DNA of 64,000 nt, from contig JAFGXL010000015.1 of assembly GCA_016936655.1 (NCBI GenBank), positions 124,001 through 188,000 on the forward strand, written 5' to 3'. Positions 1-64,000 of the stretch are shown here, piece after piece (the first letter of the stretch is position 1; each line of letters starts with the position of its first letter). Source of the stretch: Nitrospirota bacterium. GTDB lineage: Bacteria > Nitrospirota > Thermodesulfovibrionia > Thermodesulfovibrionales > Dissulfurispiraceae. Made by a program: the position numbers and the translations under genes. A model generated the notes under the pieces. That model worked only from the letters and a program-made list of their open reading frames with translations, searched no databases and had not been told where the DNA came from.

Positions 1-1
1 G

Positions 2-385
2 CTGTTTTTGATAGCGCTGGGTGGCTTCCTGCTTCACTATAGAATACATCATTTCATGATTCCTGACCCTCTAAATCCGGGGCAGATAATCTTCAGCTGC
101 ACCATGTTTCTTGCAACATTGCTGCCTCTTATAGACATGTTTGTTGTTACAACGCTCTTTGTATGGAACAGGACAGCTTTATACGGCTATCTACTAAACG
201 GACTTATTGTAATCTATGGCAGTATACTGATGGCTCACTATAGCATTATGCAGTTCAGCATAAAGGCCATACCTTTGGCTGACTGGTGGCTAAAGTCCAC
301 CCTGCCAGATATAGCGATATTATGGGCTGATTTCTTTATAGGAAAAGCTCTTTACGATCTAATAACAGGCAAGCTTCAAAAATAA
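2..385 (+). CDS. Multi-pass membrane protein of unknown function, 5' end outside the window
   Basis: The reading frame is open from the first complete codon of the window, so this is probably the C-terminal part of a longer gene, although a TTG at 8 could in principle start it. About 127 residues are visible, with three or four hydrophobic segments separated by short loops, and a basic C-terminus (ITGKLQK). A HYRIHH motif lies near the visible start, just after a hydrophobic stretch. I do not recognise the family. The next gene begins 18 bases downstream behind a good ribosome binding site, so the two are probably cotranscribed with the nifU-like gene. Confidence 0.6.
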
Positions 386-402
386 GAAAGACCGGAGGTT
401 CA

Positions 403-624
403 ATGAAAGAAGAAGTTACAGCAATTATCAATCAAATTCGGCCAATGTTAAACGCAGACGGCGGAGATGTAGAGCTGATTGATATAACGGACGACGGCAC
501 TGTAAAAGTGAAGCTGCTTGGCGCATGCGGCCACTGCCCAATGTCCACCATGACGCTAAAGATGGGAATAGAAAAGACTCTGAAAGAACGAGTACCCGGT
601 GTAAAAGAGGTTGTAGCTGTATAA
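403..624 (+). CDS. NifU C-terminal domain-like iron-sulfur cluster scaffold
   Basis: This 73-residue protein consists of only the NifU C-terminal (NFU) domain. The family holds a [4Fe-4S] cluster between subunits and passes it to apoproteins in the cytoplasm. The characteristic motif is visible: [10 protein letters not shown] near residues 16-25 and the cluster-binding C-x2-C (CGHC, near residue 47) followed by PMSTMTLK. An ATG preceded by CGGAGG sets the start. There is no N-terminal IscU-like or IscA-like domain, so it is a minimal carrier. It sits between two small membrane-protein genes, which gives no hint of a dedicated client. Confidence 0.92.
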
Positions 625-650
625 ATATTTTGATTATCTGGAGGGATTAA

Positions 651-854
651 ATGACAAAGAATGTTGGCACCAATGACAGCAGATTAAGGATAGCGCTCGG
701 GATAATTTTGTTGATTCTTGCCCTGTTTGTAACCAGCGCAACCTGGCTGAGCGTATTACTTTTTATTCTTGGCATTGTAAGCATCTTCACAGGCTTTTCC
801 GGTTTCTGCGCACTCTATACCCTGTTTGGCATAAATACAGCTAAAAAAGAATAG
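651..854 (+). CDS. DUF2892 (YgaP-type) small membrane protein
   Basis: This 67-residue protein has two hydrophobic segments (about residues 14-32 and 34-50) and the family signature: an N-terminal N-x-G-x-x-D-S-R-L-R stretch and the C-terminal FSGFCALYTLFGINT. DUF2892 is best known as the membrane part of the rhodanese YgaP and also occurs alone, as here. Its function is unknown. The start is an ATG behind CTGGAGGG. It lies in a tight run between the NifU-like gene and the nitroreductase, only 8 bases from the latter, so the four genes from the window edge to 1492 look like one transcription unit. Confidence 0.85.
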   Translation: MTKNVGTNDSRLRIALGIILLILALFVTSATWLSVLLFILGIVSIFTGFSGFCALYTLFGINTAKKE

Positions 855-862
855 GGAATCTA

Positions 863-1492
863 ATGGATATCCTTTCGGCTCTTAAAGAGAGGCGGTCTGT
901 AAATTTTTTTGATCCAGACCGCAACATACCAGATGAGTTGCTACAAGAGCTTATATCAGTATCAAACCTGGCGCCTTCATCATTCAATCTTCAGCCATGG
1001 AAGGTAGTAGTTGTGCAGAAAGCAGCTGATAAAAAGAGGTTGCGCCAATGCGCCATGGATCAGCCCAAGGTTGAAGAGGCGCCTGTTGTGCTTGTAATGG
1101 TCGCTGATCCTGTATGCGCTGAAGAGAATCTTGAAAATATGCTGGACAGCTGGGCTCAACTAGGATACATAAAGCCTGAGATGAAAGATACATACAAAGG
1201 AATTACAAAAAACCTATATGGCAGCCCTGACAGCATCCAAAGAGCCTACTTTGCGATTAAGAATACAGCTCTATTTGCGATGAGCCTGATGGTCGCTGCA
1301 AAAGGCTTGGGACTGGAGACTCACCCTATGGATGGGTTTGATGAAGACTGCATTAAAAAAGAGTTCCGTATACCTAAAGACAAGATTGTGCCAATGATCA
1401 TATGTATTGGCTACATTAAGCCGGGGATCAAACTGCTTCCCAGAGCATTCAGACGCAATATTCAGGATTTTGTAAAGTTAGGAAGCTGGTAA
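863..1492 (+). CDS. Nitroreductase-family FMN oxidoreductase
   Basis: The 209-residue protein has the nitroreductase fold signature: an N-terminal ERRSV motif (residues 9-13) that binds FMN phosphate and APSSFNLQPW (37-46) lining the flavin. A C-terminal stretch with GLGLETHPMDGF corresponds to the usual second flavin-binding region. Family members reduce nitro compounds, quinones or other acceptors with NAD(P)H; the substrate here cannot be told from sequence. Length is normal for the family. It is the last gene of the plus-strand run and ends 3 bases from the convergent exchanger gene, with no room for a separate terminator. Confidence 0.88.
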   Translation: MDILSALKERRSVNFFDPDRNIPDELLQELISVSNLAPSSFNLQPWKVVVVQKAADKKRLRQCAMDQPKVEEAPVVLVMVADPVCAEENLENMLDSWAQLGYIKPEMKDTYKGITKNLYGSPDSIQRAYFAIKNTALFAMSLMVAAKGLGLETHPMDGFDEDCIKKEFRIPKDKIVPMIICIGYIKPGIKLLPRAFRRNIQDFVKLGSW

Positions 1493-1495
1493 TAG

Positions 1496-2530
1496 TCAGC
1501 CCATAATAACAACTGCAGCATAAACTGCAAACAGGCTGCCGCATACCAGAAATGTGACTGGAGATACCTTTTTTCTTATATATGACTCAGCAAGCACAAC
1601 AGCAGAAGCGCTAAGAGCAAGCACCGCGGACAAGAGCGCCAGTCCTGTTATATTCCATTCTGTAAAAAGCAGCCCTACAGCCACAGGAAATGTGGACTGA
1701 AACACCATAGCTCCGGTTATATTGCCCATTGCCAGCGTATCTCTGCCTTTTATTGTCCATGTTACGCTGTTAAACTTCTCCGGCAGTTCAGTAGCCACTG
1801 GAGCTATTAGCAGCGCGAACAGAAGCGGGTTCATTCCCCATGCTAGAGATAGCGTCTGGAGGCTCCCTACAAACATATGCGCTCCGGATATCATTATGCC
1901 GAGCGCTACAAGAACCTGAACAGATATAAGTAAAATACCAGGCTCGTTATCAGATGTTAACGGCTGATGCCTTTTGAAAAATCCCCTGCAGATATTCCAT
2001 ATTCTTTTAAGGTAGAGATCCTCTGTTGTAGATATGTGTGCGCTCTCTCCCCTGAAAGTCATATACGCATAAAAGCAGTACCCAGCAGCAAGCAGAAAAG
2101 CTATAAGAACCCTGTGGCCTTTGATCAACATAGGCAAAAATATGGCTGTGCTGTACATAACAATAAAAAATATGAGATCTCTCTGGAGAGAGTGAATTTC
2201 AAGAGAAAACTCAAATCTTCTCTTTTTTAGCAGGAATGTCCAGACCACCGTAATGCCTATGAGCAGAAGAGCAAGCGTTGATAGCATAAAAGGAGCACCT
2301 AAAATAGCTCCGACTCCTATGTCATGAGATAAATCTCCTGGGTGGAATAGTATAGCCACTATAGGCAGGATAGTCTCCGGAAGAGCTGTGCCTACCGCTG
2401 CAAGCAGACTGCCGACAACAGCCTGCGAAAGCGAAAGCTTTTTACCAAGAGACTCTACCCCGTTTGTAAAAAGCTCTGCGCTGGCGAGTATTATTAGGAG
2501 ACTGAATACAAGTATGATCGTATCTGTCAT
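1496..2530 (-). CDS. Sodium/calcium exchanger family membrane protein
   Basis: The 344-residue membrane protein has two homologous halves of about five helices each, typical of the CaCA superfamily. Each half carries the ion-binding alpha repeat: AAVGTALPE near residues 44-52 and APVATELPE in the second half. A cytoplasmic basic loop separates the halves. Family members exchange Ca2+ (or other cations) against Na+ or H+. The ATG lies one base after the stop of the upstream Usp gene, so the two are translationally close and probably one operon (MTH1187-like, usp, exchanger). Ion specificity cannot be assigned. Confidence 0.88.
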   Translation of the reverse strand: MTDTIILVFSLLIILASAELFTNGVESLGKKLSLSQAVVGSLLAAVGTALPETILPIVAILFHPGDLSHDIGVGAILGAPFMLSTLALLLIGITVVWTFLLKKRRFEFSLEIHSLQRDLIFFIVMYSTAIFLPMLIKGHRVLIAFLLAAGYCFYAYMTFRGESAHISTTEDLYLKRIWNICRGFFKRHQPLTSDNEPGILLISVQVLVALGIMISGAHMFVGSLQTLSLAWGMNPLLFALLIAPVATELPEKFNSVTWTIKGRDTLAMGNITGAMVFQSTFPVAVGLLFTEWNITGLALLSAVLALSASAVVLAESYIRKKVSPVTFLVCGSLFAVYAAVVIMG

Positions 2531-2531
2531 A

Positions 2532-3395
2532 TTAGTTTATAACCAGCACAGGACATGGGGATGTCTTTACAACAGCATCCGATACACTGCCCAAAAAGAG
2601 CCCTTCAAAACGTGACACACCTCGTGCTCCCATAACAATAAGGTCAGCTCCAGATTCTGATGCGTACTGCGTTATTGACTCGTGAGGCATACCGGACTTT
2701 ATGATAATTTCCCCTGCGCCACTGCCTGCAAATGCTGTGAGTGCGGCTTGGGCTTCTGCAACAAGATCCCTGCTGCATCTTGTCCTCTGCTCTTCATCAA
2801 GACCCTTCCAAAGAGTCATACACTCCTTTATGGTTTTCATATCTACAACATTGATAATCTCAAGCTCAGCTCCGCTCTTCTGTGCCAGCATTCTTGCGGT
2901 ATCAAGCGCCCTTTTTGCATCCGGAGACATATCAACCGCGCACAAGATCTTTTTTATATTTACATCACCAATCTTCTGGGCACTGCGTTCGCCGCGAACA
3001 ATAAATGTTGGAAGAATAAGAGATCTCACCAATTTTTCAGAACTGCTCTGCTTGATCATGTGTGACCTGAATCCCATCACAATCATACCAGCCTTAAGAT
3101 CATTTACAGCAGAGATGAATGTATCTACAAGCCTTCCAGCCCTTATATCATATGAAGCCTTTAGTCCTTTGGTTTCGAGAAAAACTACCCATTTATCCAT
3201 ATCCTGTTTATGCTTTAACTTTTCCTGCTCAAAGTATGACGTCATATATGCCGGAGGTGTGAGTGAATAATCGAGTATATACAGAAGATGTGCAGACATA
3301 TCCGAAGCGTTCCAGTTTTTGGACAGCCAGTTTGTATATGCAAGAATGCTCTCTGTATCCTTACCCAGATCAACAGCTGCAAGTATAACACTCAT
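2532..3395 (-). CDS. Tandem universal stress protein (two Usp domains)
   Basis: The 287-residue protein has two Usp domains, about residues 1-140 and 148-287. The second domain has the ATP-binding signature G-x2-G-x9-G-S (starting GARGVSRFEG) and the usual C-terminal CPVLVIN. The first domain keeps the fold but its glycine motif is degenerate (MGFRSHM), so probably only the second binds nucleotide. Tandem Usp proteins act in general stress responses, but the partner is not predictable. It lies 16 bases after the MTH1187-like gene and one base before the exchanger, so the three genes form one likely operon. Confidence 0.92.
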   Translation of the reverse strand: MSVILAAVDLGKDTESILAYTNWLSKNWNASDMSAHLLYILDYSLTPPAYMTSYFEQEKLKHKQDMDKWVVFLETKGLKASYDIRAGRLVDTFISAVNDLKAGMIVMGFRSHMIKQSSSEKLVRSLILPTFIVRGERSAQKIGDVNIKKILCAVDMSPDAKRALDTARMLAQKSGAELEIINVVDMKTIKECMTLWKGLDEEQRTRCSRDLVAEAQAALTAFAGSGAGEIIIKSGMPHESITQYASESGADLIVMGARGVSRFEGLFLGSVSDAVVKTSPCPVLVIN

Positions 3396-3411
3396 CTAAT
3401 CTCCAGGGCAG

Positions 3412-3717
3412 TTACTGCCTTATCGGCCTGCCGAGCCTCCTTTGGACTGAATCGGGCTTACTGGTTATTCTACCAGATTTATTCATCCTGTCGTCGATAG
3501 CTACTGTTATGTAAACCCTGTCCGAGGATTTCAAAGCCTCTTGACGGCATCGATTCAATAATTCCATCAGCTCATCCCAATTGCCTTCAACTATTGTTCC
3601 CATAGCTGTAAGTTTATACTCGAGACCGCTTCTATCCACTATATCCACTATGCCTGCGATTTTCTCACTAAGACTGTCGCCTACGCCTAAAGGAATAACG
3701 CTGAACTGGGCTAACAT
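3412..3717 (-). CDS. MTH1187/YkoF-like thiamine-binding family protein
   Basis: This 101-residue protein begins MLAQFSVIPLG, the typical opening beta strand of the MTH1187 (thiamine-binding, DUF77) family, and includes GLEYKLTAMGTIVEG and the conserved VYITVAIDDR. The start at 3717 is preferred over an in-frame upstream codon because GGAGGTG lies just upstream of it. Homologues form ferredoxin-like dimers or tetramers and some bind thiamine or its pyrimidine moiety; the role is otherwise unclear. It is the first gene of the operon with the Usp and exchanger genes, downstream of the hup terminator. Confidence 0.85.
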   Translation of the reverse strand: MLAQFSVIPLGVGDSLSEKIAGIVDIVDRSGLEYKLTAMGTIVEGNWDELMELLNRCRQEALKSSDRVYITVAIDDRMNKSGRITSKPDSVQRRLGRPIRQ

Positions 3718-3768
3718 ACACACCTCCGTAACCATTCAGAAGGATTTTTGAATACAGCTTTTAAAAAC

Positions 3769-3820
3769 CAGAGGCGGCTCGCATTATGCTCGCCTTTTTG
3801 CGAGCGGCGAGCCGCCTCTG
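3769..3820 (-). terminator. Nested-hairpin intrinsic terminator of the HU gene
   Basis: A perfect 14-bp inverted repeat (3769-3782 and 3807-3820) encloses a second perfect 6-bp hairpin (3788-3793 and 3800-3805) with a T-rich loop. On the minus strand the outer arm is followed by a run of five T residues, which fits an intrinsic terminator about 30 bases after the HU stop codon. Confidence 0.8.
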
Positions 3821-3851
3821 CATCTTAAAAATTTTCTTTGTTCGGTTAAAA

Positions 3852-4124
3852 CTATCTGATTGCGTCTTTTAAGGTCTTACCAGCTGTAAACTTTGGAACC
3901 TTTGTGGCAGCAATCTTTATCTCTGCTCCGGTCTTTGGGTTGCGGCCTTTTCTGGCTTTTCTCTTGGATACTGAGAATGTTCCAAATCCTACAAGTGTTA
4001 CCTTCTGACCCTTTTTAAGAGATGCCTTGACTGCATCAAGAGCAAAATCAAGAGCTTTGCCAGCGTCGGTCTTTGTGAGTCCTGCGCCGGAAGCTATTTT
4101 TTCGATAAGTTCAGCCTTTGTCAT
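3852..4124 (-). CDS. hup: HU-family DNA-binding protein
   Basis: The 90-residue protein is a full-length HU/IHF family member: [11 protein letters not shown] at the start, the helical dimerisation half, [11 protein letters not shown], and the DNA-clasping arm with [22 protein letters not shown] bends DNA and compacts the nucleoid as a dimer. The ATG follows GGGGGAAG. It is monocistronic, with its own promoter just upstream and a strong terminator downstream. IHF subunits are similar, but the sequence reads as HU (generic GRNPKTG arm). Confidence 0.95.
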
Positions 4125-4180
4125 AATAAACTTCCCCCTTTTTTATGAATAAAAGTATTGATTAGCAACGGATGGTATAA

Positions 4181-4209
4181 ACAATAACAGTACAGTATTT
4201 TTTTGTCAA
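4181..4209 (-). promoter_or_regulatory. Sigma-70-type promoter of the HU gene
   Basis: Reading the minus strand, a perfect TTGACA (4209-4204) is followed after 17 bases by TATTGT (4186-4181), which gives a leader of about 50 bases before the HU start codon. The spacing and the -35 box are consensus, and the -10 box is a reasonable match. Confidence 0.7.
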
Positions 4210-4277
4210 GGTTAAATCAGCTCTCCAGATGATTCATTGCAGCTTCAAACATCATTAACTTATGCATTGCTGCCTTA

Positions 4278-4305
4278 TTTGGTATTATACTGTTTATGAT
4301 ATAAT
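4278..4305 (+). promoter_or_regulatory. Extended -10 promoter before the metallo-beta-lactamase-fold gene
   Basis: A perfect TATAAT (4300-4305) preceded by TG in the extended -10 position lies about 20 bases before the ATG at 4325. A weak -35 (TTTGGT, 4278-4283) is at 16-base spacing. Transcription would begin near 4312, after the alternative ATG at 4262, which supports the downstream start of the gene. Confidence 0.6.
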
Positions 4306-4324
4306 CACATCCAAAGGAGGTATT

Positions 4325-5026
4325 ATGAAAACGATTTTTTTCGTTTTTATAACAATATGTTGCGTTTTAGCAATATCAAACTCCGCAGTATCTTCAGGGG
4401 GGACCGATATGACCAGAGATATACACTGGCTTGGGCATGACACATTTAAAATAACAGGTCAAAAAATTATATATACAGATCCATTTAAGATCAAACAAAA
4501 AGATACAGCTGATATTATCTTTATAACTCACGATCATCACGACCACTGCTCTGCCGAAGATATCCAAAAGATCATTGGCCCGAAAACAGTCATCATATCA
4601 ACACCAGACTGCGCTTCAAAGCTTAAAGGCAATATCAAGACAACAAAACCTGGAGATAAATTCATTATTGACGGCATAGATATTGAGGTTGTGGCTGCAT
4701 ACAATACTAACAAGAAGTTTCATACCAAAGATAAAAACTGGGTAGGATATATATTTAAAACAAATGGCATAAAAATTTATCTGGCTGGAGATACAGACAG
4801 GATTCCGGAGATGAAGACTTTCAAAAACATAGATGTTGCACTGCTGCCTGTATCAGGCACATATGTAATGACTGCCGAAGAAGCAGCAGAGGCAGCTCTG
4901 GATATTAAGCCAAAGACAGCCATACCAATGCACTATGGCTCTATTGTAGGCGGAATAAATGACGCCAAGAGATTTTCTGATTTACTCAAAGGGAAAATAC
5001 CTGTAGTGATCATGCACCAGGAGTAG
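4325..5026 (+). CDS. Exported metallo-beta-lactamase-fold hydrolase
   Basis: This 233-residue protein has a hydrophobic N-terminus ending near SNSAVSSGG that looks like a signal peptide, then a metallo-beta-lactamase fold with the zinc motif HDHHDH (residues 69-74), AGDTDRIPEM and the later PMHYG histidine. The pattern resembles UPF0173-type and other small MBL-fold hydrolases, whose substrates are mostly unknown. The start at 4325 follows AAAGGAGG at ideal distance. The ATG at 4262 would remove the signal-like N-terminus from the start and lies upstream of the promoter. It is followed by birA after 28 bases. Export is inferred from the hydrophobic leader only. Confidence 0.8.
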   Translation: MKTIFFVFITICCVLAISNSAVSSGGTDMTRDIHWLGHDTFKITGQKIIYTDPFKIKQKDTADIIFITHDHHDHCSAEDIQKIIGPKTVIISTPDCASKLKGNIKTTKPGDKFIIDGIDIEVVAAYNTNKKFHTKDKNWVGYIFKTNGIKIYLAGDTDRIPEMKTFKNIDVALLPVSGTYVMTAEEAAEAALDIKPKTAIPMHYGSIVGGINDAKRFSDLLKGKIPVVIMHQE

Positions 5027-5054
5027 AGGGATAAGCAACAAATCTGAAAATATC

Positions 5055-5870
5055 ATGTGCGCTGCCTGTGGTGATCTGGCTGAAGATACTGTCAAATCCC
5101 TTATCAGTTCAGATGCACTTATCGGAAACAGTATAGAGCTCTACTCTACAGCTGCATCCACCAATGACATATGCCTTAACCTATGCAGGAATCAGATGCC
5201 AGAGGGCGCTGTGGTCATTGCAGACGCACAGACAGAAGGTAGAGGCAGGCTCGGCAGGAAATGGATATCGCCTCCAGAGCAAAATATATATATGAGCATA
5301 CTTCTAAGGCCGGATATGCATCCAAAGTCTGCATCTGTAATAACTCTTTTGGCATCAATAGCATGCATCAAGGCGATAAAGCTCATTCTACCTAATCTTG
5401 AAGCACATATAAAATGGCCCAACGATATAATGATAGGACATAAAAAAGCAGGCGGCATACTTACAGAGTCACGGATTGAGGGCACAAAAGTATCTTGCAC
5501 TATTGTTGGAATAGGTCTTAACGTAAATATGCCTGAGCAGCTGCTGCCCAGAGAGACCATAATACCTGCCACATCAATTCTAGCGGAAACAGAAACTGCT
5601 CTGAACAGATCTGAACTGGCAGCCGCAATCATTAAGGAGACAGAAGAGTGCTATCTGCTGCTCAAAAACAAAGGCAGCAAAGCGGTTATTGATATATGGC
5701 TCAGCATGTCAAAAATGATAGGCAGCCAGATAACTGTAACGAGCAATGAGGATATCATCTCCGGCATAGCAGAAGGGCTTGATGAAGACGGCATGCTAAT
5801 TGTAAGAGACCAGATAGGTCTTCTAAAGACAATCATTTCCGGTGATGTAAGGATTGTATCCCATGGATAA
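5055..5870 (+). CDS. birA: Biotin--[acetyl-CoA-carboxylase] ligase
   Basis: The 271-residue protein is a biotin protein ligase: GRGRLGRKW binds biotinyl-AMP, and KWPND and KAGGILTE are the other active-site motifs. A small C-terminal SH3-like domain follows. It attaches biotin to carboxyl carrier proteins. The roughly 25 residues before the catalytic domain are too few for the winged-helix repressor domain of E. coli BirA, so it appears to be a ligase-only form. The ribosome binding site of the chosen ATG is weak and the exact start is uncertain. Its end overlaps the coaX start. Confidence 0.92.
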   Translation: MCAACGDLAEDTVKSLISSDALIGNSIELYSTAASTNDICLNLCRNQMPEGAVVIADAQTEGRGRLGRKWISPPEQNIYMSILLRPDMHPKSASVITLLASIACIKAIKLILPNLEAHIKWPNDIMIGHKKAGGILTESRIEGTKVSCTIVGIGLNVNMPEQLLPRETIIPATSILAETETALNRSELAAAIIKETEECYLLLKNKGSKAVIDIWLSMSKMIGSQITVTSNEDIISGIAEGLDEDGMLIVRDQIGLLKTIISGDVRIVSHG

Positions 5871-6654
5871 AAGTTGTGCCTCATCTCTGCTGTGCATTGA
5901 CATAGGCAACACTACCATAGGGATGTGTTTGTACAAAAATGCCGTATCAAAAAGTCCATTAAGCATAATTAAAATATCTTCCTCGCCTGTAAAAAAATAT
6001 GCAGATTATCAGAAAATAATTTCCGGATTTTTAACCAAAAATAGATCAGCTAGTGGTTCAATAGACATTGTGATAAGCTCGGTTGTGCCTGCTTTGACAA
6101 ACATAATCAAAAGGACTCTCAAATCAATATCCAAGAATAAACCATTGATTGTATCTCACAGAATCAGTACAGGCCTCACTTTTGGTATTCCTGATCCATC
6201 ATCAACAGGGGCAGACCGGATAGCAAATGCAGCTGCTGCGTTTACCTGTTTCAATACTCCATGCATAGTAGTTGATTGCGGATCAGCTACCACACTTACA
6301 GTAGTAGGTAGTAAGGGGCTTTACCTTGGCGGCGCTATACTGCCCGGCATAGATACCATGCTAAGGTCTCTGCATAAAGAGACTGCAAAACTTAGAACAA
6401 AAAGACTTTCAGCAGACACAAAAGCGCTCGGTTCTGATACAGACAGCGCAATATCATCCGGCATAATCATCGGCTCCTCTGGAGCCGTTAGCGAGATAAT
6501 ATCCCAAATCATTAAGGAAACCGGCCTGCGATTAAGGATAATTCTGACCGGCGGACATGCTGAACTAATAAGAAATCACATCAAGATGCGCCATATTATA
6601 GTAAAAGACCTTATATTTGAAGGTCTCAGAACAATACATAATAAAAACAGATGA
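5863..6654 (+). CDS. coaX: Type III pantothenate kinase
   Basis: The 263-residue protein is a CoaX-type pantothenate kinase, the first step of coenzyme A synthesis. It is an ASKHA-fold enzyme with the phosphate-binding CIDIGNTTIG at the N-terminus, GADRIANAAAAF, VVDCGSATTLT and LTGGHAEL. The ATG at 5863 is preceded by a TAAGGA element and overlaps the end of birA by 8 bases, so translation is probably coupled. Pairing of birA and coaX is common in bacteria, where both serve acyl and carboxyl carrier metabolism. It is complete and of normal length. Confidence 0.94.
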   Translation: MDKSCASSLLCIDIGNTTIGMCLYKNAVSKSPLSIIKISSSPVKKYADYQKIISGFLTKNRSASGSIDIVISSVVPALTNIIKRTLKSISKNKPLIVSHRISTGLTFGIPDPSSTGADRIANAAAAFTCFNTPCIVVDCGSATTLTVVGSKGLYLGGAILPGIDTMLRSLHKETAKLRTKRLSADTKALGSDTDSAISSGIIIGSSGAVSEIISQIIKETGLRLRIILTGGHAELIRNHIKMRHIIVKDLIFEGLRTIHNKNR

Positions 6655-6821
6655 ACAGTTTATAATCATTGCAGACTAATATCTATTTACAGTCTTAAAA
6701 ATATTCAGACAGTCAGAAATCCAGATTTTATGGCATAATAATAAGAGTTAAATAGTGCTGACATGCTCCATCCCATTAACAGATTTATGTACCAATCATA
6801 ATCTATTTAGGGGGTTATCTC

Positions 6822-7268
6822 ATGAATATCAAAAGGGTACTTATTCCTACTGATTTTTCAGATAGCGCGATGCATGCGCTCGAATACGCAGTCGATCTAG
6901 CAAAAAAGTATGGCGCAGACCTTTTCATTATCAATGTAATATATGATGTAGCTTCTGCATCAGGCATGTATGTGCCTCATGTGTCTGTAAATGAGATGTT
7001 TAGAGAGATGGAAGAGAATGCTAACAAGGAGATCCGTCTTTTTGGCGCCGGCCTGTACGAAGACATGAAGAATGTAACTCATTCTGTAATAAGAGGCGCG
7101 CCTTATGAAGAGATCATTAAATTTTCTGAACAGAACTCTATAGATCTAATTGTTATGGGAACGCATGGCAGAAAGGGTCTTGACAGGCTATTTTTCGGCA
7201 GTACTGTTGACAGAGTGTTGCGCAACTCAAAATGCCCTGTGCTTGCTGTGCGTGCGCCTCACGAATAA
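6822..7268 (+). CDS. Universal stress protein (single domain)
   Basis: The 148-residue protein is one Usp domain: RVLIPTDFSDSAMHALEYA at the N-terminus and the complete nucleotide-binding motif GTHGRKGLDRLFFGS, followed by CPVLAVRAP. This G-x2-G-x9-G-S pattern predicts ATP binding. The start follows AGGGGG. A 167-base AT-rich gap separates it from coaX and probably holds its own promoter: a CATAAT with an upstream TG lies at 6734-6739, but there is no convincing -35. The next gene starts 21 bases downstream. Confidence 0.93.
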   Translation: MNIKRVLIPTDFSDSAMHALEYAVDLAKKYGADLFIINVIYDVASASGMYVPHVSVNEMFREMEENANKEIRLFGAGLYEDMKNVTHSVIRGAPYEEIIKFSEQNSIDLIVMGTHGRKGLDRLFFGSTVDRVLRNSKCPVLAVRAPHE

Positions 7269-7289
7269 ATTAATTTATACAGGAAGATC

Positions 7290-8432
7290 ATGAACAATAT
7301 CAGGACACAAGCTCTTGTTATAGGCGGCGGACCTGCCGGTGCTGCTGCCGCACGAAGTCTGGCTGAACACAATATCAGTACAATACTGCTTGAGCGTGAC
7401 CTGTCATACACAAAGCCATGCGGCGGTGCAATCCCATCTTCAGCTATAGCAGAACTTGGCATTCCTGAAAGTGTTATAAGAAATCATGTCACTAAAATCA
7501 AGGTATTCTCTCCTAAAGGAGAATCAGTAGCAATTGACCTTTCAGGAGGAACTTTTTGTATAACAGAGCGTCATGAACTCGACTCCACACTAAGGGGAAT
7601 AGCCTCAGACAAAGGCGCTAAAGTTATCGAATCGGAATTCTTAAGATTCGAATCCAGAGGCAAACAGGTAACCTCAGTTGCGCGCAGGAGGGATAATGGA
7701 GAAGAGTTTAAAATAACTTCTGACTACGTTATAGCATGCGATGGCATAACATTCAGGGCAGCAGCATCCGCAGGACTGCCAAAGCCTGGTTTTGTGTATA
7801 CAATTTCAGCTTATCTCAAGCCTGAAGACTACAACTCTGACACATGCGAGTTCTGGTTCGGTGATGAAAACTCTATGCTCTCATACTCATGGATATTCCC
7901 TGCCTCTGACTTTCTGTCTGTCGGCACTGGCAATGAAGATCCTAGACTGCTCACCAGCACCATAAGCGGATTCATGGAACGCAGATTCAAAATGGATATT
8001 AACGATATACGCAAAGACAGATTTATATCAAAGATGCGCGCTTTTAGAATACCCGTATGGAACAAGCCAGTATACAATCTCGATAATATACTCTTTGCAG
8101 GAGATGCAGGCTATACTGTAATGCCGGTATCTTATGAAGGCATCTACTACTCGATGAAGTCCGGCGAGCTGGCTGCAAAAGCTGTTGCAGCAGGCTGTCC
8201 AGGGCAGTACAAAAAAGATTGGACTCGCGCTTACAGGGCACGATTCATCATGATGAGTATGATCAGAAAACATCTGCTTAAAAAAACAGATAATATTGAG
8301 AGATGGATTCTCCTTCACCAGAGGAAAGAGGTGCAGGAGATGGCTATGCGGCTATGGCTAAGAAAAGAGGCCTCCAGAAGCAGCCTTCTTTCATATATAG
8401 GGCTGTTCAGGCACATAATTAAGATCTGGTAA
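7290..8432 (+). CDS. Geranylgeranyl-reductase-family FAD-dependent oxidoreductase
   Basis: The 380-residue flavoprotein has an N-terminal Rossmann motif, GGGPAGAAAARSLAEHN (about residues 11-27), the substrate-side KPCGGAIP signature of the geranylgeranyl reductase family, and the second FAD motif FAGDAGYTVMPVSYEGI. Family members saturate isoprenoid chains of quinones, lipids or chlorophyll side chains, and some act on other substrates, so the specific reaction is not assigned. It lies 21 bases after the Usp gene and 41 bases before the TonB gene. The C-terminus (LFRHIIKIW) is complete. Confidence 0.88.
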   Translation: MNNIRTQALVIGGGPAGAAAARSLAEHNISTILLERDLSYTKPCGGAIPSSAIAELGIPESVIRNHVTKIKVFSPKGESVAIDLSGGTFCITERHELDSTLRGIASDKGAKVIESEFLRFESRGKQVTSVARRRDNGEEFKITSDYVIACDGITFRAAASAGLPKPGFVYTISAYLKPEDYNSDTCEFWFGDENSMLSYSWIFPASDFLSVGTGNEDPRLLTSTISGFMERRFKMDINDIRKDRFISKMRAFRIPVWNKPVYNLDNILFAGDAGYTVMPVSYEGIYYSMKSGELAAKAVAAGCPGQYKKDWTRAYRARFIMMSMIRKHLLKKTDNIERWILLHQRKEVQEMAMRLWLRKEASRSSLLSYIGLFRHIIKIW

Positions 8433-8473
8433 AAGTGCTGCTCCTGCCTGCCATAAGTTAAAATAATATTACC

Positions 8474-9343
8474 TTGAAAAGATCGCTGATATTTTCTTTA
8501 ATACTGCATCTAATTATGCTAATATCGGCATTTCTCATATACACACCAGAAAAGCCGAAAAAGCAGGAGCCTCTTGTTGCCCAGCTTATTACGCCTGAGC
8601 AACCAACTCCACAAATACATCAAGACATTTCTCGAAAAAAAGAGCAGAAGCAAAAAGTCTTTCGCTCGCCAAGGCTGCCAAAGAACCTGCCTCCTCCCAA
8701 GGAGCTTTCAGCAGAGCCATCAAAAAAGCAGTCTACACAATCAGAAAGAAGCAAGCCTCAAAAAGAAGATCTTTCATCATTGAAAGATGGCTCTCAACAC
8801 ACAAGCATTGAAGGCTCTAGAAACAAAAGTGCAGGTAATAAGACTCCTGCAGATTACGAGTCATTTACTGACAAATCAGCTATTGAGTCAGGGGAAAGAG
8901 GGAACCATATAAAAGAATCTCCTGTCATCACAAATAGAGAAAAGCTCTTTGATAAAAACATAATAGGAGGCCTCGCAAAAAAGTATGCTGATGATGAGCA
9001 GAAAAAAGAAAATGCTATAACATTTAGTGTTAAGGAGTTCAAATACCACGGCTACATTCAGAGACTCAAAGAAAAGATCGAAAGCAGCTGGAGTTATCCT
9101 CTCGAAGCAGCAAGACAGGGAATATATGGAGACCTATTTGTGCAGTTCACAATTAAAAAGAATGGAGAGCTAGGAGCAGTCACACTAACAAGGACATCTG
9201 GGCACAAGGTACTTGATGATGCTGCAATTAAAGCCCTCCGTGATGCAGCTCCTTACTGGGAGCTTCCTTCAAACTGGCCAGAAAGCAGCATAACTATAAC
9301 TGCGCATTTCGTATACTCTCTTTATGGAACATTTATAAGATAA
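8474..9343 (+). CDS. TonB-family energy-transducing protein
   Basis: The 289-residue protein has a single N-terminal transmembrane anchor (about residues 5-23), a long Lys/Pro/Ser/Gln-rich periplasmic linker and a C-terminal TonB domain from about residue 195. That domain includes SWSYPLEAARQGIYGDLFVQFTIKKNG and the closing hydrophobic strand. TonB passes proton-motive energy to outer-membrane receptors through ExbB/ExbD, and neither is in the window. The start is a TTG with a weak ribosome binding site, so the first residues are uncertain. It ends at the large bidirectional palindrome shared with pilQ. Confidence 0.85.
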   Translation: MKRSLIFSLILHLIMLISAFLIYTPEKPKKQEPLVAQLITPEQPTPQIHQDISRKKEQKQKVFRSPRLPKNLPPPKELSAEPSKKQSTQSERSKPQKEDLSSLKDGSQHTSIEGSRNKSAGNKTPADYESFTDKSAIESGERGNHIKESPVITNREKLFDKNIIGGLAKKYADDEQKKENAITFSVKEFKYHGYIQRLKEKIESSWSYPLEAARQGIYGDLFVQFTIKKNGELGAVTLTRTSGHKVLDDAAIKALRDAAPYWELPSNWPESSITITAHFVYSLYGTFIR

Positions 9344-9376
9344 CCAAACGACATCACATAAAAACTTATACTCTTT

Positions 9377-9442
9377 TACAATAAATCAATTAAAAAGGGG
9401 CTGCGAATTAATTCGCAGCCCCTTTTTAATTGATTTATTGTA
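9377..9442. terminator. Perfect 66-bp palindrome, bidirectional terminator
   Basis: Positions 9377-9442 form an uninterrupted perfect palindrome with two 33-base arms and no spacer. The G+C-rich core GGGGCTGCG / CGCAGCCCC is flanked by A5 and T5 and then by AT-rich arms. In either direction the core hairpin is followed by a T run, so it can terminate both the converging tonB gene and pilQ. A perfect palindrome of this length is well beyond what termination needs. Confidence 0.9.
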
Positions 9443-9445
9443 TTA

Positions 9446-11548
9446 CTACTGAAGTCTTGGTGTAATAAAGATCATAAGCTCTTCAGACTCTGTACTCTTG
9501 ACATTGTTCTTAAACAACGCGCCGAGTATAGGTATTTTTGAAAGCAACGGAACTCCTGACTCGCTTTCATTCTCCAGTGACTTGACTATGCCGCCTATTA
9601 CAAGCGTCTCTCCATTTTTCACAAGTACCTGTGTAGATGCCTGCCTTGAATATATAACAGGATTGTCAAAAGAATCTTTTCTAGAGAAATCGGGTTCATC
9701 CTTCGTGATCTCCACCTTAAGGAATACCGACCCATCAGGCACAGACTGCGGAGTTACAGTTAGCTTTATATTTGCGTCCTTATATGTCGTTGTGTATGTA
9801 CCGTCAGAGTTCCTTGTTGTTACAGGTATCTGGGCGCCGTGCTTTATTATTGCCTGCTCATTGTCTACTGTCATAATTCTTGGATTTGAGAGAATCTTTC
9901 CCTTGCCAGTTGTTTCTAGCGCTGAAATTCTTAATGCCAAGTTGATAGTTTGTGAAGCATTTAGGAATCCAAATGTCATAGCGCCTATCGGATTTGCGCT
10001 GGATGTGCCAGCGCTGATAGCAGGATAAGTGCCTGGAAGGTTGCTGCGAGCGTCTGAACTCGGAAAGCTGGATGCAGGCTGCATGCCTGATATAGATCCA
10101 CTTCCTGATCCTGAAGCTGAATAAGAATTGCTGCCCCATCTTGGTGCAAGCCAACCTCCCCACTGTACTCCAAGCTCTTTGGCCATTGTTGTATTTACTT
10201 CAACCAATCTCGCCTCTATCATAATCTGAGGAGTCTGCTTGTCAAGACTTTTTATAAGACTGTCAACCTCGGCCAGCCTCGAAGGAGTATCTTTTACTAT
10301 AATCGAGCGTGTTCTGGTATCAACACTTATGTTGCCGCGAGGAGACAAAATCTTGCCCTTTTCAATAATATCTCTAGTTTTCTCAACATTTGCAAAATTA
10401 ACAATAAATATCTTTGTGACAACATCCTCAGCTACAGCAGTTGCATCCCTAATAGCTGCAACGCTCTTCTTTTCATCCTGAAAAGCCTTTGCAGTAGCTA
10501 TTCTCAAAATATTGCCTTCAACTGCCTTTTCTAAATTAAATGTCTTCATAAGTATATTGAGCGCCTGTTCCCATGGCACATTCATAAGCTTCATTGTTAT
10601 CTTTCCCTTAACATCCGGATGCACAACTATATTGTAACCGCTCACATCTCCAAGTAGCCTTAAGATAGCAACAACATCTGCATCCTGAAAATCAAGGGAA
10701 ACTACTGCTCCAGGCTTTACCTGCTGATCTTCAAAACCTCCGGCAGCTTTACCTTTATCAGCAGCTATTTTTTTAGATCTCGGCAGGACATAAAGATCAA
10801 TAACAATCTCATCATCTAAAACAAATATATCCTTGTCCTGAATCCGGTCAATCGTGATAGTGAATCTTGATTTATCTGTTTCTGTAGAGTGCCTTATAGA
10901 TTTTACAGGAGCTATCATATCTGCAGGGATTTCAGCTTTTACACCAATTCCAGGGATATCGAGCATAACCTTGCCATCAATCTCAAACACCTCAGGATCA
11001 GGCAGCAGACCATTGCCTTTTAATATGAGTTCAGCGCCATCATCTGTTTTGTTGATTATAATGTCAGTTACTAAATTTGCTATCCCGTCTTTTGGCTCTG
11101 CTGGAATAGCTGAAGCTTTTATTTTCTTATATGCAGACTTCTCAGCAGTACCTGATATATTAAGAACAAGATCATTCCCGCTTGTCACAGGCACTATCTG
11201 AACAGGAGAGCTGAATACGATACTCAGCCTGGCTGACAATGAAGGAGATTCGACCTGTACAGGGGTTATTTCTGCAATAAAACCCTTATTAACCACAACT
11301 CTATCTTTAAATTCTCCAAGGCTGACATTACTCAATTCTACTTCTGCTCTAAAAGGGTCAAGGGGCATTAGCTTAAACTTAAGTGGCGAGTCTGAACGAA
11401 CAATAATTGTATTGTCGTCAGTTACATCGATACCCTTTATAGTCGCTGCAGCATCCTGCTCAGCAGCGCATACTGCTAATGATCCTAGCAGTAACAATAC
11501 AGCAAGAATTGGTACTATCCCCCTTTTGAGCAACTTCAGCCTTTTCAT
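9446..11548 (-). CDS. pilQ: Type IV pilus secretin
   Basis: The 700-residue outer-membrane secretin has a signal peptide (about 1-28), AMIN-type beta domains (about 30-255), an STN/N0 domain around DVVAILRLLGDVSGYNIVVHPDV, N1-type modules and a C-terminal secretin domain. That domain contains LSNPRIMTVDNEQA and the family signature GVPLLSKIPILGALFK. It forms the gated channel through which the pilus passes. A Gly/Ser-rich stretch in the secretin domain (SASGSGSGS) is a likely surface or lumen loop. It is the last gene of pilMNOPQ, starts 4 bases inside the pilP end and stops 4 bases from the palindrome. Confidence 0.96.
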   Translation of the reverse strand: MKRLKLLKRGIVPILAVLLLLGSLAVCAAEQDAAATIKGIDVTDDNTIIVRSDSPLKFKLMPLDPFRAEVELSNVSLGEFKDRVVVNKGFIAEITPVQVESPSLSARLSIVFSSPVQIVPVTSGNDLVLNISGTAEKSAYKKIKASAIPAEPKDGIANLVTDIIINKTDDGAELILKGNGLLPDPEVFEIDGKVMLDIPGIGVKAEIPADMIAPVKSIRHSTETDKSRFTITIDRIQDKDIFVLDDEIVIDLYVLPRSKKIAADKGKAAGGFEDQQVKPGAVVSLDFQDADVVAILRLLGDVSGYNIVVHPDVKGKITMKLMNVPWEQALNILMKTFNLEKAVEGNILRIATAKAFQDEKKSVAAIRDATAVAEDVVTKIFIVNFANVEKTRDIIEKGKILSPRGNISVDTRTRSIIVKDTPSRLAEVDSLIKSLDKQTPQIMIEARLVEVNTTMAKELGVQWGGWLAPRWGSNSYSASGSGSGSISGMQPASSFPSSDARSNLPGTYPAISAGTSSANPIGAMTFGFLNASQTINLALRISALETTGKGKILSNPRIMTVDNEQAIIKHGAQIPVTTRNSDGTYTTTYKDANIKLTVTPQSVPDGSVFLKVEITKDEPDFSRKDSFDNPVIYSRQASTQVLVKNGETLVIGGIVKSLENESESGVPLLSKIPILGALFKNNVKSTESEELMIFITPRLQ

Positions 11549-12732
11549 CCTTCTTCCCCCCTGCGGAGCTTTAAGATTATATCCCTAGGACTAAGGATAC
11601 CCTTAAGATCCCTGTGGTACTCCCGTATAACCACTGAATCCTTGTTTATCTTCAAAACTTTTCCGTCATGCAATCCAATCTTTGACCCCTCCCTTATGTT
11701 GTATGACCTGCTGTTTGGAAGTGTCACTACTGCATAAAATCCTTTTGCCTTTTCACTAAGAATAGCTATAAGTTTAAAATCGGATATTTCATAATTTTCT
11801 AAAGGAGTAAGGCCAGGCTTCTTTTCAGGAGCAGCCTTTACAATTAGAGGATAAAACGGGTCTCTCCTGTTTTTCTGATCATAAGCATATGTAACAGGCT
11901 TAGGAAGAGCTGCAACTACAGCTGCTTTTTCCTCTTTCTGCTCTAGTTTCACAGCCAGAGCTTGAGCAAGCTCTGTTTTTTGCGTCTGCTTTTGAGGAGC
12001 AGTCTTTGCTTGTTCCGCTGGAACAGCAGTCTGCTGCTGAACAGATTTTTTCTGGTCAGGCTTAGCTTGTGGTTTTGGCAGCTCTTTTACAGCTGGCTGC
12101 TCACTCTTTTTTACCGCAGGAACTGTAGGTTGCGGAATAACAGGTTTTACAGTCTGGGGCTCTTTAGGTTTATCAAGTACCTTTTTTGGGTCTGCCTTTA
12201 CAGAAGCATCCTGAACAGCTTTCTTGGCTGCGGGGACATCCGGCTTTACAGACTGTTCTACTGGTTGTGCTGTAAGAGCAGCTGAAATAACATCAAAAGA
12301 CATTACTCTCCATGAATCTTCACTCTGCACAAGACGCGCCTTCAGCCTAGCGGATCCTTTTGTAAATACTGCATCAGAGCTTAAATCCACAAATACTGTT
12401 TTACCGCTTTCTATATCAATATACTCTGTCTTTTCTGAAGATATTCCAGAAAATGAGGTGAGACTACCGAGCTTTTCTGAAGACAATGTAAAGAGAGCCT
12501 TCAGCTTCTCCTCTTCAGGAAACCCTGCAGCAGGAGCTGCCTTGCGGCCGTAGTATCCCTTGAATTTATCAAACTGCCAGTTGTTAATACTGCCTGGCAA
12601 AAGCACCTTCTCAAAGAATACACGTGCAGACTTTTCAGTAGTATCAGCAAAAAACATCCCTGCGACAAATGCTATCGCAAGACCGACAACTATAGCCCCT
12701 ATGATGTAATATATGATCGAATCTTTTTTCAT
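11545..12732 (-). CDS. pilP: PilP-like pilus assembly protein with atypical N-terminal region
   Basis: The 395-residue protein carries a PilP domain in its last 110 residues (NRRDPFYPLI, GFYAVVTLPNSRSYNIREGSKIG, DIILKLRRG), the part that links the inner-membrane PilNO complex to the secretin. Unlike usual PilP, about 180 residues and a lipoprotein, it has no lipobox. It starts with a transmembrane anchor (about 8-30), then a roughly 130-residue folded-looking region, then a Lys/Pro/Gln/Ala-rich linker. The N-terminal region is reminiscent of a periplasmic lipid- or calyx-like domain, but I cannot name it. Position in the operon (pilO-pilP-pilQ, overlapping ends) supports the assignment. Confidence 0.85.
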   Translation of the reverse strand: MKKDSIIYYIIGAIVVGLAIAFVAGMFFADTTEKSARVFFEKVLLPGSINNWQFDKFKGYYGRKAAPAAGFPEEEKLKALFTLSSEKLGSLTSFSGISSEKTEYIDIESGKTVFVDLSSDAVFTKGSARLKARLVQSEDSWRVMSFDVISAALTAQPVEQSVKPDVPAAKKAVQDASVKADPKKVLDKPKEPQTVKPVIPQPTVPAVKKSEQPAVKELPKPQAKPDQKKSVQQQTAVPAEQAKTAPQKQTQKTELAQALAVKLEQKEEKAAVVAALPKPVTYAYDQKNRRDPFYPLIVKAAPEKKPGLTPLENYEISDFKLIAILSEKAKGFYAVVTLPNSRSYNIREGSKIGLHDGKVLKINKDSVVIREYHRDLKGILSPRDIILKLRRGEEG

Positions 12733-13355
12733 TTCTTTTTAGCCTTCTTGGCATTTTCTTTGGCTTGCATCTCCTGCTTCTCTTTCTCAGGGATGATAGA
12801 GTAAGTAACCGCAGAAAATGTAACTGCGAGATCAGCGCCGCCTTTCTGCTGATTAAGCGCCTTCATATTTGCGTTAGAAATATTAACAATCCTGTTAAGT
12901 TTGGTTATATTGCTAAAAAAATGGCCGAATCTGTGGTAGCTGCCTCTCATCTCGACATCAACAGGTATTTCATAAACCTCATTGCTTGAGTGAACATTTT
13001 TACCTTTTGGTTTCCATGATATTATATTGAGCCCTGAGCGAATACCAATATCAGAAACCTGCCGTAGCAGAGTTGAGACCTCTTTTTCATCAGGCAGCTG
13101 CATCTCCAGCTCTTTAATCTTCATCTTAAGATTTTCATTCTCTGCTATTAAGGATGACAACTTGCCGGCTTTTTTCTTTGCCTGTAAAAGCTGGCTCTCG
13201 TAATTCTTAAGTTCAGCATCCATCTTGTTTATCTCCTCCATCGCCGGGAGAATAAACATCATAACAGCAACAACAACTATAACAAGTGGAGGCAATAAAA
13301 CCAAAAGCCTCTTTTTGCCAGGTGTCAGGTTTTCTGTATCAAATGTTATTGGCAT
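12729..13355 (-). CDS. pilO: Type IV pilus inner-membrane protein PilO
   Basis: The 208-residue bitopic protein has a transmembrane helix at about residues 16-36, a coiled coil (about 40-85, rich in Lys/Glu/Leu) and a periplasmic ferredoxin-like domain including YHRFGHFFSNITKLNRIVNISN. PilO pairs with PilN to align the pilus machine in the inner membrane. The C-terminus is a very basic, Lys/Ala-rich tail. It overlaps pilP by 4 bases and lies 12 bases after pilN. Confidence 0.92.
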   Translation of the reverse strand: MPITFDTENLTPGKKRLLVLLPPLVIVVVAVMMFILPAMEEINKMDAELKNYESQLLQAKKKAGKLSSLIAENENLKMKIKELEMQLPDEKEVSTLLRQVSDIGIRSGLNIISWKPKGKNVHSSNEVYEIPVDVEMRGSYHRFGHFFSNITKLNRIVNISNANMKALNQQKGGADLAVTFSAVTYSIIPEKEKQEMQAKENAKKAKKK

Positions 13356-13367
13356 GCAGGCCTCGTA

Positions 13368-13910
13368 TTATCCCTTGATCCTGAAATTCAGTTTAAATTT
13401 ATATGTGTCCACCTTTTCCACCTGTATCTGTTTGGTCTCTTCAAGATAAACATCGGAAAAGTTTGCTGACAGCTTAAGGCTGTCAACATATGTAACTATA
13501 TCGCTGTTAGAAAAACCAAAGCCTTCTACCGCTACTGTGCTTCCGTTATAAGCAAGGTTTGTAAGCCATATACCGTCTGGCAGCAAACTGCTCACCTCGT
13601 CAAGAATCATAACTGGTATAGACTGATTCTTTCTCAGAGTTTCTATTAGTGTCTTGTGCTTTCCCAGTTCTTTATTAAAAGACTCAAATTTCTTTGCCTC
13701 GTCTATCTTTTTCTTTAGCTCTGCAATCTGCTTTTTGTTATTTTCAATTTTGACCTGCATTGCATCCTTTTTAGAATTAAGGTAAAAAGTGGCCAGTCCC
13801 ATAACTATGAAAGCCGCAAGTGCAGCTAAAAGCACATAGATCATAAAACCCGCAGGTTTTTTTACTTTTGTAGCTTTTTCCTCTTTTCTGAGCAGGTTTA
13901 TCTTAATCAT
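13368..13910 (-). CDS. pilN: Type IV pilus inner-membrane protein PilN
   Basis: The 180-residue protein starts MIKINLLRKEE, the conserved cytoplasmic peptide (I-N-L-L) that docks on PilM. It continues with a transmembrane helix (about 25-47), a Lys-rich coiled coil and a periplasmic domain with VSSLLPDGIWLTNLAYNGSTV. It forms the PilM-N-O-P alignment complex. Only 3 bases separate it from pilM, so the genes are almost certainly coupled. Confidence 0.94.
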   Translation of the reverse strand: MIKINLLRKEEKATKVKKPAGFMIYVLLAALAAFIVMGLATFYLNSKKDAMQVKIENNKKQIAELKKKIDEAKKFESFNKELGKHKTLIETLRKNQSIPVMILDEVSSLLPDGIWLTNLAYNGSTVAVEGFGFSNSDIVTYVDSLKLSANFSDVYLEETKQIQVEKVDTYKFKLNFRIKG

Positions 13911-13913
13911 ATC

Positions 13914-14972
13914 CTAGTCACCTGCCCTTCTTATCGCTAGGCCAAGAGCGACAACAGCTGAAGGCGCTATATCCTTTATATAGGATGCATCCAGTTTTGG
14001 AGATATGGATATGTTTTTAAACGGATCCATTACAGCTACCTTTAGGCTCAGCCTCTCTATCATTGCATCCTGAAAGCCTTTTATAAGAGCAGCTCCACCG
14101 CTTAGATACACCTCATTCATCACCTCGTCGCTTATACTGCTCCTGAAATACTCAAATGATCTATAAACTTCTGCAAATAGCTCATCAGATGCTGAAGACA
14201 AAACTATTGCAGCTTCTTCTGGAGATACCTTCTCTATTGGCTGACCCTTCTTAAGCCTCTCTGCATTTTCCCATGACAGGTCAAATGCCCTACATAGCTC
14301 CTCTGTGTGGTAGTTGCTGCCTATAGCGCTGTCACGCGTAAATACAGGCGCTCCTGACTGAAGAATATTTATGCTTGTCTTGCTTGCGCCTACATTTACA
14401 ATCGCGATATTTTTGTTAATGTCCTCAGGATAGTTGATCTCGAAAATATTGCTTAAAGCAAAAGAGTCTATATCAAGAACTACAGGATTAAGACCAGCCT
14501 GCTGAACTGCTTCAACATAAGAATCCATGATATTCTTTTTAACGGCAACCAGCAGAACATCCATCATGTCTTCTTCATCTCTTTTGGTTCCAAGAATCTC
14601 AAAATCGAGATTAACTTCGCTTATGTCAAAAGGTATGTATTGCTCTGCTTCGCTTATTATTGATGCAGACAGTTCATCATATGTGGCTAGTGGAAGTGAT
14701 ATCTTTTTAACTATTACAGATGAGTGACCCGAAATTCCGATATTAACATCTCCGGATTTCAATCCTGCTGTCCTTATAAGTTCTTTGATCTGAGATACAA
14801 GAGTGCTGCTGTCTGATATGATGCCGTCAACTATCAGCCCCTGAGGGAGCTGAAGCTCGTTATAGAGTGACAACTCATAGCCCGTCTTCGTTCCGGTTAT
14901 CTTTGCAACTTTTAAGGAGCTGGAACCTATGTCGAGGCCGATGGGTTCTTTCTTTTTAAATAGCATTTTCAT
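13914..14972 (-). CDS. pilM: Type IV pilus assembly ATPase-like protein PilM
   Basis: The 352-residue cytoplasmic protein has the actin/FtsA fold: GLDIGSSSLKVAKI at the N-terminus, AIVNVGASKTSINIL, and the second phosphate motif YLSGGAALIKGF. PilM binds the N-terminal peptide of PilN and connects the pilus alignment complex to the cytoplasmic motor. It is the first gene of pilMNOPQ. The motor ATPases, pilC and pilin genes are not in this window, so the pilus genes are split around the chromosome. Confidence 0.95.
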   Translation of the reverse strand: MKMLFKKKEPIGLDIGSSSLKVAKITGTKTGYELSLYNELQLPQGLIVDGIISDSSTLVSQIKELIRTAGLKSGDVNIGISGHSSVIVKKISLPLATYDELSASIISEAEQYIPFDISEVNLDFEILGTKRDEEDMMDVLLVAVKKNIMDSYVEAVQQAGLNPVVLDIDSFALSNIFEINYPEDINKNIAIVNVGASKTSINILQSGAPVFTRDSAIGSNYHTEELCRAFDLSWENAERLKKGQPIEKVSPEEAAIVLSSASDELFAEVYRSFEYFRSSISDEVMNEVYLSGGAALIKGFQDAMIERLSLKVAVMDPFKNISISPKLDASYIKDIAPSAVVALGLAIRRAGD

Positions 14973-15074
14973 CCTTCATTTTTTATTGATGAAACCCATA
15001 CAACACTTCAGAACAATTTTTAATCCCTGGTCCCTAATCTCCCCCCAATCAATTCTTTAATGATGACTAAGTAA

Positions 15075-15134
15075 AGTTATGGACATATTCCTTATCGAAT
15101 CCCGTCGATAAAACTTTAGATCATAGCCATAACT
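15075..15134 (-). ncRNA. Candidate structured leader of the pilMNOPQ mRNA
   Basis: Within the roughly 170-base untranslated leader of pilM an 8-bp inverted repeat (15075-15082 with 15127-15134) encloses a second 6-bp stem (15092-15097 with 15106-15111). It does not match a riboswitch family I know by eye. The stems are short, so this is only a candidate structured region. Confidence 0.3.
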
Positions 15135-15148
15135 ATTAACTACGTTAA

Positions 15149-15176
15149 AATATACAATAAAAAAACCAGTCGTCAA
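15149..15176 (-). promoter_or_regulatory. Sigma-70-type promoter of the pilMNOPQ operon
   Basis: On the minus strand TTGACG (15176-15171) is followed after 16 bases by TATATT (15154-15149). Both boxes are close to consensus. The predicted start near 15141 leaves a leader of about 170 bases before the pilM ATG. The promoter sits directly after the aspS stop codon, so pil transcription is separate from the amino-acid gene run upstream. Confidence 0.65.
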
Positions 15177-15187
15177 GCAAATGATTA

Positions 15188-17008
15188 CTATGGATTACTT
15201 TGGATCGGCTGATCTGATTTGATATGAAGCTCGCGAAGCTGCTTCATATCAACTGCAGAAGGAGCTCCGCTCAGAGGGCAGAAGGCCTTCTGAGTTTTTG
15301 GAAACGCTATAACATCCCTTATGGATTGAGCGCCAACCATCAGCATCACAAGCCTGTCCAAACCAAGGGCTATTCCGCCGTGTGGTGGTGCTCCGTATTC
15401 GAATGCCTCTAGCAGAAATCCAAACTTTGACTTTGCCTCTTCCTCGGATATACCCAGAAGATCAAACATCCTTTTCTGGAGTTCATTTCTGAATATTCTT
15501 ATGCTGCCGCCGCCCACTTCATATCCGTTTAGAACAAGATCATATGCCTTCGCTTCAAATGACTCAAGAGTTGCTTTTGTATCATCAGAAAAACTGCCTG
15601 ATGCAAGATCATCTACAGATATGCTCATCATCTTTGCTGCATCATCGTCCTTAGGAGATGTGAACGGATGATGCATAGCTGCAAACCTTTTCTCTTCATC
15701 GTCCCACTGCAGAAGCGGAAAGTCTAGCACCCACGCAAACTTGAATCCCGGCTCTATTAGATTCAGCTTTTTGCCAAGATCAATCCTCATTCTGCTGAGC
15801 ACATCATTCACAACCTTTTCTGAGTCAGCCACAAAGAGCAGCATATCTCCATCCTCTGCACCCAGCCTCTTTGCCAAGTCAGAGAGGCACTCCGCTGAAA
15901 AGAACTTTGTGATCGGAGACTCAAATCCTGACTTCACTTTTATCCATGCAAGGCCTTTGGCTCCAAATGTCTTTGCATCTTCAGTAAGCATATCTATATC
16001 TTTGCGTGATATGCCTGCCATGCCTTTTGCATTGATCGCCTTAACCCTGCCGCCTGAATTAATCGCATCCAGAAACACCTTGAACGATGACATCCTTACT
16101 ATATCCGCAACATCAACAAGCTCCAGATTAAACCTAAGGTCAGGCTTGTCATTGCCGTATCTCTCCATTGCATCCTTGTATGCGAGTCTCTGAAAAGGAG
16201 TATCAATCTTTAGACCCATCACATCATTGAATATTTTTACAACCATGGATTCCATAAGAGCGAGTATGTCTTCTCTGTCAACAAAGGACATCTCAAGGTC
16301 GATCTGCGTAAATTCCGGCTGTCTGTCTGCTCTCAGATCTTCATCCCTAAAGCACTTTACTATCTGAAAGTATCTCTCCAGTCCCGATACCATTAATATC
16401 TGCTTGAAGAGCTGAGGAGACTGAGGAAGCGCGAAAAAATATCCTGGATTGAGCCTGCTGGGCACTAGGTAGTCGCGAGCGCCCTCAGGAGTAGATTTCG
16501 TAAGCATAGGAGTCTCTATATCTATAAATCCATGCGAATCAAGAAAATCCCGGACAGACTTTGTGGTTTTATGCCTTATGATCAAATTTTTCTGTAGCTC
16601 GGGTCTCCTGAGATCAAGATATCGGTATTTGAGCCTGATCTGTTCAGATGCATCGGCTGCCTCTTCCATAGGGAAAGGCAAAACAGAAGATTCATTGATT
16701 ATCTCGAGCTCTGCAGCGTATATCTCTACTTTGCCAGTAGCCAAATCAGGATTGTCAGTGCCTTCAGGCCTTCTTCTAACTTCTCCTTTTACTGTTATCA
16801 CATATTCTGATCTTAGATCATGGGCTGCCTTATGAGAAGGCTGAGAAACATCAGGGCTGAACACAACCTGAACTAGCCCGCTCCTGTCCCTCAGGTCAAC
16901 AAATATAAGGCCGCCGTGATCGCGCCTTCTGAGTACCCATCCAGAGATCTTGATCACAGATCCAAGATCTGATTCTCTTATCTCACCACAAAATTTATCG
17001 CGAAACAT
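15188..17008 (-). CDS. aspS: Aspartyl-tRNA synthetase
   Basis: The 606-residue class II synthetase has an N-terminal OB-fold anticodon domain ([19 protein letters not shown]), motif 2 ([18 protein letters not shown]), the bacterial-type GAD insertion in the middle and motif 3 ([12 protein letters not shown]) near the C-terminus. It charges tRNA-Asp; whether it also misacylates tRNA-Asn cannot be judged, as no gatCAB genes are in view. The ATG follows AGGAGAG. It is the last gene of a long minus-strand run, 20 bases after the pseudouridine synthase. Confidence 0.97.
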
Positions 17009-17028
17009 CTCTCCTCCATTTTTTTATA

Positions 17029-17760
17029 TCAACCACACGACTCATATCCGGCAGTCTGCCATAGGCTCTGAAGCTCAGAATCAGAGAGCTTTCTTACAGC
17101 ACCGGGCTTGAGATCACCCAGCTTTATACCGTCAATGCTAGTTCTTTTAAGCTTTATTACAGGATGACCAAGTTTGTCGAGCATCCTTCTTACCTGTCTT
17201 TTCCTGCCCTCAAAAAGCGTAACCTCTATCCATGAATGCGTGCCTGTATCGCTTATTCTCCTGCATTTTGCGGGAAGTGTAGGCCCGTCCTCAAGCCTCA
17301 TGCCTTTTCTTATCTTTGCTATAGAAGTGTCATCTATTATACCCTTAACTTTTACAGCATACACCTTTGGTATATCTCCCGAAGGATGCATCACAGCATT
17401 TGCGAGTTCACCGTCATTTGTGATCAGAAGCAGCCCCTCGGAATCATAGTCGAGCCTTCCTACAGGGAAGACCCTCTGTTTTACGCCTTTAAGGTAATCC
17501 TTTATTGTAGGTCTTCCCTCAGGATCGCTAAGAGTGGTTACAACCCCCTTTGGTTTATGCATAGCCAGATACACCTTCTCTTCAGGATGCACAAGAAGTT
17601 TGCCGTCCAGCTTGATATGATCTCTGAACATATCTGCCTTCATGCCCAGTGTTGCAACGGCTCCGTTGACTGTCACCCTGCCCTCAAGTATGAGCTCTTC
17701 AGCCTTTCTTCTTGAAGCCTTTCCGCAGTAGGCAATTATCTTCTGTATTCTTTCCAGCAT
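17029..17760 (-). CDS. RsuA/RluB-family rRNA pseudouridine synthase
   Basis: The 243-residue protein has an N-terminal S4 RNA-binding domain (ERIQKIIAYCGKASRRKAEELI) and the catalytic domain with VGRLDYDSEGLLLITNDGEL containing the catalytic aspartate, and the later EGRKRQVRRML. Family members modify one uridine in 23S (RluB) or 16S (RsuA) rRNA. The sequence looks more RluB-like, but the target base is not certain. It lies 10 bases after the SurA-like gene and 20 before aspS. Confidence 0.92.
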   Translation of the reverse strand: MLERIQKIIAYCGKASRRKAEELILEGRVTVNGAVATLGMKADMFRDHIKLDGKLLVHPEEKVYLAMHKPKGVVTTLSDPEGRPTIKDYLKGVKQRVFPVGRLDYDSEGLLLITNDGELANAVMHPSGDIPKVYAVKVKGIIDDTSIAKIRKGMRLEDGPTLPAKCRRISDTGTHSWIEVTLFEGRKRQVRRMLDKLGHPVIKLKRTSIDGIKLGDLKPGAVRKLSDSELQSLWQTAGYESCG

Positions 17761-17770
17761 ATTAAGCGTC

Positions 17771-18709
17771 TCAGTCCTTTATCTCTATATATGCAGCTTC
17801 TCTCAAGCTCCTTGTCCAGTCCTTATACTCCCTTGAAAATTTCTGTTCAAGAAGCTTTTTTTTCACAACATCCCTCATATCCTGTTCAGATCTAATCTCT
17901 ACCTTGTCATTCACCTTAAGAATATGTACGCCGTTTTCAGACCAGAAAGGCTGGCTTATGTCTCCCTTTCCCATCGAGGCAACAACCTTAGCAAAATCAT
18001 TAGATAGTTCGTTCTTTTTTATAAATCCCAGGTGCCCGGCAGCCTTGGAGGATGCGTCTTCAGAAATATTATAGGCAAGCTCCATAAAGTTGGCTCCGTT
18101 TTTCAATTTTTCAAAAGCATCTTTTGCCTTCTGTTCAGCTGAAGCTGACCGCGCGAAGAAAATATGGCTCAAGTCATATCCTTCGCTAAGAGCTGTTGTA
18201 TCTTTATTGTTTTTTATAAACTCATCTATCTCTTTTTCAGTAACAACAATTTTAACCCTCACATCCTGCTCTATAACACGACCAATTATTATCTGATCTG
18301 CAAGCCTTTTTCTATACTCGCTGAAAGGCATTCCCTCTTTTTCTACAGCTTCTCTAAATTTCTGATCAGTCAGGGAATATTTTGATTTTATATCTTCTAT
18401 CGCCCTGTCAATATCAGACTCTGAAATACCTATGCCTGACTTTCTGGCTTCCTGCAGCTGCAGTCTCGCATCTATAAGATTTTCGAGATACTGGTGTTCA
18501 TTCTCTTTAAAGAACTTTCGTCTATCTTCAGGCTTCATAGCCTTTACAGCCTCAGGGGTCTCAAACTCCATTGACCTGTACAGATCGCTCCATGTTATAA
18601 CCTCTTTATTAACGATTGCCACAACCCTGTCTAACATGATAGCTGCATCAGAATAAAAAGGCATCGACAGAACAGCAGCGATTATAAACAAAAATATTTT
18701 TGCTAACAT
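17771..18709 (-). CDS. SurA-like periplasmic peptidyl-prolyl isomerase/chaperone
   Basis: The 312-residue protein has a signal peptide (start MLAKIFLFIIAAVLSM), a SurA N-terminal domain (LDRVVAIVNKEVITWSDL) and one parvulin PpiC domain (SHIFFARSASAEQKAK to GVHILKVNDKVE). SurA-type chaperones escort outer-membrane proteins in the periplasm, consistent with the secretin and TonB genes nearby. The start at 18709 is chosen because CGGAGGG lies at good distance; an upstream in-frame codon would add 15 residues before the signal peptide. Only one PpiC domain is present, versus two in E. coli SurA. Confidence 0.88.
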   Translation of the reverse strand: MLAKIFLFIIAAVLSMPFYSDAAIMLDRVVAIVNKEVITWSDLYRSMEFETPEAVKAMKPEDRRKFFKENEHQYLENLIDARLQLQEARKSGIGISESDIDRAIEDIKSKYSLTDQKFREAVEKEGMPFSEYRKRLADQIIIGRVIEQDVRVKIVVTEKEIDEFIKNNKDTTALSEGYDLSHIFFARSASAEQKAKDAFEKLKNGANFMELAYNISEDASSKAAGHLGFIKKNELSNDFAKVVASMGKGDISQPFWSENGVHILKVNDKVEIRSEQDMRDVVKKKLLEQKFSREYKDWTRSLREAAYIEIKD

Positions 18710-18747
18710 AGCATCCCTCCGTGCTGCATTATACGACAGCAGGTATT

Positions 18748-19779
18748 TTAACATATCCTTGGCAGCTGCTCCCCTGCCAGCATATCTATGACCCTTGTGC
18801 CGCCGGCGGAAGTCTTTAGCAGCACTGTGCCAGATGCAGGAGCTGTAACAAGGCCAGATGCCGCAGGATCAAAAACCTCTCCAATGCATACAGACTCAGA
18901 AGCAATTTTATGCCTGCGCATTGCATCAACCAGTCTGTCAGAGGCGTATTGAGGAACCACAGCTATAAGAATGCCTTCATTAGCTATATATAGAGGATCA
19001 AGACCCAAAAGTTCACATGCACCCCTAACTCCGCCAGTAACAGGCAGCGTCCGCTCGTCAATCAAAAAGCAGAGTCCAGATTCAGAGGCTATCTCCTTGA
19101 GCGTTGTTGCGACTCCTCCCCTAGTGGGATCTCTCATAATTCTTATATCTTTGCATACATCAAGCATATCCTTTACAAGGCCATTCAGCGGAGCTGTATC
19201 ACTGAGCACAGGAGGATCAAATGTGAGACCGTTTCTCTCTGCCATTACAGAGACTCCATGATTCCCTATAAAGCCGCTCACAATTATCCTGTCTCCCGGT
19301 TTTATCATGGTTGAACCGAGCGAAACACCTTCTCTTAAGACACCTATCCCACTTGTGTTTATAAAAATACCATCGCCCTTACCTCTGTCCACCACCTTTG
19401 TGTCGCCTGTAACAATACGCACTCCGGCCCGTTTTGCAGCATCAGCCATTGTTGATACTATTTTTTCGAGCTGATCCATGCTGAATCCCTCTTCAATAAT
19501 GAATCCTGAGGATATATAGAGCGGCTCGGCGCCGGAAACAGACAGGTCATTTACAGTGCCAAACACAGCCAGATCTCCTATGTTGCCGCCAGGGAAAAAT
19601 AGCGGAGACACCACATACGAATCTGTTGTAAATGCCAGCCTGCCGCAGGAACCTGCATCAACTATAGCTGCATCACTAAGCGCATCCATTTCAAATGCAG
19701 GCGCAAGACGGTCCCTTATCAGGCTGTGCATTATCCTGCCGCCGCTTCCATGTCCGAGAAGTACCTTTTCCATTTTCAC
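18748..19779 (-). CDS. hypE: Hydrogenase maturation protein HypE
   Basis: The 343-residue protein is HypE, which dehydrates the carbamoyl group received from HypF on its C-terminal cysteine to make the cyanide ligand of [NiFe] hydrogenase. It has the GHGSGGRIMHSLI start, the ATP-binding DPTRGGVATTLKEIA and the essential C-terminal PRIC. Translation may start at the GTG at 19779, overlapping the upstream stop, or the ATG 6 bases inside. No other hyp or hydrogenase gene is in the window. It lies between an FN3 lipoprotein and the surA-like gene. Confidence 0.95.
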   Translation of the reverse strand: MKMEKVLLGHGSGGRIMHSLIRDRLAPAFEMDALSDAAIVDAGSCGRLAFTTDSYVVSPLFFPGGNIGDLAVFGTVNDLSVSGAEPLYISSGFIIEEGFSMDQLEKIVSTMADAAKRAGVRIVTGDTKVVDRGKGDGIFINTSGIGVLREGVSLGSTMIKPGDRIIVSGFIGNHGVSVMAERNGLTFDPPVLSDTAPLNGLVKDMLDVCKDIRIMRDPTRGGVATTLKEIASESGLCFLIDERTLPVTGGVRGACELLGLDPLYIANEGILIAVVPQYASDRLVDAMRRHKIASESVCIGEVFDPAASGLVTAPASGTVLLKTSAGGTRVIDMLAGEQLPRIC

Positions 19780-20720
19780 CTTTCTACAAGAGGCTTAACT
19801 TCTATCTCAGCAGATGATCTGCTCTCACTGCCCTGCCCAAGTGCGGTTATATAATAAAACGTTTTTACTGAAGCTGGAGATGAATCTGTATAAGCTGGAA
19901 CAGCTGTCTCGCCGATAGCTGAAAACATATCTTCTCCAGATCTTTTTCTGTAGATCCTGTATCCAGAAATCCAGTTCTCGATATTTTCGTTCCAGATCAG
20001 AACAACCTTGTCTTTTGACTGGGCATGCCTGATGCCGGAAGGTGCCACAGGCACAAAAAATGCGGGAGATATTAAAAGCATCTTTGATGAATATCCTTCA
20101 TCCTTCAGTTCCGTTGTTAATAATGAACGAACAGCATAATAAACATCTGTTGTAAAATTCATCTTTTCCTTAAACAGCGGCTCCTTTAGAGGCTGCAGAT
20201 TGACAAGCTCTGAAGGCTCTTTATCCTTTCCAGCGGTTTTGTATAAATTATAGACAGCTCCAGGAATTGACTCCCAGCTTATCTCTACATAATCGCCCTG
20301 TGTTCTGTATTTAAGCCATGAAGGAGGCTGCGGCAGTTTACGCGGAGTGACTGTTTTAACAGGAGAGTATGCACCGGCAATATCTCTGCTGCTTACAGCG
20401 CGTACCCTGTATTCATATACCGTGCCTGCTGAAAAACTTTTATCAACGAAAGACATCTGATCCGGTTTATTAAAAGCTAGCGCTTTAAAGCCTGAATCTC
20501 CAGCAGACCTCTCTACATGGAATCCCTTAAGATTAAATGCTGAGCCTATTGACCAGGTGAGTATAATCTTGTCCTGCATATGTTCAGCTTTGAGAGCTAT
20601 AACCTGATCTGGCTGCTGAAAGGTTGTGAGCGTAGGCTCTCCTTTTCTGCCGCATGAGGTCAATAGAAACATAATGCTGAACAATATAAAACAGGACTTC
20701 AAAAAACGGGCAAATACCAT
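19776..20720 (-). CDS. Fibronectin type III domain lipoprotein
   Basis: The 314-residue protein has a lipoprotein signal peptide with lipobox LLTSC and then about three fibronectin type III repeats, seen as recurring patterns such as IILTWSIG...GFHVERS, YEYRVRAVSS, VVLIWNEN...GYRIYRKRSGE and FYYITAL. It is probably anchored to the outer or inner membrane and faces the periplasm or surface. The role is unknown; FN3 lipoproteins of this kind often sit just after argH in related genomes, which is recollection rather than something shown here. Its stop overlaps the hypE GTG. Confidence 0.85.
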   Translation of the reverse strand: MVFARFLKSCFILFSIMFLLTSCGRKGEPTLTTFQQPDQVIALKAEHMQDKIILTWSIGSAFNLKGFHVERSAGDSGFKALAFNKPDQMSFVDKSFSAGTVYEYRVRAVSSRDIAGAYSPVKTVTPRKLPQPPSWLKYRTQGDYVEISWESIPGAVYNLYKTAGKDKEPSELVNLQPLKEPLFKEKMNFTTDVYYAVRSLLTTELKDEGYSSKMLLISPAFFVPVAPSGIRHAQSKDKVVLIWNENIENWISGYRIYRKRSGEDMFSAIGETAVPAYTDSSPASVKTFYYITALGQGSESRSSAEIEVKPLVER

Positions 20721-20721
20721 A

Positions 20722-22116
20722 TCAGATTATCTTCTTCCTAAGATTTCTTATCTGTTCCTTAACGCTCGCAGAAGAAGAGCTCCCGTAAGAAACCTTGGCA
20801 GAGACAGAGACCTCGGGTTTTATTCTCTCATAAATATCTTTATCTATATATTTAGAAAAGGTCTTGTAGCTGGCCATAGGCATCGTCTCAAGAGTGCAGC
20901 CCTTGTCTATGCAGTGCCTCACTATCTTTCCAGTAATCTCATGGGCTGTCCTGAAGGCAACCCCTTTCTGGACAAGATACTCTGCTATGTCGGTTGCTGT
21001 CGAAAATGCAGCCCCTGCAGATACAGACATCACATCTGTTCTGAATTCTATCCTGCTTAACATTTCTGGAAGTATTTTCAGCGTCTCTCTTAGAGTATCC
21101 GCTGTATCAAAGATGGGCTCCTTATCCTCCTGCATATCCCTGTTGTATGCAAGCGGAAGACCCTTCATTGTGGTAAGCAGGCTGATCAAATTGCCGTAAA
21201 CCCGACCGGTCTTGCCGCGCATCAGTTCGCAGACATCAGGATTCTTCTTTTGCGGCATTATGCTGGAGCCTGTTGTGAAAGCATCAGGCAATACTGCGAA
21301 TAAAAACTCCTCTGATGACCACAATATCAGCTCTTCAGCCATTCTTGATATATGCATCATTAGAATGGATGCTGCTGATAAAAATTCAAGAGCAAAATCT
21401 CGGTCAGAGACAGAATCAATGCTGTTTTCTGTTACATCATCAAAGCCCAGCAGCTCAGCTACATATGCCCTGTCTATAGGCAGACTTGTTCCTGCAAGTG
21501 CACATGATCCCAGAGGAAGCATATTTATTCTCTTTAGTGCATCAGCAAATCTCTGTCTGTCACGCTCAAACATCTGTGCATAAGCCATTATATGATGAGA
21601 GAGCAGCACAGGCTGCGCCCTCTGCATATGAGTGTATCCGGGCATTATTGCGCCTTCATACTTTTCTGCTATATCCATAAGCACAAGCCCCAGGCTCTTT
21701 ATAAGACCGCCAATCCTCTCTGTCTCTGCCCTTAGATAAAGCCGAATATCAAGCGCTACCTGATCATTCCTTGATCTTGCTGTATGAAGTTTTGCACCAG
21801 CTGTGCCAATCCTCTTGATCAGAGCTGCTTCGATATTCATATGCACATCTTCGAGCTCTTCAGAAAATCTGAACTTGCCACTATCGATTTCGCTGCCTAT
21901 CTCACGAAGTCCTTTTATAATCTTTTCGGCATCTGACTTGGATATAATCCCCTGTTTGGCAAGCATCTTTGCATGAGCTGTGCTGCCCTCTATATCATAC
22001 TTCCAGAGCCGCTGGTCAAAGGAGATGGATTCTGTATACTTTTCGACAGAATCAGCTGTCTTTTCCTTAAACCTTCCGCCCCAGGGCTTTTTTGCTGCTT
22101 TTTTGTTATTTTTCAT
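20722..22116 (-). CDS. argH: Argininosuccinate lyase
   Basis: The 464-residue protein is argininosuccinate lyase, the last step of arginine synthesis. It has the fumarase-superfamily signature GSSIMPQKKNPD, TARSRNDQVALD and MPGYTHMQRAQP. The start at 22116 (MKNNKK) follows AGAGGAGC; an upstream in-frame codon would overlap EF-G more deeply. The start lies inside the last codons of the EF-G paralogue, so the two are likely coupled. No other arg gene is present. Confidence 0.96.
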   Translation of the reverse strand: MKNNKKAAKKPWGGRFKEKTADSVEKYTESISFDQRLWKYDIEGSTAHAKMLAKQGIISKSDAEKIIKGLREIGSEIDSGKFRFSEELEDVHMNIEAALIKRIGTAGAKLHTARSRNDQVALDIRLYLRAETERIGGLIKSLGLVLMDIAEKYEGAIMPGYTHMQRAQPVLLSHHIMAYAQMFERDRQRFADALKRINMLPLGSCALAGTSLPIDRAYVAELLGFDDVTENSIDSVSDRDFALEFLSAASILMMHISRMAEELILWSSEEFLFAVLPDAFTTGSSIMPQKKNPDVCELMRGKTGRVYGNLISLLTTMKGLPLAYNRDMQEDKEPIFDTADTLRETLKILPEMLSRIEFRTDVMSVSAGAAFSTATDIAEYLVQKGVAFRTAHEITGKIVRHCIDKGCTLETMPMASYKTFSKYIDKDIYERIKPEVSVSAKVSYGSSSSASVKEQIRNLRKKII

Positions 22117-24205
22117 GCTCCTCTTCCTTCTGTTTCTGTCGTTCTGCAACAATTTTCTGCGCTATATGAGCAGGAACCTCTTCATAGTGGGAAAACTCCA
22201 TGGAATAAAGCCCTCTGCCGGATGTTATGCTGTGAAGCTGGTTTGCGTATGTCAGCATTTCTGCCATAGGCACCAGTGCGAGTATCTTCTGGTTGCTACC
22301 AGCCTGCGGCTCGACACCCTGAACCTTTCCCCTTCTGGAGTTGAGGTCTCCTATCACAGAGCCGAGAGCCTCATCAGGTGTAACAACCTCTATGCTCATC
22401 ACAGGCTCCAACAGCACCGGCTTAGCATCCTGCACAGCCTTTTTCAGAGCCATTGATCCAGCTATCTTAAACGCCATTTCAGAGGAGTCAACAGAATGAT
22501 AAGAACCGTCAAAAAGGGAGACCTTCACATCGACCATAGGATATCCGGCGATTACTCCCTCATGCATCGTCTCTATTATTCCTTTTTCTACAGCAGGGAT
22601 ATACTGCCTAGGGATCACCCCGCCTACTATCTTATCTACAAACTCATAGCCCTTGCCCCTGACCAGAGGTTCTATCTCTATCGAGCAGTCTCCGTACTGG
22701 CCGCGTCCGCCTGACTGCTTCTTGTATTTACCCTGTGCCTTGGAGTGGGCTTTTATTGTTTCTCTATAAGCTATCTTCGGAGTTTTCATCATAACTTCAA
22801 CCCCAAATTTTCTTTTAAGCTTTTCTAGCGCTATCTCTAAATGCACCTGCCCCATACCGGACAATATCATTTCTCTGGACTCATCATCCCTAGAGAATTT
22901 CAGCGTAGGATCTTCTTCAAGTATTCTATGCAGCCCTGTACTCACCTTCTCTTCATCACCCTTGCTTTTTGGAGCAATAGCATAAGATATAATCGGATCA
23001 GCAAACTTAGCCTTGGGAAGCACAAGAGGATGGTGTTCTTCACATAGAGTATCTCCGACATTTGTATCTTTCAGTTTAACAACAGCAGCTATTTCTCCAG
23101 GACCAAGAGACTGTACAGGCACATGTTTTTTCCCCTGAAGATAAAACACTTGGCCAATATGTTCTTTTGTGCCTGTGTTTGCGTTAAGCACATTTGCATC
23201 AGCTTTAAATACGCCTGAATAAACCCTAAATACAGATACCTTACCAGCAAATGGATCTGCAACTGTCTTGAAAACATAAGCTGTCAGCGGCTCTGCCTGA
23301 TCTGGCTTTCTCTGATGCTCTTTCCCGTCTTTCGTATTTATGCCGCGCACAGGAACTATTCGAGTCATTTCTTCTGGCGAAGGCAGACACATTACAGCAG
23401 CATCCATAAGATTCTGTATTCCTATATTCATGGTTGCTGATCCACATGTCACAGGTATAAAACGCCTGGTTAAAGAGGCCTCTTTAATTCCTTTTATGAT
23501 TTCCTCAGTCGACAGTTCGCCGCCTTCAAGATACTTTTCGAGCAAAGAGTCTTCAGCCTCAGCAATCTTTTCTATTAGTTTTTTGTTGTATTCCTCGGCA
23601 TTCGGCTTTAGATCACTGGGAATTTCTGCCTCTTCCGCCTTGCCGTCTTTATACACATATGCCTTCATGGTGACAAGATCAATAATCCCTTTGAAATTTT
23701 CTCCTGATCCCATCGGAATCTGGAGCGGCACAGCCTCTGAATCGAATGACCTTTCGAGTTCGCTCAAGGCCTGATAAAAATCAGCTGTCTCCTTGTCCAT
23801 TTTATTGACAAATACTATTCTAGGAACCTCAAATTCGCACGCATACTTCCATATCTTTTCTGTCTCTGCCTTTACACCTGAAATAGCGCTAACAATTACT
23901 ATTGCTCCATCAGATACTCTTAGACACCCTCTGGCATCTTCTATAAAATTTATAAAGCCTGGGGTATCGATTATATTAAGATGAGATTCTTTCCAGTCGC
24001 AGAAAGCTACAGCTGAGCTGATGCTGATTTTTCTGGATATCTCTTCAGGTTCACTATCTGTAACTGTGTTTCCAGCTTCAACACTGCCCATCCTATCGAT
24101 GGCTCCTGCATTAAAAAGAATTGCTTCTGAAAGTGATGTTTTTCCTGCACCGCTGTGAGCAATTACCGCAATATTTCTGATAGTGCCAACATCCAACCTT
24201 GTCAT
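22106..24205 (-). CDS. Elongation factor G paralogue (EF-G2 type)
   Basis: The 699-residue translational GTPase has all five EF-G domains. The P-loop reads AHSGAGKTSL instead of the canonical AHIDAGKTT, the G3 motif is DTPGF and the G4 motif NKMD; the switch I region (EPEEISRKISI) also departs from the EF-G1 pattern. Such paralogues are usually additional copies with specialised or weaker translocation activity, sometimes linked to ribosome recycling or stress. No str operon (rpsL, rpsG, tuf) is nearby, which fits a paralogue. It lies between rseC-like and argH. Confidence 0.9.
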   Translation of the reverse strand: MTRLDVGTIRNIAVIAHSGAGKTSLSEAILFNAGAIDRMGSVEAGNTVTDSEPEEISRKISISSAVAFCDWKESHLNIIDTPGFINFIEDARGCLRVSDGAIVIVSAISGVKAETEKIWKYACEFEVPRIVFVNKMDKETADFYQALSELERSFDSEAVPLQIPMGSGENFKGIIDLVTMKAYVYKDGKAEEAEIPSDLKPNAEEYNKKLIEKIAEAEDSLLEKYLEGGELSTEEIIKGIKEASLTRRFIPVTCGSATMNIGIQNLMDAAVMCLPSPEEMTRIVPVRGINTKDGKEHQRKPDQAEPLTAYVFKTVADPFAGKVSVFRVYSGVFKADANVLNANTGTKEHIGQVFYLQGKKHVPVQSLGPGEIAAVVKLKDTNVGDTLCEEHHPLVLPKAKFADPIISYAIAPKSKGDEEKVSTGLHRILEEDPTLKFSRDDESREMILSGMGQVHLEIALEKLKRKFGVEVMMKTPKIAYRETIKAHSKAQGKYKKQSGGRGQYGDCSIEIEPLVRGKGYEFVDKIVGGVIPRQYIPAVEKGIIETMHEGVIAGYPMVDVKVSLFDGSYHSVDSSEMAFKIAGSMALKKAVQDAKPVLLEPVMSIEVVTPDEALGSVIGDLNSRRGKVQGVEPQAGSNQKILALVPMAEMLTYANQLHSITSGRGLYSMEFSHYEEVPAHIAQKIVAERQKQKEEEHEK

Positions 24206-24244
24206 AAAGACCCCCTTTTGGTTGTGTCTTTGCCCTGTTAGAAT

Positions 24245-24694
24245 TTATTTCTTATCGGCAGCCCGTTCAACTATCTCATAAACAACCGGCACGCTCTGCG
24301 CAGCAGAAGAGCTGCGGCCAAGCAGGAACTTCACAATAATGAATGAAACAATAAAAAGCGCAAATCCTGATATTGATGAAAGCAGCTCCGGATCTATTGA
24401 CCCAAAAAATGAAGGCAGCAGTTCTTTACCTGCAACAGCTCCTATAACTAGCATGAGCGCAGGAAGTCCGTAAATAAAAAGCGCTCCCTTAAGATACATG
24501 GATGCAGCAAACCTTATCCTTACCCTGTCGCCAGGCTCTGCATCCACCTGATTGACAGCTTCTATGTCGGCCTCATTGCCCCCGCTAAGATTGCATACTG
24601 AACTGCCCTTGCAGCTGTCACAACCTGTATGTTTTTTGATAGTCACAACAGCCATTCCGCCATTAAGCTGTTTTACTATTCCGGTATCTTCCAT
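24245..24694 (-). CDS. RseC/SoxR-reducing-system family membrane protein
   Basis: The 149-residue protein has an N-terminal cytoplasmic part with a cysteine cluster (CDSCKGSSVC, about residues 25-34) and two transmembrane helices (about 65-85 and 98-118). It resembles RseC/RsxE-associated proteins (SoxR-reducing system protein). E. coli RseC affects sigma-E signalling and SoxR reduction. The cysteine cluster could bind an iron-sulfur cluster, an inference. No rnf/rsx operon is adjacent. It lies in the minus-strand run after cimA, 10 bases from its end. Confidence 0.85.
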   Translation of the reverse strand: MEDTGIVKQLNGGMAVVTIKKHTGCDSCKGSSVCNLSGGNEADIEAVNQVDAEPGDRVRIRFAASMYLKGALFIYGLPALMLVIGAVAGKELLPSFFGSIDPELLSSISGFALFIVSFIIVKFLLGRSSSAAQSVPVVYEIVERAADKK

Positions 24695-24704
24695 TTTTAT
24701 TACC

Positions 24705-26273
24705 TCACTCCTCTTGTTTGAGAAGTTTATATTCTATACTGTCCACAAGAGCCTGCCAGGATGCCTCTATAATGTTTTCAGACACTCCCACAGTCTCCCA
24801 CTTTGCACTGCCGTCTCCTGACTCTACAAGCACTCGGACCTTAGCCGATGTTCCCTCGCCTGCTGTTAAAACCCTCACCTTATAATCATACAGTGAAACA
24901 TTCTTGAGTTCAGGATAAAACTTCTCAAGTGCCTTTCTGAGCGCATTATCCATTGCATTTACTGGTCCATGTCCAATGGCAGCTGTATGTTCTATCTTTT
25001 TGCCGACCTTGAGCATTATGGTCGCTTCGCTTACAGATGGCTGGTTCCCTTTTCTCTTTTCTGTTATCAGCCTGAAACCTATAAGATCAAAGAATCTCCT
25101 GTGCAGTCCCAAGCTCTTTTTAAGCAGCAGCTCAAAAGACGCCTCTGCTCCTTCAAACTGAAAGCCCTGGTGTTCAAGATCCTTCAGCTTCTGCAGGATT
25201 GACTGCAGCTCAGGCGAATTTGCATCCAGCCTTATATTGAACTCCTGAGCCTTCCTCAGCACATTGCTCTTTCCAGCAAGATCAGATATAAGAACCCTCT
25301 GGGAGTTGCCTACAAGCTCAGGCCTTATATGCTCATATGTCTCAGGCTTCTTCTGAACAGCGCTCACATGTATTCCACCTTTATGCGCAAAAGCGCTGTC
25401 TCCCACAAAGGGCTGTCTCCTGAAGTGGCTAAGGTTTGCTATCTCGTTTATAAATCTGGACGTATCGCGCAATTTTCTGAGATCCTCTTCAGGAATGCAT
25501 CTGTGTTTTAGCTTTATCTGAATATTGGCCATAACAGAGCAGAGATTCGCGTTGCCGCATCTCTCTCCAATGCCGTTCATTGTGCCCTGAACATGCGCAG
25601 CGCCTGCCTCAAACGCAACAATTGTATTTGCTACAGCGCAGTCAGCATCATTATGCGCATGCATGCCTATGGGTACTTTTGTAAATTTAATCACTTCCTT
25701 GACAATCTTTCGCACCTCATCCGGCAGTGTGCCTCCGTTTGTGTCGCAGAGTACAAGGCAGTCTGCTCCTGCATCTTCAGCAGCCTTAAGACATTTAAAC
25801 GCAAATTTGGGATTGTTTTTATATCCATCAAAAAAGTGTTCAGCATCAAAAAAAACCTTGTCAAGATGCTTCTTTAAAAACGATATGCTGTTTTTGATAA
25901 TCTTGAGATTTTCGTCATAAGATATTTTCAGCGCTTCCTTTACATGGAAATCCCATGTCTTGCCGAATATTGTGGCAGCACGCACACCTGATGCGAGCAC
26001 TGATTTCAGATTTGCATCACTCTCAGGCTTGAGTCCAGGCCTATGCGTGCTTGCAAATGCGGTAAGAACAGACCGCGAGAGATTCAGCTTCTTTGCTTCG
26101 CGGAAAAATTCCGCGTCTCTTGGATTGGATCCTGGCCAGCCGCCCTCTATAAAATGTACTCCGAGATCATCCAGCTTGGCTGCTATGCGCAGCTTGTCCT
26201 CGACAGAGAACGCGACATCTTCTGCCTGGGAGCCATCCCTCAAGGTCGTGTCATAAATCTCGATTCTACGCAT
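24705..26273 (-). CDS. cimA: (R)-citramalate synthase
   Basis: The 522-residue protein belongs to the LeuA/HCS family and matches the CimA branch: [17 protein letters not shown] at the N-terminus, the metal-binding [14 protein letters not shown] and a C-terminal LeuA dimer/regulatory domain. It condenses pyruvate with acetyl-CoA to citramalate, giving 2-ketobutyrate for isoleucine without threonine deaminase. The ATG at 26273 has GGTGG in front; a GTG two codons earlier is an alternative. Position directly after lysC agrees with an aspartate-family and branched-chain block. Isopropylmalate synthase is less likely given the length and the [10 protein letters not shown] motif. Confidence 0.93.
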
Positions 26274-26288
26274 AACCACCAGATAAGG

Positions 26289-27509
26289 CTAACTGCCAGA
26301 GAGGCCAAAGGCCTCATGAAGCACCCTGACAGCAAGCTCAGTGTATTTTGCATCTATAACACATGAGACCTTTATCTCCGAAGTGCTGATCATGAGTATG
26401 TTTATGTTATGGCTAGCAAGAGTCTCAAACATCTGCGCAGCTACTCCGGAATGAGTCCTCATGCCAACTCCAACAACAGAAATCTTCGCAATATCATCTC
26501 TCATATGAGAAGCCTTTGCGCCAAGTGAAGATACTATCTCCTCAGTAAGCTTAAGAGCTTTTTTACTGTCTGTCTTTGGCACAGTAAATGACATGTCCGT
26601 GGATTTGCCATCACCGCTGACATTCTGAACTATCATATCCACAACTATATTTGCATCAGCTATCTGCTTGAATATGCCGGAGGCTATCCCCGGTTTATCA
26701 GGAACTCCCATAATTGTGAGTTTTGCCTGGTTTTTATCATAAGCGACTCCTGATACTACCACCTGCTCCATATCCCTATCCTCCTTGGTAACCAATGTCC
26801 CGGGGTTATCATTAAAGCTTGATCTGACTACAACAGGCACATCATACTTCATCGCGAACTCCACAGATCTCGTCTGGAGCACTTTTGCGCCCAGACTGGC
26901 TAGTTCGAGCATCTCTTCATAAGATATCTTCTGCAGTTTTTTTGCCTCAGGAACAATATTTGGATCTGTAGTGTATACTCCATCCACATCTGTATATATT
27001 TCGCACACATCCGCATTGAGAGCAGATGCTATAGCAACAGCAGAGAGGTCTGAACCTCCCCTGCCCAATGTAGTAACCTCATCATCAGATCCTGTTATTC
27101 CCTGAAATCCGGCGACAACAACAACATATCCTTCATCGAGTGCTTTTTTTGCTTTATCTCCTGTTATCTTCTCTATCTTTGCCTTTGTATGAACTCCGTC
27201 AGTAACAATTCCCATCTGCCTGCCTGTGAAAGCCATGGCCTTGTGTCCCAAGTCTTCTATAGCCATTGCTGTAAGAGCGCTTGTAACACGCTCTCCTGAT
27301 GAGAGTAACAGATCCATCTCCCTTTCATTAGGGTTCGATGACACCTGATTGGCGAGTCCGATAAGCTTGTCTGTCTCGCCCGACATCGCTGATACAACAA
27401 CAGCTACTTTATGGCCTTCCTTGACAGACCTTGCGACTCTCTCTGCAACAGCCTTTATCCTGTCCACATTGGCCACTGAGGTGCCGCCGTATTTCTGTAC
27501 GATAAGCAT
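26289..27509 (-). CDS. lysC: Aspartate kinase
   Basis: The 406-residue protein is a monofunctional aspartokinase: [15 protein letters not shown] at the N-terminus, the kinase core with [14 protein letters not shown], and two C-terminal ACT domains that give feedback control by lysine and/or threonine. It phosphorylates aspartate at the head of lysine, threonine and methionine synthesis. Its ATG overlaps the apgM stop by one base. Neighbours hom, two thrC-like genes and cimA make this a compact aspartate-family operon. asd and thrB are not in the window. Confidence 0.97.
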
Positions 27510-28729
27510 TATACAGAAGCCTCCTTTATCAAATAATCCATAATTGTACAGCCTTTTTCTATGTTCACTCTTTCATGCATCTGCGCTATTGACTCGTTGT
27601 ATCTGATGTATCCATTGTCACGTATCTTTCTGCTGTCAAAAAGCACAAACGGCACAGGCTCCTCAGTATGAGTTCTAACATCTACCGGAGTCGCATGGTC
27701 AGGCATTAAAAGCACTCTGTGCTCAGGAAACCTTTCCCTTAATCCATCGAGCATAGGACCAACTATGCGGGAGTCAAAATCTTCTATAGCCTTTATTTTA
27801 TCCTTAACCTTGCCTGAGTGGCCAGCCTCATCAGGAGCCTCGACATGCAGATATACAAAGTCAACGCTCTCGAGCGCTTTTAGGGCATATTCTGTTTTGC
27901 CTTCATAGTTTGTATCTAACCATCCAGTCGCTCCGGGTACATCCAAAACCTTGAGCCCTGCGTATATGCCCAATCCTTTAGTCAGATCAACAGCAGAGAT
28001 AAGAGCTCCGGTTACTCCATATTTCTCCATGTATGTAGTCATCTTAGGTCTCCGGCCCTGACCCCAAAGCCATATGCTGTTTGCAGGTTTCTTGTCTGAA
28101 TTTATCCTGCTTTTATTAACAGGATGCCCCTGCAGTATATCGACTGACCTTGACATAAGATCTCTCAGCACTTCACTCTTTCTGCCGGAAGGCAAGTATG
28201 GAGCTGCCTCTTTGCCGAGTATGTCATGAGGCGGCACTGTCTTTATGTCTGAATCTCCATTCTTCCATACCATAAGATGTCTGTAACTTACACCTGGGAA
28301 GAATGATATTGTATTTGAACCCAGCTCATCCTGAAGCACAGCTATTATGTCTTGAGCCTCTTCGGTAGTTATATGTCCGCTGCTGTAGTCATCCATTACA
28401 GCCTGGTTGTCTGGACCTGCATACCTGAGGGTGACAAGATTGCATCTGTAGGCTACATCATGATCATCCAGAGAGACGCCTATGCTGGCTGCCTCAAGAG
28501 GAGCCCTGCCAGAATAGTAGTGCGCAGGATCATATCCCATGATGCTGAGGTTAGCCACATCAGAACCTGGATGAAAACCTTCTGGCACTGTTCTTACAGT
28601 ACCTACAACTCCCTGACGCGCAAGCCTGTCCATGTTGTCAGTCTTGGCTTTCATAAGAGGAGTAAGACCTCCCAGGCTCTCCATTGGCCTGTCTGCCATT
28701 CCATCGCCTATGATGACAACATATTTCAT
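27509..28729 (-). CDS. apgM: Cofactor-independent phosphoglycerate mutase (ApgM type)
   Basis: The 406-residue protein belongs to the archaeal-type 2,3-bisphosphoglycerate-independent phosphoglycerate mutase family: an N-terminal metal-binding [16 protein letters not shown], a phosphate-transfer motif around [14 protein letters not shown], and the C-terminal metal site [12 protein letters not shown] and [10 protein letters not shown]. It interconverts 3- and 2-phosphoglycerate. Its lodging between thrC and lysC is a recurring arrangement in related lineages and has led to older annotations as a homoserine kinase-like enzyme (ThrB2 type). Since no thrB is in view, that homoserine-kinase role remains possible. 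Confidence 0.88.
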
Positions 28730-29817
28730 AATATCTTCTCTAATATTTCTCTTGTCGCTTCGTAATCAGCCTTTATCTTTGTAGGCTGTCCTACAGTCTT
28801 GAATGCTGTATCAGGATCTTTCAGGCCGTGGCCTGTAAGAGTGCACACAACTGAGTCGCCTTTGCTGAAAAACCCTTCTTTATGAAGTTTTATAACTCCG
28901 GCAAGCGAGGCTGCTGAAGCAGGCTCGCAGAATATTCCCTCGCAAGAAGCTATCGCGCTATAAGCGGCCAGTATCTCATCATCTGTAACAGCCTCGATTC
29001 TGCCTTTTGACTCCTCTTTTGCAGCGAGAGCGCCCTGCCAGCTTGCTGGGTTGCCTATCCTTATGGCTGTAGCTATCGTCTCCGGCTTCTCTATGGGTCT
29101 GCCGAGTACAATAGGGGCTGAGTTTGCAGCCTGGAATCCGAGCATTACGGGCAGCGAGGATATTAATCCTTTTTCATTGTACTGCTTATATCCCTTCCAG
29201 CAGGCTGTTATATTGCCTGCGTTGCCTACAGGCAGAGCATGGTATTTAGGCGCAAAGCCAAGCTGGTCACAGACCTCAAATGCAGCTGACTTTTGCCCCT
29301 CAATCCTGAAGGGATTTATCGAATTCACAAGTGTTATAGGATAGTTCCTGACAACTTCCTTTACTATATTAAGAGCTTCATCAAAATTACCCTCTATCTG
29401 GAGAACATGCGCTCCATGGACAAGAGCCTGGGCAAGTTTTCCCATAGCTATTTTGCCCTCAGGTATAAGAACAATCGCCTTTATGCCCGCCCTGGCTGCA
29501 TATGCAGCAGCAGATGCGGATGTATTTCCAGTTGAAGCACAGATGACAGCCTTTGCTCCATCTTCAACAGCCTTCGATAGAGCAAGAGTCATTCCCCTGT
29601 CTTTAAACGAACCTGTGGGATTTGCTCCGTCAAATTTTAAATAGATTTTGAGGTCAAGCTCCAGTTTTTTTTGCAGATTTCCGGTCTTGATAAGAGGCGT
29701 ATTGCCTTCATGAAGCGTTATTACAGGCGTGGTTTCAGTTACAGGAAAAAACTCTCTGTAGCGATCGATTACACCCTTCCAGATCGACCCCGAACTTCGA
29801 TATTCTCCAATTTGCAT
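28726..29817 (-). CDS. thrC: Threonine synthase
   Basis: The 363-residue PLP enzyme converts O-phosphohomoserine to threonine. The Schiff-base lysine is in GSFKDRG (K72), and the phosphate-cradling [14 protein letters not shown] follows. The start at 29817 is chosen for the CGGAGAG before it; an upstream in-frame codon would add 18 residues of unlike composition. It lacks the N-terminal zinc-finger-like motif of the second copy at 30524-31756. Its end overlaps the apgM start. Confidence 0.95.
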
Positions 29818-29897
29818 AAACTCTCCGTTATTTATTTTGCCGGAACCGCAAAGACTCAAGGGTCTTGGCATGATGACGGAACCGGCCGACTTATCGT

Positions 29898-30146
29898 CTA
29901 CTGAACGATATCTCCCTCTATAAGTTCTACCTCTACACCCTGGTCTCTCAGATACTGCACACCGTTGTTGACATGCTCTTCCTGACCATCAAGCTCCAGT
30001 ATCATCTCGCCGACAGTATCTGTTATCCTTGCGCGTCTTATATTTGGCATAACCTCAAAACGCTTGGACATGGTGAATATCACCGGTTCCTTGATAAGGT
30101 TCTGGGGAAATGTAAGCTTAACCCTCATTTTCATCTTCTCCTCCAT
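29898..30146 (-). CDS. NIL-domain protein
   Basis: The 82-residue protein consists of a single NIL domain, opening [17 protein letters not shown], the pattern of the domain found at the end of methionine ABC transporter ATPases (MetN) and, in archaea and anaerobes, fused to ferredoxin domains in sulfur assimilation and homocysteine synthesis. There is no ferredoxin part here and no cysteine, so it cannot carry an electron or sulfur by itself. It lies between the carrier protein gene and thrC. Its role, perhaps sensing or binding methionine or homocysteine or acting as an assembly factor, is an inference. Confidence 0.88.
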
Positions 30147-30199
30147 AATGCCTGGCCCTGATTATATTAAAAGAGCTCAGACCTCTTTTGGATGCTGCG

Positions 30200-30478
30200 T
30201 TATTTGCTGCCGCCTGCTATCGCAGGGATTATAGAGATCTCGTCTCCATCATTGATAAAAGTCAGTTCAGCCTGAAGAAACCTTATATCTTCTTCATTCA
30301 CATATATGTTTACAAACCTTCTTACCTTTCCGTTCTCAGCCAGCCTCTCTCCTATGCCGGGGAACTTTGCATCAAGATCATTGATAATGTCCATAACTGA
30401 TCCTGAGCTGGATTCAACCTCTTCAACTCCATTAGTAAGCTTCTGGAGCGGGGTTGGTATTCTAACTGTTACTGCCAT
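30200..30478 (-). CDS. ThiS/MoaD-like sulfur carrier with a Gly-Gly-Ser-Lys terminus
   Basis: The 92-residue beta-grasp protein belongs to the MoaD/ThiS family: VRIPTPLQKLTNG at the start, KVRRFVNIYVNEEDIRFL and the closing DGDEISIIPAIAGG. These carriers are activated at their terminal glycine by an E1-like enzyme and hold sulfur as thiocarboxylate. Here the Gly-Gly (89-90) is followed by Ser-Lys, so the carrier should be inactive until the last two residues are removed. The JAMM protease at 31996 is the obvious candidate. The ATG follows GGAGGTG. No mob/moa or thi genes are near, so molybdopterin or thiamine use is unlikely. Confidence 0.9.
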   Translation of the reverse strand: MAVTVRIPTPLQKLTNGVEEVESSSGSVMDIINDLDAKFPGIGERLAENGKVRRFVNIYVNEEDIRFLQAELTFINDGDEISIIPAIAGGSK

Positions 30479-30523
30479 TGAAACACCTCCATCTATTCTT
30501 TATCTTTCCTTAAATTCAGATGA

Positions 30524-31756
30524 CTAAACTGCGTTCTTGAGCACCTCTTCAAATGCCTCAAGATTAGGCTTTATGTGATGCACCTTCACTGTCTTTCCAG
30601 CTATAGCCTCCTGTGTCTTGAGTCCATTGCCTGTTATGCATATTACTGTTGTATCGTTTTTGCCTATATAGCCCTGCTGTATAAGCTTCTTTGCAGCAGC
30701 CATTGTGACTCCGCCAGCTGTTTCTGCGAAAATACCTTCAGTGCTGGCCAGAAGCTTTATGCCATCGATGATCTCTTCATCAGATACATCCTCTGCATAG
30801 CCGCCGGTCTCTTTAACAACCTGTGACGCATAAAAACCGTCTGCCGGATTGCCTATAGCTAGAGACTTCGCTATTGTGTTTGGCTTAACAGGCCGAATAA
30901 CATCCGTTCCCTGCTTTATAGCTGCTGCTATTGGCGAACAGCCTGTTGCCTGGGCAGCAAACATCTTGGTATCGAGCTCCTTAATTATGCCGATCTCCTT
31001 AAACTCTTTAAATGACTTCCATACCTTTGTAAGAAGAGAGCCGCTAGCGCATGGAACAACAACATTGTCCGGAGCCTTCCAACCAAGCTGTTCTATTATC
31101 TCAAAACCCTGTGTCTTGGATCCTTCAGCATAAAAAGGCCTTATGTTTATGTTTACAAACGCCCACTTGTATTTATTGGCTATCTCGCTGCAAAGCCTGT
31201 TAACCTCATCGTAGTTGCCGTCAACAGCTACTACATTAGGCGCATATATGAGTGATGCTGTAATCTTGCTCTGTTCAAGAGTAGCCGGTATAAAAACAAA
31301 TCTGGTGAACCCTGCCTTTGCTCCTAGAGCTGATACTGCATGGGCAAGGTTGCCAGTAGAGGCGCATGCTACAGTATCAAAACCAAACTCTTTGGCTTTT
31401 GTCAGAGCAACAGCAACAACCCTGTCTTTAAATGAAAGAGTCGGGTGAGCAACAGTATCATCCTTGATGTAAAGTTCTTTTACTCCAAGCTCTTCAGCAA
31501 GCCTCTCTGCCTTAACAAGCGGCGTATAGCCCGAATTGAGTCCGACCTGCGGATCTCCGTCAATAGGCAGCAGCTCTTTGTACCTCCAGAGGTTCTTGTC
31601 GCGCTTGAGGATATTCTTTTTGGTCAGCACTCTCTTAATCTTCTTGTAATCATAAGAAACCTCAAGTGGGCCAAAACAGAATTCGCAGACATATATGGGA
31701 TCAACAGGATACTCCCTGCCGCATTCTCTGCATTTAAGTCCTCTTACAAAACCCAT
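30524..31756 (-). CDS. Threonine-synthase paralogue with N-terminal zinc-finger-like motif
   Basis: The 410-residue PLP enzyme opens with a four-cysteine motif (C9, C12, C24, C27) not found in the other copy, then a threonine-synthase fold: SFKDR with the PLP lysine at K110 and CASTGNLAHA at 131-140. The overall pattern fits O-phosphohomoserine-type substrates. Proximity to the sulfur carrier, 45 bases downstream, suggests that it uses thiocarboxylate sulfur instead of water to make homocysteine or another amino acid; this is inference. A plain second threonine synthase is the main alternative. The start at 31756 follows AAGGAGGG. Confidence 0.82.
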   Translation of the reverse strand: MGFVRGLKCRECGREYPVDPIYVCEFCFGPLEVSYDYKKIKRVLTKKNILKRDKNLWRYKELLPIDGDPQVGLNSGYTPLVKAERLAEELGVKELYIKDDTVAHPTLSFKDRVVAVALTKAKEFGFDTVACASTGNLAHAVSALGAKAGFTRFVFIPATLEQSKITASLIYAPNVVAVDGNYDEVNRLCSEIANKYKWAFVNINIRPFYAEGSKTQGFEIIEQLGWKAPDNVVVPCASGSLLTKVWKSFKEFKEIGIIKELDTKMFAAQATGCSPIAAAIKQGTDVIRPVKPNTIAKSLAIGNPADGFYASQVVKETGGYAEDVSDEEIIDGIKLLASTEGIFAETAGGVTMAAAKKLIQQGYIGKNDTTVICITGNGLKTQEAIAGKTVKVHHIKPNLEAFEEVLKNAV

Positions 31757-31793
31757 TATCCCTCCTTCACTCCGCATAATACACTCATATACA

Positions 31794-31799
31794 ATTATA
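31794..31799 (-). promoter_or_regulatory. Candidate -10 box before the thrC paralogue
   Basis: A minus-strand TATAAT lies 38 bases before the ATG of the threonine-synthase paralogue, in the 239-base gap that separates it from the JAMM gene. The -35 region at 16 bases (TATCTT) is poor. It suggests a second promoter inside the otherwise tight gene run. Confidence 0.3.
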
Positions 31800-31995
31800 T
31801 GATTTATTGGTTTTAAGATATATTTTATCCTAAAAGCCCTGAAAAATTAAAGCTTAACGAAAAATCAGGCAAAAAATCCTTTTCATCAAAAAAAAGAGTC
31901 CTTTTATGTCTAATATGAATAACATTCCCATGCAAAACAAAGAGATTAATACTAAAAGAGTCGCAGGATGAATAACAAGGCAAGAATTCAAACTC

Positions 31996-32397
31996 CTAAA
32001 CAATCTCAATCGATATTTTTGCCACATCCCCTTCCTTAATCATATAGGCCTTCACGTCAGGACAGCCGGATTCAAGCCCCACTATCAGATATGCTGAATC
32101 ATCATAAAAAGCCAGCTCCTTGTCTTTTTGAGAGGGCTTAGGCTCTGACACAGGATGAGAGTGGAACAAGGCAACAATTTGGAGCCCGTTTTTTCTAATC
32201 TCCTTCATAGCAATGAACTGCTCGGCAGGATCCATCATATAGCTTGTGGGAGAGCTGTCGGAATTCGTCATTTTGTGAATAGCGGTCACCTGCTCTCCGA
32301 TGCCTGCAAGTATTCCGCAGGCCTCATCAGGAAGATGGTCTTTACAGTAAATCAACATCTCATTGTATATGTCAGCAGGTATAAAAAGCTTTTCCAT
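31996..32397 (-). CDS. JAMM/MPN metalloprotease (Mec+/HcyD-like)
   Basis: The 133-residue protein is a bacterial JAMM protease: E25 in DEACGILAG and the zinc motif H79-S-H81-x10-D92 (HSHPVSEPKPSQKD) are intact, so it should be active. Bacterial relatives trim or release cargo from the C-terminus of sulfur carriers: Mec+ removes cysteine from CysO in Mycobacterium, and HcyD trims HcyS in Wolinella. Here the natural substrate is the Gly-Gly-Ser-Lys carrier. It lies 10 bases after the moeB-like gene and before a 239-base gap leading to the thrC paralogue. Confidence 0.9.
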   Translation of the reverse strand: MEKLFIPADIYNEMLIYCKDHLPDEACGILAGIGEQVTAIHKMTNSDSSPTSYMMDPAEQFIAMKEIRKNGLQIVALFHSHPVSEPKPSQKDKELAFYDDSAYLIVGLESGCPDVKAYMIKEGDVAKISIEIV

Positions 32398-32407
32398 AGC
32401 AGAAGTA

Positions 32408-33190
32408 TTAGCCGCGGCCGCTAATTTTTATTGTTGGATTTTCTCCGCATGCGGGGCAATCCCTATTTCTTGCAGCATGAACTCTTCTGAATTCTGATTT
32501 AAGGCCATCATATATTAACAATGTATTTTGTAGAGTCTCGCCTATACCGGTTATAATCTTAAGCGTCTCCATAGCCTGGATTGATCCTATAACCCCTGCA
32601 AATGCCCCAAGTATTCCTGGCTGGCTGTCCAAAGACTTGTCGTAAGGATCCATATCCTCAAAAATGCATCTGAAGCAGTGCCCCTGACCTGGGATTATTG
32701 TAGTTACATGGCCTGTGAATCCGGCAACAGCACCGCTGACAAGAGGCTTGCTCATAAGCACGCATGCATCATTAAGCAGATACCTTGTGGATAAGTTATC
32801 GCTGCAGTCGAGCACAATATCGTGGTCTTCAATAAGAGCGGCAACATTTTCTTTTGTAATTCTTTGCTGTATTGCTAAGAATTCAACATTAGGATTAAGT
32901 GATTTAAAGGAGATCTCCGCAGACTTGGTTTTGCTCATGCCGATACGTTCTGTATTATGAGCGATCTGTCTCTGCAGATTGCTCAGCTCAACAACATCAT
33001 CATCCGCCATACAGATTCTGCCTATACCTGCTGCTGCTAGGTAGTAACCTGCTGGAGAGCCAAGCCCTCCAGCGCCTGCAATAAATACTCTCGACTCAGC
33101 AATCTTCTGCTGACCAGCAAGCCCTATGCCGGGCAGCATCATTTGGCGCTGGTATCTCTGGAGCTGCTCAGAAGTGAACTCCTTATCCAT
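32408..33190 (-). CDS. MoeB/ThiF-family E1-like adenylyltransferase
   Basis: The 260-residue protein adenylates the C-terminal glycine of a ubiquitin-like carrier so that sulfur can be loaded. It shows the nucleotide-binding GAGGLGSP (39-46), LSNLQRQIAHNTE with its catalytic arginine, VLDCSDNLSTRYLLN and two zinc pairs (CFRC and CPAC). No rhodanese domain follows, so the sulfur donor is separate. The start at 33190 has GGCAGGA in front. The partner is most likely the carrier at 30200, because no moaD or thiS of a cofactor pathway is present. It lies 30 bases after hom. Confidence 0.9.
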   Translation of the reverse strand: MDKEFTSEQLQRYQRQMMLPGIGLAGQQKIAESRVFIAGAGGLGSPAGYYLAAAGIGRICMADDDVVELSNLQRQIAHNTERIGMSKTKSAEISFKSLNPNVEFLAIQQRITKENVAALIEDHDIVLDCSDNLSTRYLLNDACVLMSKPLVSGAVAGFTGHVTTIIPGQGHCFRCIFEDMDPYDKSLDSQPGILGAFAGVIGSIQAMETLKIITGIGETLQNTLLIYDGLKSEFRRVHAARNRDCPACGENPTIKISGRG

Positions 33191-33220
33191 AATCCTGCCC
33201 TGCTGCAAATTTTTTAAGGT

Positions 33221-34528
33221 TCAGGACTCGCTACCTTCGACTCTTACAAATAATGTCTTATCAGCAACAATAGGCAGAGCATCTATCTCTTTTACAGCGC
33301 TTAAAACATCGCTCTCTTTTGCACGGTGGGTAAGCACAACCAGAGGCACAGAGCCGCCCTTGCTCCTGCCCTTCTGTATTACGGATGCTATGCTTATATC
33401 TCTGCTGCCCAGTATGCCCGAGATCCTCGAGAGGACTCCAGGCTCATCAAAAGCTGAGAACCTGAAGTAATACATACTCTCTATATCTTCTATGCTCTTG
33501 AGCTTCGCCTTTGCGTTTGCTGCAAATATACCCGGCACCCTTCCTACGCTTCCTGCAGCTATGTTTCGGCTGATATCTACAATATCAGCGACAACAGCGC
33601 TGCCAGTGGGCATATCGCCAGCGCCCCTTCCGTAATAAAGAGTAGAACCTACAGCATCCCCTTCGACAAATACCGCATTGAACGCTCCGTCAACCTTGGA
33701 AATTAGATGCTCATGGGGTATCATTGTAGGATGCACTCTCATCTCAATAGCGCCGTCCGCAGCCTTTGCTATAGCGAGCAGCTTAACCTTGTATCCAAGC
33801 TCTGATGCAAGCTCGATATCCTGAGCAGTAAGCCTGGTAATACCCTCTTTATATACATTTTCATAAGAAAGCTCTATGCCATACGCAAGAGATGAAAGTA
33901 TGGTCAGCTTATGTGCTGTATCTATTCCCTCGACATCAAATGTTGGATCAGCCTCAGCATATCCGAGAGTCTGCGCCTCTTTCAGGGCATCTGCAAACTC
34001 AACCTTTTCATATGTCATCTTTGTGAGTATATAGTTTGATGTGCCGTTTATAATCCCATAGACAGCAAGGATGTTGTTTCCTACAAGCCCCTCCCTCAGC
34101 ACCTTTATAATGGGAATGCCTCCTGCCACAGAGGCCTCAAAGCCAATCTCTACACCCTTTTTAGCTGCAGCAGAAAATATGTCGTTGCCCTCTGTCGCCA
34201 GCAGAGCTTTGTTTGCTGTAACAACATGCTTGCCGTTTTTTATAGCTTCCAGTATGAACTCTTTTGCAGGATGTATGCCGCCCATAAGCTCAACAACTAT
34301 ATCAATATCCGGATCATTCAGAAGAGCTTTGGCGTCATTTATTAAAACCCCGTCAGCCAGTGCAACGCCCCTGTTCCTTGTTGTATCGAGATCAGCGATC
34401 TTCTTTACAGATATGTCCAGCCCAGTCCTCTGCTTTATTGTCTCAGCATTTTCGGACAGCGCCTTAAAAGTGCCTGTGCCGACTGTTCCAAAGCCGATTA
34501 TGCCGATGCCGATATTTTTTTTCGCCAT
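33221..34528 (-). CDS. hom: Homoserine dehydrogenase
   Basis: The 435-residue protein has an N-terminal NAD(P)-binding domain (GIIGFGTVGTGTF), the catalytic domain with NGTSNYILTKM and AEADPTFDVEGIDTAHKL, and a C-terminal ACT domain for feedback by threonine. It reduces aspartate semialdehyde to homoserine, the branch to threonine and methionine. The C-terminal ACT is the common monofunctional type. It lies 31 bases after the aminotransferase and 30 before the moeB-like gene, placing homoserine production directly beside the sulfur-carrier genes. Confidence 0.96.
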   Translation of the reverse strand: MAKKNIGIGIIGFGTVGTGTFKALSENAETIKQRTGLDISVKKIADLDTTRNRGVALADGVLINDAKALLNDPDIDIVVELMGGIHPAKEFILEAIKNGKHVVTANKALLATEGNDIFSAAAKKGVEIGFEASVAGGIPIIKVLREGLVGNNILAVYGIINGTSNYILTKMTYEKVEFADALKEAQTLGYAEADPTFDVEGIDTAHKLTILSSLAYGIELSYENVYKEGITRLTAQDIELASELGYKVKLLAIAKAADGAIEMRVHPTMIPHEHLISKVDGAFNAVFVEGDAVGSTLYYGRGAGDMPTGSAVVADIVDISRNIAAGSVGRVPGIFAANAKAKLKSIEDIESMYYFRFSAFDEPGVLSRISGILGSRDISIASVIQKGRSKGGSVPLVVLTHRAKESDVLSAVKEIDALPIVADKTLFVRVEGSES

Positions 34529-34559
34529 CTCGCTATCCCCTTGATTGCTTTTTATATGG

Positions 34560-35741
34560 CTAAGCGCCTTTTGCTAGCGCCTTCTTGATGCCACTAACAG
34601 CCTGCTTTATCCTATGTTCGTTTTCTACAAGAGCAAAACGAACATACTCATCTCCACCCTCTCCAAACCCAATACCTGGAGACACAGCAACCTTGGCCTC
34701 TGTTATCAGGTGTTTGCAAAATTCAAGAGATCCCATATGTCTGAACTGTTCAGGAATCCTTGCCCAGGCAAACATGGTTGCTTTTGGAGAGTCCACACTC
34801 CAACCAGCCTTGTTAAGCCCTTTTATAAGCTCATTTCTTCTGGACTCATATATGTTTCTAAAATCTTCAACACAGTCCTGAGGCCCTCTCAAAGCAACTA
34901 TGCTGGCTATCTGTATCGGCTGAAACATACCATAATCAAGATAGCTTTTAATCTTTGTAAGAGCACCGACAACTTCTTTATTCCCAACGCAAAAACCTAC
35001 TCGCCAGCCTGCCATTGAGTAGCTCTTAGTGAGAGAAAAGAACTCAACTCCTACATCTTTAGCTCCAGGCGCCTGTAAAAAGCTCGGAGCTTTATAACCA
35101 TCATACACCAAATCCGAATAGGCAAAATCATGTATAACTATCACATTATTCTCTTTTGCAAATTCTACAATTTTTGTGAAAAAATCCAGACCATCCACAG
35201 TCATAGTCGTAGGATTGTGAGGGAAATTCATTATAAGCATTTTTGGTCTTGGCCATGTTGTTTTGAATACCCTCTCCATCTCTTCAAAAAAGTTTATACC
35301 CTCTCCAATAGGGATGCTTCTTATCTCTCCGCCTGCGATAATTACGCTGTATGGATGTATAGGATAAGATGGTGTAGGCGTCATAACAACATCACCAGGC
35401 TGTATAGTTGCAAGAGCCAGATGCGAAAGCCCCTCTTTTGATCCTATCGTTACAACAGTCTCAGATTCTGGATCAAGATCAACATCATAGCGTCTTTTGT
35501 ACCACTCTGTTATAGCAACCCTGAGCTGGGTTATCCCCCTGGAGGCTGAGTACCTGTGATTCTTAGGATTCCGAGATGCCTCACAAAGTTTATCAATTAC
35601 ATGCTGAGGAGCTGGCATATCAGGATTGCCCATACCAAGGTCAATAATATCCTCCCCCCTTCTTCTAGACTCCATCTTCAGATTGTTAACAATAGCAAAA
35701 ACATAAGGCGGCAGTCTTTTGATCCTATTAAACTCAAACAT
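34560..35741 (-). CDS. PLP aminotransferase, AlaC-like
   Basis: The 393-residue class I/II aminotransferase has the PLP lysine in [15 protein letters not shown] and the substrate region NFPHNPTTM. Its best match by pattern is the AlaC branch (alanine or related 2-oxoacid transaminases). In this lineage such an enzyme commonly neighbours hom, and its true amino acid may be alanine, aspartate or another; I do not assign it. The ATG overlaps the last codons of lipA by 8 bases. Confidence 0.9.
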
Positions 35742-36630
35742 TTATATTCTCCTCCGTGTGTTGCCTCGCCATATGGAACTTATGCTGTTCAAAAGCCTCA
35801 TGAGCATTCATTGAGCTTCTTACCATAGGCCCTGATGCCACATACTCAAAACCAATTTTATAAGCCTGTTTTGCATAATACTCAAACCTTTCAGGCTTTA
35901 TGTATTCTACAACAGGGATACTCTTTTTTGTAGGTCTTAAATACTGTCCTATGGTAAGAAAATCGCAGCCTGCCGACCTGAGATCCTTCATAATGTCCAT
36001 AACCTCATAATGATGTTCACCCAGCCCAAGCATAAATCCTGACTTTGTTTTGGTATCCCCGGATATCTCCTTGACCGATTGGATAAGTTTAAGTGACCGT
36101 TCGTATACAGCCTGAGGCCTTATATGTGCGTATAACCTGCTGACAGTCTCCAAATTATGATTAAGCACATCAGGGGCAGCATCAAGCACTCTCCTTAGAG
36201 AATCAATACTACCCTTGAAGTCTGGTATAAGTAGTTCGATCTTAACATCAGGACAAAGAGACCTGACATTATCCATTGTTAATGCAAACTGTACCGCTCC
36301 TCCATCTGCAAGATCATCACGGGTAACAGATGTTATCACAACATATTTTAATCCCAAGCCTTTTACAGCAGAAGCAACTCTTTCAGGCTCTTCAGAATCT
36401 AGAGGCATTGGGATACCATGATCAACACAACAAAAAGCGCAATTTCTTGTACAACTGGAGCCAAGTATCATAAAGGCCGCTGATGTTCTACTGAAACACT
36501 CAGCCTTATTTGGGCATCTCGCCTCTTCGCATACAGTACGCACTCCATACTGCGCAAGCATAGACCTCATACTTCTAAGAGCTGAAATTCTATTTGAGCA
36601 TGATGATTTTATCCATTCAGGCAGACGCAT
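35734..36630 (-). CDS. lipA: Lipoyl synthase
   Basis: The 298-residue radical SAM enzyme inserts two sulfurs into protein-bound octanoate. Both cluster motifs are present: the auxiliary C-x4-C-x5-C in [13 protein letters not shown] and the radical [11 protein letters not shown]. The start at 36630 is an assumption: an in-frame codon further up would add 18 hydrophobic residues with no family match, and the ribosome binding site is weak. lipB is not adjacent. It heads the long minus-strand run. Confidence 0.94.
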
Positions 36631-36735
36631 ACCATAGAATACAGGAAAAGAGAGTGAATAAAAAAGACTCAAAAAAAACAACAACTACCCATTACTCAGC
36701 ACATTTGTTGTCAGCAAACAACTATAAATAAAAAA

Positions 36736-36753
36736 GGCCTGCTGCAGCAGGCC
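36736..36753 (-). terminator. Intrinsic terminator of the minus-strand cold-shock gene
   Basis: A perfect 18-bp palindrome (GGCCTGCTG / CAGCAGGCC) is followed on the minus strand by seven T residues, 22 bases after the csp stop codon. Confidence 0.85.
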
Positions 36754-36775
36754 CTGTGGTTATTTTTAGTTAATA

Positions 36776-36979
36776 CTATATCTTTTCAACATTGGCAGCT
36801 TTTACGCCGCGGTCTCCCTCGACAATATCGAATTTTACCCTCTGGCCTTCAGCCAATGTTTTGAATCCTTCATTTTTAATTGCTGAGTAGTGGACAAAAA
36901 CCTCCTGCCCATTATCCTGCTGGATAAAACCATACCCTTTTGATTCGTTGAACCACTTCACCTTTCCTTCATAAGACAT
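36776..36979 (-). CDS. Cold-shock domain protein
   Basis: The 67-residue protein is a classic CspA-fold RNA chaperone: [15 protein letters not shown] contains RNP1, and EVFVHYSAI is RNP2. It ends [10 protein letters not shown]. It binds single-stranded RNA and DNA and melts RNA structure. The start at 36979 follows GGGGGC; a longer in-frame upstream reading lacks family similarity. It has its own promoter at 37048-37077 and a structured leader, and is divergent from a second csp. Confidence 0.95.
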
Positions 36980-37001
36980 AAGAAATGCCCCCTGTTTAAC
37001 A

Positions 37002-37042
37002 CCGGCTAGCCGGGTCGCTGATAGCCGCATTTATACGGCTAT
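37002..37042 (-). promoter_or_regulatory. Two stem-loops in the leader of the minus-strand csp
   Basis: The leader contains a 7-bp stem (37021-37027 with 37036-37042, 8-base loop) and, nearer the gene, a perfect 12-bp palindrome (37002-37013). Structured leaders that respond to temperature are well known for csp genes. A thermosensor here is only an inference. Confidence 0.45.
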
Positions 37043-37047
37043 AGCTC

Positions 37048-37077
37048 TTTATACCATGCGCCTAAATCAAATGTCAA
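37048..37077 (-). promoter_or_regulatory. Sigma-70-type promoter of the minus-strand csp
   Basis: On the minus strand a perfect TTGACA (37077-37072) is followed by TATAAA (37053-37048) at 18-base spacing. The transcript would start near 37041 and carry about 60 leader bases before the ATG. Confidence 0.7.
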
Positions 37078-37198
37078 AATAAAATTAGCCAAGAAAAATC
37101 AAGGCGATTTGCGTCCTTAATGTCTTATAACAGCATTTTTTCATTCATTTATGTTAAACTAATCGGGAATTTCAGGAGTTTTTGACCGTATGCATTTG

Positions 37199-37226
37199 GG
37201 CCACAAAGACTTTTGTCCTTGTGGCC
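37199..37226 (+). promoter_or_regulatory. Stem-loop in the leader of the plus-strand csp
   Basis: A 12-bp stem with one A/C mismatch (37199-37210 with 37215-37226) and a TTTT loop precedes the csp ATG by 54 bases and is followed by TTTA. It could be an attenuator-like or thermosensitive element. Its sequence also reads open in frame with the csp (see findings). Confidence 0.5.
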
Positions 37227-37279
37227 TTTATACATTGTATCCTTCTTCTGAATGTTCAATACAGATAAGGAGGTTAACA

Positions 37280-37480
37280 ATGTCAGAAGGAACAGTTAAG
37301 TGGTTCAACGAATCAAAAGGTTTCGGATTCATCACATGTGAAGACGGATCAGATGTATTTGCACACTATTCATCTATTCAGAGCAACGGGTTTAAATCCC
37401 TTGCCGAAGGCGACAGAGTAAGCTTTGATACTGAAAAAGGCTCTAAAGGCCCCAAAGCAGTTAACATAGTAAAACTTTAG
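37280..37480 (+). CDS. Cold-shock domain protein
   Basis: The 66-residue protein is a second CspA-fold protein ([34 protein letters not shown]), about 60% alike with the divergent copy by eye. The ATG at 37280 has AAGGAGG at ideal distance. The frame stays open upstream to an ATG at 37190, which would add 30 residues with no similarity to other cold-shock proteins; I reject that start. It is followed, behind a hairpin, by an unknown cysteine-containing gene. Confidence 0.95.
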
Positions 37481-37488
37481 TTCGGTAC

Positions 37489-37513
37489 CCCCCCCTTGCG
37501 CAAGCTAGGGGGG
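37489..37513 (+). other. GC-rich hairpin between csp and the downstream gene
   Basis: A run of eight C (37488-37495) pairs with six G (37508-37513), around the perfect palindrome CTTGCGCAAG (37495-37504). There is no T run after it, so it is probably not a complete terminator but an intercistronic hairpin that could attenuate readthrough or stabilise the csp mRNA. Confidence 0.5.
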
Positions 37514-37532
37514 CTTCACAAGGAGGAGTGAC

Positions 37533-37901
37533 TTGATCAAAAGAGAAAAAAACAACGAACGCCTAGAGAGAAAACAGAACAAAATCGATGCAGGCCTCCT
37601 ATCCGATTTGTACCCGAATATGAACTCTATAGTTATTAAGATGAACTACTACCATAAGCATTCTGATGCATCATATATGCAGAGGACTATAAACTTCTAT
37701 CCGCAGAGCGCTGCATACTTCCATATGGAATGCATGAAGAGCGAATGCACAAACGGCGGGTTTGATCTCGGCCCTGCTATATCAAAAATGGCAAAAAAAC
37801 GTCTAACCTCAGACAATGGCGAAATGCAGTGCCGTGGCAACGGCGGCCCTGGTCATGTACGTATTGACTACGACATAGCTATCAAATACTCTAAAAAATA
37901 G
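37533..37901 (+). CDS. Unknown small protein with a Cys-rich centre, csp-linked
   Basis: The 122-residue soluble protein starts at a TTG behind AAGGAGG. It is basic at the N-terminus (KREKNNERLERKQNK). Its core has NYYHKHSDASYMQRTINFYPQSAAYF, then C-x3-C (ECMKSEC) with a GGFDLG turn, and MQCRGNGGPG. Three cysteines and several histidines could form a zinc site. I do not recognise a named family. It lies 52 bases behind a cold-shock gene on the same strand, suggesting a cotranscribed nucleic-acid-related or stress function, an inference. It ends 6 bases from the convergent DUF748 gene. Confidence 0.65.
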   Translation: MIKREKNNERLERKQNKIDAGLLSDLYPNMNSIVIKMNYYHKHSDASYMQRTINFYPQSAAYFHMECMKSECTNGGFDLGPAISKMAKKRLTSDNGEMQCRGNGGPGHVRIDYDIAIKYSKK

Positions 37902-37907
37902 AGCACA

Positions 37908-40900
37908 TCAATTAAGTTTAAACTCTGCCCTGCTGTTTTTGAGTTTCTGCTTCTTTTCAGGAGCAAGGGATTTTGTCTCTATTAAAAATACCCTCTGCGG
38001 CTCAACTTTGCCTGACTTTATAATATAGTCCTTCACAGCTGCTGCGCGGTTCTTAGCCAGCATACGCAGGTCATCTTCGGTTATCTTTATATGCGTTAGC
38101 ATCAGCTTCTCCATCTCTGATGCTGGAATATCTTTGGCCATGCCTATAATATTTCTGGGCTTTGGGAAGCGTTCTTCCCTGTAAGCTGCCTTCATCATTT
38201 CAGCATACTCCTTGTCATCTATCTTTATCTCATCCAGCTTCAGGCTCACAGACCCTGCCTTTGCAAGCCTCTTTAGCTTCTGAGCCTTAAGTTTGCGCTT
38301 GAATGTGAGCTGCAGCAATGCCTCTTTATCTTTGTCCGCATCAACATAGCCTTCTATTTCGAGTTTCAATCCTGGTCTGTCAGAAAGCGCCTTTACAAGA
38401 TTATCCAGCTTCTTTGCATCAGCAGGAGCAATGTCAGAAGACGCATAGTCAAACTCCATGTAGCTCAACTCTTCACCGCCGCCAAACAGCGCACCCAAAA
38501 GTGCAAATGGAGATGTTGCAGCCTTAACCAGAAGATTGACTATAACCTTGAGTATTATGCTGCCGACGCTGAACTTGGGATCATCAAGACTGCCTGATAC
38601 AGGCACATCAAGATCAATCTCGCCCTTTCTGTTTTTCAGAAGAGCGATGGCGAGCTTGACAGGCAGCTTTGTTGCTGTTGGGCTTTCGACCCTTTCACCG
38701 AGTGTGAGCTGGTCGAGCAGGATGTTGTTCTGCGCCTCGAGCCTGCGGTTTGCTATGCTGTATTTCAGATCAAAATTGAGTTTGCCCTTCTGAATGCTGT
38801 AACCCATGTATTTGCCTGCGTACGGGCTGACAGGACTCAGGTCCATATCCCTGAATCTGAAGTCGAGATTCACCAGAAGATCAGCAGGGAATGGATAAAT
38901 TTTGCCTGTTATTTCCAGAGGTGCATATTGGTCAAACTTACCGCGCAGATTCAGATCAGCAGGTTTTTTGGAATCCATTGTTATGCCAGATACGCTGCCG
39001 CCTATCTCTGTGAGCCTTGCTGAGTAGCTCGGCTTGATGAGATTGTCAGTAAAGTCGATTGTTCCTGCCTGCATGGTTATCTGGTCAACCCTGATATCAG
39101 TCTTTTGACCCGGCTGTACTGCATTGTTCAGGCCGGGCTCTGCCTTGACTGTCTCGACTGCTTTAGGCTGCGGCTTCTGCAAATCAGACTGCTTCAGTAC
39201 ATCCTGCGGCTTTTCTGTCCTGCGTCTGGATTTATCAGTCATTACATTCTGAAGATTAATCGTGCCGTCTGAATTAATAACAATCTTTGAGTAGAAGTCT
39301 GTAAGACTAACCTTGCTGATCCCAACCTTGTTGGGATTCATGCCCACTTCCATCTCGCTCAGCGCCAGGGCATTCCATTTGAGGAAATCTGCTGCTCCAG
39401 CCTTCTCTACTGACGCAAAGTCAGTAACAACGACCTCTCCTCTGAACCATCCGGATGGTATCTTGTCCTTTTCATACGAGCCTGAGATATTGCCGCTTGC
39501 GGAGATATCTCCTTTGGTCACAAGTATGCGCACCTTGTCTGCAAAATAGGGCTGAAAAGGAGTGATGCTGATATTCCTGGCAGCTATCTTTGCATCAGCA
39601 CTCATCGGGTCTAGAGCAAAAGCGCCTGATGTCTCGAACCTGCCTGTCTCATTAATCAATGCTGCTGCTCCGAATTCGGCTTTTGCACTCTTTTTTGTGG
39701 AGATGTTTTTTACACTGACCGATATGTCAGAAAGCTTTGACTTGACAGGAGTAAATGTGGTGTTGTCATCAAACTCTATACTGTATCCCGCAGCTTTTAC
39801 ATTTGCTATAGTTAATACCCATGGCGCATCAGAGCCTGCATCTTTATTTGCTACTGACGCAGAGTCGGCTGACTCAGCAGACTTATCTGGTTGCAATGTT
39901 GTCTTTGATGCAACAAGATTCTGAATATTCATACTGCCGTCTTTTGATTTAATGATCCTTACCATGCCCTGCGATGTGCTGATCTCGCCAAGGCTGATAT
40001 TCTTTGCGTTGAGATCTATCTCGCCTTTTCTGAGCGCTGCCTCATCAATCGAGACAAAAGTCTCCTCAGCATCGCGCCTCTTGAGCGCAAGAGTTTTAAG
40101 GTTGGCGCTCAGGGAATTCAGCAGCATCTTCTTTTCTGCCACCGAATATCCAGCAGAAAAATCGATTATGCCGCTTTGAAGGTCAAAGTTCAGCCTTTCT
40201 TCGTAGTATGGACTGTACTTTGCGAGCGGAACAGATTTAACACTGAAGTCTCCGTCAACAGAAAAAGGCGCCATCACAAAAACACCCGACATATTCAGCT
40301 TTTCTGAAGACTCTGTCTGCAGTGATGCCTTGTATTTAGAGCCAGCCTCTGGCTTATTAGAAAAGTCCGTTATAACCGCTTCAATACTTTTCAGCTCTGT
40401 CCTGAAAGGCTTTTTAAGACTAGTGTCGCTGAAATCGAGACTGCCTGACTTAAGCAGTATCTCAGAAACCTCAACAATAAACTCTTTTTTTGGATCAGCA
40501 TTCTCTTTTTTTGTTTCAGGCTCTTTCTTTGCCTCTTCGACATTTTTAGGAGGCATAATATCCATCAGGTTAATCCCCTGTATAGATCTGACAACATTTA
40601 TGCTGGGGGAATCAAGAACAACCCTTGCTATATGCACCTTTCTGTCCATAAGATCAGAAGAGTCCATATTAACAGAAGCAGAAGGCAGTGAAACCATGCC
40701 CGCATTTTTTGCATCCTTTATAACAAGCTTCTCAAGACTAAAATCACCTGTAAGGCTGAGCGACGGCTGCTTGTCCTTATACTGCTTGTAAGATATTTTT
40801 GCAGCCACAGTGAAAAACGCTGACTCGATCTTTGCTTTAGGTTTGGCAGGAAGGTAAGCAAGATAATAAGGCAGATCCATATTTTTGATGTTAAGATCTA

Positions 40901-41576
40901 CCACGGTCTCCATAGAGTCAGCAAATGGTTTTGTCTTGCCCTGAGCGATAAACAATGTATCATTTATAACTGCTGAAAAGTGCGGCTCTATATATGTCTC
41001 AACATAATGAGCCCTGTTAGATACAAACGGCAGGGTAATGACAATATCATTCACAATATGGTTGGTATTTTTTAGCGCATCAATAAACTCGACCTTGCCG
41101 CCAGCAATCTGTATGTTATTTATCGAAAACCTGAAAGGCTCTTTTTTTGGATCAGGCTTTTTTGAGTCATCCTCTTTGATCAGATCCGAAAAGTTGTATG
41201 TCTGGCTGTCCTTTCTAACAATTCTTACAAACGGATACTCAAGGTATATTTCGTCCACCACTATCCCGCTTTTCAGCGCTGAGAGGCTGTGCAGATTAAA
41301 ACGCAGCTTTGAAAATGAGAGAAAGTTCTCTGAAGAGCTGCGCTCCTTTATAACCACATTGTCTATGGTGACAGCAAGCTTGTAAGGATTGACCTTTACA
41401 CTGCCGACCGATACGCTCCTGTGAAGATTTTCAGAAAGCTTGTTTACAAGCACAGATTTTATTACAGGAGGAAGTATGAAAAAACCTGTAACAGAGAAGA
41501 GAAAAAAAAGTACAAATAAAATTATCGCGGATTTTTTGACCAATCTTTTTGATATCATGAAATTAGTTTTACTCAT
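37908..41576 (-). CDS. DUF748 (AsmA-like) envelope protein
   Basis: The 1222-residue protein has one N-terminal transmembrane helix (about 15-37) and a huge periplasmic part with repeated AsmA/DUF748 modules, seen in recurring patterns of the type ...GDFSVKSVPLAKYSPYY and ...FRFRDMDLSPVSPYAGKYMG. The C-terminus (LEIEGYVDADKDKEALLQ and onward) looks OmpA-like. AsmA-superfamily proteins bridge the envelope and are implicated in lipid transport. A low-complexity Lys/Glu/Pro stretch in the middle separates modules. It is monocistronic as far as seen. Confidence 0.88.
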   Translation of the reverse strand: MSKTNFMISKRLVKKSAIILFVLFFLFSVTGFFILPPVIKSVLVNKLSENLHRSVSVGSVKVNPYKLAVTIDNVVIKERSSSENFLSFSKLRFNLHSLSALKSGIVVDEIYLEYPFVRIVRKDSQTYNFSDLIKEDDSKKPDPKKEPFRFSINNIQIAGGKVEFIDALKNTNHIVNDIVITLPFVSNRAHYVETYIEPHFSAVINDTLFIAQGKTKPFADSMETVVDLNIKNMDLPYYLAYLPAKPKAKIESAFFTVAAKISYKQYKDKQPSLSLTGDFSLEKLVIKDAKNAGMVSLPSASVNMDSSDLMDRKVHIARVVLDSPSINVVRSIQGINLMDIMPPKNVEEAKKEPETKKENADPKKEFIVEVSEILLKSGSLDFSDTSLKKPFRTELKSIEAVITDFSNKPEAGSKYKASLQTESSEKLNMSGVFVMAPFSVDGDFSVKSVPLAKYSPYYEERLNFDLQSGIIDFSAGYSVAEKKMLLNSLSANLKTLALKRRDAEETFVSIDEAALRKGEIDLNAKNISLGEISTSQGMVRIIKSKDGSMNIQNLVASKTTLQPDKSAESADSASVANKDAGSDAPWVLTIANVKAAGYSIEFDDNTTFTPVKSKLSDISVSVKNISTKKSAKAEFGAAALINETGRFETSGAFALDPMSADAKIAARNISITPFQPYFADKVRILVTKGDISASGNISGSYEKDKIPSGWFRGEVVVTDFASVEKAGAADFLKWNALALSEMEVGMNPNKVGISKVSLTDFYSKIVINSDGTINLQNVMTDKSRRRTEKPQDVLKQSDLQKPQPKAVETVKAEPGLNNAVQPGQKTDIRVDQITMQAGTIDFTDNLIKPSYSARLTEIGGSVSGITMDSKKPADLNLRGKFDQYAPLEITGKIYPFPADLLVNLDFRFRDMDLSPVSPYAGKYMGYSIQKGKLNFDLKYSIANRRLEAQNNILLDQLTLGERVESPTATKLPVKLAIALLKNRKGEIDLDVPVSGSLDDPKFSVGSIILKVIVNLLVKAATSPFALLGALFGGGEELSYMEFDYASSDIAPADAKKLDNLVKALSDRPGLKLEIEGYVDADKDKEALLQLTFKRKLKAQKLKRLAKAGSVSLKLDEIKIDDKEYAEMMKAAYREERFPKPRNIIGMAKDIPASEMEKLMLTHIKITEDDLRMLAKNRAAAVKDYIIKSGKVEPQRVFLIETKSLAPEKKQKLKNSRAEFKLN

Positions 41577-41750
41577 AATATTATTTTTTGCAAGATTTTA
41601 ATGCGGCAATATATTACCGCGCAAATCTGCCGGACTTCACACCCTTGACTCAAAAATCGCTCAATCCCTTGCCAGGACTGGATTTGCATTAATTGCCTTA
41701 AAAAACAATGCAGTCAATTCTCGAGAAAAATCCCCGATAACATAATTGAG

Positions 41751-42821
41751 ATGATAATATCCGGCTCTGACATAAAAATGTCCTCAATGCACTCCTTTGA
41801 ACAGAAGAGAAGTGTAAAAGAGGATATGCGTATCTGGGTAGATGAACAAGGCCAGAGAACCGGCTCACAGCCATCCTTGAGAATTGATGCCTCAGAAAAG
41901 GTATCTTTGACACAAAAATCAAAAGAGATGCTCCATAGCAGAGCCAAGACATCAGAAAGCAAAGAGCTGGCTGAAGATCAGACAACAGACAGCAAGACAT
42001 ATATTATAAAGCTTGTGATTGAAGCTATCACCGGCAAAAAGATCGGGATACTCAGGGCCTCAGACCTTCAAAATCCGGAGGAGAATAAAACGGAGGCTCC
42101 GGAACAAAAGGGCGCGCAGCAGGCTGATGCGTCCGGCGAACAGGGCGAAGGCTGGGGTCTTGTATATAATTACGAGTCAACACACACAGAAAAAGAGAAG
42201 CTGATGTACAAGGCTCACGGAGTTATCAATACCGCTGACGGCGAAGAGATCAAGTTCAATATCCACCTTAAAATGGACAGAGAATTCAGCTCAACAACAA
42301 GCGTTAACATCCGTTTGGGCGACGCTGCAAAAGCTGTTGATCCGCTCGTCATAAACTTTAACGGCGCAGCAGCTGAGCTCACAAATACAAAGTTTGAGTT
42401 TGATCTCAATTCAGACGGCGCAATGGATAACATATCCTTTGTAGGCCCAAACAGCGGCATTCTGGTCTTTGACAAAAACAGTGACGGAGTAGTGAATAAC
42501 GGCACTGAACTTTTCGGCCCATCAACAGGCAACGGTTTTGAAGAGCTGGCTGCCTATGATGAGGACAGCAACAACTGGATAGACCAGAATGACGCCATCT
42601 TCAACAGCCTCAGCGTATGGACAAAGGGAAGCGAAGGAGAAGATATCCTGCGCTCACTGTCAGAGGCCGGCATCGGCGCTATAGGGCTCCAGAACATACA
42701 GACACTCTTCAACCTTACTGATGCAGCAAATAACCTTAACGGTCAGCTCGCGAACACCGGAGTGTATGTATCAGAAGAAAAAACCGTCGGCACAATGCAA
42801 CAGGTTGATCTGGTCATCTAA
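41751..42821 (+). CDS. EF-hand-like calcium-binding protein of unknown function
   Basis: The 356-residue protein has a low-complexity, charged N-terminal third, a beta-rich middle and a C-terminal part with three D-x-[ND]-x-D/N-type calcium loops: DLNSDGAMDN, DKNSDGVVNNG and DEDSNNWIDQND. Loops of this kind coordinate Ca2+ in EF-hands and dockerins. The ending (GTMQQVDLVI) and NNGTELFGPSTGNGF are shared by a widespread family of hypothetical proteins, some extracellular. No signal peptide is visible; the ribosome binding site is weak, so the start is uncertain. It is divergent from the DUF748 gene. Confidence 0.75.
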   Translation: MIISGSDIKMSSMHSFEQKRSVKEDMRIWVDEQGQRTGSQPSLRIDASEKVSLTQKSKEMLHSRAKTSESKELAEDQTTDSKTYIIKLVIEAITGKKIGILRASDLQNPEENKTEAPEQKGAQQADASGEQGEGWGLVYNYESTHTEKEKLMYKAHGVINTADGEEIKFNIHLKMDREFSSTTSVNIRLGDAAKAVDPLVINFNGAAAELTNTKFEFDLNSDGAMDNISFVGPNSGILVFDKNSDGVVNNGTELFGPSTGNGFEELAAYDEDSNNWIDQNDAIFNSLSVWTKGSEGEDILRSLSEAGIGAIGLQNIQTLFNLTDAANNLNGQLANTGVYVSEEKTVGTMQQVDLVI

Positions 42822-42902
42822 TATACAGCTTTTGAGCTTCCTTATTTCCAGCCTCTTTATAAGATATATTGTTTTAGTCTGCTCAATTAATTACAATTAA
42901 GA

Positions 42903-43487
42903 ATGTTCGACTCTATTCTTTTAAGCATAATACCTCTGCTTGTAGCGATTAACGCTGCAGGAGTTGTTCCTGTATACATTAGCGTAACCTCAGACATGAA
43001 CCAAGATGAGCGCAAACGCATAGCCATGCAGTCTGTGCTCACTGCATTTCTTGTATGTCTGTTTTTTGCTATTCTGGGTTCAGCTGTATTTAATATGCTC
43101 GAGATCAAACTGAATGACTTCATGATAGCTGGCGGTATACTGCTTCTGGTCATATCTATATCAGATATACTCAAAACAGCTGACAAACATCAGAAATCTG
43201 TAACAGACCTTGGAGTAGTGCCTCTCGGCACGCCTCTGCTAGCTGGCCCTGCCACATTAACCACTACCTTAATACTTATAGGAAAGTATGGATATTTACC
43301 GGTAATTATCTCTCTGCTGCTAAACATGCTTTTAGCCTGGCTGCTGATGAGAAAGGCTTTTGTGATAATAAGGCTTATTGGAGATAATGGAGCCAGAGCA
43401 ATAACAAAGATAACCTCTCTTGTGCTTGCAGCCATAGCTGTAAAGCTTATCAGAACAGGAATCACAGAGATAGCAAAGCTTCAATAG
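42903..43487 (+). CDS. MarC-family integral membrane protein
   Basis: The 194-residue protein has six predicted helices. The N-terminal SIIPLLVAINAAGVVPVYIS and the middle VPLGTPLLAGPATLTT are the MarC/UPF0056 signatures. Its function is unresolved; it was once linked to antibiotic resistance, but that is not established. The start is an ATG with a weak ribosome binding site. It lies 44 bases before nth. Confidence 0.92.
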   Translation: MFDSILLSIIPLLVAINAAGVVPVYISVTSDMNQDERKRIAMQSVLTAFLVCLFFAILGSAVFNMLEIKLNDFMIAGGILLLVISISDILKTADKHQKSVTDLGVVPLGTPLLAGPATLTTTLILIGKYGYLPVIISLLLNMLLAWLLMRKAFVIIRLIGDNGARAITKITSLVLAAIAVKLIRTGITEIAKLQ

Positions 43488-43531
43488 GAGGAATACTTCC
43501 TCATAATTAGCCTGCGCTTAAAGGAACTTTT

Positions 43532-44164
43532 ATGGATACAAAAAAACAGATGCAGACCATAATCAGGCGCCTCAAAAAAGAATATCCAAAATCAAAGACA
43601 GAACTTTTTTACGGCACTCCGTTTCAGCTGCTCACAGCTACCATCTTGTCTGCCCAGACTACAGATGTACTCGTTAACAGAGTGACAGAACCGATTTTTA
43701 AAAAATATAAAACAGCGAATGATTTTTTAAAATTAACCCCAGAAGAACTCGAAAAAATGATTAAATCCATAAACTACTACAAAACCAAAGCTAAAAATAT
43801 CCTCAGCTGCGCTGCAATTATAAAAGAGAGATTCAGCACAGAAGTGCCAAAAACGATGCAGGATCTAATAACCCTGCCGGGTGTAGCACGCAAAACAGCC
43901 AACATAGTTCTCTCTGAAGCATACGGAATAAATGAGGGAATAGCGGTTGATACACACGTAAAAAGACTCGCCGCTCGTCTGGGCATAAGCAATAATACAG
44001 ATCCAGTAAAAATTGAGCAGGATCTCATGAAGATAACAAAAAAAGAGAATTGGCAGCTTGTCTCTAACCTGCTTATCTACCACGGCAGAAGGGTCTGCGA
44101 TGCTAAGAAACCGAGACACTCTGATTGTGTGCTTGCTGATATCTGCCCTTCAGCAGACATCTGA
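43532..44164 (+). CDS. nth: Endonuclease III with a histidine in the cluster loop
   Basis: The 210-residue DNA glycosylase/AP lyase removes oxidised pyrimidines. Both catalytic residues are present: K121 in the helix-hairpin-helix LPGVARKTAN and D140 in AVDTHVKRLA. The C-terminal [4Fe-4S] loop normally reads C-x6-C-x2-C-x5-C; here it is C189-x6-H196-x2-C199-x5-C205, with His in place of the second cysteine. The spacing is preserved exactly, so a cluster with one His ligand is possible. It ends 2 bases before the convergent transketolase. Confidence 0.95.
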   Translation: MDTKKQMQTIIRRLKKEYPKSKTELFYGTPFQLLTATILSAQTTDVLVNRVTEPIFKKYKTANDFLKLTPEELEKMIKSINYYKTKAKNILSCAAIIKERFSTEVPKTMQDLITLPGVARKTANIVLSEAYGINEGIAVDTHVKRLAARLGISNNTDPVKIEQDLMKITKKENWQLVSNLLIYHGRRVCDAKKPRHSDCVLADICPSADI

Positions 44165-44166
44165 TA

Positions 44167-46011
44167 CTATCTGATAAGCGACTTAACCCTATTTGCTATG
44201 GCTGCTGCTGATATGCCCTCATACTCCAGTAGTTTAGCAGGGCTTCCGCTTTTTGGCATGCGTGTAACTGCAAGACTCTGCACCTGAGCGCAGTATCCAG
44301 CAAGCGACGATCGCACTGCCTCACCTATGCCGCCTTCAGCATAATGATCCTCTACGGTTACAATAAGTCCTGTCTCTTCAGCTGCACTTCTCAAAGTATC
44401 CTGATCAACAGGCTTTATGCTGTATAAATCTATAACTCTTATTTCTATTCCCTCTGATTTCAGTAAGTCATAAGCAGCAAGCGCTTCATGCAGTGTAATC
44501 CCTGCTGCCACAACTGTTGCTGAGTCTCTATCCCCTTGCCTGACAACCATACTGCCTCCTATACTGAACTCATCATCAGCAGTATAGATTACAGGGGTAT
44601 CCTTTCTTGTTGTCCTGATATAAACAATCCCGTTATGCTTTGCAGCTGCCTCTACAAGACGCTCTGCAGATACTGCATCAGAAGGGTATAGCACCACACT
44701 GTCAAGCAGTGTTCTGAACATGGCTATGTCCTCAAGCCCCATCTGGGATGCGCCATCTTCACCTATTGATACTCCAGCATGAGAGCCGCAAAACTTTATG
44801 TTTGCATCAGAATAGCGCGCCATCCTTATCTGATCAAAAGCCCTAGTCAGAAAGGCAGCAAAAGATGATACAAATGGAATCTTACCTCTTTTTGACAATC
44901 CAAGAGCAGCACCTACCATATTTTGTTCAGCTACAAACATTTCGAAGAATTTATCTGGATACTTTTGTTTGAATATCTCTGAGTATGTGGAATTGCTAAC
45001 CTCTGCATCTAGGACAATCAGCTCAGGATACGATGATGCTATCCTTGACAGCGCTGAACCGTAAGCAAATCTTGTAGCGATATTTTGACCGGGGTTGTAG
45101 TTGATATTATCAAAAGGTATTCGCGTCTGTGCAGCAGGTTTTATATGCTTTGGCTCAGCTATATTGAGCCTGAATGCTTTATCAACAGAACCGATCTCTT
45201 TTAGAGCTAAACCCGCATCATCTTTTTTTAAAGGTTTGCCATGCCAGTCGTTTCTGTTTTCAAATATTGACGCACCCTTGCCCTTTAGAGTTTTTGCTAT
45301 TATCATCAGAGGGGTATCAGGAGCATCTCCTATATGACTGTATGCTTCTGTTATCTCGTCAATCGAGTGGCCGTCTATTACAGCAGCATTCCATCCGAAT
45401 GCCTCTGCCCTTTTTTGGTATGCAGATATGTCATGACCCAGCATAGTCTGACCGCGCTGACCCAGTCTGTTCACATCCAGAATAGCTGTAAGATTCCCCA
45501 GCTTATAGTATGAAGCGAGCTGAAGCGCCTCCCACTGAGCCCCCTCAGCCATCTCACTGTCTCCAAGAAGCACATATGTCCTGTATGGAAGATTATCAAT
45601 ATACTTTGCATTCAGAGCCATGCCGAATCCTATCGGGAGCCCTTGGCCAAGTGAACCTGTAGCCGCCTCTGTAAAAGGAAAAGCAGGAGTCGGATGGCCT
45701 TCTAGCCTGCTGTTAAATTTTCTCATGGTCATGAGCTCATCTTCTGTAATCTGGCCTGCTGCGAGCCATAAGGAATACATAAGCGGAGATGCATGGCCTT
45801 TAGAGAATATCAGCCTGTCATTGTTGGGCTGGGAAGGGTTCTGGGGATCAAATCTGAAGTGTCCTCCAAAAAAAAGCGCAGCCATAAGATCAACTGCAGA
45901 CAAAGATGATGTAGGATGGCCTGAGCCTGCCTCTGTGGTGGAGAGTATTATAAAATGCCTTATAAGTCTGGCTATCTCCTGGATATTATGCTTATCTGGA
46001 ATAACAGCCAT
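44167..46011 (-). CDS. tkt: Transketolase
   Basis: The 614-residue protein is a full-length, single-chain transketolase: the thiamine diphosphate site with SGHPTSSLSAVDLMAALFF, GDSEMAEGAQWEA, the PP domain in the middle and the C-terminal domain. It transfers two-carbon units in the pentose phosphate and related pathways. In this neighbourhood a two-subunit type might be expected, but the gene is fused. It is the last gene of a group with DUF1844 and korB/korA; 8 bases separate it from DUF1844. Confidence 0.93.
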   Translation of the reverse strand: MAVIPDKHNIQEIARLIRHFIILSTTEAGSGHPTSSLSAVDLMAALFFGGHFRFDPQNPSQPNNDRLIFSKGHASPLMYSLWLAAGQITEDELMTMRKFNSRLEGHPTPAFPFTEAATGSLGQGLPIGFGMALNAKYIDNLPYRTYVLLGDSEMAEGAQWEALQLASYYKLGNLTAILDVNRLGQRGQTMLGHDISAYQKRAEAFGWNAAVIDGHSIDEITEAYSHIGDAPDTPLMIIAKTLKGKGASIFENRNDWHGKPLKKDDAGLALKEIGSVDKAFRLNIAEPKHIKPAAQTRIPFDNINYNPGQNIATRFAYGSALSRIASSYPELIVLDAEVSNSTYSEIFKQKYPDKFFEMFVAEQNMVGAALGLSKRGKIPFVSSFAAFLTRAFDQIRMARYSDANIKFCGSHAGVSIGEDGASQMGLEDIAMFRTLLDSVVLYPSDAVSAERLVEAAAKHNGIVYIRTTRKDTPVIYTADDEFSIGGSMVVRQGDRDSATVVAAGITLHEALAAYDLLKSEGIEIRVIDLYSIKPVDQDTLRSAAEETGLIVTVEDHYAEGGIGEAVRSSLAGYCAQVQSLAVTRMPKSGSPAKLLEYEGISAAAIANRVKSLIR

Positions 46012-46019
46012 CTGCAGCC

Positions 46020-46385
46020 TTAGACCTTCTGTTCCGTCATCTTTACATATGACATCCTGAGGCTGTAGAGCACCTCTGTAAGCATCTTCTGCTCATCAAC
46101 GCCAAGGTTGCCTTTAGTCTTTTCCTCTAGCATCCCTAGAGTGTCTATAAAATATTTTGCCTGTTCAGGATCTGACTGATGAGCTCCAGGCCCCATACCC
46201 ATGCACATATATGCCATTGAAGACAGGCTTATAATGTGAGTCATAAAATTTGCTTCTGGAAGAGGCGTCTCCTTTTTATCCTGAGCAGCCTCATGCTGAT
46301 TCTCTTTTTTATTCTCAACTGGTTCAGTGCCCACATTATCAGATGTTGCAACACGCTTGTCTCTTACTTCGAAGTCCTTTTCCAT
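46020..46385 (-). CDS. DUF1844 small protein
   Basis: The 121-residue protein has a charged, Lys/Glu-rich N-terminal half and a conserved C-terminal half (FMTHIISLSSMAYMCMGMGP, IDTLGMLEEKTKGNL, EQKMLTEVLYSLRMSYV) typical of DUF1844. Its function is unknown. It sits between korB and transketolase, 15 and 8 bases from them, so it is cotranscribed with central carbon genes. Confidence 0.85.
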   Translation of the reverse strand: MEKDFEVRDKRVATSDNVGTEPVENKKENQHEAAQDKKETPLPEANFMTHIISLSSMAYMCMGMGPGAHQSDPEQAKYFIDTLGMLEEKTKGNLGVDEQKMLTEVLYSLRMSYVKMTEQKV

Positions 46386-46400
46386 AACTCCTCCAGCTAT

Positions 46401-47249
46401 TTAATAGAATTCCTTTAGTAATTTTTCGATCTCTCTATTATCAGGCGTGGCAGCCCTGTGCGGGTGATAAGCTGAATTAATGCGGCTCTCCAGAGTCTGC
46501 CTAATGTTTCTGTATAATACACCTATTGGAATTTCATCTCCCCACTCAAGTGCCTTCTGAAATGCGGCTATTTTATCCTCTGGATTATAGTCTTCATCAA
46601 TATGCTTAACCCTGTTTTTATACCATTCATAAGTATTTATTTTATTGAATGTTACACAAGGTTGAAGTATATCCACAAGAGAAAACCCCTTATGATTTAT
46701 AGCCTGTTTTATTATTGATTTCAGATGTTCCCTGTCTCCTGCATAGCTTCTGGCAACAAAACTGCAATCCATAGCAACAGCAAATGACAAAGGATTGAAC
46801 TGTTCTGAAAAAACTCCAAACGGCTGAACCTTTGTCTTCATCCCCTGAATGCTTGTGGGCGATGCCTGTCCTTTAGTCAAACCATATATCTGATTATTGT
46901 GAACAAAAAGCTTTATATCAGCATTTCTCCTGATGCCGTGAAGCAGATGGTTGCCTCCTTCTCCGTAACAGTCTCCATCTCCTGCAACAGCTATAGTAAG
47001 GATGTCAGGATTAGCCAGCTTAATGCCTGTTGCAACTGGCAGTGTCCTGCCATGCAGACCATTAAATGTATTGCATCTGAGTGAGTGAGGAAACTTTCCT
47101 GCCTGACCTATTCCGGATACTATCACAAACTGGTGAGGCTCTATATCCATCTCTGCCAATGCCTCTCTGAAGGTGCGCAATATCATATGGTTGCCGCATC
47201 CCGGACACCATGCATCAGGCTGCCCAATATACTCATCAGACGAGCGCAT
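46401..47249 (-). CDS. korB: 2-oxoacid:ferredoxin oxidoreductase, beta subunit
   Basis: The 282-residue protein binds thiamine diphosphate: WCPGCGNHMIL near the N-terminus and GDGDCYGEGGNHL in the middle. Together with the alpha/gamma chain it oxidises a 2-oxoacid (2-oxoglutarate or pyruvate) with CoA and reduces ferredoxin, or the reverse. No additional ferredoxin-like domain is present. The start at 47249 follows AGGAGA and lies inside the last codons of korA, so translation is coupled. Substrate specificity is not decided. Confidence 0.9.
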   Translation of the reverse strand: MRSSDEYIGQPDAWCPGCGNHMILRTFREALAEMDIEPHQFVIVSGIGQAGKFPHSLRCNTFNGLHGRTLPVATGIKLANPDILTIAVAGDGDCYGEGGNHLLHGIRRNADIKLFVHNNQIYGLTKGQASPTSIQGMKTKVQPFGVFSEQFNPLSFAVAMDCSFVARSYAGDREHLKSIIKQAINHKGFSLVDILQPCVTFNKINTYEWYKNRVKHIDEDYNPEDKIAAFQKALEWGDEIPIGVLYRNIRQTLESRINSAYHPHRAATPDNREIEKLLKEFY

Positions 47250-48951
47250 TAATCTCCTCCAGTATATATTCAAGCGTGAACGGCCTGCCGTCAAACCTGT
47301 TTATATGATATTTGAAGCTGACACCCTTTTCAGCCTTCAGCAGGAAAGCAAACTGGCTGGTAGCGTTGTTCTCCACACAGATTGATACTCTGGCATTTCT
47401 GATGATATCAAGATAAGCTGAATGTTCATCTGCAGGCAGCGGCAATATCTCCTGAAAATGCAGAAGCGCGGTCTTTTTCTTTTTCACTAGGGCGTCAACC
47501 ACCTCTCTTAGAGGATCGTATGTTGAGCCCCAGCCCACTAAAACAATCTCCGGATTACTGCTTCCATAAAGAAGCGGCGTTGAAATCTCATGCCTTATAA
47601 GCGGCATCTTCTTATGCAGCCTTTTGTTCACCATCGCTCTTCTTGTTTCAGCATCCTCTATGATATGCCCCTCTTCGCTATGCTCATCACTATCAACAAC
47701 AACCAGATTCTTTGATGCTCCCGGCACAGCCAGAGGGGTTACTCCTGTATCAGTAAAAGCGTATCTTTTGTATTGATCAAGAGACTTCAGGTCTTCAGTC
47801 CTCAGCCTGTGGTCTTTAAAAATAGTTTTTGACAGATCAAAACCCTTAAATGTCCATAGTGAATCAGACAGGTACTGGTCAAATAATACAATAGCAGGCA
47901 CCTGGTACTTCTCTGATAGGTCAAAAGCCTTGCACACAAGGTAAAAAGCCTGTTCAGGATCGCGAGGCGCAAAAATCAGTCTTGGAAATTCTCCATGTCC
48001 TGCAAAAGCAGAAAATAGAAGCTCGCCCTGTTCTGTTCTTGTAGGAAGCCCTGTAGCCGGCCCAGGCCTCTGGCCAAGGCATATCACAACAGGGATCTCT
48101 GTGATTCCGGCAAGAGACAAGCCCTCAACCATTAAAGCAAAGCCTCCGCCTGATGTCCCAGTCATAGATCTAAGACCAGCATAAGAAGCGCCGAGAGCCA
48201 TATTTATAGCTGCTATTTCATCCTCTGACTGTTCAACTATGATGCTGCCTGATGACTCTTTTGAGGCAAGATAATTCATTATGCCAGTTGAGGGGGTCAT
48301 GGGGTACGCGGTATAGAATCTGCATCCTGCTGCGATTGCTCCTACTGCGATCGCCTCTGTGGCTGATATAAGCATTAAAGGCTCTGATCTGTCCGGCAGA
48401 CCGAAAGAACACTGTATGCAGGCGTCGGATGCAAAATCAAATCCGGCTTTTGCTGCGGCCAAGTTTGCATTCACTACATCATCGCCTTTTTTCGAGAATG
48501 TATCTCTAAAGATCTGATTCACTATGTCCAGATCCATATTGAGCATACCGTGCACAGATCCTATAGCTACGGTGTTGGCCATAATCTTGCTGCCGCCTGC
48601 ATCATGCGCTAATTTTGCAAATGGGATGTCGATAAAAGTTTCGCTGCCAAAAGACTCTTTAATTTGGGTTGAATCATAAATGACAAGACCTATTAAGGAG
48701 AGAGTTTTTTTATACCGCTTTATACTCTCTGCATCAAGGGCTATCAGAATATCAACAGACTCTCTTGCGCAGAATACAGGACTGTCTGAAAATCTTATCC
48801 TGTAAAAATTATGGCCGCCTCTTACCCGAGACTCATAATCCTGATCTGTAAATACATGAAGTCCTGACCGCGCAAAGACCTTAGCCAGAGTATCTCCAAT
48901 CGTCTGAATGCCCTGTCCTGCCTCTCCGCCTATTTTGATTACATAGTCCAT
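47236..48951 (-). CDS. korA: 2-oxoacid:ferredoxin oxidoreductase, fused gamma-alpha subunit
   Basis: The 571-residue protein has an N-terminal gamma domain (IKIGGEAGQGIQTIGDTLAK, about 1-190) fused to an alpha domain from about residue 200 (AYPMTPSTGIMNYL, SGGGFALMVEGLSLAG, PGPATGLPTRTEQGEL). Such two-chain enzymes are ancient-type ferredoxin oxidoreductases, found in organisms with the reductive TCA cycle or anaerobic pyruvate metabolism. A 66-base gap before phoR's end holds a weak promoter-like pattern and a TTGTTATAACAA palindrome (48984-48995). The gene heads korA-korB-DUF1844-tkt. Confidence 0.92.
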   Translation of the reverse strand: MDYVIKIGGEAGQGIQTIGDTLAKVFARSGLHVFTDQDYESRVRGGHNFYRIRFSDSPVFCARESVDILIALDAESIKRYKKTLSLIGLVIYDSTQIKESFGSETFIDIPFAKLAHDAGGSKIMANTVAIGSVHGMLNMDLDIVNQIFRDTFSKKGDDVVNANLAAAKAGFDFASDACIQCSFGLPDRSEPLMLISATEAIAVGAIAAGCRFYTAYPMTPSTGIMNYLASKESSGSIIVEQSEDEIAAINMALGASYAGLRSMTGTSGGGFALMVEGLSLAGITEIPVVICLGQRPGPATGLPTRTEQGELLFSAFAGHGEFPRLIFAPRDPEQAFYLVCKAFDLSEKYQVPAIVLFDQYLSDSLWTFKGFDLSKTIFKDHRLRTEDLKSLDQYKRYAFTDTGVTPLAVPGASKNLVVVDSDEHSEEGHIIEDAETRRAMVNKRLHKKMPLIRHEISTPLLYGSSNPEIVLVGWGSTYDPLREVVDALVKKKKTALLHFQEILPLPADEHSAYLDIIRNARVSICVENNATSQFAFLLKAEKGVSFKYHINRFDGRPFTLEYILEEINALV

Positions 48952-49017
48952 AGGATACTTATTAAAAGTTTAACCTATACCATTTGTTATAACAACCATG
49001 CAGGGGGAAATTGACTA

Positions 49018-50268
49018 CTACTTCATTATAATTTTGATTGTTGTGCCCTTGCCCAATTCGCTCTCAACAGTCATGCTCCAGTCATGAGCACGGACAATAT
49101 GTTTGACTATTGCTAGTCCGAGGCCTGTACCGCCTAGCGCTCTTGAGCGAGCCTTGTCAACTCTGTAAAAACGTTCTCCCAGCCTGTCGAGATGTTCTTT
49201 GGGTATGCCTGCGCCTGTGTCTCTGACAACAAATATTTTTGTTCCAGATTCTGCGATAATCCCTGCGGTTACTCCGCCAGCTTCTGTATATTTTATTCCG
49301 TTGTCTACAAGGTTCAGCACAACCTGTATAAACTTGTCCCTGTCTGCTGATATCCTGCCAGTTCCTTCCTGAATTTCCTTCTTAAGATACAGACCTTTTT
49401 TTGATGCCTTGTCCTGCAGCATCATAAAGACGCTGTCTATAATCTGTTCTATATCCACATCAGTCCTCTCGATGTTGATGTGACCGGTCTCTATGCTTGA
49501 GAGTGTGAGCAGATCCTCAACCAGACTGTTAAGTCGCTCGCTGTGATTTTTTATCAATTTCAAGAATCTTACAGCGCTGTCAGGATCATTTATTGCTCCG
49601 TCAATAAGCGTCTCTGAAAATCCCCTGATCGCTGTCAGAGGAGTTTTTATTTCGTGAGACACATTTGCTATAAAATCCCTTCTCATATTTTCGAGCTGTT
49701 TCAGCCTGGTTATGTCATGAAGTGTGATAATAACGCTTTCTGAATCATCTGATGATACTGGCAATGCTGTAGCTATAAAGTTTCTGACAATGCCGTCATG
49801 CTCAGCTTCAATCTCTTCAACAACAGCATCTTTTGATTCGAGAGCTTCTAAAAATATCTGGCTAAGCTTCTGGTGGCGTAGGGTCTCAAGCATTGACATC
49901 CCCTCAATTCGGCCATGAAGCATAAAGGCTCTGACAAGTGCCCTGTTTGCAAGAGTAATAATGCCTGCGCTGTTCAGAACAACCACTCCGTCAGACAGAC
50001 TCCTTAGCATAGCATCGAGCATGCGTCTCTGGCTGTCTGCTGATCTGAGGTCATCTTTGGCATGTTCCAGCTTCCTGCATAGCTCTGATGCAGCCTGCTC
50101 AGCCTCTTCATAAAAAGAAATATCCAGAGCCTCATCATATTCGCCTATAGACACCAAATGAAAAAACTGCTTGAGAGATCGTTTAATAAGAAACAGCTTA
50201 AGGGCAAAATATATCCCAAGAGCTGCTGCTGCAGCAAGAGATATAATCAATAAAACGGATGTATTCAT
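49018..50268 (-). CDS. phoR: PhoR-type sensor histidine kinase
   Basis: The 416-residue protein has one N-terminal transmembrane helix, a short linker, a PAS-like domain (LRSLSDGVVVLNSAGIITLANRA), HisKA with the phosphorylated histidine in NVSHEIKTPLTAIRG, and the HATPase motifs NLVDNGIKYT, DTGAGIP and GTGLGLAIV. It follows phoB and shows the PhoR arrangement, so phosphate limitation is the likely signal, although no pst/pho genes are adjacent. It starts 2 bases after the phoB stop. Confidence 0.9.
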   Translation of the reverse strand: MNTSVLLIISLAAAAALGIYFALKLFLIKRSLKQFFHLVSIGEYDEALDISFYEEAEQAASELCRKLEHAKDDLRSADSQRRMLDAMLRSLSDGVVVLNSAGIITLANRALVRAFMLHGRIEGMSMLETLRHQKLSQIFLEALESKDAVVEEIEAEHDGIVRNFIATALPVSSDDSESVIITLHDITRLKQLENMRRDFIANVSHEIKTPLTAIRGFSETLIDGAINDPDSAVRFLKLIKNHSERLNSLVEDLLTLSSIETGHINIERTDVDIEQIIDSVFMMLQDKASKKGLYLKKEIQEGTGRISADRDKFIQVVLNLVDNGIKYTEAGGVTAGIIAESGTKIFVVRDTGAGIPKEHLDRLGERFYRVDKARSRALGGTGLGLAIVKHIVRAHDWSMTVESELGKGTTIKIIMK

Positions 50269-50270
50269 TT

Positions 50271-50981
50271 TTATTCTATGTAGTAACCGACTCCGCGCAT
50301 TGTCTTGAGGTACGTCGGAGCCTCTGGATCTTTTTCTATCTTTGCCCTCAGTCTGCGTATATGCACATCAACAGTGCGGGGCTCTACAAAGACATCATCT
50401 CCCCATACAGCATCTAACAGCTGCTCCCTGTTGTATATCCTTCCGCGCCTCTGCGCAAGATAGACAAGAAGCTTAAATTCCCTTGCGCTTAATTTTATCT
50501 TTCTGCTGCCTGTAGTAACAGTATACCTCTGCCTGTCTATAATCATATCCCCGACAGCCAGCAGCGCCTCTGGATCGGACTCGGCCTCTTCCTGCTGAAC
50601 AGCCCCTGCATCAGATCTTCTAATAAGAGCCTTGACGCGTGCTGCGAGTTCTCTCGGGCTGAACGGCTTCACAACATAATCATCAGCTCCCATCTCAAGC
50701 CCAACAACCTTATCCACCTCTTCGCTCTTGGCTGTGAGCATAAGTATAGGCAGCGCAGACAGCTCTTTTGTATTTCGTACGAGGCGGCAGATCTCCAGGC
50801 CCTGCATCCCGGGCAGCATAAGATCAAGAACAATAAGATCATACTTGGAGGATTTGATTTTATCGAATGCACCCTCTCCGTCAAAGGCCGTATCTATTTC
50901 ATAACCATCTTTTTTGAGATTGTAGGAAACAAGCTCCACGATATCCGGCTCGTCATCAACTACAAGTATTCTCTTCATCAT
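50271..50981 (-). CDS. phoB: PhoB-type response regulator
   Basis: The 236-residue regulator has a receiver domain (RILVVDDEPDIVELV, phosphorylated Asp in IVLDLMLPGM, TAKSEEVDK) and an OmpR/PhoB winged-helix domain (KLSAREFKLLVYLAQRRGRI to RTVDVHIRRLRAKIE). It pairs with the kinase immediately downstream. Its start overlaps the stop of aroB, so aroK-aroB-phoB-phoR look like one transcript. The gene call as PhoB follows from domain order and pairing; other OmpR-family functions are possible. Confidence 0.9.
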   Translation of the reverse strand: MMKRILVVDDEPDIVELVSYNLKKDGYEIDTAFDGEGAFDKIKSSKYDLIVLDLMLPGMQGLEICRLVRNTKELSALPILMLTAKSEEVDKVVGLEMGADDYVVKPFSPRELAARVKALIRRSDAGAVQQEEAESDPEALLAVGDMIIDRQRYTVTTGSRKIKLSAREFKLLVYLAQRRGRIYNREQLLDAVWGDDVFVEPRTVDVHIRRLRAKIEKDPEAPTYLKTMRGVGYYIE

Positions 50982-52054
50982 TTGAATGATCTCATAATAA
51001 TATCTTCGCTTATACCGGTTTCGATCCGCACCTTTCCTATGCTCTCTGGAAGTATAAACTTTACGCTGCCGCTGACCGTCTTTTTATCAAGCTGCATATG
51101 CTGAATAAGATTTGGAAGAGAGATGCCTTCAGGCAAGGAGACTGGAAGACCATAGCTGCTTATCAAAGCCTCTATGCGTCTGAGCTGTCCGGCATCCAGC
51201 AGACCCATAAGATGAGCTATTTTGGATTCTATGCACATTCCTATGGCTACGCCTTCGCCATGCAGATATTTCAGATATCCCGTCTCTGTCTCAAGAGCAT
51301 GCCCTACGGTATGGCCAAAATTAAGTATCTCTCTAAGGCCAGATTCATGTTCATCTTTTGATACAACATCAGCCTTTATCTCGCATGATTTTTTTATTAT
51401 GTATGAAAGAGCCTGTTCGTCAAAGCTCAATATCCTGTTTTTTTCTGCCTCAAGAAAATCAAAAAAACTGCTGTCGCTTATTATGCCGTACTTTATAACC
51501 TCTGCCATGCCGCACAAAAATTCTCTGGGAGCAAGCGTTTTTAATGCAAAGGTATCTGCAAGCACAAGCCTGGGCTGATAAAATGTTCCAATCATATTTT
51601 TGCCAAGAAGATGATTTACTCCTGTTTTGCCTCCAACCGAGCTGTCCACCTGAGCAAGCAGTGTTGTCGGCGCCTGCACAAAACTTATGCCGCGCATGTA
51701 TATTGATGAAACAAACCCTGCCATGTCGCCTATAACCCCGCCGCCAAGCGCTACAACACAAGACTTTCTGTCGAGTCTGCGTTTGAGCAGCTCTGTAAGT
51801 ATGCTGCATGCCCAGTCATATGTCTTGTACTGCTCTCCGTCAGGCATTATTACTCTGTAGCACTCAAAGCCTGACTGAGAAAGAGACCTATGCAGAGTGT
51901 CGCAGTAGAGGCTCTCGACCAGTGGATTGGTCAAAATAACAACCTTGCCGCTGAAGCCAAGTTCTTTTAGAAATTTACCGGCCTGATCCAGCAGACCTGA
52001 GTCTATCTTGATTTCATAGCTTCTCTGTCCCAATTCAACACTGACTTTATCCAT
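50978..52054 (-). CDS. aroB: 3-Dehydroquinate synthase
   Basis: The 358-residue enzyme closes DAHP to dehydroquinate, second step of the shikimate pathway, with NAD+ and a metal. The motifs are intact: DGEQYKTYDW, GGGVIGDMAGFVSSIYMRG, TTLLAQVDSSVGGKTGVN and the metal histidines in LNFGHTVGHALE. Length is normal. It lies 3 bases after aroK and overlaps phoB by 4 bases. Confidence 0.96.
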   Translation of the reverse strand: MDKVSVELGQRSYEIKIDSGLLDQAGKFLKELGFSGKVVILTNPLVESLYCDTLHRSLSQSGFECYRVIMPDGEQYKTYDWACSILTELLKRRLDRKSCVVALGGGVIGDMAGFVSSIYMRGISFVQAPTTLLAQVDSSVGGKTGVNHLLGKNMIGTFYQPRLVLADTFALKTLAPREFLCGMAEVIKYGIISDSSFFDFLEAEKNRILSFDEQALSYIIKKSCEIKADVVSKDEHESGLREILNFGHTVGHALETETGYLKYLHGEGVAIGMCIESKIAHLMGLLDAGQLRRIEALISSYGLPVSLPEGISLPNLIQHMQLDKKTVSGSVKFILPESIGKVRIETGISEDIIMRSFK

Positions 52055-52057
52055 ATC

Positions 52058-52573
52058 TCAGCTGCAGAACTCCTTGAATCTTTTGATCACCTCTTCTGCT
52101 GTTTCAAGAGGTGTTTTACTGCTTGTGTCAATGATTATATCAGCTTTTATGTAAAACGGTTCTCTATAGGTAAGTATGTCATTTATCTTTGACTTCAAAT
52201 CTCCTGAATTAAGCAATGGTCTCGATGATGAACTGCTAACCCTGTCGTAAATAACCTGAGGATCTGCAGTAAGACAGACTATTACTCCATTGCGTCTTAG
52301 GATCTCAACATTATCATCTTTAAGCACAACCCCGCCGCCGGTTGATATTACAGCAGGAGATTCTGAGCTCAGCTCCAGAATTGCGGATGTCTCTATAGAT
52401 CTGAAATATTCCTCTCCATGCTTTTCAAAGATTTCAGCAATAGGTATGCCTTGCCTACTCTCTATTTCATGATCAACATCAACAAACCTTATTCCGAGCA
52501 GACGGGCTATAATCCTGCCTGCAGAGCTTTTGCCTGTACCCATAAAGCCGGTAAGCACCAGATTGTTTTTCAA
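52058..52573 (-). CDS. aroK: Shikimate kinase
   Basis: The 171-residue kinase has the P-loop GFMGTGKSSAG, the shikimate-binding GGGVVL and the lid region with RPLLNSGD. It phosphorylates shikimate. The start is set at the TTG at 52573, behind GGAGAG; an in-frame TTG four codons upstream overlaps that site. The gene is divergent from the nuclease gene, only 40 bases away, so the two promoters overlap. aroK-aroB are the usual pair. Confidence 0.94.
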   Translation of the reverse strand: MKNNLVLTGFMGTGKSSAGRIIARLLGIRFVDVDHEIESRQGIPIAEIFEKHGEEYFRSIETSAILELSSESPAVISTGGGVVLKDDNVEILRRNGVIVCLTADPQVIYDRVSSSSSRPLLNSGDLKSKINDILTYREPFYIKADIIIDTSSKTPLETAEEVIKRFKEFCS

Positions 52574-52613
52574 TATTCTCTCCAACCCTACATAGCTAAA
52601 AAGATGAAAAATT

Positions 52614-53213
52614 GTGTTAATATATCGCGTGGCGCGTTTTTATTATACATTAACATCCTCTGTTCTTATTGTCATAGCTCTTCTCTTTTCAGCATCAAAC
52701 GCTGAAGAGAACAGGAATATATTCCTCAAGAAAAATGTGCAGACAGCTCAGACCGGCACTCTCTACAGGGTAACTCAGGTGCATGATGGAGATACTGTCA
52801 GCATAAGGATCAGCAAATTTACCAAGATACCTGCAAAAACAGAACGCGTAAGATTAATAGGCATAGACGCTCCTGAGCTAAAGCAGGAGCCTTGGGGCAG
52901 AAAGGCAAAAAAACATCTCAAGGATATTGTGAGCAAAAGCGACTGGATAGTCTCAGTAGAGCTTGATCTGGAGCAGCGCGACAAACATGGCAGGCTTCTA
53001 GGATATCTCTGGGATAAAAAAGGACGATGCATAAATATGCAGATGGTTGAGACTGGCTATGCTATGGCTTACACTCTGCCTCCTAATGTTAAATATGCTA
53101 ACCAGCTGGCAGATGCCCAGTCCAGGGCTAGACAAGATAAAAAAGGTCTATGGAAAGAAAATGCTTTCAGCAAGACCCCGAGGGAATGGCGCAGAGAAAA
53201 TCCGCGCAATTAG
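52614..53213 (+). CDS. Exported thermonuclease-family nuclease
   Basis: The 199-residue protein is a staphylococcal nuclease homologue: VHDGDTVSIRI, the catalytic RLIGIDAPE, and the conserved RDKHGRLLGYLW containing the second catalytic arginine. An N-terminal hydrophobic stretch ending in SASNAEE resembles a signal peptide. It cleaves single-stranded DNA or RNA with Ca2+, possibly in the periplasm. The start is uncertain: GTG codons at 52614 or 52629 are both open. Its stop overlaps the convergent pgi stop by 4 bases. Confidence 0.88.
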   Translation: MLIYRVARFYYTLTSSVLIVIALLFSASNAEENRNIFLKKNVQTAQTGTLYRVTQVHDGDTVSIRISKFTKIPAKTERVRLIGIDAPELKQEPWGRKAKKHLKDIVSKSDWIVSVELDLEQRDKHGRLLGYLWDKKGRCINMQMVETGYAMAYTLPPNVKYANQLADAQSRARQDKKGLWKENAFSKTPREWRRENPRN

Positions 53214-54535
53214 ATTACAAGCCTCTTCTTTTTTCTATATGCAGAAAATTCAGCTGCCCTGTCCTCAAATCCTTTTTTGCCCATTATTCCGTAAGTAAGG
53301 TTTTTACCCTCTTCAACTCCGGGCTGGTCAAATGGATTTATACCAAAAAGAAAGCCTGCTGCTGCTGTAGCTGCCTCAAAAAAATGAAAGAGCTGACCCA
53401 TATGCAGTTCATCCACTTTTGGCATATGGATCGTTATGCTTGGTCTTCCATTTTTTGTTAGGGCTATCTCTGAAGCCTCCTGCTCTGTCTTTATAAGTTC
53501 AGCTAATGAATGACCGGCAAGGTATCCAAGCCCCTCAATATCAGAAAAATCATCAGGAATTTTTATATCTGTTCCATAATCATCCAGAGCTATAAATACA
53601 ACAACCTTGTCATTTGGTCCTTCCATCCAGAGCTGAAGCTGAGAATGCTGGTCTGTTGTTCCAACTGACGGATAAGGCGAAAGCCCGGTGCCCTGCTTTC
53701 CAAGGCTTTCTCCCCAGAGCTGGCAGAACCATTCTGAAAATGACTTGAGCCTGTCAGCATAAGGCACAAGCACTGTAACTGACCTGCCAAACTTTTCTTT
53801 CATTAGATAAAGTGAACCTGCAAAAAGGTATGCCGGATTTTTGTATAAATCTCTCTGTATGCATGCTGCGTGCATCTGCCTCGCGCCTTCAAGCAGCGCC
53901 TTCACATTAAAACTGGCAGCCCCCGCAAGCAGAAGACCTACAGGACTCAGCACAGAGAACCGGCCTCCGACCGATGGAGGCACACTTAATGACATGATAT
54001 TATGTTCTCTTGCTATCTTCCTAAGGCTGCCCTTTTCAGGATCAGTTGTTATTACTAGATGTTCCTGAGGATTCAGTCCAAGCTCTTTAAGCTTTCTCCA
54101 TATGATCATAAAAGATGCTAGGGTTTCAGCTGTGCTGCCTGATTTTGTTACTACATTAACAATGCTGTGTTTTAGGTCAGCTGCATCGAGTATCTTTTGA
54201 AGAGTCATGGGATCGATATTGTCATATATGAAAAACCTGGGCTTGTTGAAGTTATTATGCAGAGGGCTGAGGGCCTCGAGTATTGATCTTGGTCCCAGAG
54301 CAGATCCGCCTATGCCAAGCAATATGAAGTTAGAAAAGTTAGCTGCCTTTTTTGCGGCAGCTTCTACGCTTGATATATCCTGATCTAAAAGCTCAAAAAA
54401 ACCCAGGCCAGCCTGAGCGCCCATACCAAAAAACTTGTTCAATTGCCCGATATCAAGACTGTCCAATTCCTGAGACATGAGTCTTGATGAATCAACAGAC
54501 TCGGATGTGATGTTCGTAAAATCAAACCTAATCAT
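53210..54535 (-). CDS. pgi: Glucose-6-phosphate isomerase
   Basis: The 441-residue enzyme interconverts glucose-6-phosphate and fructose-6-phosphate. GIGGSALGPRSILEAL, VVTKSGSTAETLASF, GGRFSVLSPVGLL and the C-terminal NPFDQPGVEEGK are the family motifs. It is the shorter bacterial type. The start at 54535 is chosen by AGGAGGG at ideal distance; earlier in-frame codons lie inside the small upstream ORF, which overlaps the pgi start by 8 bases. Confidence 0.96.
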   Translation of the reverse strand: MIRFDFTNITSESVDSSRLMSQELDSLDIGQLNKFFGMGAQAGLGFFELLDQDISSVEAAAKKAANFSNFILLGIGGSALGPRSILEALSPLHNNFNKPRFFIYDNIDPMTLQKILDAADLKHSIVNVVTKSGSTAETLASFMIIWRKLKELGLNPQEHLVITTDPEKGSLRKIAREHNIMSLSVPPSVGGRFSVLSPVGLLLAGAASFNVKALLEGARQMHAACIQRDLYKNPAYLFAGSLYLMKEKFGRSVTVLVPYADRLKSFSEWFCQLWGESLGKQGTGLSPYPSVGTTDQHSQLQLWMEGPNDKVVVFIALDDYGTDIKIPDDFSDIEGLGYLAGHSLAELIKTEQEASEIALTKNGRPSITIHMPKVDELHMGQLFHFFEAATAAAGFLFGINPFDQPGVEEGKNLTYGIMGKKGFEDRAAEFSAYRKKKRLVI

Positions 54536-54695
54536 TATCATCCCTCCTGGTTGAACACTTTTTGCCAAGACTTACCAGATTCTTCGAAATAAACAGGACA
54601 ACAAGAGCAATTATCGCGGCAACAGCAGCTATCTTAGTCAGCTTAAGCGCGAGAAGCACAAAAAGTATCGCTACTATTATTATCCAGTTAAACAT
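54528..54695 (-). CDS. Small coupled membrane protein (55 aa) upstream of pgi
   Basis: This 55-residue reading frame opens MFNWIIIVAILFVLLALK and is one or two hydrophobic helices followed by a basic tail ending in two arginines and DDND. The ATG follows GGAGAG at good distance, and the TAG stop overlaps the pgi start by 8 bases, which is the geometry of translational coupling. Together with the two atpZ/atpI-like genes just upstream it looks like the third gene of a membrane-protein cluster. I recognise no family. Confidence 0.6.
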   Translation of the reverse strand: MFNWIIIVAILFVLLALKLTKIAAVAAIIALVVLFISKNLVSLGKKCSTRRDDND

Positions 54696-54713
54696 AGTCT
54701 CTCCGAAAATATA

Positions 54714-55109
54714 TTATTTAACTCTGCTTTCGGGCTCTTCTGATTCAATTGGGCATGTCTTCTTTTTAGATTCTATAAGACCCTCTTTTACGATTATTAC
54801 AAACACTATGGTAAAACCTATGAGAACTCCGAAAAGATTCAGAAGCTTTAGTATAAAGAGTATCAACAGCAGTGAAAACATTATCAGCATTCTAAATGTT
54901 GTAAGCACCACCATTTTAAACTGCGGCTTTTCTGAACCTACCAGATTCTTTGCTCCCCATACAATTCCCCTGAAATTAGAAAGCCCCAGAGCTCCGCTAA
55001 TCACAATGCTGAAAGCATAGATAATATCTGCAAAGATGAGCGATGAAACAGCTGCTGCCCCTATAGCTATTAGCGACTGGCTGGTTATCCTTTTTATCAT
55101 CACTTCCAT
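54714..55109 (-). CDS. ATP synthase subunit I (AtpI)-like protein
   Basis: The 131-residue membrane protein has four predicted helices with the AtpI-like FRGIVWGAKNLVGSE centre and a cytoplasmic basic and acidic tail (ESKKKTCPIESEEPE). AtpI assists assembly of the c-ring of the F-type ATP synthase or Mg2+ handling. Here no atpB, atpE or other ATP synthase genes follow; pgi does. The start at 55109 follows GGAGAGGG. It lies 15 bases after the atpZ-like gene. Confidence 0.7.
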   Translation of the reverse strand: MEVMIKRITSQSLIAIGAAAVSSLIFADIIYAFSIVISGALGLSNFRGIVWGAKNLVGSEKPQFKMVVLTTFRMLIMFSLLLILFILKLLNLFGVLIGFTIVFVIIVKEGLIESKKKTCPIESEEPESRVK

Positions 55110-55124
55110 CGATAAACCCTCTCC

Positions 55125-55370
55125 TTATTTACCCTGTTTATTCACAACCCTGAATATCTCTCTGAATCCTGCAATTATGCCAACAAAAAGCATTATGAAT
55201 GTCATATATGGAGATGTGCCCATCAAAGAGTCAAGTCCATACCCCATAGCCAGCCCCACAAATGTTGCTATCACAAGGTACATGCCGATGCTGCTGGCCT
55301 CAAGAAACTGCCTGAAAAAAGGCTTTTGATCCTGAGTATCCTTATCTTTTTTGTCGTTTTCATTAAGCAT
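55125..55370 (-). CDS. AtpZ/AtpI-type small membrane protein
   Basis: The 81-residue protein has a charged N-terminus and two helices separated by GYGLDSLMGTSP, the pattern of AtpZ/F0F1-ATPase accessory proteins. The loop between the helices and the end of the second (GFREIFRVV) match the family. It is usually the first gene before atpI-atpB-atpE; here it is followed by an atpI-like gene but the synthase subunits are missing. The ribosome binding site is weak. Confidence 0.75.
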   Translation of the reverse strand: MLNENDKKDKDTQDQKPFFRQFLEASSIGMYLVIATFVGLAMGYGLDSLMGTSPYMTFIMLFVGIIAGFREIFRVVNKQGK

Positions 55371-55432
55371 GAGTGTATGGATACTATAAAATTATGCAGA
55401 AGAAGGTTGCAACCAGGCTGAACTCAGCAATA

Positions 55433-55978
55433 CTAGCAAGCGCCCTGCATTGCAGACAGATCATCCATTATAAAGAGCCTAAGAAGCTTGGCCACCTCTC
55501 TGTAGAATGCTGTTGCAGCAGCATCCTGTATCTTTCTGCAGTATTCCGGAATCCAGTTTATAAGATGCGTCTGCATAAACTGCATCTGCATATTGCCAGT
55601 GTCAGTTTCAACAAGATAAGCCATGAAAAAGAGTTCTGCAGATATGTGATCAGGCGGCAGGTTTAAATTATCATCCATAGCCAAGCCAGCTTTAGCATAA
55701 AACACTTGTGCGCTTTCTGCAGGCTCTGAAAAAAGCCAAGGTTCTGTATCAGGCCTGAAGTCATGCACAGATTGATAAGGCGAAAGCTTGGTCCCGGGGC
55801 TGAGAAATATTTTATTATAGTCTTCTCTTATCTCAAACGGGGCGTCAGATAGCTCTGATCCGAATAATTCATTAATTCCCTCAATAGCCTCATCTGAAGG
55901 CTCTTCAAGAAAAAGCGATGCAAATACCTTATAAAGAGCTCTGCGCTGGAATTTATCATCCTGACCTGAATAGTTCAT
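55433..55978 (-). CDS. TorD/DmsD-family molybdoenzyme chaperone
   Basis: The 181-residue protein has the helical TorD fold: RALYKVFASLFLEEP, YNKIFLSPG, LPPDHISAELFFMAYL and THLINWIPEYC. Chaperones of this family hold a molybdopterin enzyme until cofactor insertion and Tat export are complete. No molybdopterin subunit is present in the window, although an NrfD and Fe-S pair lies directly upstream. The start at 55978 follows GGGGAGGAG; a longer open frame begins inside the terminator. Confidence 0.85.
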   Translation of the reverse strand: MNYSGQDDKFQRRALYKVFASLFLEEPSDEAIEGINELFGSELSDAPFEIREDYNKIFLSPGTKLSPYQSVHDFRPDTEPWLFSEPAESAQVFYAKAGLAMDDNLNLPPDHISAELFFMAYLVETDTGNMQMQFMQTHLINWIPEYCRKIQDAAATAFYREVAKLLRLFIMDDLSAMQGAC

Positions 55979-56020
55979 CATCTCCTCCCCGTGTTTGGTA
56001 TTAGTGTAACAAAAAAGAAA

Positions 56021-56050
56021 AGGCCCTGCCGGAGAGATCCGGCAGGGCCT
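56021..56050 (-). terminator. Terminator between nrfD-like and torD-like genes
   Basis: A perfect 13-bp stem (56021-56033 with 56038-56050) with a 4-base loop is followed on the minus strand by CTTTTCTTTTTT. It should end most transcripts of the cytochrome-FeS-NrfD operon, so the torD-like gene would get less transcript or have its own start. Confidence 0.8.
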
Positions 56051-56063
56051 TGAAGAAACAGAA

Positions 56064-57272
56064 TCAGTGATCAAAATTCTTTGCTGCCTTTATTTTAGGC
56101 AGTGCGAATTTTGTGAGCGCTATAAAGATCATAGCGCCGAGCGCCCAGATTGCTATGCTGATAAGCATCTCTGGTGTCGTAGGCATATACTCATAAATTT
56201 CTCCCAGCGGATCAGGTGTCTGACCAGGTATTACAAGACCCATTCCCTTTTCAATGTAAACGCCGATTATCATCATGACAAGCGCAATATTTAGAGTCTT
56301 GTAGTTGTATCTGTACTTCGGTGTAAGCATTATCGCAAAAGCTGCAAGGTTAAGGACAACAGCTGTCCATATAAATGGCACAAGGTTGGTCTTACCGTCT
56401 ATTCCAAAGAAGAGATAATGCATTGAAGCTCCATTCAGTGTGTGTGAATAGAAATCGGTAAAAATCTCAACAAAAAGGAAGAAAAGGTTTATGCCTAGAG
56501 CGTATGTGATTATCTCGGAAATCTTAAATATGGCCTTATCCTCGATATCCACCTTCTCATACTTTCTTAGCGCCTGGAATACAAGCAGCATAAGCGCAGG
56601 ACCTGAGCAAAATGCTGATGCAAGGAATCTAGGTCCAAGTATTGAAACGTTCCAGAAAGGCCTTGCCTTGACAGCTCCGTAAAGAAAAGCTGTTACTGTG
56701 TGAATGCTGAATGCCATTGGTATTGAGAAAATAACTATAGGCAGAAGAATCTTTAGACTGTATGGTTTGCCCTGCGAGTAGCAGAAAAGCGCATAACCCA
56801 GCGCTGCAAGGTTAACAGCAAGGTAGCCATTAAGTACAAAGAAATCCCAACCAAGCAGTGATGCAGGAAAGTTGATTGTGCCGATTACAGGCAGCATGTG
56901 CCATACGAAAAGCGGACGTCCTACGTCAACCATTATAAAGAGCAGGCACATAATGATAGCCGTAACAGCCATTATCTCACCAAAGAGCACCACCTCTTTT
57001 ATAGGCTTAAACTTATACAGGTATGCCGGAATAACCAGCAGAACAGCAGCAGCAGCAACTCCGACCAGGAATGTGAAGTTTGCGATATAGAATCCCCATG
57101 CTACCTGATCCCTCATGGCTGTGATTATAAGGCCTCTATCAACCTGCAGGTAGTATGCTCCGAGACCTACTGCAAGGATTGCCCCCAGTATGCCCATGAG
57201 CATGTAGTACTTCGGGCCACCCTTGAAAATGTTTGTTATATCTTTGAAGAAATTTATCAACGCGGTGGTCAT
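56064..57272 (-). CDS. NrfD/DsrP-type membrane quinone-interacting subunit
   Basis: The 402-residue protein has about ten transmembrane helices of the NrfD/PsrC family: MRDQVAWGFYIANFTFLVGVAAA, DVGRPLFVWHMLP, NFPASLLGWDFFVLNGYL. It is the longer branch, resembling DsrP and the CbcU-like subunits, which exchange electrons between the menaquinone pool and a periplasmic iron-sulfur partner. It overlaps the stop of the Fe-S gene (TAATG) and is followed by a terminator. The specific complex cannot be named, because no catalytic subunit is present. Confidence 0.88.
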   Translation of the reverse strand: MTTALINFFKDITNIFKGGPKYYMLMGILGAILAVGLGAYYLQVDRGLIITAMRDQVAWGFYIANFTFLVGVAAAAVLLVIPAYLYKFKPIKEVVLFGEIMAVTAIIMCLLFIMVDVGRPLFVWHMLPVIGTINFPASLLGWDFFVLNGYLAVNLAALGYALFCYSQGKPYSLKILLPIVIFSIPMAFSIHTVTAFLYGAVKARPFWNVSILGPRFLASAFCSGPALMLLVFQALRKYEKVDIEDKAIFKISEIITYALGINLFFLFVEIFTDFYSHTLNGASMHYLFFGIDGKTNLVPFIWTAVVLNLAAFAIMLTPKYRYNYKTLNIALVMMIIGVYIEKGMGLVIPGQTPDPLGEIYEYMPTTPEMLISIAIWALGAMIFIALTKFALPKIKAAKNFDH

Positions 57273-58222
57273 TACTTGCCTCCCTCTGCCCTGTTTGATT
57301 TAACTCCGAAGAAGTAGAAAAACTGGGGCTTTGTATTGAGGTCTTCCTTGAGCCTGAAGACTCTGAAGTGTTCCATTGCCTTGCGTATCTCGCTGTTTGG
57401 ATCTGCGAGATTGCCAAACTTTCTAGCGCCTACAGGACATGCCTCAACGCATGCTGGGTATCTGCCCTCCCTTGTACGCTGTATGCAGAATGTGCACTTC
57501 TCAACTGAACCTTTCGGTCTTGGACGGTTGCCGAGATAATGAGTATTTGGATTAAGCTGCTCAGCAGGAACATTAGGTGTGCCCCAATTGAATCGTCTTG
57601 CTCCATAAGGGCATGCTGCCATACAGTATCTGCAGCCTATGCACCAGTTATAATCAATAACAACTATTCCATCCTTTTCCTTCCATGTAGCCTTTGTTGG
57701 GCATACCTTTACGCACGGAGGATCTTCGCACTGCTGGCACTGGACAGGCAGATAAAAATATCCTGGTTCTGGCACCTGCTCAGGCTGATAGTATTTGTCA
57801 GCAGTCTGGAAGTCAGCCATCTTTGCGCCTTTTTTCATCTTCAGAACGCTTATCCACTGGATCTGCGGATCTCTGGACTGGTTATTCTCCTCAACGCATG
57901 CCTGCACGCATTTTCTGCAGCCTATGCATCTTCCGATATCAAGGCCGTATCCAAAAACAACATTTTCCATAGGCTTGGTAGCTTTAACTTTTACTTCTTT
58001 GCTGAACTGTTTTGAGTAGTCTTTTTCGAGGCGGTCTATGACTTTCTTTATTTCTTCGTCACTCATCTCTCTGAAATGTTTTTGAAAAAAACTCTCCAGA
58101 AAGCCTGCGTCAGCATCTGCCGGCGGCAGAGCCATGGCAGCTGCGCCAAGTGCAGCGCCTTTCAGAAAGGTTCTGCGGTCAAGATCAATTGCAGCCGGGT
58201 GTTTTCTTGTATTCTTTATCAT
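57272..58222 (-). CDS. Tat-exported four-cluster ferredoxin-like protein (DsrO/NrfC type)
   Basis: The 316-residue protein carries a twin-arginine signal (DRRTFLKGAALGAAAM) and the four [4Fe-4S] motifs of DsrO/NrfC proteins: CIGCRKCVQAC, CQQCEDPPCVKVCP, CIGCRYCMAACP and CTFCIQRTREGRYPACVEACP. It would pass electrons between the NrfD-type subunit and the multiheme cytochrome upstream, in the periplasm. It forms a tight three-gene operon with both, 22 bases after the cytochrome gene. Confidence 0.93.
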   Translation of the reverse strand: MIKNTRKHPAAIDLDRRTFLKGAALGAAAMALPPADADAGFLESFFQKHFREMSDEEIKKVIDRLEKDYSKQFSKEVKVKATKPMENVVFGYGLDIGRCIGCRKCVQACVEENNQSRDPQIQWISVLKMKKGAKMADFQTADKYYQPEQVPEPGYFYLPVQCQQCEDPPCVKVCPTKATWKEKDGIVVIDYNWCIGCRYCMAACPYGARRFNWGTPNVPAEQLNPNTHYLGNRPRPKGSVEKCTFCIQRTREGRYPACVEACPVGARKFGNLADPNSEIRKAMEHFRVFRLKEDLNTKPQFFYFFGVKSNRAEGGK

Positions 58223-58244
58223 AACCAGGTCACTCCTCCTGTTT

Positions 58245-58820
58245 TTATTTTTTCTTCTTGTAGATTATTTTTTCTGGTCTTTCAGGAGCAGGCATAGGCT
58301 TTATAGCTTTGAATGCCGGCTGGTGCTGATCATGACAGCTGAGGCAATTTTCATAAACCTTTTTGCCGTTCCACATTCCTGTTCTCTTTCCATGAACACC
58401 ATCCTGCCACTCCTTCAAAGAAGCGCCGTGGCACTGGCCGCAGAGCAGGGCTGAATCGTTATAGTCAATGAGATCTCCATTGGCAAGCTTCAGCTTGTCT
58501 CTGTTCTTCTCATCGTGACAGCTATAACACCAGCCTGTAGGCATATGCTTGAGAGTTATTTCGGTATGAAATGTGAGCGCCCTCTCTTTCTTGTTTACAG
58601 GCATTGCTGAGTGGCACTGAGAGCATGGAAAAAATGCCATCTTTGGCGCTGGTGTTACAGTATCCGGAGCATGTACCAACGGCTTTGCCGCGGTCTGCTT
58701 CGGCTGCTGCTTTGCTACCTGCTCAGCCTGTGGCTGCGCCTGCACACCTGACTGGATCAGGAATACTGACAATGCTGTTGCTGCCAGTAGGGTGAAAAAA
58801 ACTGCTTTCATTTTTTTCAT
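58245..58820 (-). CDS. Tetraheme cytochrome c
   Basis: The roughly 191-residue exported protein has a signal peptide, an Ala/Pro/Lys/Gln-rich linker and four heme-binding motifs: CSQCH, CYSCH, CGQCH and CLSCH. The block ending HDQHQPAFKAIKPMPAPERP is characteristic of a small family of multiheme cytochromes beside NrfD-type complexes. The start at 58820 is preferred for its GAGGG spacing. It is the first gene of cytochrome-FeS-NrfD. It is too large and has too many hemes for DsrJ (three), and too few for NrfA-like enzymes. Confidence 0.9.
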   Translation of the reverse strand: MKKMKAVFFTLLAATALSVFLIQSGVQAQPQAEQVAKQQPKQTAAKPLVHAPDTVTPAPKMAFFPCSQCHSAMPVNKKERALTFHTEITLKHMPTGWCYSCHDEKNRDKLKLANGDLIDYNDSALLCGQCHGASLKEWQDGVHGKRTGMWNGKKVYENCLSCHDQHQPAFKAIKPMPAPERPEKIIYKKKK

Positions 58821-58917
58821 AAGCATCCCTCATCTTGATTTATTTATTTCAGCATGTTGACTGATCAGTTTAAAACGCAAAATTTTACAATAATAAATTA
58901 ATTAAAAGCAAGAAAAC

Positions 58918-58964
58918 ATAATACCGCGGTCAAGAGCTCCGAAGCCTTCGGACCGCGGTATTAT
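58918..58964 (-). terminator. Hairpin terminator after hemL
   Basis: A perfect 14-bp stem (58918-58931 with 58951-58964) carries a 19-base loop that contains its own CGAAGCCTTCG hairpin. On the minus strand it follows the hemL stop by 8 bases and is followed by a T-rich stretch. Confidence 0.7.
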
Positions 58965-58971
58965 AAGAACG

Positions 58972-60255
58972 CTATATTTTTTTAAATGAATCGTATGCAG
59001 CAGAAACGGTCTTTTTAATGTCCGATGATGAGTGTGCAAGAGATATGAATCCTGCCTCAAACTGGCTGGGAGCCAGATATACTCCTCTGTTAAGCATATT
59101 AACGAAGAACCTTCCGAACTTTGCTGTGTCTGCCAGCTTTGCGGACTCATAATCATAAACTTCTGAATCGGTAAAATAAGTACAAAACATAGTGCCTGCC
59201 CTGTAAAATTTTGCAGAAACTCCAGCTCTTGAGGCAGCATCTTTAAGTCCATCTTCAAGCTGCTGCATAGACTTCTCCAGTTTTTTATATACATCCTTGC
59301 TGCTTATTATTTTGAGTGTTTCTATACCTGCTGTCATGGCAACAGGATTTCCAGACAGTGTGCCTGCCTGATATACAGGTCCTTCCGGAGCTACCATAGA
59401 CATAATCTCGTTTCTGCCGCCATATGCTCCCACAGGAAGTCCGCCGCCGATCACCTTGCCAAGGCATGTGAGATCCGGCTTTATACCAAATTTTTTCTGC
59501 GCGCCTCCGTATGAAACTCTGAAGCCTGTCATAACCTCGTCAAAGATTAATACAATGCCGTATTTTGAGGTAATTTCGCGAAGTGTCTCAAGAAACCCGG
59601 GCTTTGGTAGAACGCATCCGATATTGCCTACCACAGGCTCAACTATTACGCATGCAATGGATTTCCAATCCTTTTTGACAAGACTGGCAAAAGCCTTGGC
59701 ATCATTATATGGAAGAGTAATTGTGTTTTTTGCATAATCAGCTGGCACGCCCGGACTGTCAGGAACTCCAAATGTCATAGCTCCGGAACCTGCTTTTACA
59801 AGCAGCCCGTCTGAGTGTCCATGATAGCAGCCCTCGAACTTTACTATTTTGTCTCTCTTTGTAAAGCCGCGTGCAACTCTTATAGCGCTCATTGCTGCCT
59901 CTGTGCCTGAGCTCACCATCCTAAGCTTTTCTATTGAGGGATACGCCTTTATTACCAGCTCTGCCAGCTCAACTTCTAAAGGGCATGGAGCTCCGTAGCT
60001 TGTTCCTCTTTCAACAGCTGATTTGATCGCCTTTACTACAGAGGGGTTGGCATGTCCTGCTATCATCGGCCCCCATGAAAGAACATAATCTATAAACTCA
60101 TTGCCATCTACATCAAAAATTTTAGATCCCTTGGCCTTGGATATAAAAAGCGGAGAACCGCCAACAGCCCTGAATGCTCTCACAGGACTGTTAACTCCAA
60201 GCGGCATCAGTTTTGATGCTTTTTTGTAAAGCATTTTTGATCTGTTAGTCTTCAT
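58972..60255 (-). CDS. hemL: Glutamate-1-semialdehyde 2,1-aminomutase
   Basis: The 427-residue PLP enzyme makes 5-aminolevulinate, the first heme precursor of the C5 pathway, from glutamate semialdehyde. The PLP lysine is in LGKVIGGGLPVGAYGG. The SPVRAFRAVGG start and GCYHGHSDGLLVKAGSG are family marks. The ATG at 60255 is preferred over a TTG one codon up. Presence of hemL beside a cytochrome c operon fits heme demand. It lies 15 bases after the GAF/GGDEF gene stop. Confidence 0.95.
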   Translation of the reverse strand: MKTNRSKMLYKKASKLMPLGVNSPVRAFRAVGGSPLFISKAKGSKIFDVDGNEFIDYVLSWGPMIAGHANPSVVKAIKSAVERGTSYGAPCPLEVELAELVIKAYPSIEKLRMVSSGTEAAMSAIRVARGFTKRDKIVKFEGCYHGHSDGLLVKAGSGAMTFGVPDSPGVPADYAKNTITLPYNDAKAFASLVKKDWKSIACVIVEPVVGNIGCVLPKPGFLETLREITSKYGIVLIFDEVMTGFRVSYGGAQKKFGIKPDLTCLGKVIGGGLPVGAYGGRNEIMSMVAPEGPVYQAGTLSGNPVAMTAGIETLKIISSKDVYKKLEKSMQQLEDGLKDAASRAGVSAKFYRAGTMFCTYFTDSEVYDYESAKLADTAKFGRFFVNMLNRGVYLAPSQFEAGFISLAHSSSDIKKTVSAAYDSFKKI

Positions 60256-60273
60256 CAACCCTTCCTTTAAGTC

Positions 60274-61317
60274 TTATTTGCATCTGCTTCGAGCTGCAGT
60301 CTTCTTTTTGGTTGAAGTCTTTGCAGCCGGCCTTTTTCTTGTCTTGAAAATTTTTGCGGATGAATCAACAAGCATCTCTGGTATATCAAATCCATCATCA
60401 GGGAAAGAGACTACAGCAGATCTTAGTGAAACTTTTACACCGCCTCTTTTGCCCACAAATCTTGTTGATGCCACAGCCTTGCCTATCTTGTCAGCAAGCA
60501 CATAGGCTCCATCCTTGCCTGTGTAAGGCACAATTACAGCAAACTGCTCATCCCCTATTCTGCCGCCTATATCCGTATTTCTGCATTTCTGACTGATTAA
60601 CCTGGATATATCTATAAGCAGCTTGTCAGCAAGCAGACTTCCATTTGCCTTATGGAATTTGTCGAAATCTTCAACCTTGAGAAATACTATGCTGATTTCG
60701 TATGAATATCTTAACGCAAGCTTCATAAGCATCTCTGCCTGGTGATAAAGAGATTCAGCATTATGAAGACCTGTAAGAGTGTCGAGTTTGGCCTGCTTTT
60801 CGAGCTCATCAACCAACCTAGTCTTCTCTATAGCCACAACTGCCTGAGAAGCAAAAATATTCAGCAAAAGGCTTTCCTGATCACTGAATTTCTCCCTATT
60901 CTTCCTGAAGACAGTTATACATCCAAGAGCTGTATCTTTTGTCCTAAGCGGAATACAGAGGACTGACTTTACGCCCTTGATGCCAGCTGTCTCTTTTTTA
61001 GATATTTTTTTATCCTTCTGCATATCAATACTGGTGTACTGCTTCCCTGTAATAACAACATGCCCGCCGACCCCTTCTGCAAGACCCAGATTAGGCTGCT
61101 CAAAAAAACCTTCTTCAGAGTCATATCCCTTTATCAGCTTCAGGTCTCCTGAATCCATGTCAAATAGCCTGATTGCAGCAGCATCAGCCTTTGTAAGCTG
61201 GGCAGCTGTCTTGATAATGTGCTCAAACACACTATCGATCCCGTCAAAAACCAGCACCCGTTCAGCAATAAAAAAAATCCTGTTCAGCATATCCGTACTG
61301 ATCATTGCCTTTACCAT
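60274..61317 (-). CDS. GAF domain protein with a degenerate GGDEF domain
   Basis: The 347-residue soluble protein has an N-terminal GAF domain (about 25-165), a short helix and a GGDEF-fold domain (about 175-310). The motif that should read GGDEF is GDEQF at 255-259, with Gln in the catalytic Glu position, so it is probably not an active diguanylate cyclase but may bind c-di-GMP or GTP. A basic Lys/Ala/Thr-rich tail (AAKTSTKKKTAARSRCK) closes the protein. The ATG follows GGAGGG. It heads the hemL transcript. Confidence 0.85.
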   Translation of the reverse strand: MVKAMISTDMLNRIFFIAERVLVFDGIDSVFEHIIKTAAQLTKADAAAIRLFDMDSGDLKLIKGYDSEEGFFEQPNLGLAEGVGGHVVITGKQYTSIDMQKDKKISKKETAGIKGVKSVLCIPLRTKDTALGCITVFRKNREKFSDQESLLLNIFASQAVVAIEKTRLVDELEKQAKLDTLTGLHNAESLYHQAEMLMKLALRYSYEISIVFLKVEDFDKFHKANGSLLADKLLIDISRLISQKCRNTDIGGRIGDEQFAVIVPYTGKDGAYVLADKIGKAVASTRFVGKRGGVKVSLRSAVVSFPDDGFDIPEMLVDSSAKIFKTRKRPAAKTSTKKKTAARSRCK

Positions 61318-61525
61318 TGGTTCCCTCCGAACCTCCGAAAATATCTCAAAGTTAACACAAAATATCGCTAAAACGCAAAGAGATAAGGCATTTGATTCCT
61401 ATAACAAAAGATGCCTTGTAGTAGCCAAACAGACCGCCGTCCTAAGATATCCTGGCGCTTTACAACAGCGCTGTCCATAAGATGAGTAAATCAAAGAAAG
61501 TATTAGTAGCCTTATTACATGAATT

Positions 61526-62368
61526 TCAAGAGAGGACTTTCCAGAGCGTTGTAATGCCTAACAGCAGGGTGATAAATCCTATAATTACTCGAAGCTTGTC
61601 GGTTTTTATCACCTTTACTGTCCAGGCTGAAAACGGCACTGACAAAAGCGCTCCCAAACATAACCATGGAGCCAAACTCCAATCTATAACTTGGGAACTT
61701 GCCATATAAACAGACACCCCGACCAGGCAGGTTGTTCCCTCAGCAAGCGACGTTATACCTATAGCATTTTTGCCATCCACACCAGCCAGCAGCTGTCCTC
61801 CTGTAACAACAGGGCCGTATCCTCCACCGCTTATCCCCTTGTTAAATGAAGCTAGTATACCGAGGCCAATTATTCTGGACCATGAAAAATCGAACTTTCT
61901 ATTCAGGGTTAACAATATGATAATCCCTATTACAAAAATGAGCGCTCCAATATAGAGTTTCAGAAAAAACTGGGGAAGCCTTAAGGCTAGACAGACAGAA
62001 GCAACTGTGCCAACAATTGAACACGAAGCAATTATTATTGTTATTTTGAGATGAATAGGCAGTCCGTGCTGCACACCTTTTACAAAACCGACTTCGCGCA
62101 GACGACTGAAGATTAGGGAGATTCTCATTGTCTTTGGAAGCAGGCTCACATTTCCCATAGCATGATGAGTAAATCCTGCTAAAAAACCTGTAAACAGCTC
62201 TGAAAGCAGTACAGCAGGAACAATCTGCAAAGGCTCAAACCCGATCAAAAGCAACACAGGAGTGAGTGTTGTGCCATATCCCATCCCTACGGTAGAGTCA
62301 ACGTACTCGCCGATAAAAGCGAGTACAACAAGAATAAGAACAACACCTGCTGCCATATCAATATTCAT
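61526..62368 (-). CDS. TSUP/TauE-SafE family permease
   Basis: The 280-residue protein has about eight helices and the TSUP pattern of two repeats: an N-terminal GMGYGTTLTPVLLLIGFEP and a second, half-way KGISGGGYGPVVTGGQLLAG. Family members move sulfite, sulfonates, sulfur acids or unknown anions. The start is taken at the inner ATG, because the first in-frame ATG touches its ribosome binding site. It is monocistronic as far as seen. The ~200 bases between it and the GAF/GGDEF gene show no gene. Confidence 0.85.
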   Translation of the reverse strand: MNIDMAAGVVLILVVLAFIGEYVDSTVGMGYGTTLTPVLLLIGFEPLQIVPAVLLSELFTGFLAGFTHHAMGNVSLLPKTMRISLIFSRLREVGFVKGVQHGLPIHLKITIIIASCSIVGTVASVCLALRLPQFFLKLYIGALIFVIGIIILLTLNRKFDFSWSRIIGLGILASFNKGISGGGYGPVVTGGQLLAGVDGKNAIGITSLAEGTTCLVGVSVYMASSQVIDWSLAPWLCLGALLSVPFSAWTVKVIKTDKLRVIIGFITLLLGITTLWKVLS

Positions 62369-62506
62369 ACCCAGCATCCTTTATGCTTATTGATCAGATC
62401 TAATTACGCAATAACATTATCGGCACAATAAATTATTTGTCCAGCGCCAGCTTCTAAAGCTGCTCCTCACACTATGCCATCTGCTAAAATCTCTGGAAAT
62501 AAGTTG

Positions 62507-62535
62507 TTATTACAGCAAATGACATATGCTATAAT
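62507..62535 (+). promoter_or_regulatory. Extended -10 promoter of the MuiA-family gene
   Basis: A perfect TATAAT (62530-62535) with TG at 62527-62528 (extended -10) follows TTATTA (62507-62512) at 17 bases. The transcript would start near 62542, leaving about 87 leader bases before the ATG at 62629. Confidence 0.65.
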
Positions 62536-62628
62536 TTGCTTGATTTAATTAGCTAAACAAGGCGATTCAGTGTACTAAATAAATGACCTTTCTAAAGTTT
62601 ATACGCTGCTCACCATAAAGGAGAACCT

Positions 62629-64000
62629 ATGAGAAGAGTTCTGTTTGCAAACACATTTAGCACAATATTACTTTTTATATTAACAGCCGCCTGCCAGGCT
62701 CTATCTGCATCAGCAGCTGAAATCGAACCCGCAACAAAGATACAGAATATAATCGTCTATTCAGACAGCGCCATGATCAAAAAAGAGGCTCGCTTCACCC
62801 TAAAAAAAGGCGAAAACATCATAAGAATACCCGGCATCACCCCTTATCTGTCTGATCAATCACTGCAGGTAAAGCTTAGTTCAAAATCAGCAGTGAAGAT
62901 ATCGGAAGTACAGATTGAAAAAACCTCTCTCAGAAAAACCTCCCAAGAAAAGATGGACAAGCTTAAGGCTAGGCTCGATGCTATTGATGAGCCAATTAAA
63001 AAATCCCTCAATGAATTATCCGTGATATCCAGCGCAGATGAGTTCATAAAAAAGCTGTCGCCTTTTGCGCAGAACCAGAAGGTTTCACAGGCAGAGGTTG
63101 AGGCATATGCAAAATTTCTCGAAAAGTCACTTACAGAAAACAACGCAAGAAAATTTAAAGCGGAATTTAAGCTCAAAAAACTTCAGGAAGAAAAGACTGC
63201 TGTAGAAAAAGAGATTAAGGCGCTTAACACCCCTGACAACAGCAAACAGATAAGCATAACAATATTTGCTAAGGATGATATTAAGGAAGCTACCCTCGAC
63301 TTGTCATACATTGTTAAGAATGCAGGCTGGACTCCGCTTTATGAAGTAAGAGCAGACTCAAGCACATCAAAGATAGAATTCAGCTCTTTTGCTACTATCA
63401 AGCAGGCAACTGGCGAAGACTGGAACGATGTTGATGTAGAGGTCTCCACAGCAAAGCCATACAACACGGCAGCGCCTGCTGATCTGACTGCATGGAATAT
63501 AGACATCTATAAGCCCAGAACCTATCCGGCTTATCGCTCAGCAAAAGAAGAGCTGATGTCCATATCAAAAAGCGCCCAAGCTCTTGAGACGGACAAACAG
63601 CCTTTTGAAGAGACGCAGATAAAAGCAGAAACAACTTCATTCAGCTTTGTGATACCCCAAAAGATATCTATCCCTGCAGACAACCAGCAGCACAGGGTAC
63701 TGCTTGCGGCAATAGAAAAGAAGACAGACTTCAGCTATTTTGCAATACCCAAGCTCTCCGGACATGCATATCTGAAGGCAGATTTCAAAAACCCTTTTGC
63801 CTTTCCACTGCTGCACGGAAGGATGAATTTATTTCTTGACAGCAGGCTTACTAGCACATCATTTACAGGCAAAACCTTTGCACCTGATGAGGATATGAGG
63901 CTTTCACTAGGAATTGACGAATCAATAACAGTAACCAGAAAGCTCCAAAGGAAGTTTACAGGCTATTCAGGCCTATTCACAAAAGGAATTAAGATAAACT
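62629..64000 (+). CDS. MuiA-family (DUF4139/DUF4140) exported protein, 3' end outside the window
   Basis: The frame opens at an ATG behind AAAGGAGA and stays open to the end of the window (457 codons), so the gene is truncated by the window edge. It has a signal peptide (MRRVLFANTFSTILLF and on to SASAAE), an N-terminal DUF4140 domain (IQNIIVYSDSAMIKKEARF), a Lys-rich coiled coil (about 95-190) and the start of DUF4139 (YIVKNAGWTPLYEVRADS). The family includes the mucoidy inhibitor A proteins, whose role is not known. It is divergent from the TSUP gene. Confidence 0.85.
   Translation, partial: MRRVLFANTFSTILLFILTAACQALSASAAEIEPATKIQNIIVYSDSAMIKKEARFTLKKGENIIRIPGITPYLSDQSLQVKLSSKSAVKISEVQIEKTSLRKTSQEKMDKLKARLDAIDEPIKKSLNELSVISSADEFIKKLSPFAQNQKVSQAEVEAYAKFLEKSLTENNARKFKAEFKLKKLQEEKTAVEKEIKALNTPDNSKQISITIFAKDDIKEATLDLSYIVKNAGWTPLYEVRADSSTSKIEFSSFATIKQATGEDWNDVDVEVSTAKPYNTAAPADLTAWNIDIYKPRTYPAYRSAKEELMSISKSAQALETDKQPFEETQIKAETTSFSFVIPQKISIPADNQQHRVLLAAIEKKTDFSYFAIPKLSGHAYLKADFKNPFAFPLLHGRMNLFLDSRLTSTSFTGKTFAPDEDMRLSLGIDESITVTRKLQRKFTGYSGLFTKGIKIN

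Follow-up and report, generated by a model that had tools for sequence, protein, structure and literature searches.

Variable tails behind a fixed Gly-Gly in ThiS/MoaD-like sulfur carriers, and a neighbouring JAMM protease that may trim them

How can a sulfur carrier be activated on its terminal glycine when its gene runs on past that glycine? The question is raised by a ThiS/MoaD-like sulfur carrier gene (30200..30478, minus strand) in a 64,000-nucleotide stretch of Nitrospirota DNA, hereafter the window. The gene encodes 92 amino acids, with a core (residues 1-90) ending in PAIAGG. A match to the Pfam ThiS model (57 bits, cut-off 22.5, E = 2.9e-15) places the protein in the beta-grasp ThiS family; the match spans residues 5-90, so the family model stops exactly at Gly90. 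Among solved structures it is closest to 4n6e and 3dwg, both sulfur donors of the CysO kind (CysO 3dwg: E = 2.5e-21); in CysO of M. tuberculosis GG is the C-terminus, the 3dwg chain being matched through its final residue. Read directly on the minus strand from 30217 to 30200, the window gene ends GCA GGC GGC AGC AAA TAA, or Ala-Gly-Gly-Ser-Lys-stop, just as an earlier note on this DNA had it, with a tail (30200..30208) made up of Ser91 (30206-30208), Lys92 (30203-30205) and the stop codon TAA (30200-30202). As encoded, the carrier does not have Gly-Gly at its extreme C-terminus, and would have it only once Ser-Lys is removed. Since the terminal glycine is where E1 enzymes of this family act (PMC4326299, PMC3227635), the encoded protein should not be adenylatable on Gly90 and trimming would be required. 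A frame artefact was ruled out as the source of the tail: a genus-mate ends PAIAGG-SSR, and other members of the family carry -K, -EQ, -SSV and -SII.

The carrier gene lies in one co-directional block, which is conserved among family members and recurs in rearranged form across the phylum. On the minus strand it comprises an alanine/LL-DAP-type aminotransferase (34560..35741), homoserine dehydrogenase (33221..34528; PRK06349, 556.8 bits), an E1-like MoeB/ThiF adenylyltransferase without a rhodanese domain (32408..33208; ThiF, 8.1e-78), a JAMM/MPN+ metalloprotease (31996..32397), a threonine-synthase paralogue with an N-terminal zinc ribbon (PALP1, 30524..31777), the carrier, a stand-alone NIL-domain protein (29898..30146; NIL, 5.8e-19), the canonical threonine synthase (PALP2, 28726..29871; thrC, 6.7e-99), a proposed homoserine kinase of the apgM family (27509..28729; TIGR02535, 555.7 bits, cut-off 446.3) and an aspartokinase (26289..27509) named by sequence reading and found in the same place in relatives; a citramalate synthase belongs to the same block. 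A NIL domain adjoins the carrier in most loci. This domain is familiar chiefly from the methionine transporter MetN, and may have a methionine-sensing or sulfur-relay role here.

Of 198 genomes sampled from the phylum, 185 have a homologous carrier, and so do many other phyla. We read the carriers at 80 further loci of the phylum and at 80 loci from a cross-phylum search. PAIAGG is near-invariant over these loci, the residue after GG can be any of 16 amino acids, and the tail takes up 0-17 residues or a whole domain. Even close relatives differ, with SK and SSR within one genus, and M, EKAL and EKANSNI within one family. Judged by this comparison, of the kind that the earlier note had suggested as a check, the tails look unconstrained behind a constrained GG motif. 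The proposal that the carrier needs C-terminal processing gains from the combination of a fixed GG, a variable tail and fusions through GG (see below) that would need a cut. The same note's idea of a defined two-residue maturation tail, however, was abandoned: with tails of 0-17 residues even inside families, we reject a fixed signal of this kind, and the comparison lends no support to a purpose-built one. A separate case is the carrier of one genome (G178; L061 / L383), which ends PAISEG, with no GG; JAMM and PALP1 are absent from that genome and a PF01053 enzyme is present, and the protein looks like a decaying carrier.

In several relatives the NIL partner, which is the next gene after the carrier in the window, is fused directly behind the carrier GG. 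Such fusions were seen in Nitrospirota (L100), in Deltaproteobacteria-titled records (L165, L173, L192) and in Omnitrophota (L177, L188), that at L177 being interrupted by a contig end. Four full-length fusions align to the separate carrier and NIL genes of the window, Pfam detects both domains in both fusions tested, and in the structural model of the L188 fusion the low-confidence stretch coincides with residues 88-93, which span the GG. Other carriers are extended in the same way: MoaD-GG-MoaE fusions occur in eight genomes (L317, L321, L322, L328, L337, L338, L354, L374; MoaE Pfam-confirmed in two) and a ThiS-GGG-ThiG fusion in one (G107; L325, Pfam), all of them genomes with a Mec-type JAMM. 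Carriers joined through GG to NIL, MoaE or ThiG are sensible only if something cuts after GG.

The JAMM gene, two genes upstream of the carrier gene, encodes 133 amino acids (Prok-JAB, 2.2e-18) with the full E plus HSHx7SxxD motif. None of the residues E25, H79, S80, H81, S89 and D92 varies among 28 aligned homologues, in keeping with the earlier statement that an intact JAMM is encoded nearby, and all 75 homologues whose motif was inspected have an intact HSHx7SxxD. The predicted structure (pLDDT 96) has the MPN fold (TM 0.91 to 5lda), and its top fold match, 5lda, is PfJAMM1 (Pyrococcus JAMM1) bound to SAMP2, a ubiquitin-like protein. The enzyme is the obvious candidate protease for carrier trimming, and the proposition that the carrier must be trimmed after GG and that JAMM can do it is well supported by these sequence comparisons.

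We called JAMM by a genome-wide Prok-JAB search, doubtful matches being settled by reading the sequences. Counted as JAMM-bearing were G204 and G223, in which JAMM is cut by a contig end, and G212, with a divergent but intact JAMM beside the carrier; other JAB-domain proteins in G225 and G221 were left out of the Mec-type count, as were weak JAB matches (30-40 bits) in the order, which represent a separate paralogue (GDFHSHTQFG...). This second JAB paralogue, about 175-190 amino acids long, with the C-terminus CPFPPGF and atypical motif spacing, is widespread in the window's order (L384-L386, L394, L395). The main carrier is tailed in 87 of 105 genomes with a Mec-type JAMM versus 4 of 22 without (Fisher P = 1e-8), an association that is not significant once Verrucomicrobia are removed (P = 0.29) and that is confounded by loss of the whole system, since JAMM has gone jointly with PALP1 in G142, G158 and G178. 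Untailed main carriers number 18 with JAMM and 18 without, 16 of the latter being Verrucomicrobia or records that group with them, a single clade. The four tailed genomes without JAMM (G122, G198, G205, G238) are all drafts; G122 also lacks the gene that neighbours JAMM in sister genomes, and its ThiS is tailed too. Past GG run 24 of 42 ThiS and 14 of 24 MoaD-like proteins in genomes with JAMM versus 1 of 5 (that of G122) and 0 of 6 in genomes without it (pooled: 38 of 66 versus 1 of 11, P = 0.003).

The earlier note had named homologues that end at GG despite a JAMM partner as one case that would refute its reading. Such carriers exist (G009, G055, G145, G017, G157, G128, G162 and others); trimming itself is not thereby refuted, because in most of these genomes where other carriers were seen, the ThiS or MoaD is tailed. 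G055 and G145 both have a main carrier that stops at GG, but their ThiS finishes in GGG-AR and their MoaD in GG-SEGC or GG-SR; an untailed main carrier beside JAMM is therefore no evidence that there is nothing to trim. What these genomes do argue against is that JAMM is kept everywhere for trimming the main carrier, and a need for JAMM solely on that account was rejected. JAMM probably also releases the product or serves other carriers; by analogy with Mec+, product release is the likely second job, and G128 and G162, where JAMM is present and only GG-ending carriers were seen, suggest such a job as well. Verrucomicrobia keep PALP1, carrier and NIL, with GG-ending carriers, most of them without a Mec-type JAMM, and no substitute protease gene was found next to this triad. 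They suggest that release can proceed free of JAMM, so trimming may be the step that strictly needs JAMM where tails exist.

What might the carrier be for? The window genome has no PF01053 (Cys/Met-metabolism PLP) enzyme at 1e-40 (best match E = 1.4e-8, partial and aminotransferase-like), and this PF01053 search recovered no transsulfuration enzymes; DUF39 (PF01837) is absent by profile search, and canonical full-length MetH was not found in this genome, which has partial domain matches only. In the phylum sample, 138 genomes are without PF01053 and 129 of these have the carrier. Among the 13 carrier-less genomes, four have PF01053 (G138, G024, G068, G076), six fall in one family whose single tested member (G003) has DUF39, and the remaining three (G186, G018, G064) have no PF01053 enzyme, G186 being without DUF39 as well. 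PF01053 is present in G142 and G178, which share a family, and in G158, a member of a different family with a divergent carrier that stops at GG. The make-up of the operon and the lack of DUF39 and of transsulfuration enzymes suggest a pathway to homocysteine, and the carrier is probably the sulfur carrier for making this methionine precursor with an enzyme derived from threonine synthase.

Separate CysK- and CysM-like enzymes, away from the carrier locus, and two TrpB-like genes (named by sequence reading) are present in the window genome, which leaves PALP1 and PALP2 as candidate sulfur acceptors. The threonine-synthase signatures STGNTSA and PTGSFKDR are shared in the PALP2 group and missing from PALP1, so PALP1 is the likely acceptor and is proposed to be a carrier-dependent homocysteine synthase. 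At every locus where we read the motif, members of the PALP1 group show STGNLA and P[TS][LFWMC]SFKDR (PTLSFKDR in the window); their zinc ribbon is consistent across loci, and PALP1 still passes the general thrC model TIGR00260. With a homoserine kinase gene in the block, O-phosphohomoserine is the likely PALP1 substrate. No description of a homocysteine route through a threonine-synthase relative and a carrier was found in the open-access literature searched. Elsewhere, an Aquificaceae-titled locus (L201, G234) has a PALP1-carrier pair with the tail GG-R, a possible lead on its homocysteine source; Aquifex has been listed among organisms without a known homocysteine route (PMC5764234).

We infer the following sequence of events. 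The carrier would be synthesised as a precursor, JAMM would cleave behind Gly90 to take off Ser-Lys, and the E1 would adenylate Gly90 on the way to the thiocarboxylate. PALP1 would then transfer the carrier sulfur to an intermediate that is bound to PLP and derives from an ester of homoserine, O-phosphohomoserine being the likeliest, and JAMM would probably also hydrolyse the carrier-amino-acid adduct, giving free homocysteine and regenerating GG. With such a protease present, the position of the stop codon would be nearly free to drift, which would account for tails of any length, for the NIL, MoaE and ThiG fusions, and for tailed ThiS and MoaD in the same genomes. We hold precursor trimming by JAMM, sulfur transfer by PALP1 and stop-codon drift to be, jointly, the best explanation, and a decidedly probable one.

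The alternatives differ in what they take JAMM, the tail or the sulfur to be for. That the tail is simply retained as part of the working protein is scarcely credible: nothing speaks for it beyond its presence in the gene, neither its length nor its sequence is conserved, orthologues that stop at GG are common, and the E1s of this family use a terminal glycine (PMC4326299, PMC3227635). Hardly more probable is a SAMP-like protein modifier with JAMM as its deconjugase. Sub-threshold matches of carrier and JAMM to the SAMP1 and desampylase models, and the fold match to PfJAMM1 with SAMP2, would fit this reading, yet the operon is one of amino-acid synthesis, no E2-like gene was seen, and the solved structures that match the carrier best are sulfur donors of the CysO type.

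Two further readings carry some weight while remaining unlikely. JAMM could be kept mainly for releasing the amino acid from the carrier, with the tail as a minor substrate or left to another protease; we would give this a real but minor chance. It agrees with the many GG-ending carriers that adjoin a catalytically intact JAMM, with G128 and G162, where no tailed carrier was seen, with the joint loss of JAMM and PALP1 in G142, and with M. tuberculosis, where CysO ends at GG and CysO-cysteine is hydrolysed by Mec+ (PMC3227635). It sits badly with the Verrucomicrobia, which retain PALP1-carrier-NIL although, in most of them, neither a Mec-type JAMM nor a substitute gene alongside was found, and with the fused carriers, which need a GG-specific cut. 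The thiocarboxylate might instead feed cysteine or threonine-linked chemistry, as the kinship of the carrier to CysO and of PALP1 to threonine synthase would allow. This is improbable, since the genome is already supplied with CysK- and CysM-like enzymes besides a canonical ThrC, aspartokinase and homoserine genes stand in the operon, and the other homocysteine sources searched for (PF01053, DUF39) are missing.

Trimming by JAMM within a homocysteine pathway being the preferred reading, a broader one can be built on it: a single JAMM may act as general C-terminal maturase of the homocysteine carrier, ThiS and MoaD, with stop codons freed from selection and carrier fusions, especially carrier-NIL, arising repeatedly, all in the service of an undescribed homocysteine route that combines a threonine-synthase-derived enzyme, a protein thiocarboxylate and O-phosphohomoserine. 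We regard this wider proposal as evenly balanced. Much of Nitrospirota, together with Omnitrophota, Verrucomicrobia, Nitrospinota and other groups with carrier/PALP1 relatives, may make methionine through this module, which would be hidden from annotation because its key enzyme is named threonine synthase. The variable tails would also amount to a natural experiment on JAMM, the C-terminus being free where the protease is present and mostly pinned at Gly-Gly where it is absent, and the carrier fusions parallel ubiquitin, itself produced fused to other proteins.

Trimming of this kind is already known (QbsE, HcyS, MoaX), and it is the combination found here that is new. For the HcyS-HcyD-HcyF homocysteine pathway of Wolinella succinogenes, PMC5764234 cites Krishnamoorthy and Begley (2011). 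In that pathway HcyS reportedly has residue(s) after GG that are trimmed. The two systems are alike in the residue(s) beyond the carrier GG, the JAMM, the E1 and the methionine pathway; they differ in that the Wolinella acceptor is a PF01053 O-acetylhomoserine sulfhydrylase, of which the window genome has none, the window carrier being flanked by a threonine-synthase paralogue and a NIL protein. In thioquinolobactin synthesis, a dipeptide behind the GG of QbsE is removed by the JAMM protein QbsD ahead of sulfuration. A dipeptide behind GG and a JAMM are thus shared with QbsE-QbsD, whereas the pathway is that of a siderophore and the acceptor is another; operons of the QbsE-QbsD type are covered in PMC1779556.

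MoaD-MoaE fusions are cut as well, by DRJAMM in D. radiodurans (PMC8832034) and, in M. tuberculosis MoaX, at Gly82-Ser83 by a protease unnamed in that paper (PMC4326299); the likeness is a GG-specific cut of a C-terminal extension, the difference that molybdopterin synthase, and no amino-acid pathway, is served. CysO-CysM-Mec+ of M. tuberculosis, in which Mec+ hydrolyses CysO-cysteine (PMC3227635), offers the closest solved carrier, a product-releasing JAMM and a PLP enzyme of fold type II that uses a phosphorylated substrate. It differs in that CysO has nothing beyond GG, that O-phosphoserine is turned into cysteine, and that CysM is no zinc-ribbon threonine-synthase relative; in the window no CysM-type cysteine synthase adjoins the carrier, the neighbouring PLP enzyme being a ThrC paralogue. 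The catalogue of ThiS/MoaD-E1-JAB operons by Iyer et al. (2006; PMC1779556) includes variants that also encode cysteine synthase or O-acetylhomoserine sulfhydrylase, and a search of its text gave no 'threonine synthase'; the authors proposed that JAB releases fused ThiS or MoaD and left the role of JAB in the operons unresolved. The locus described here is built on the same ThiS/MoaD-E1-JAB core triad.
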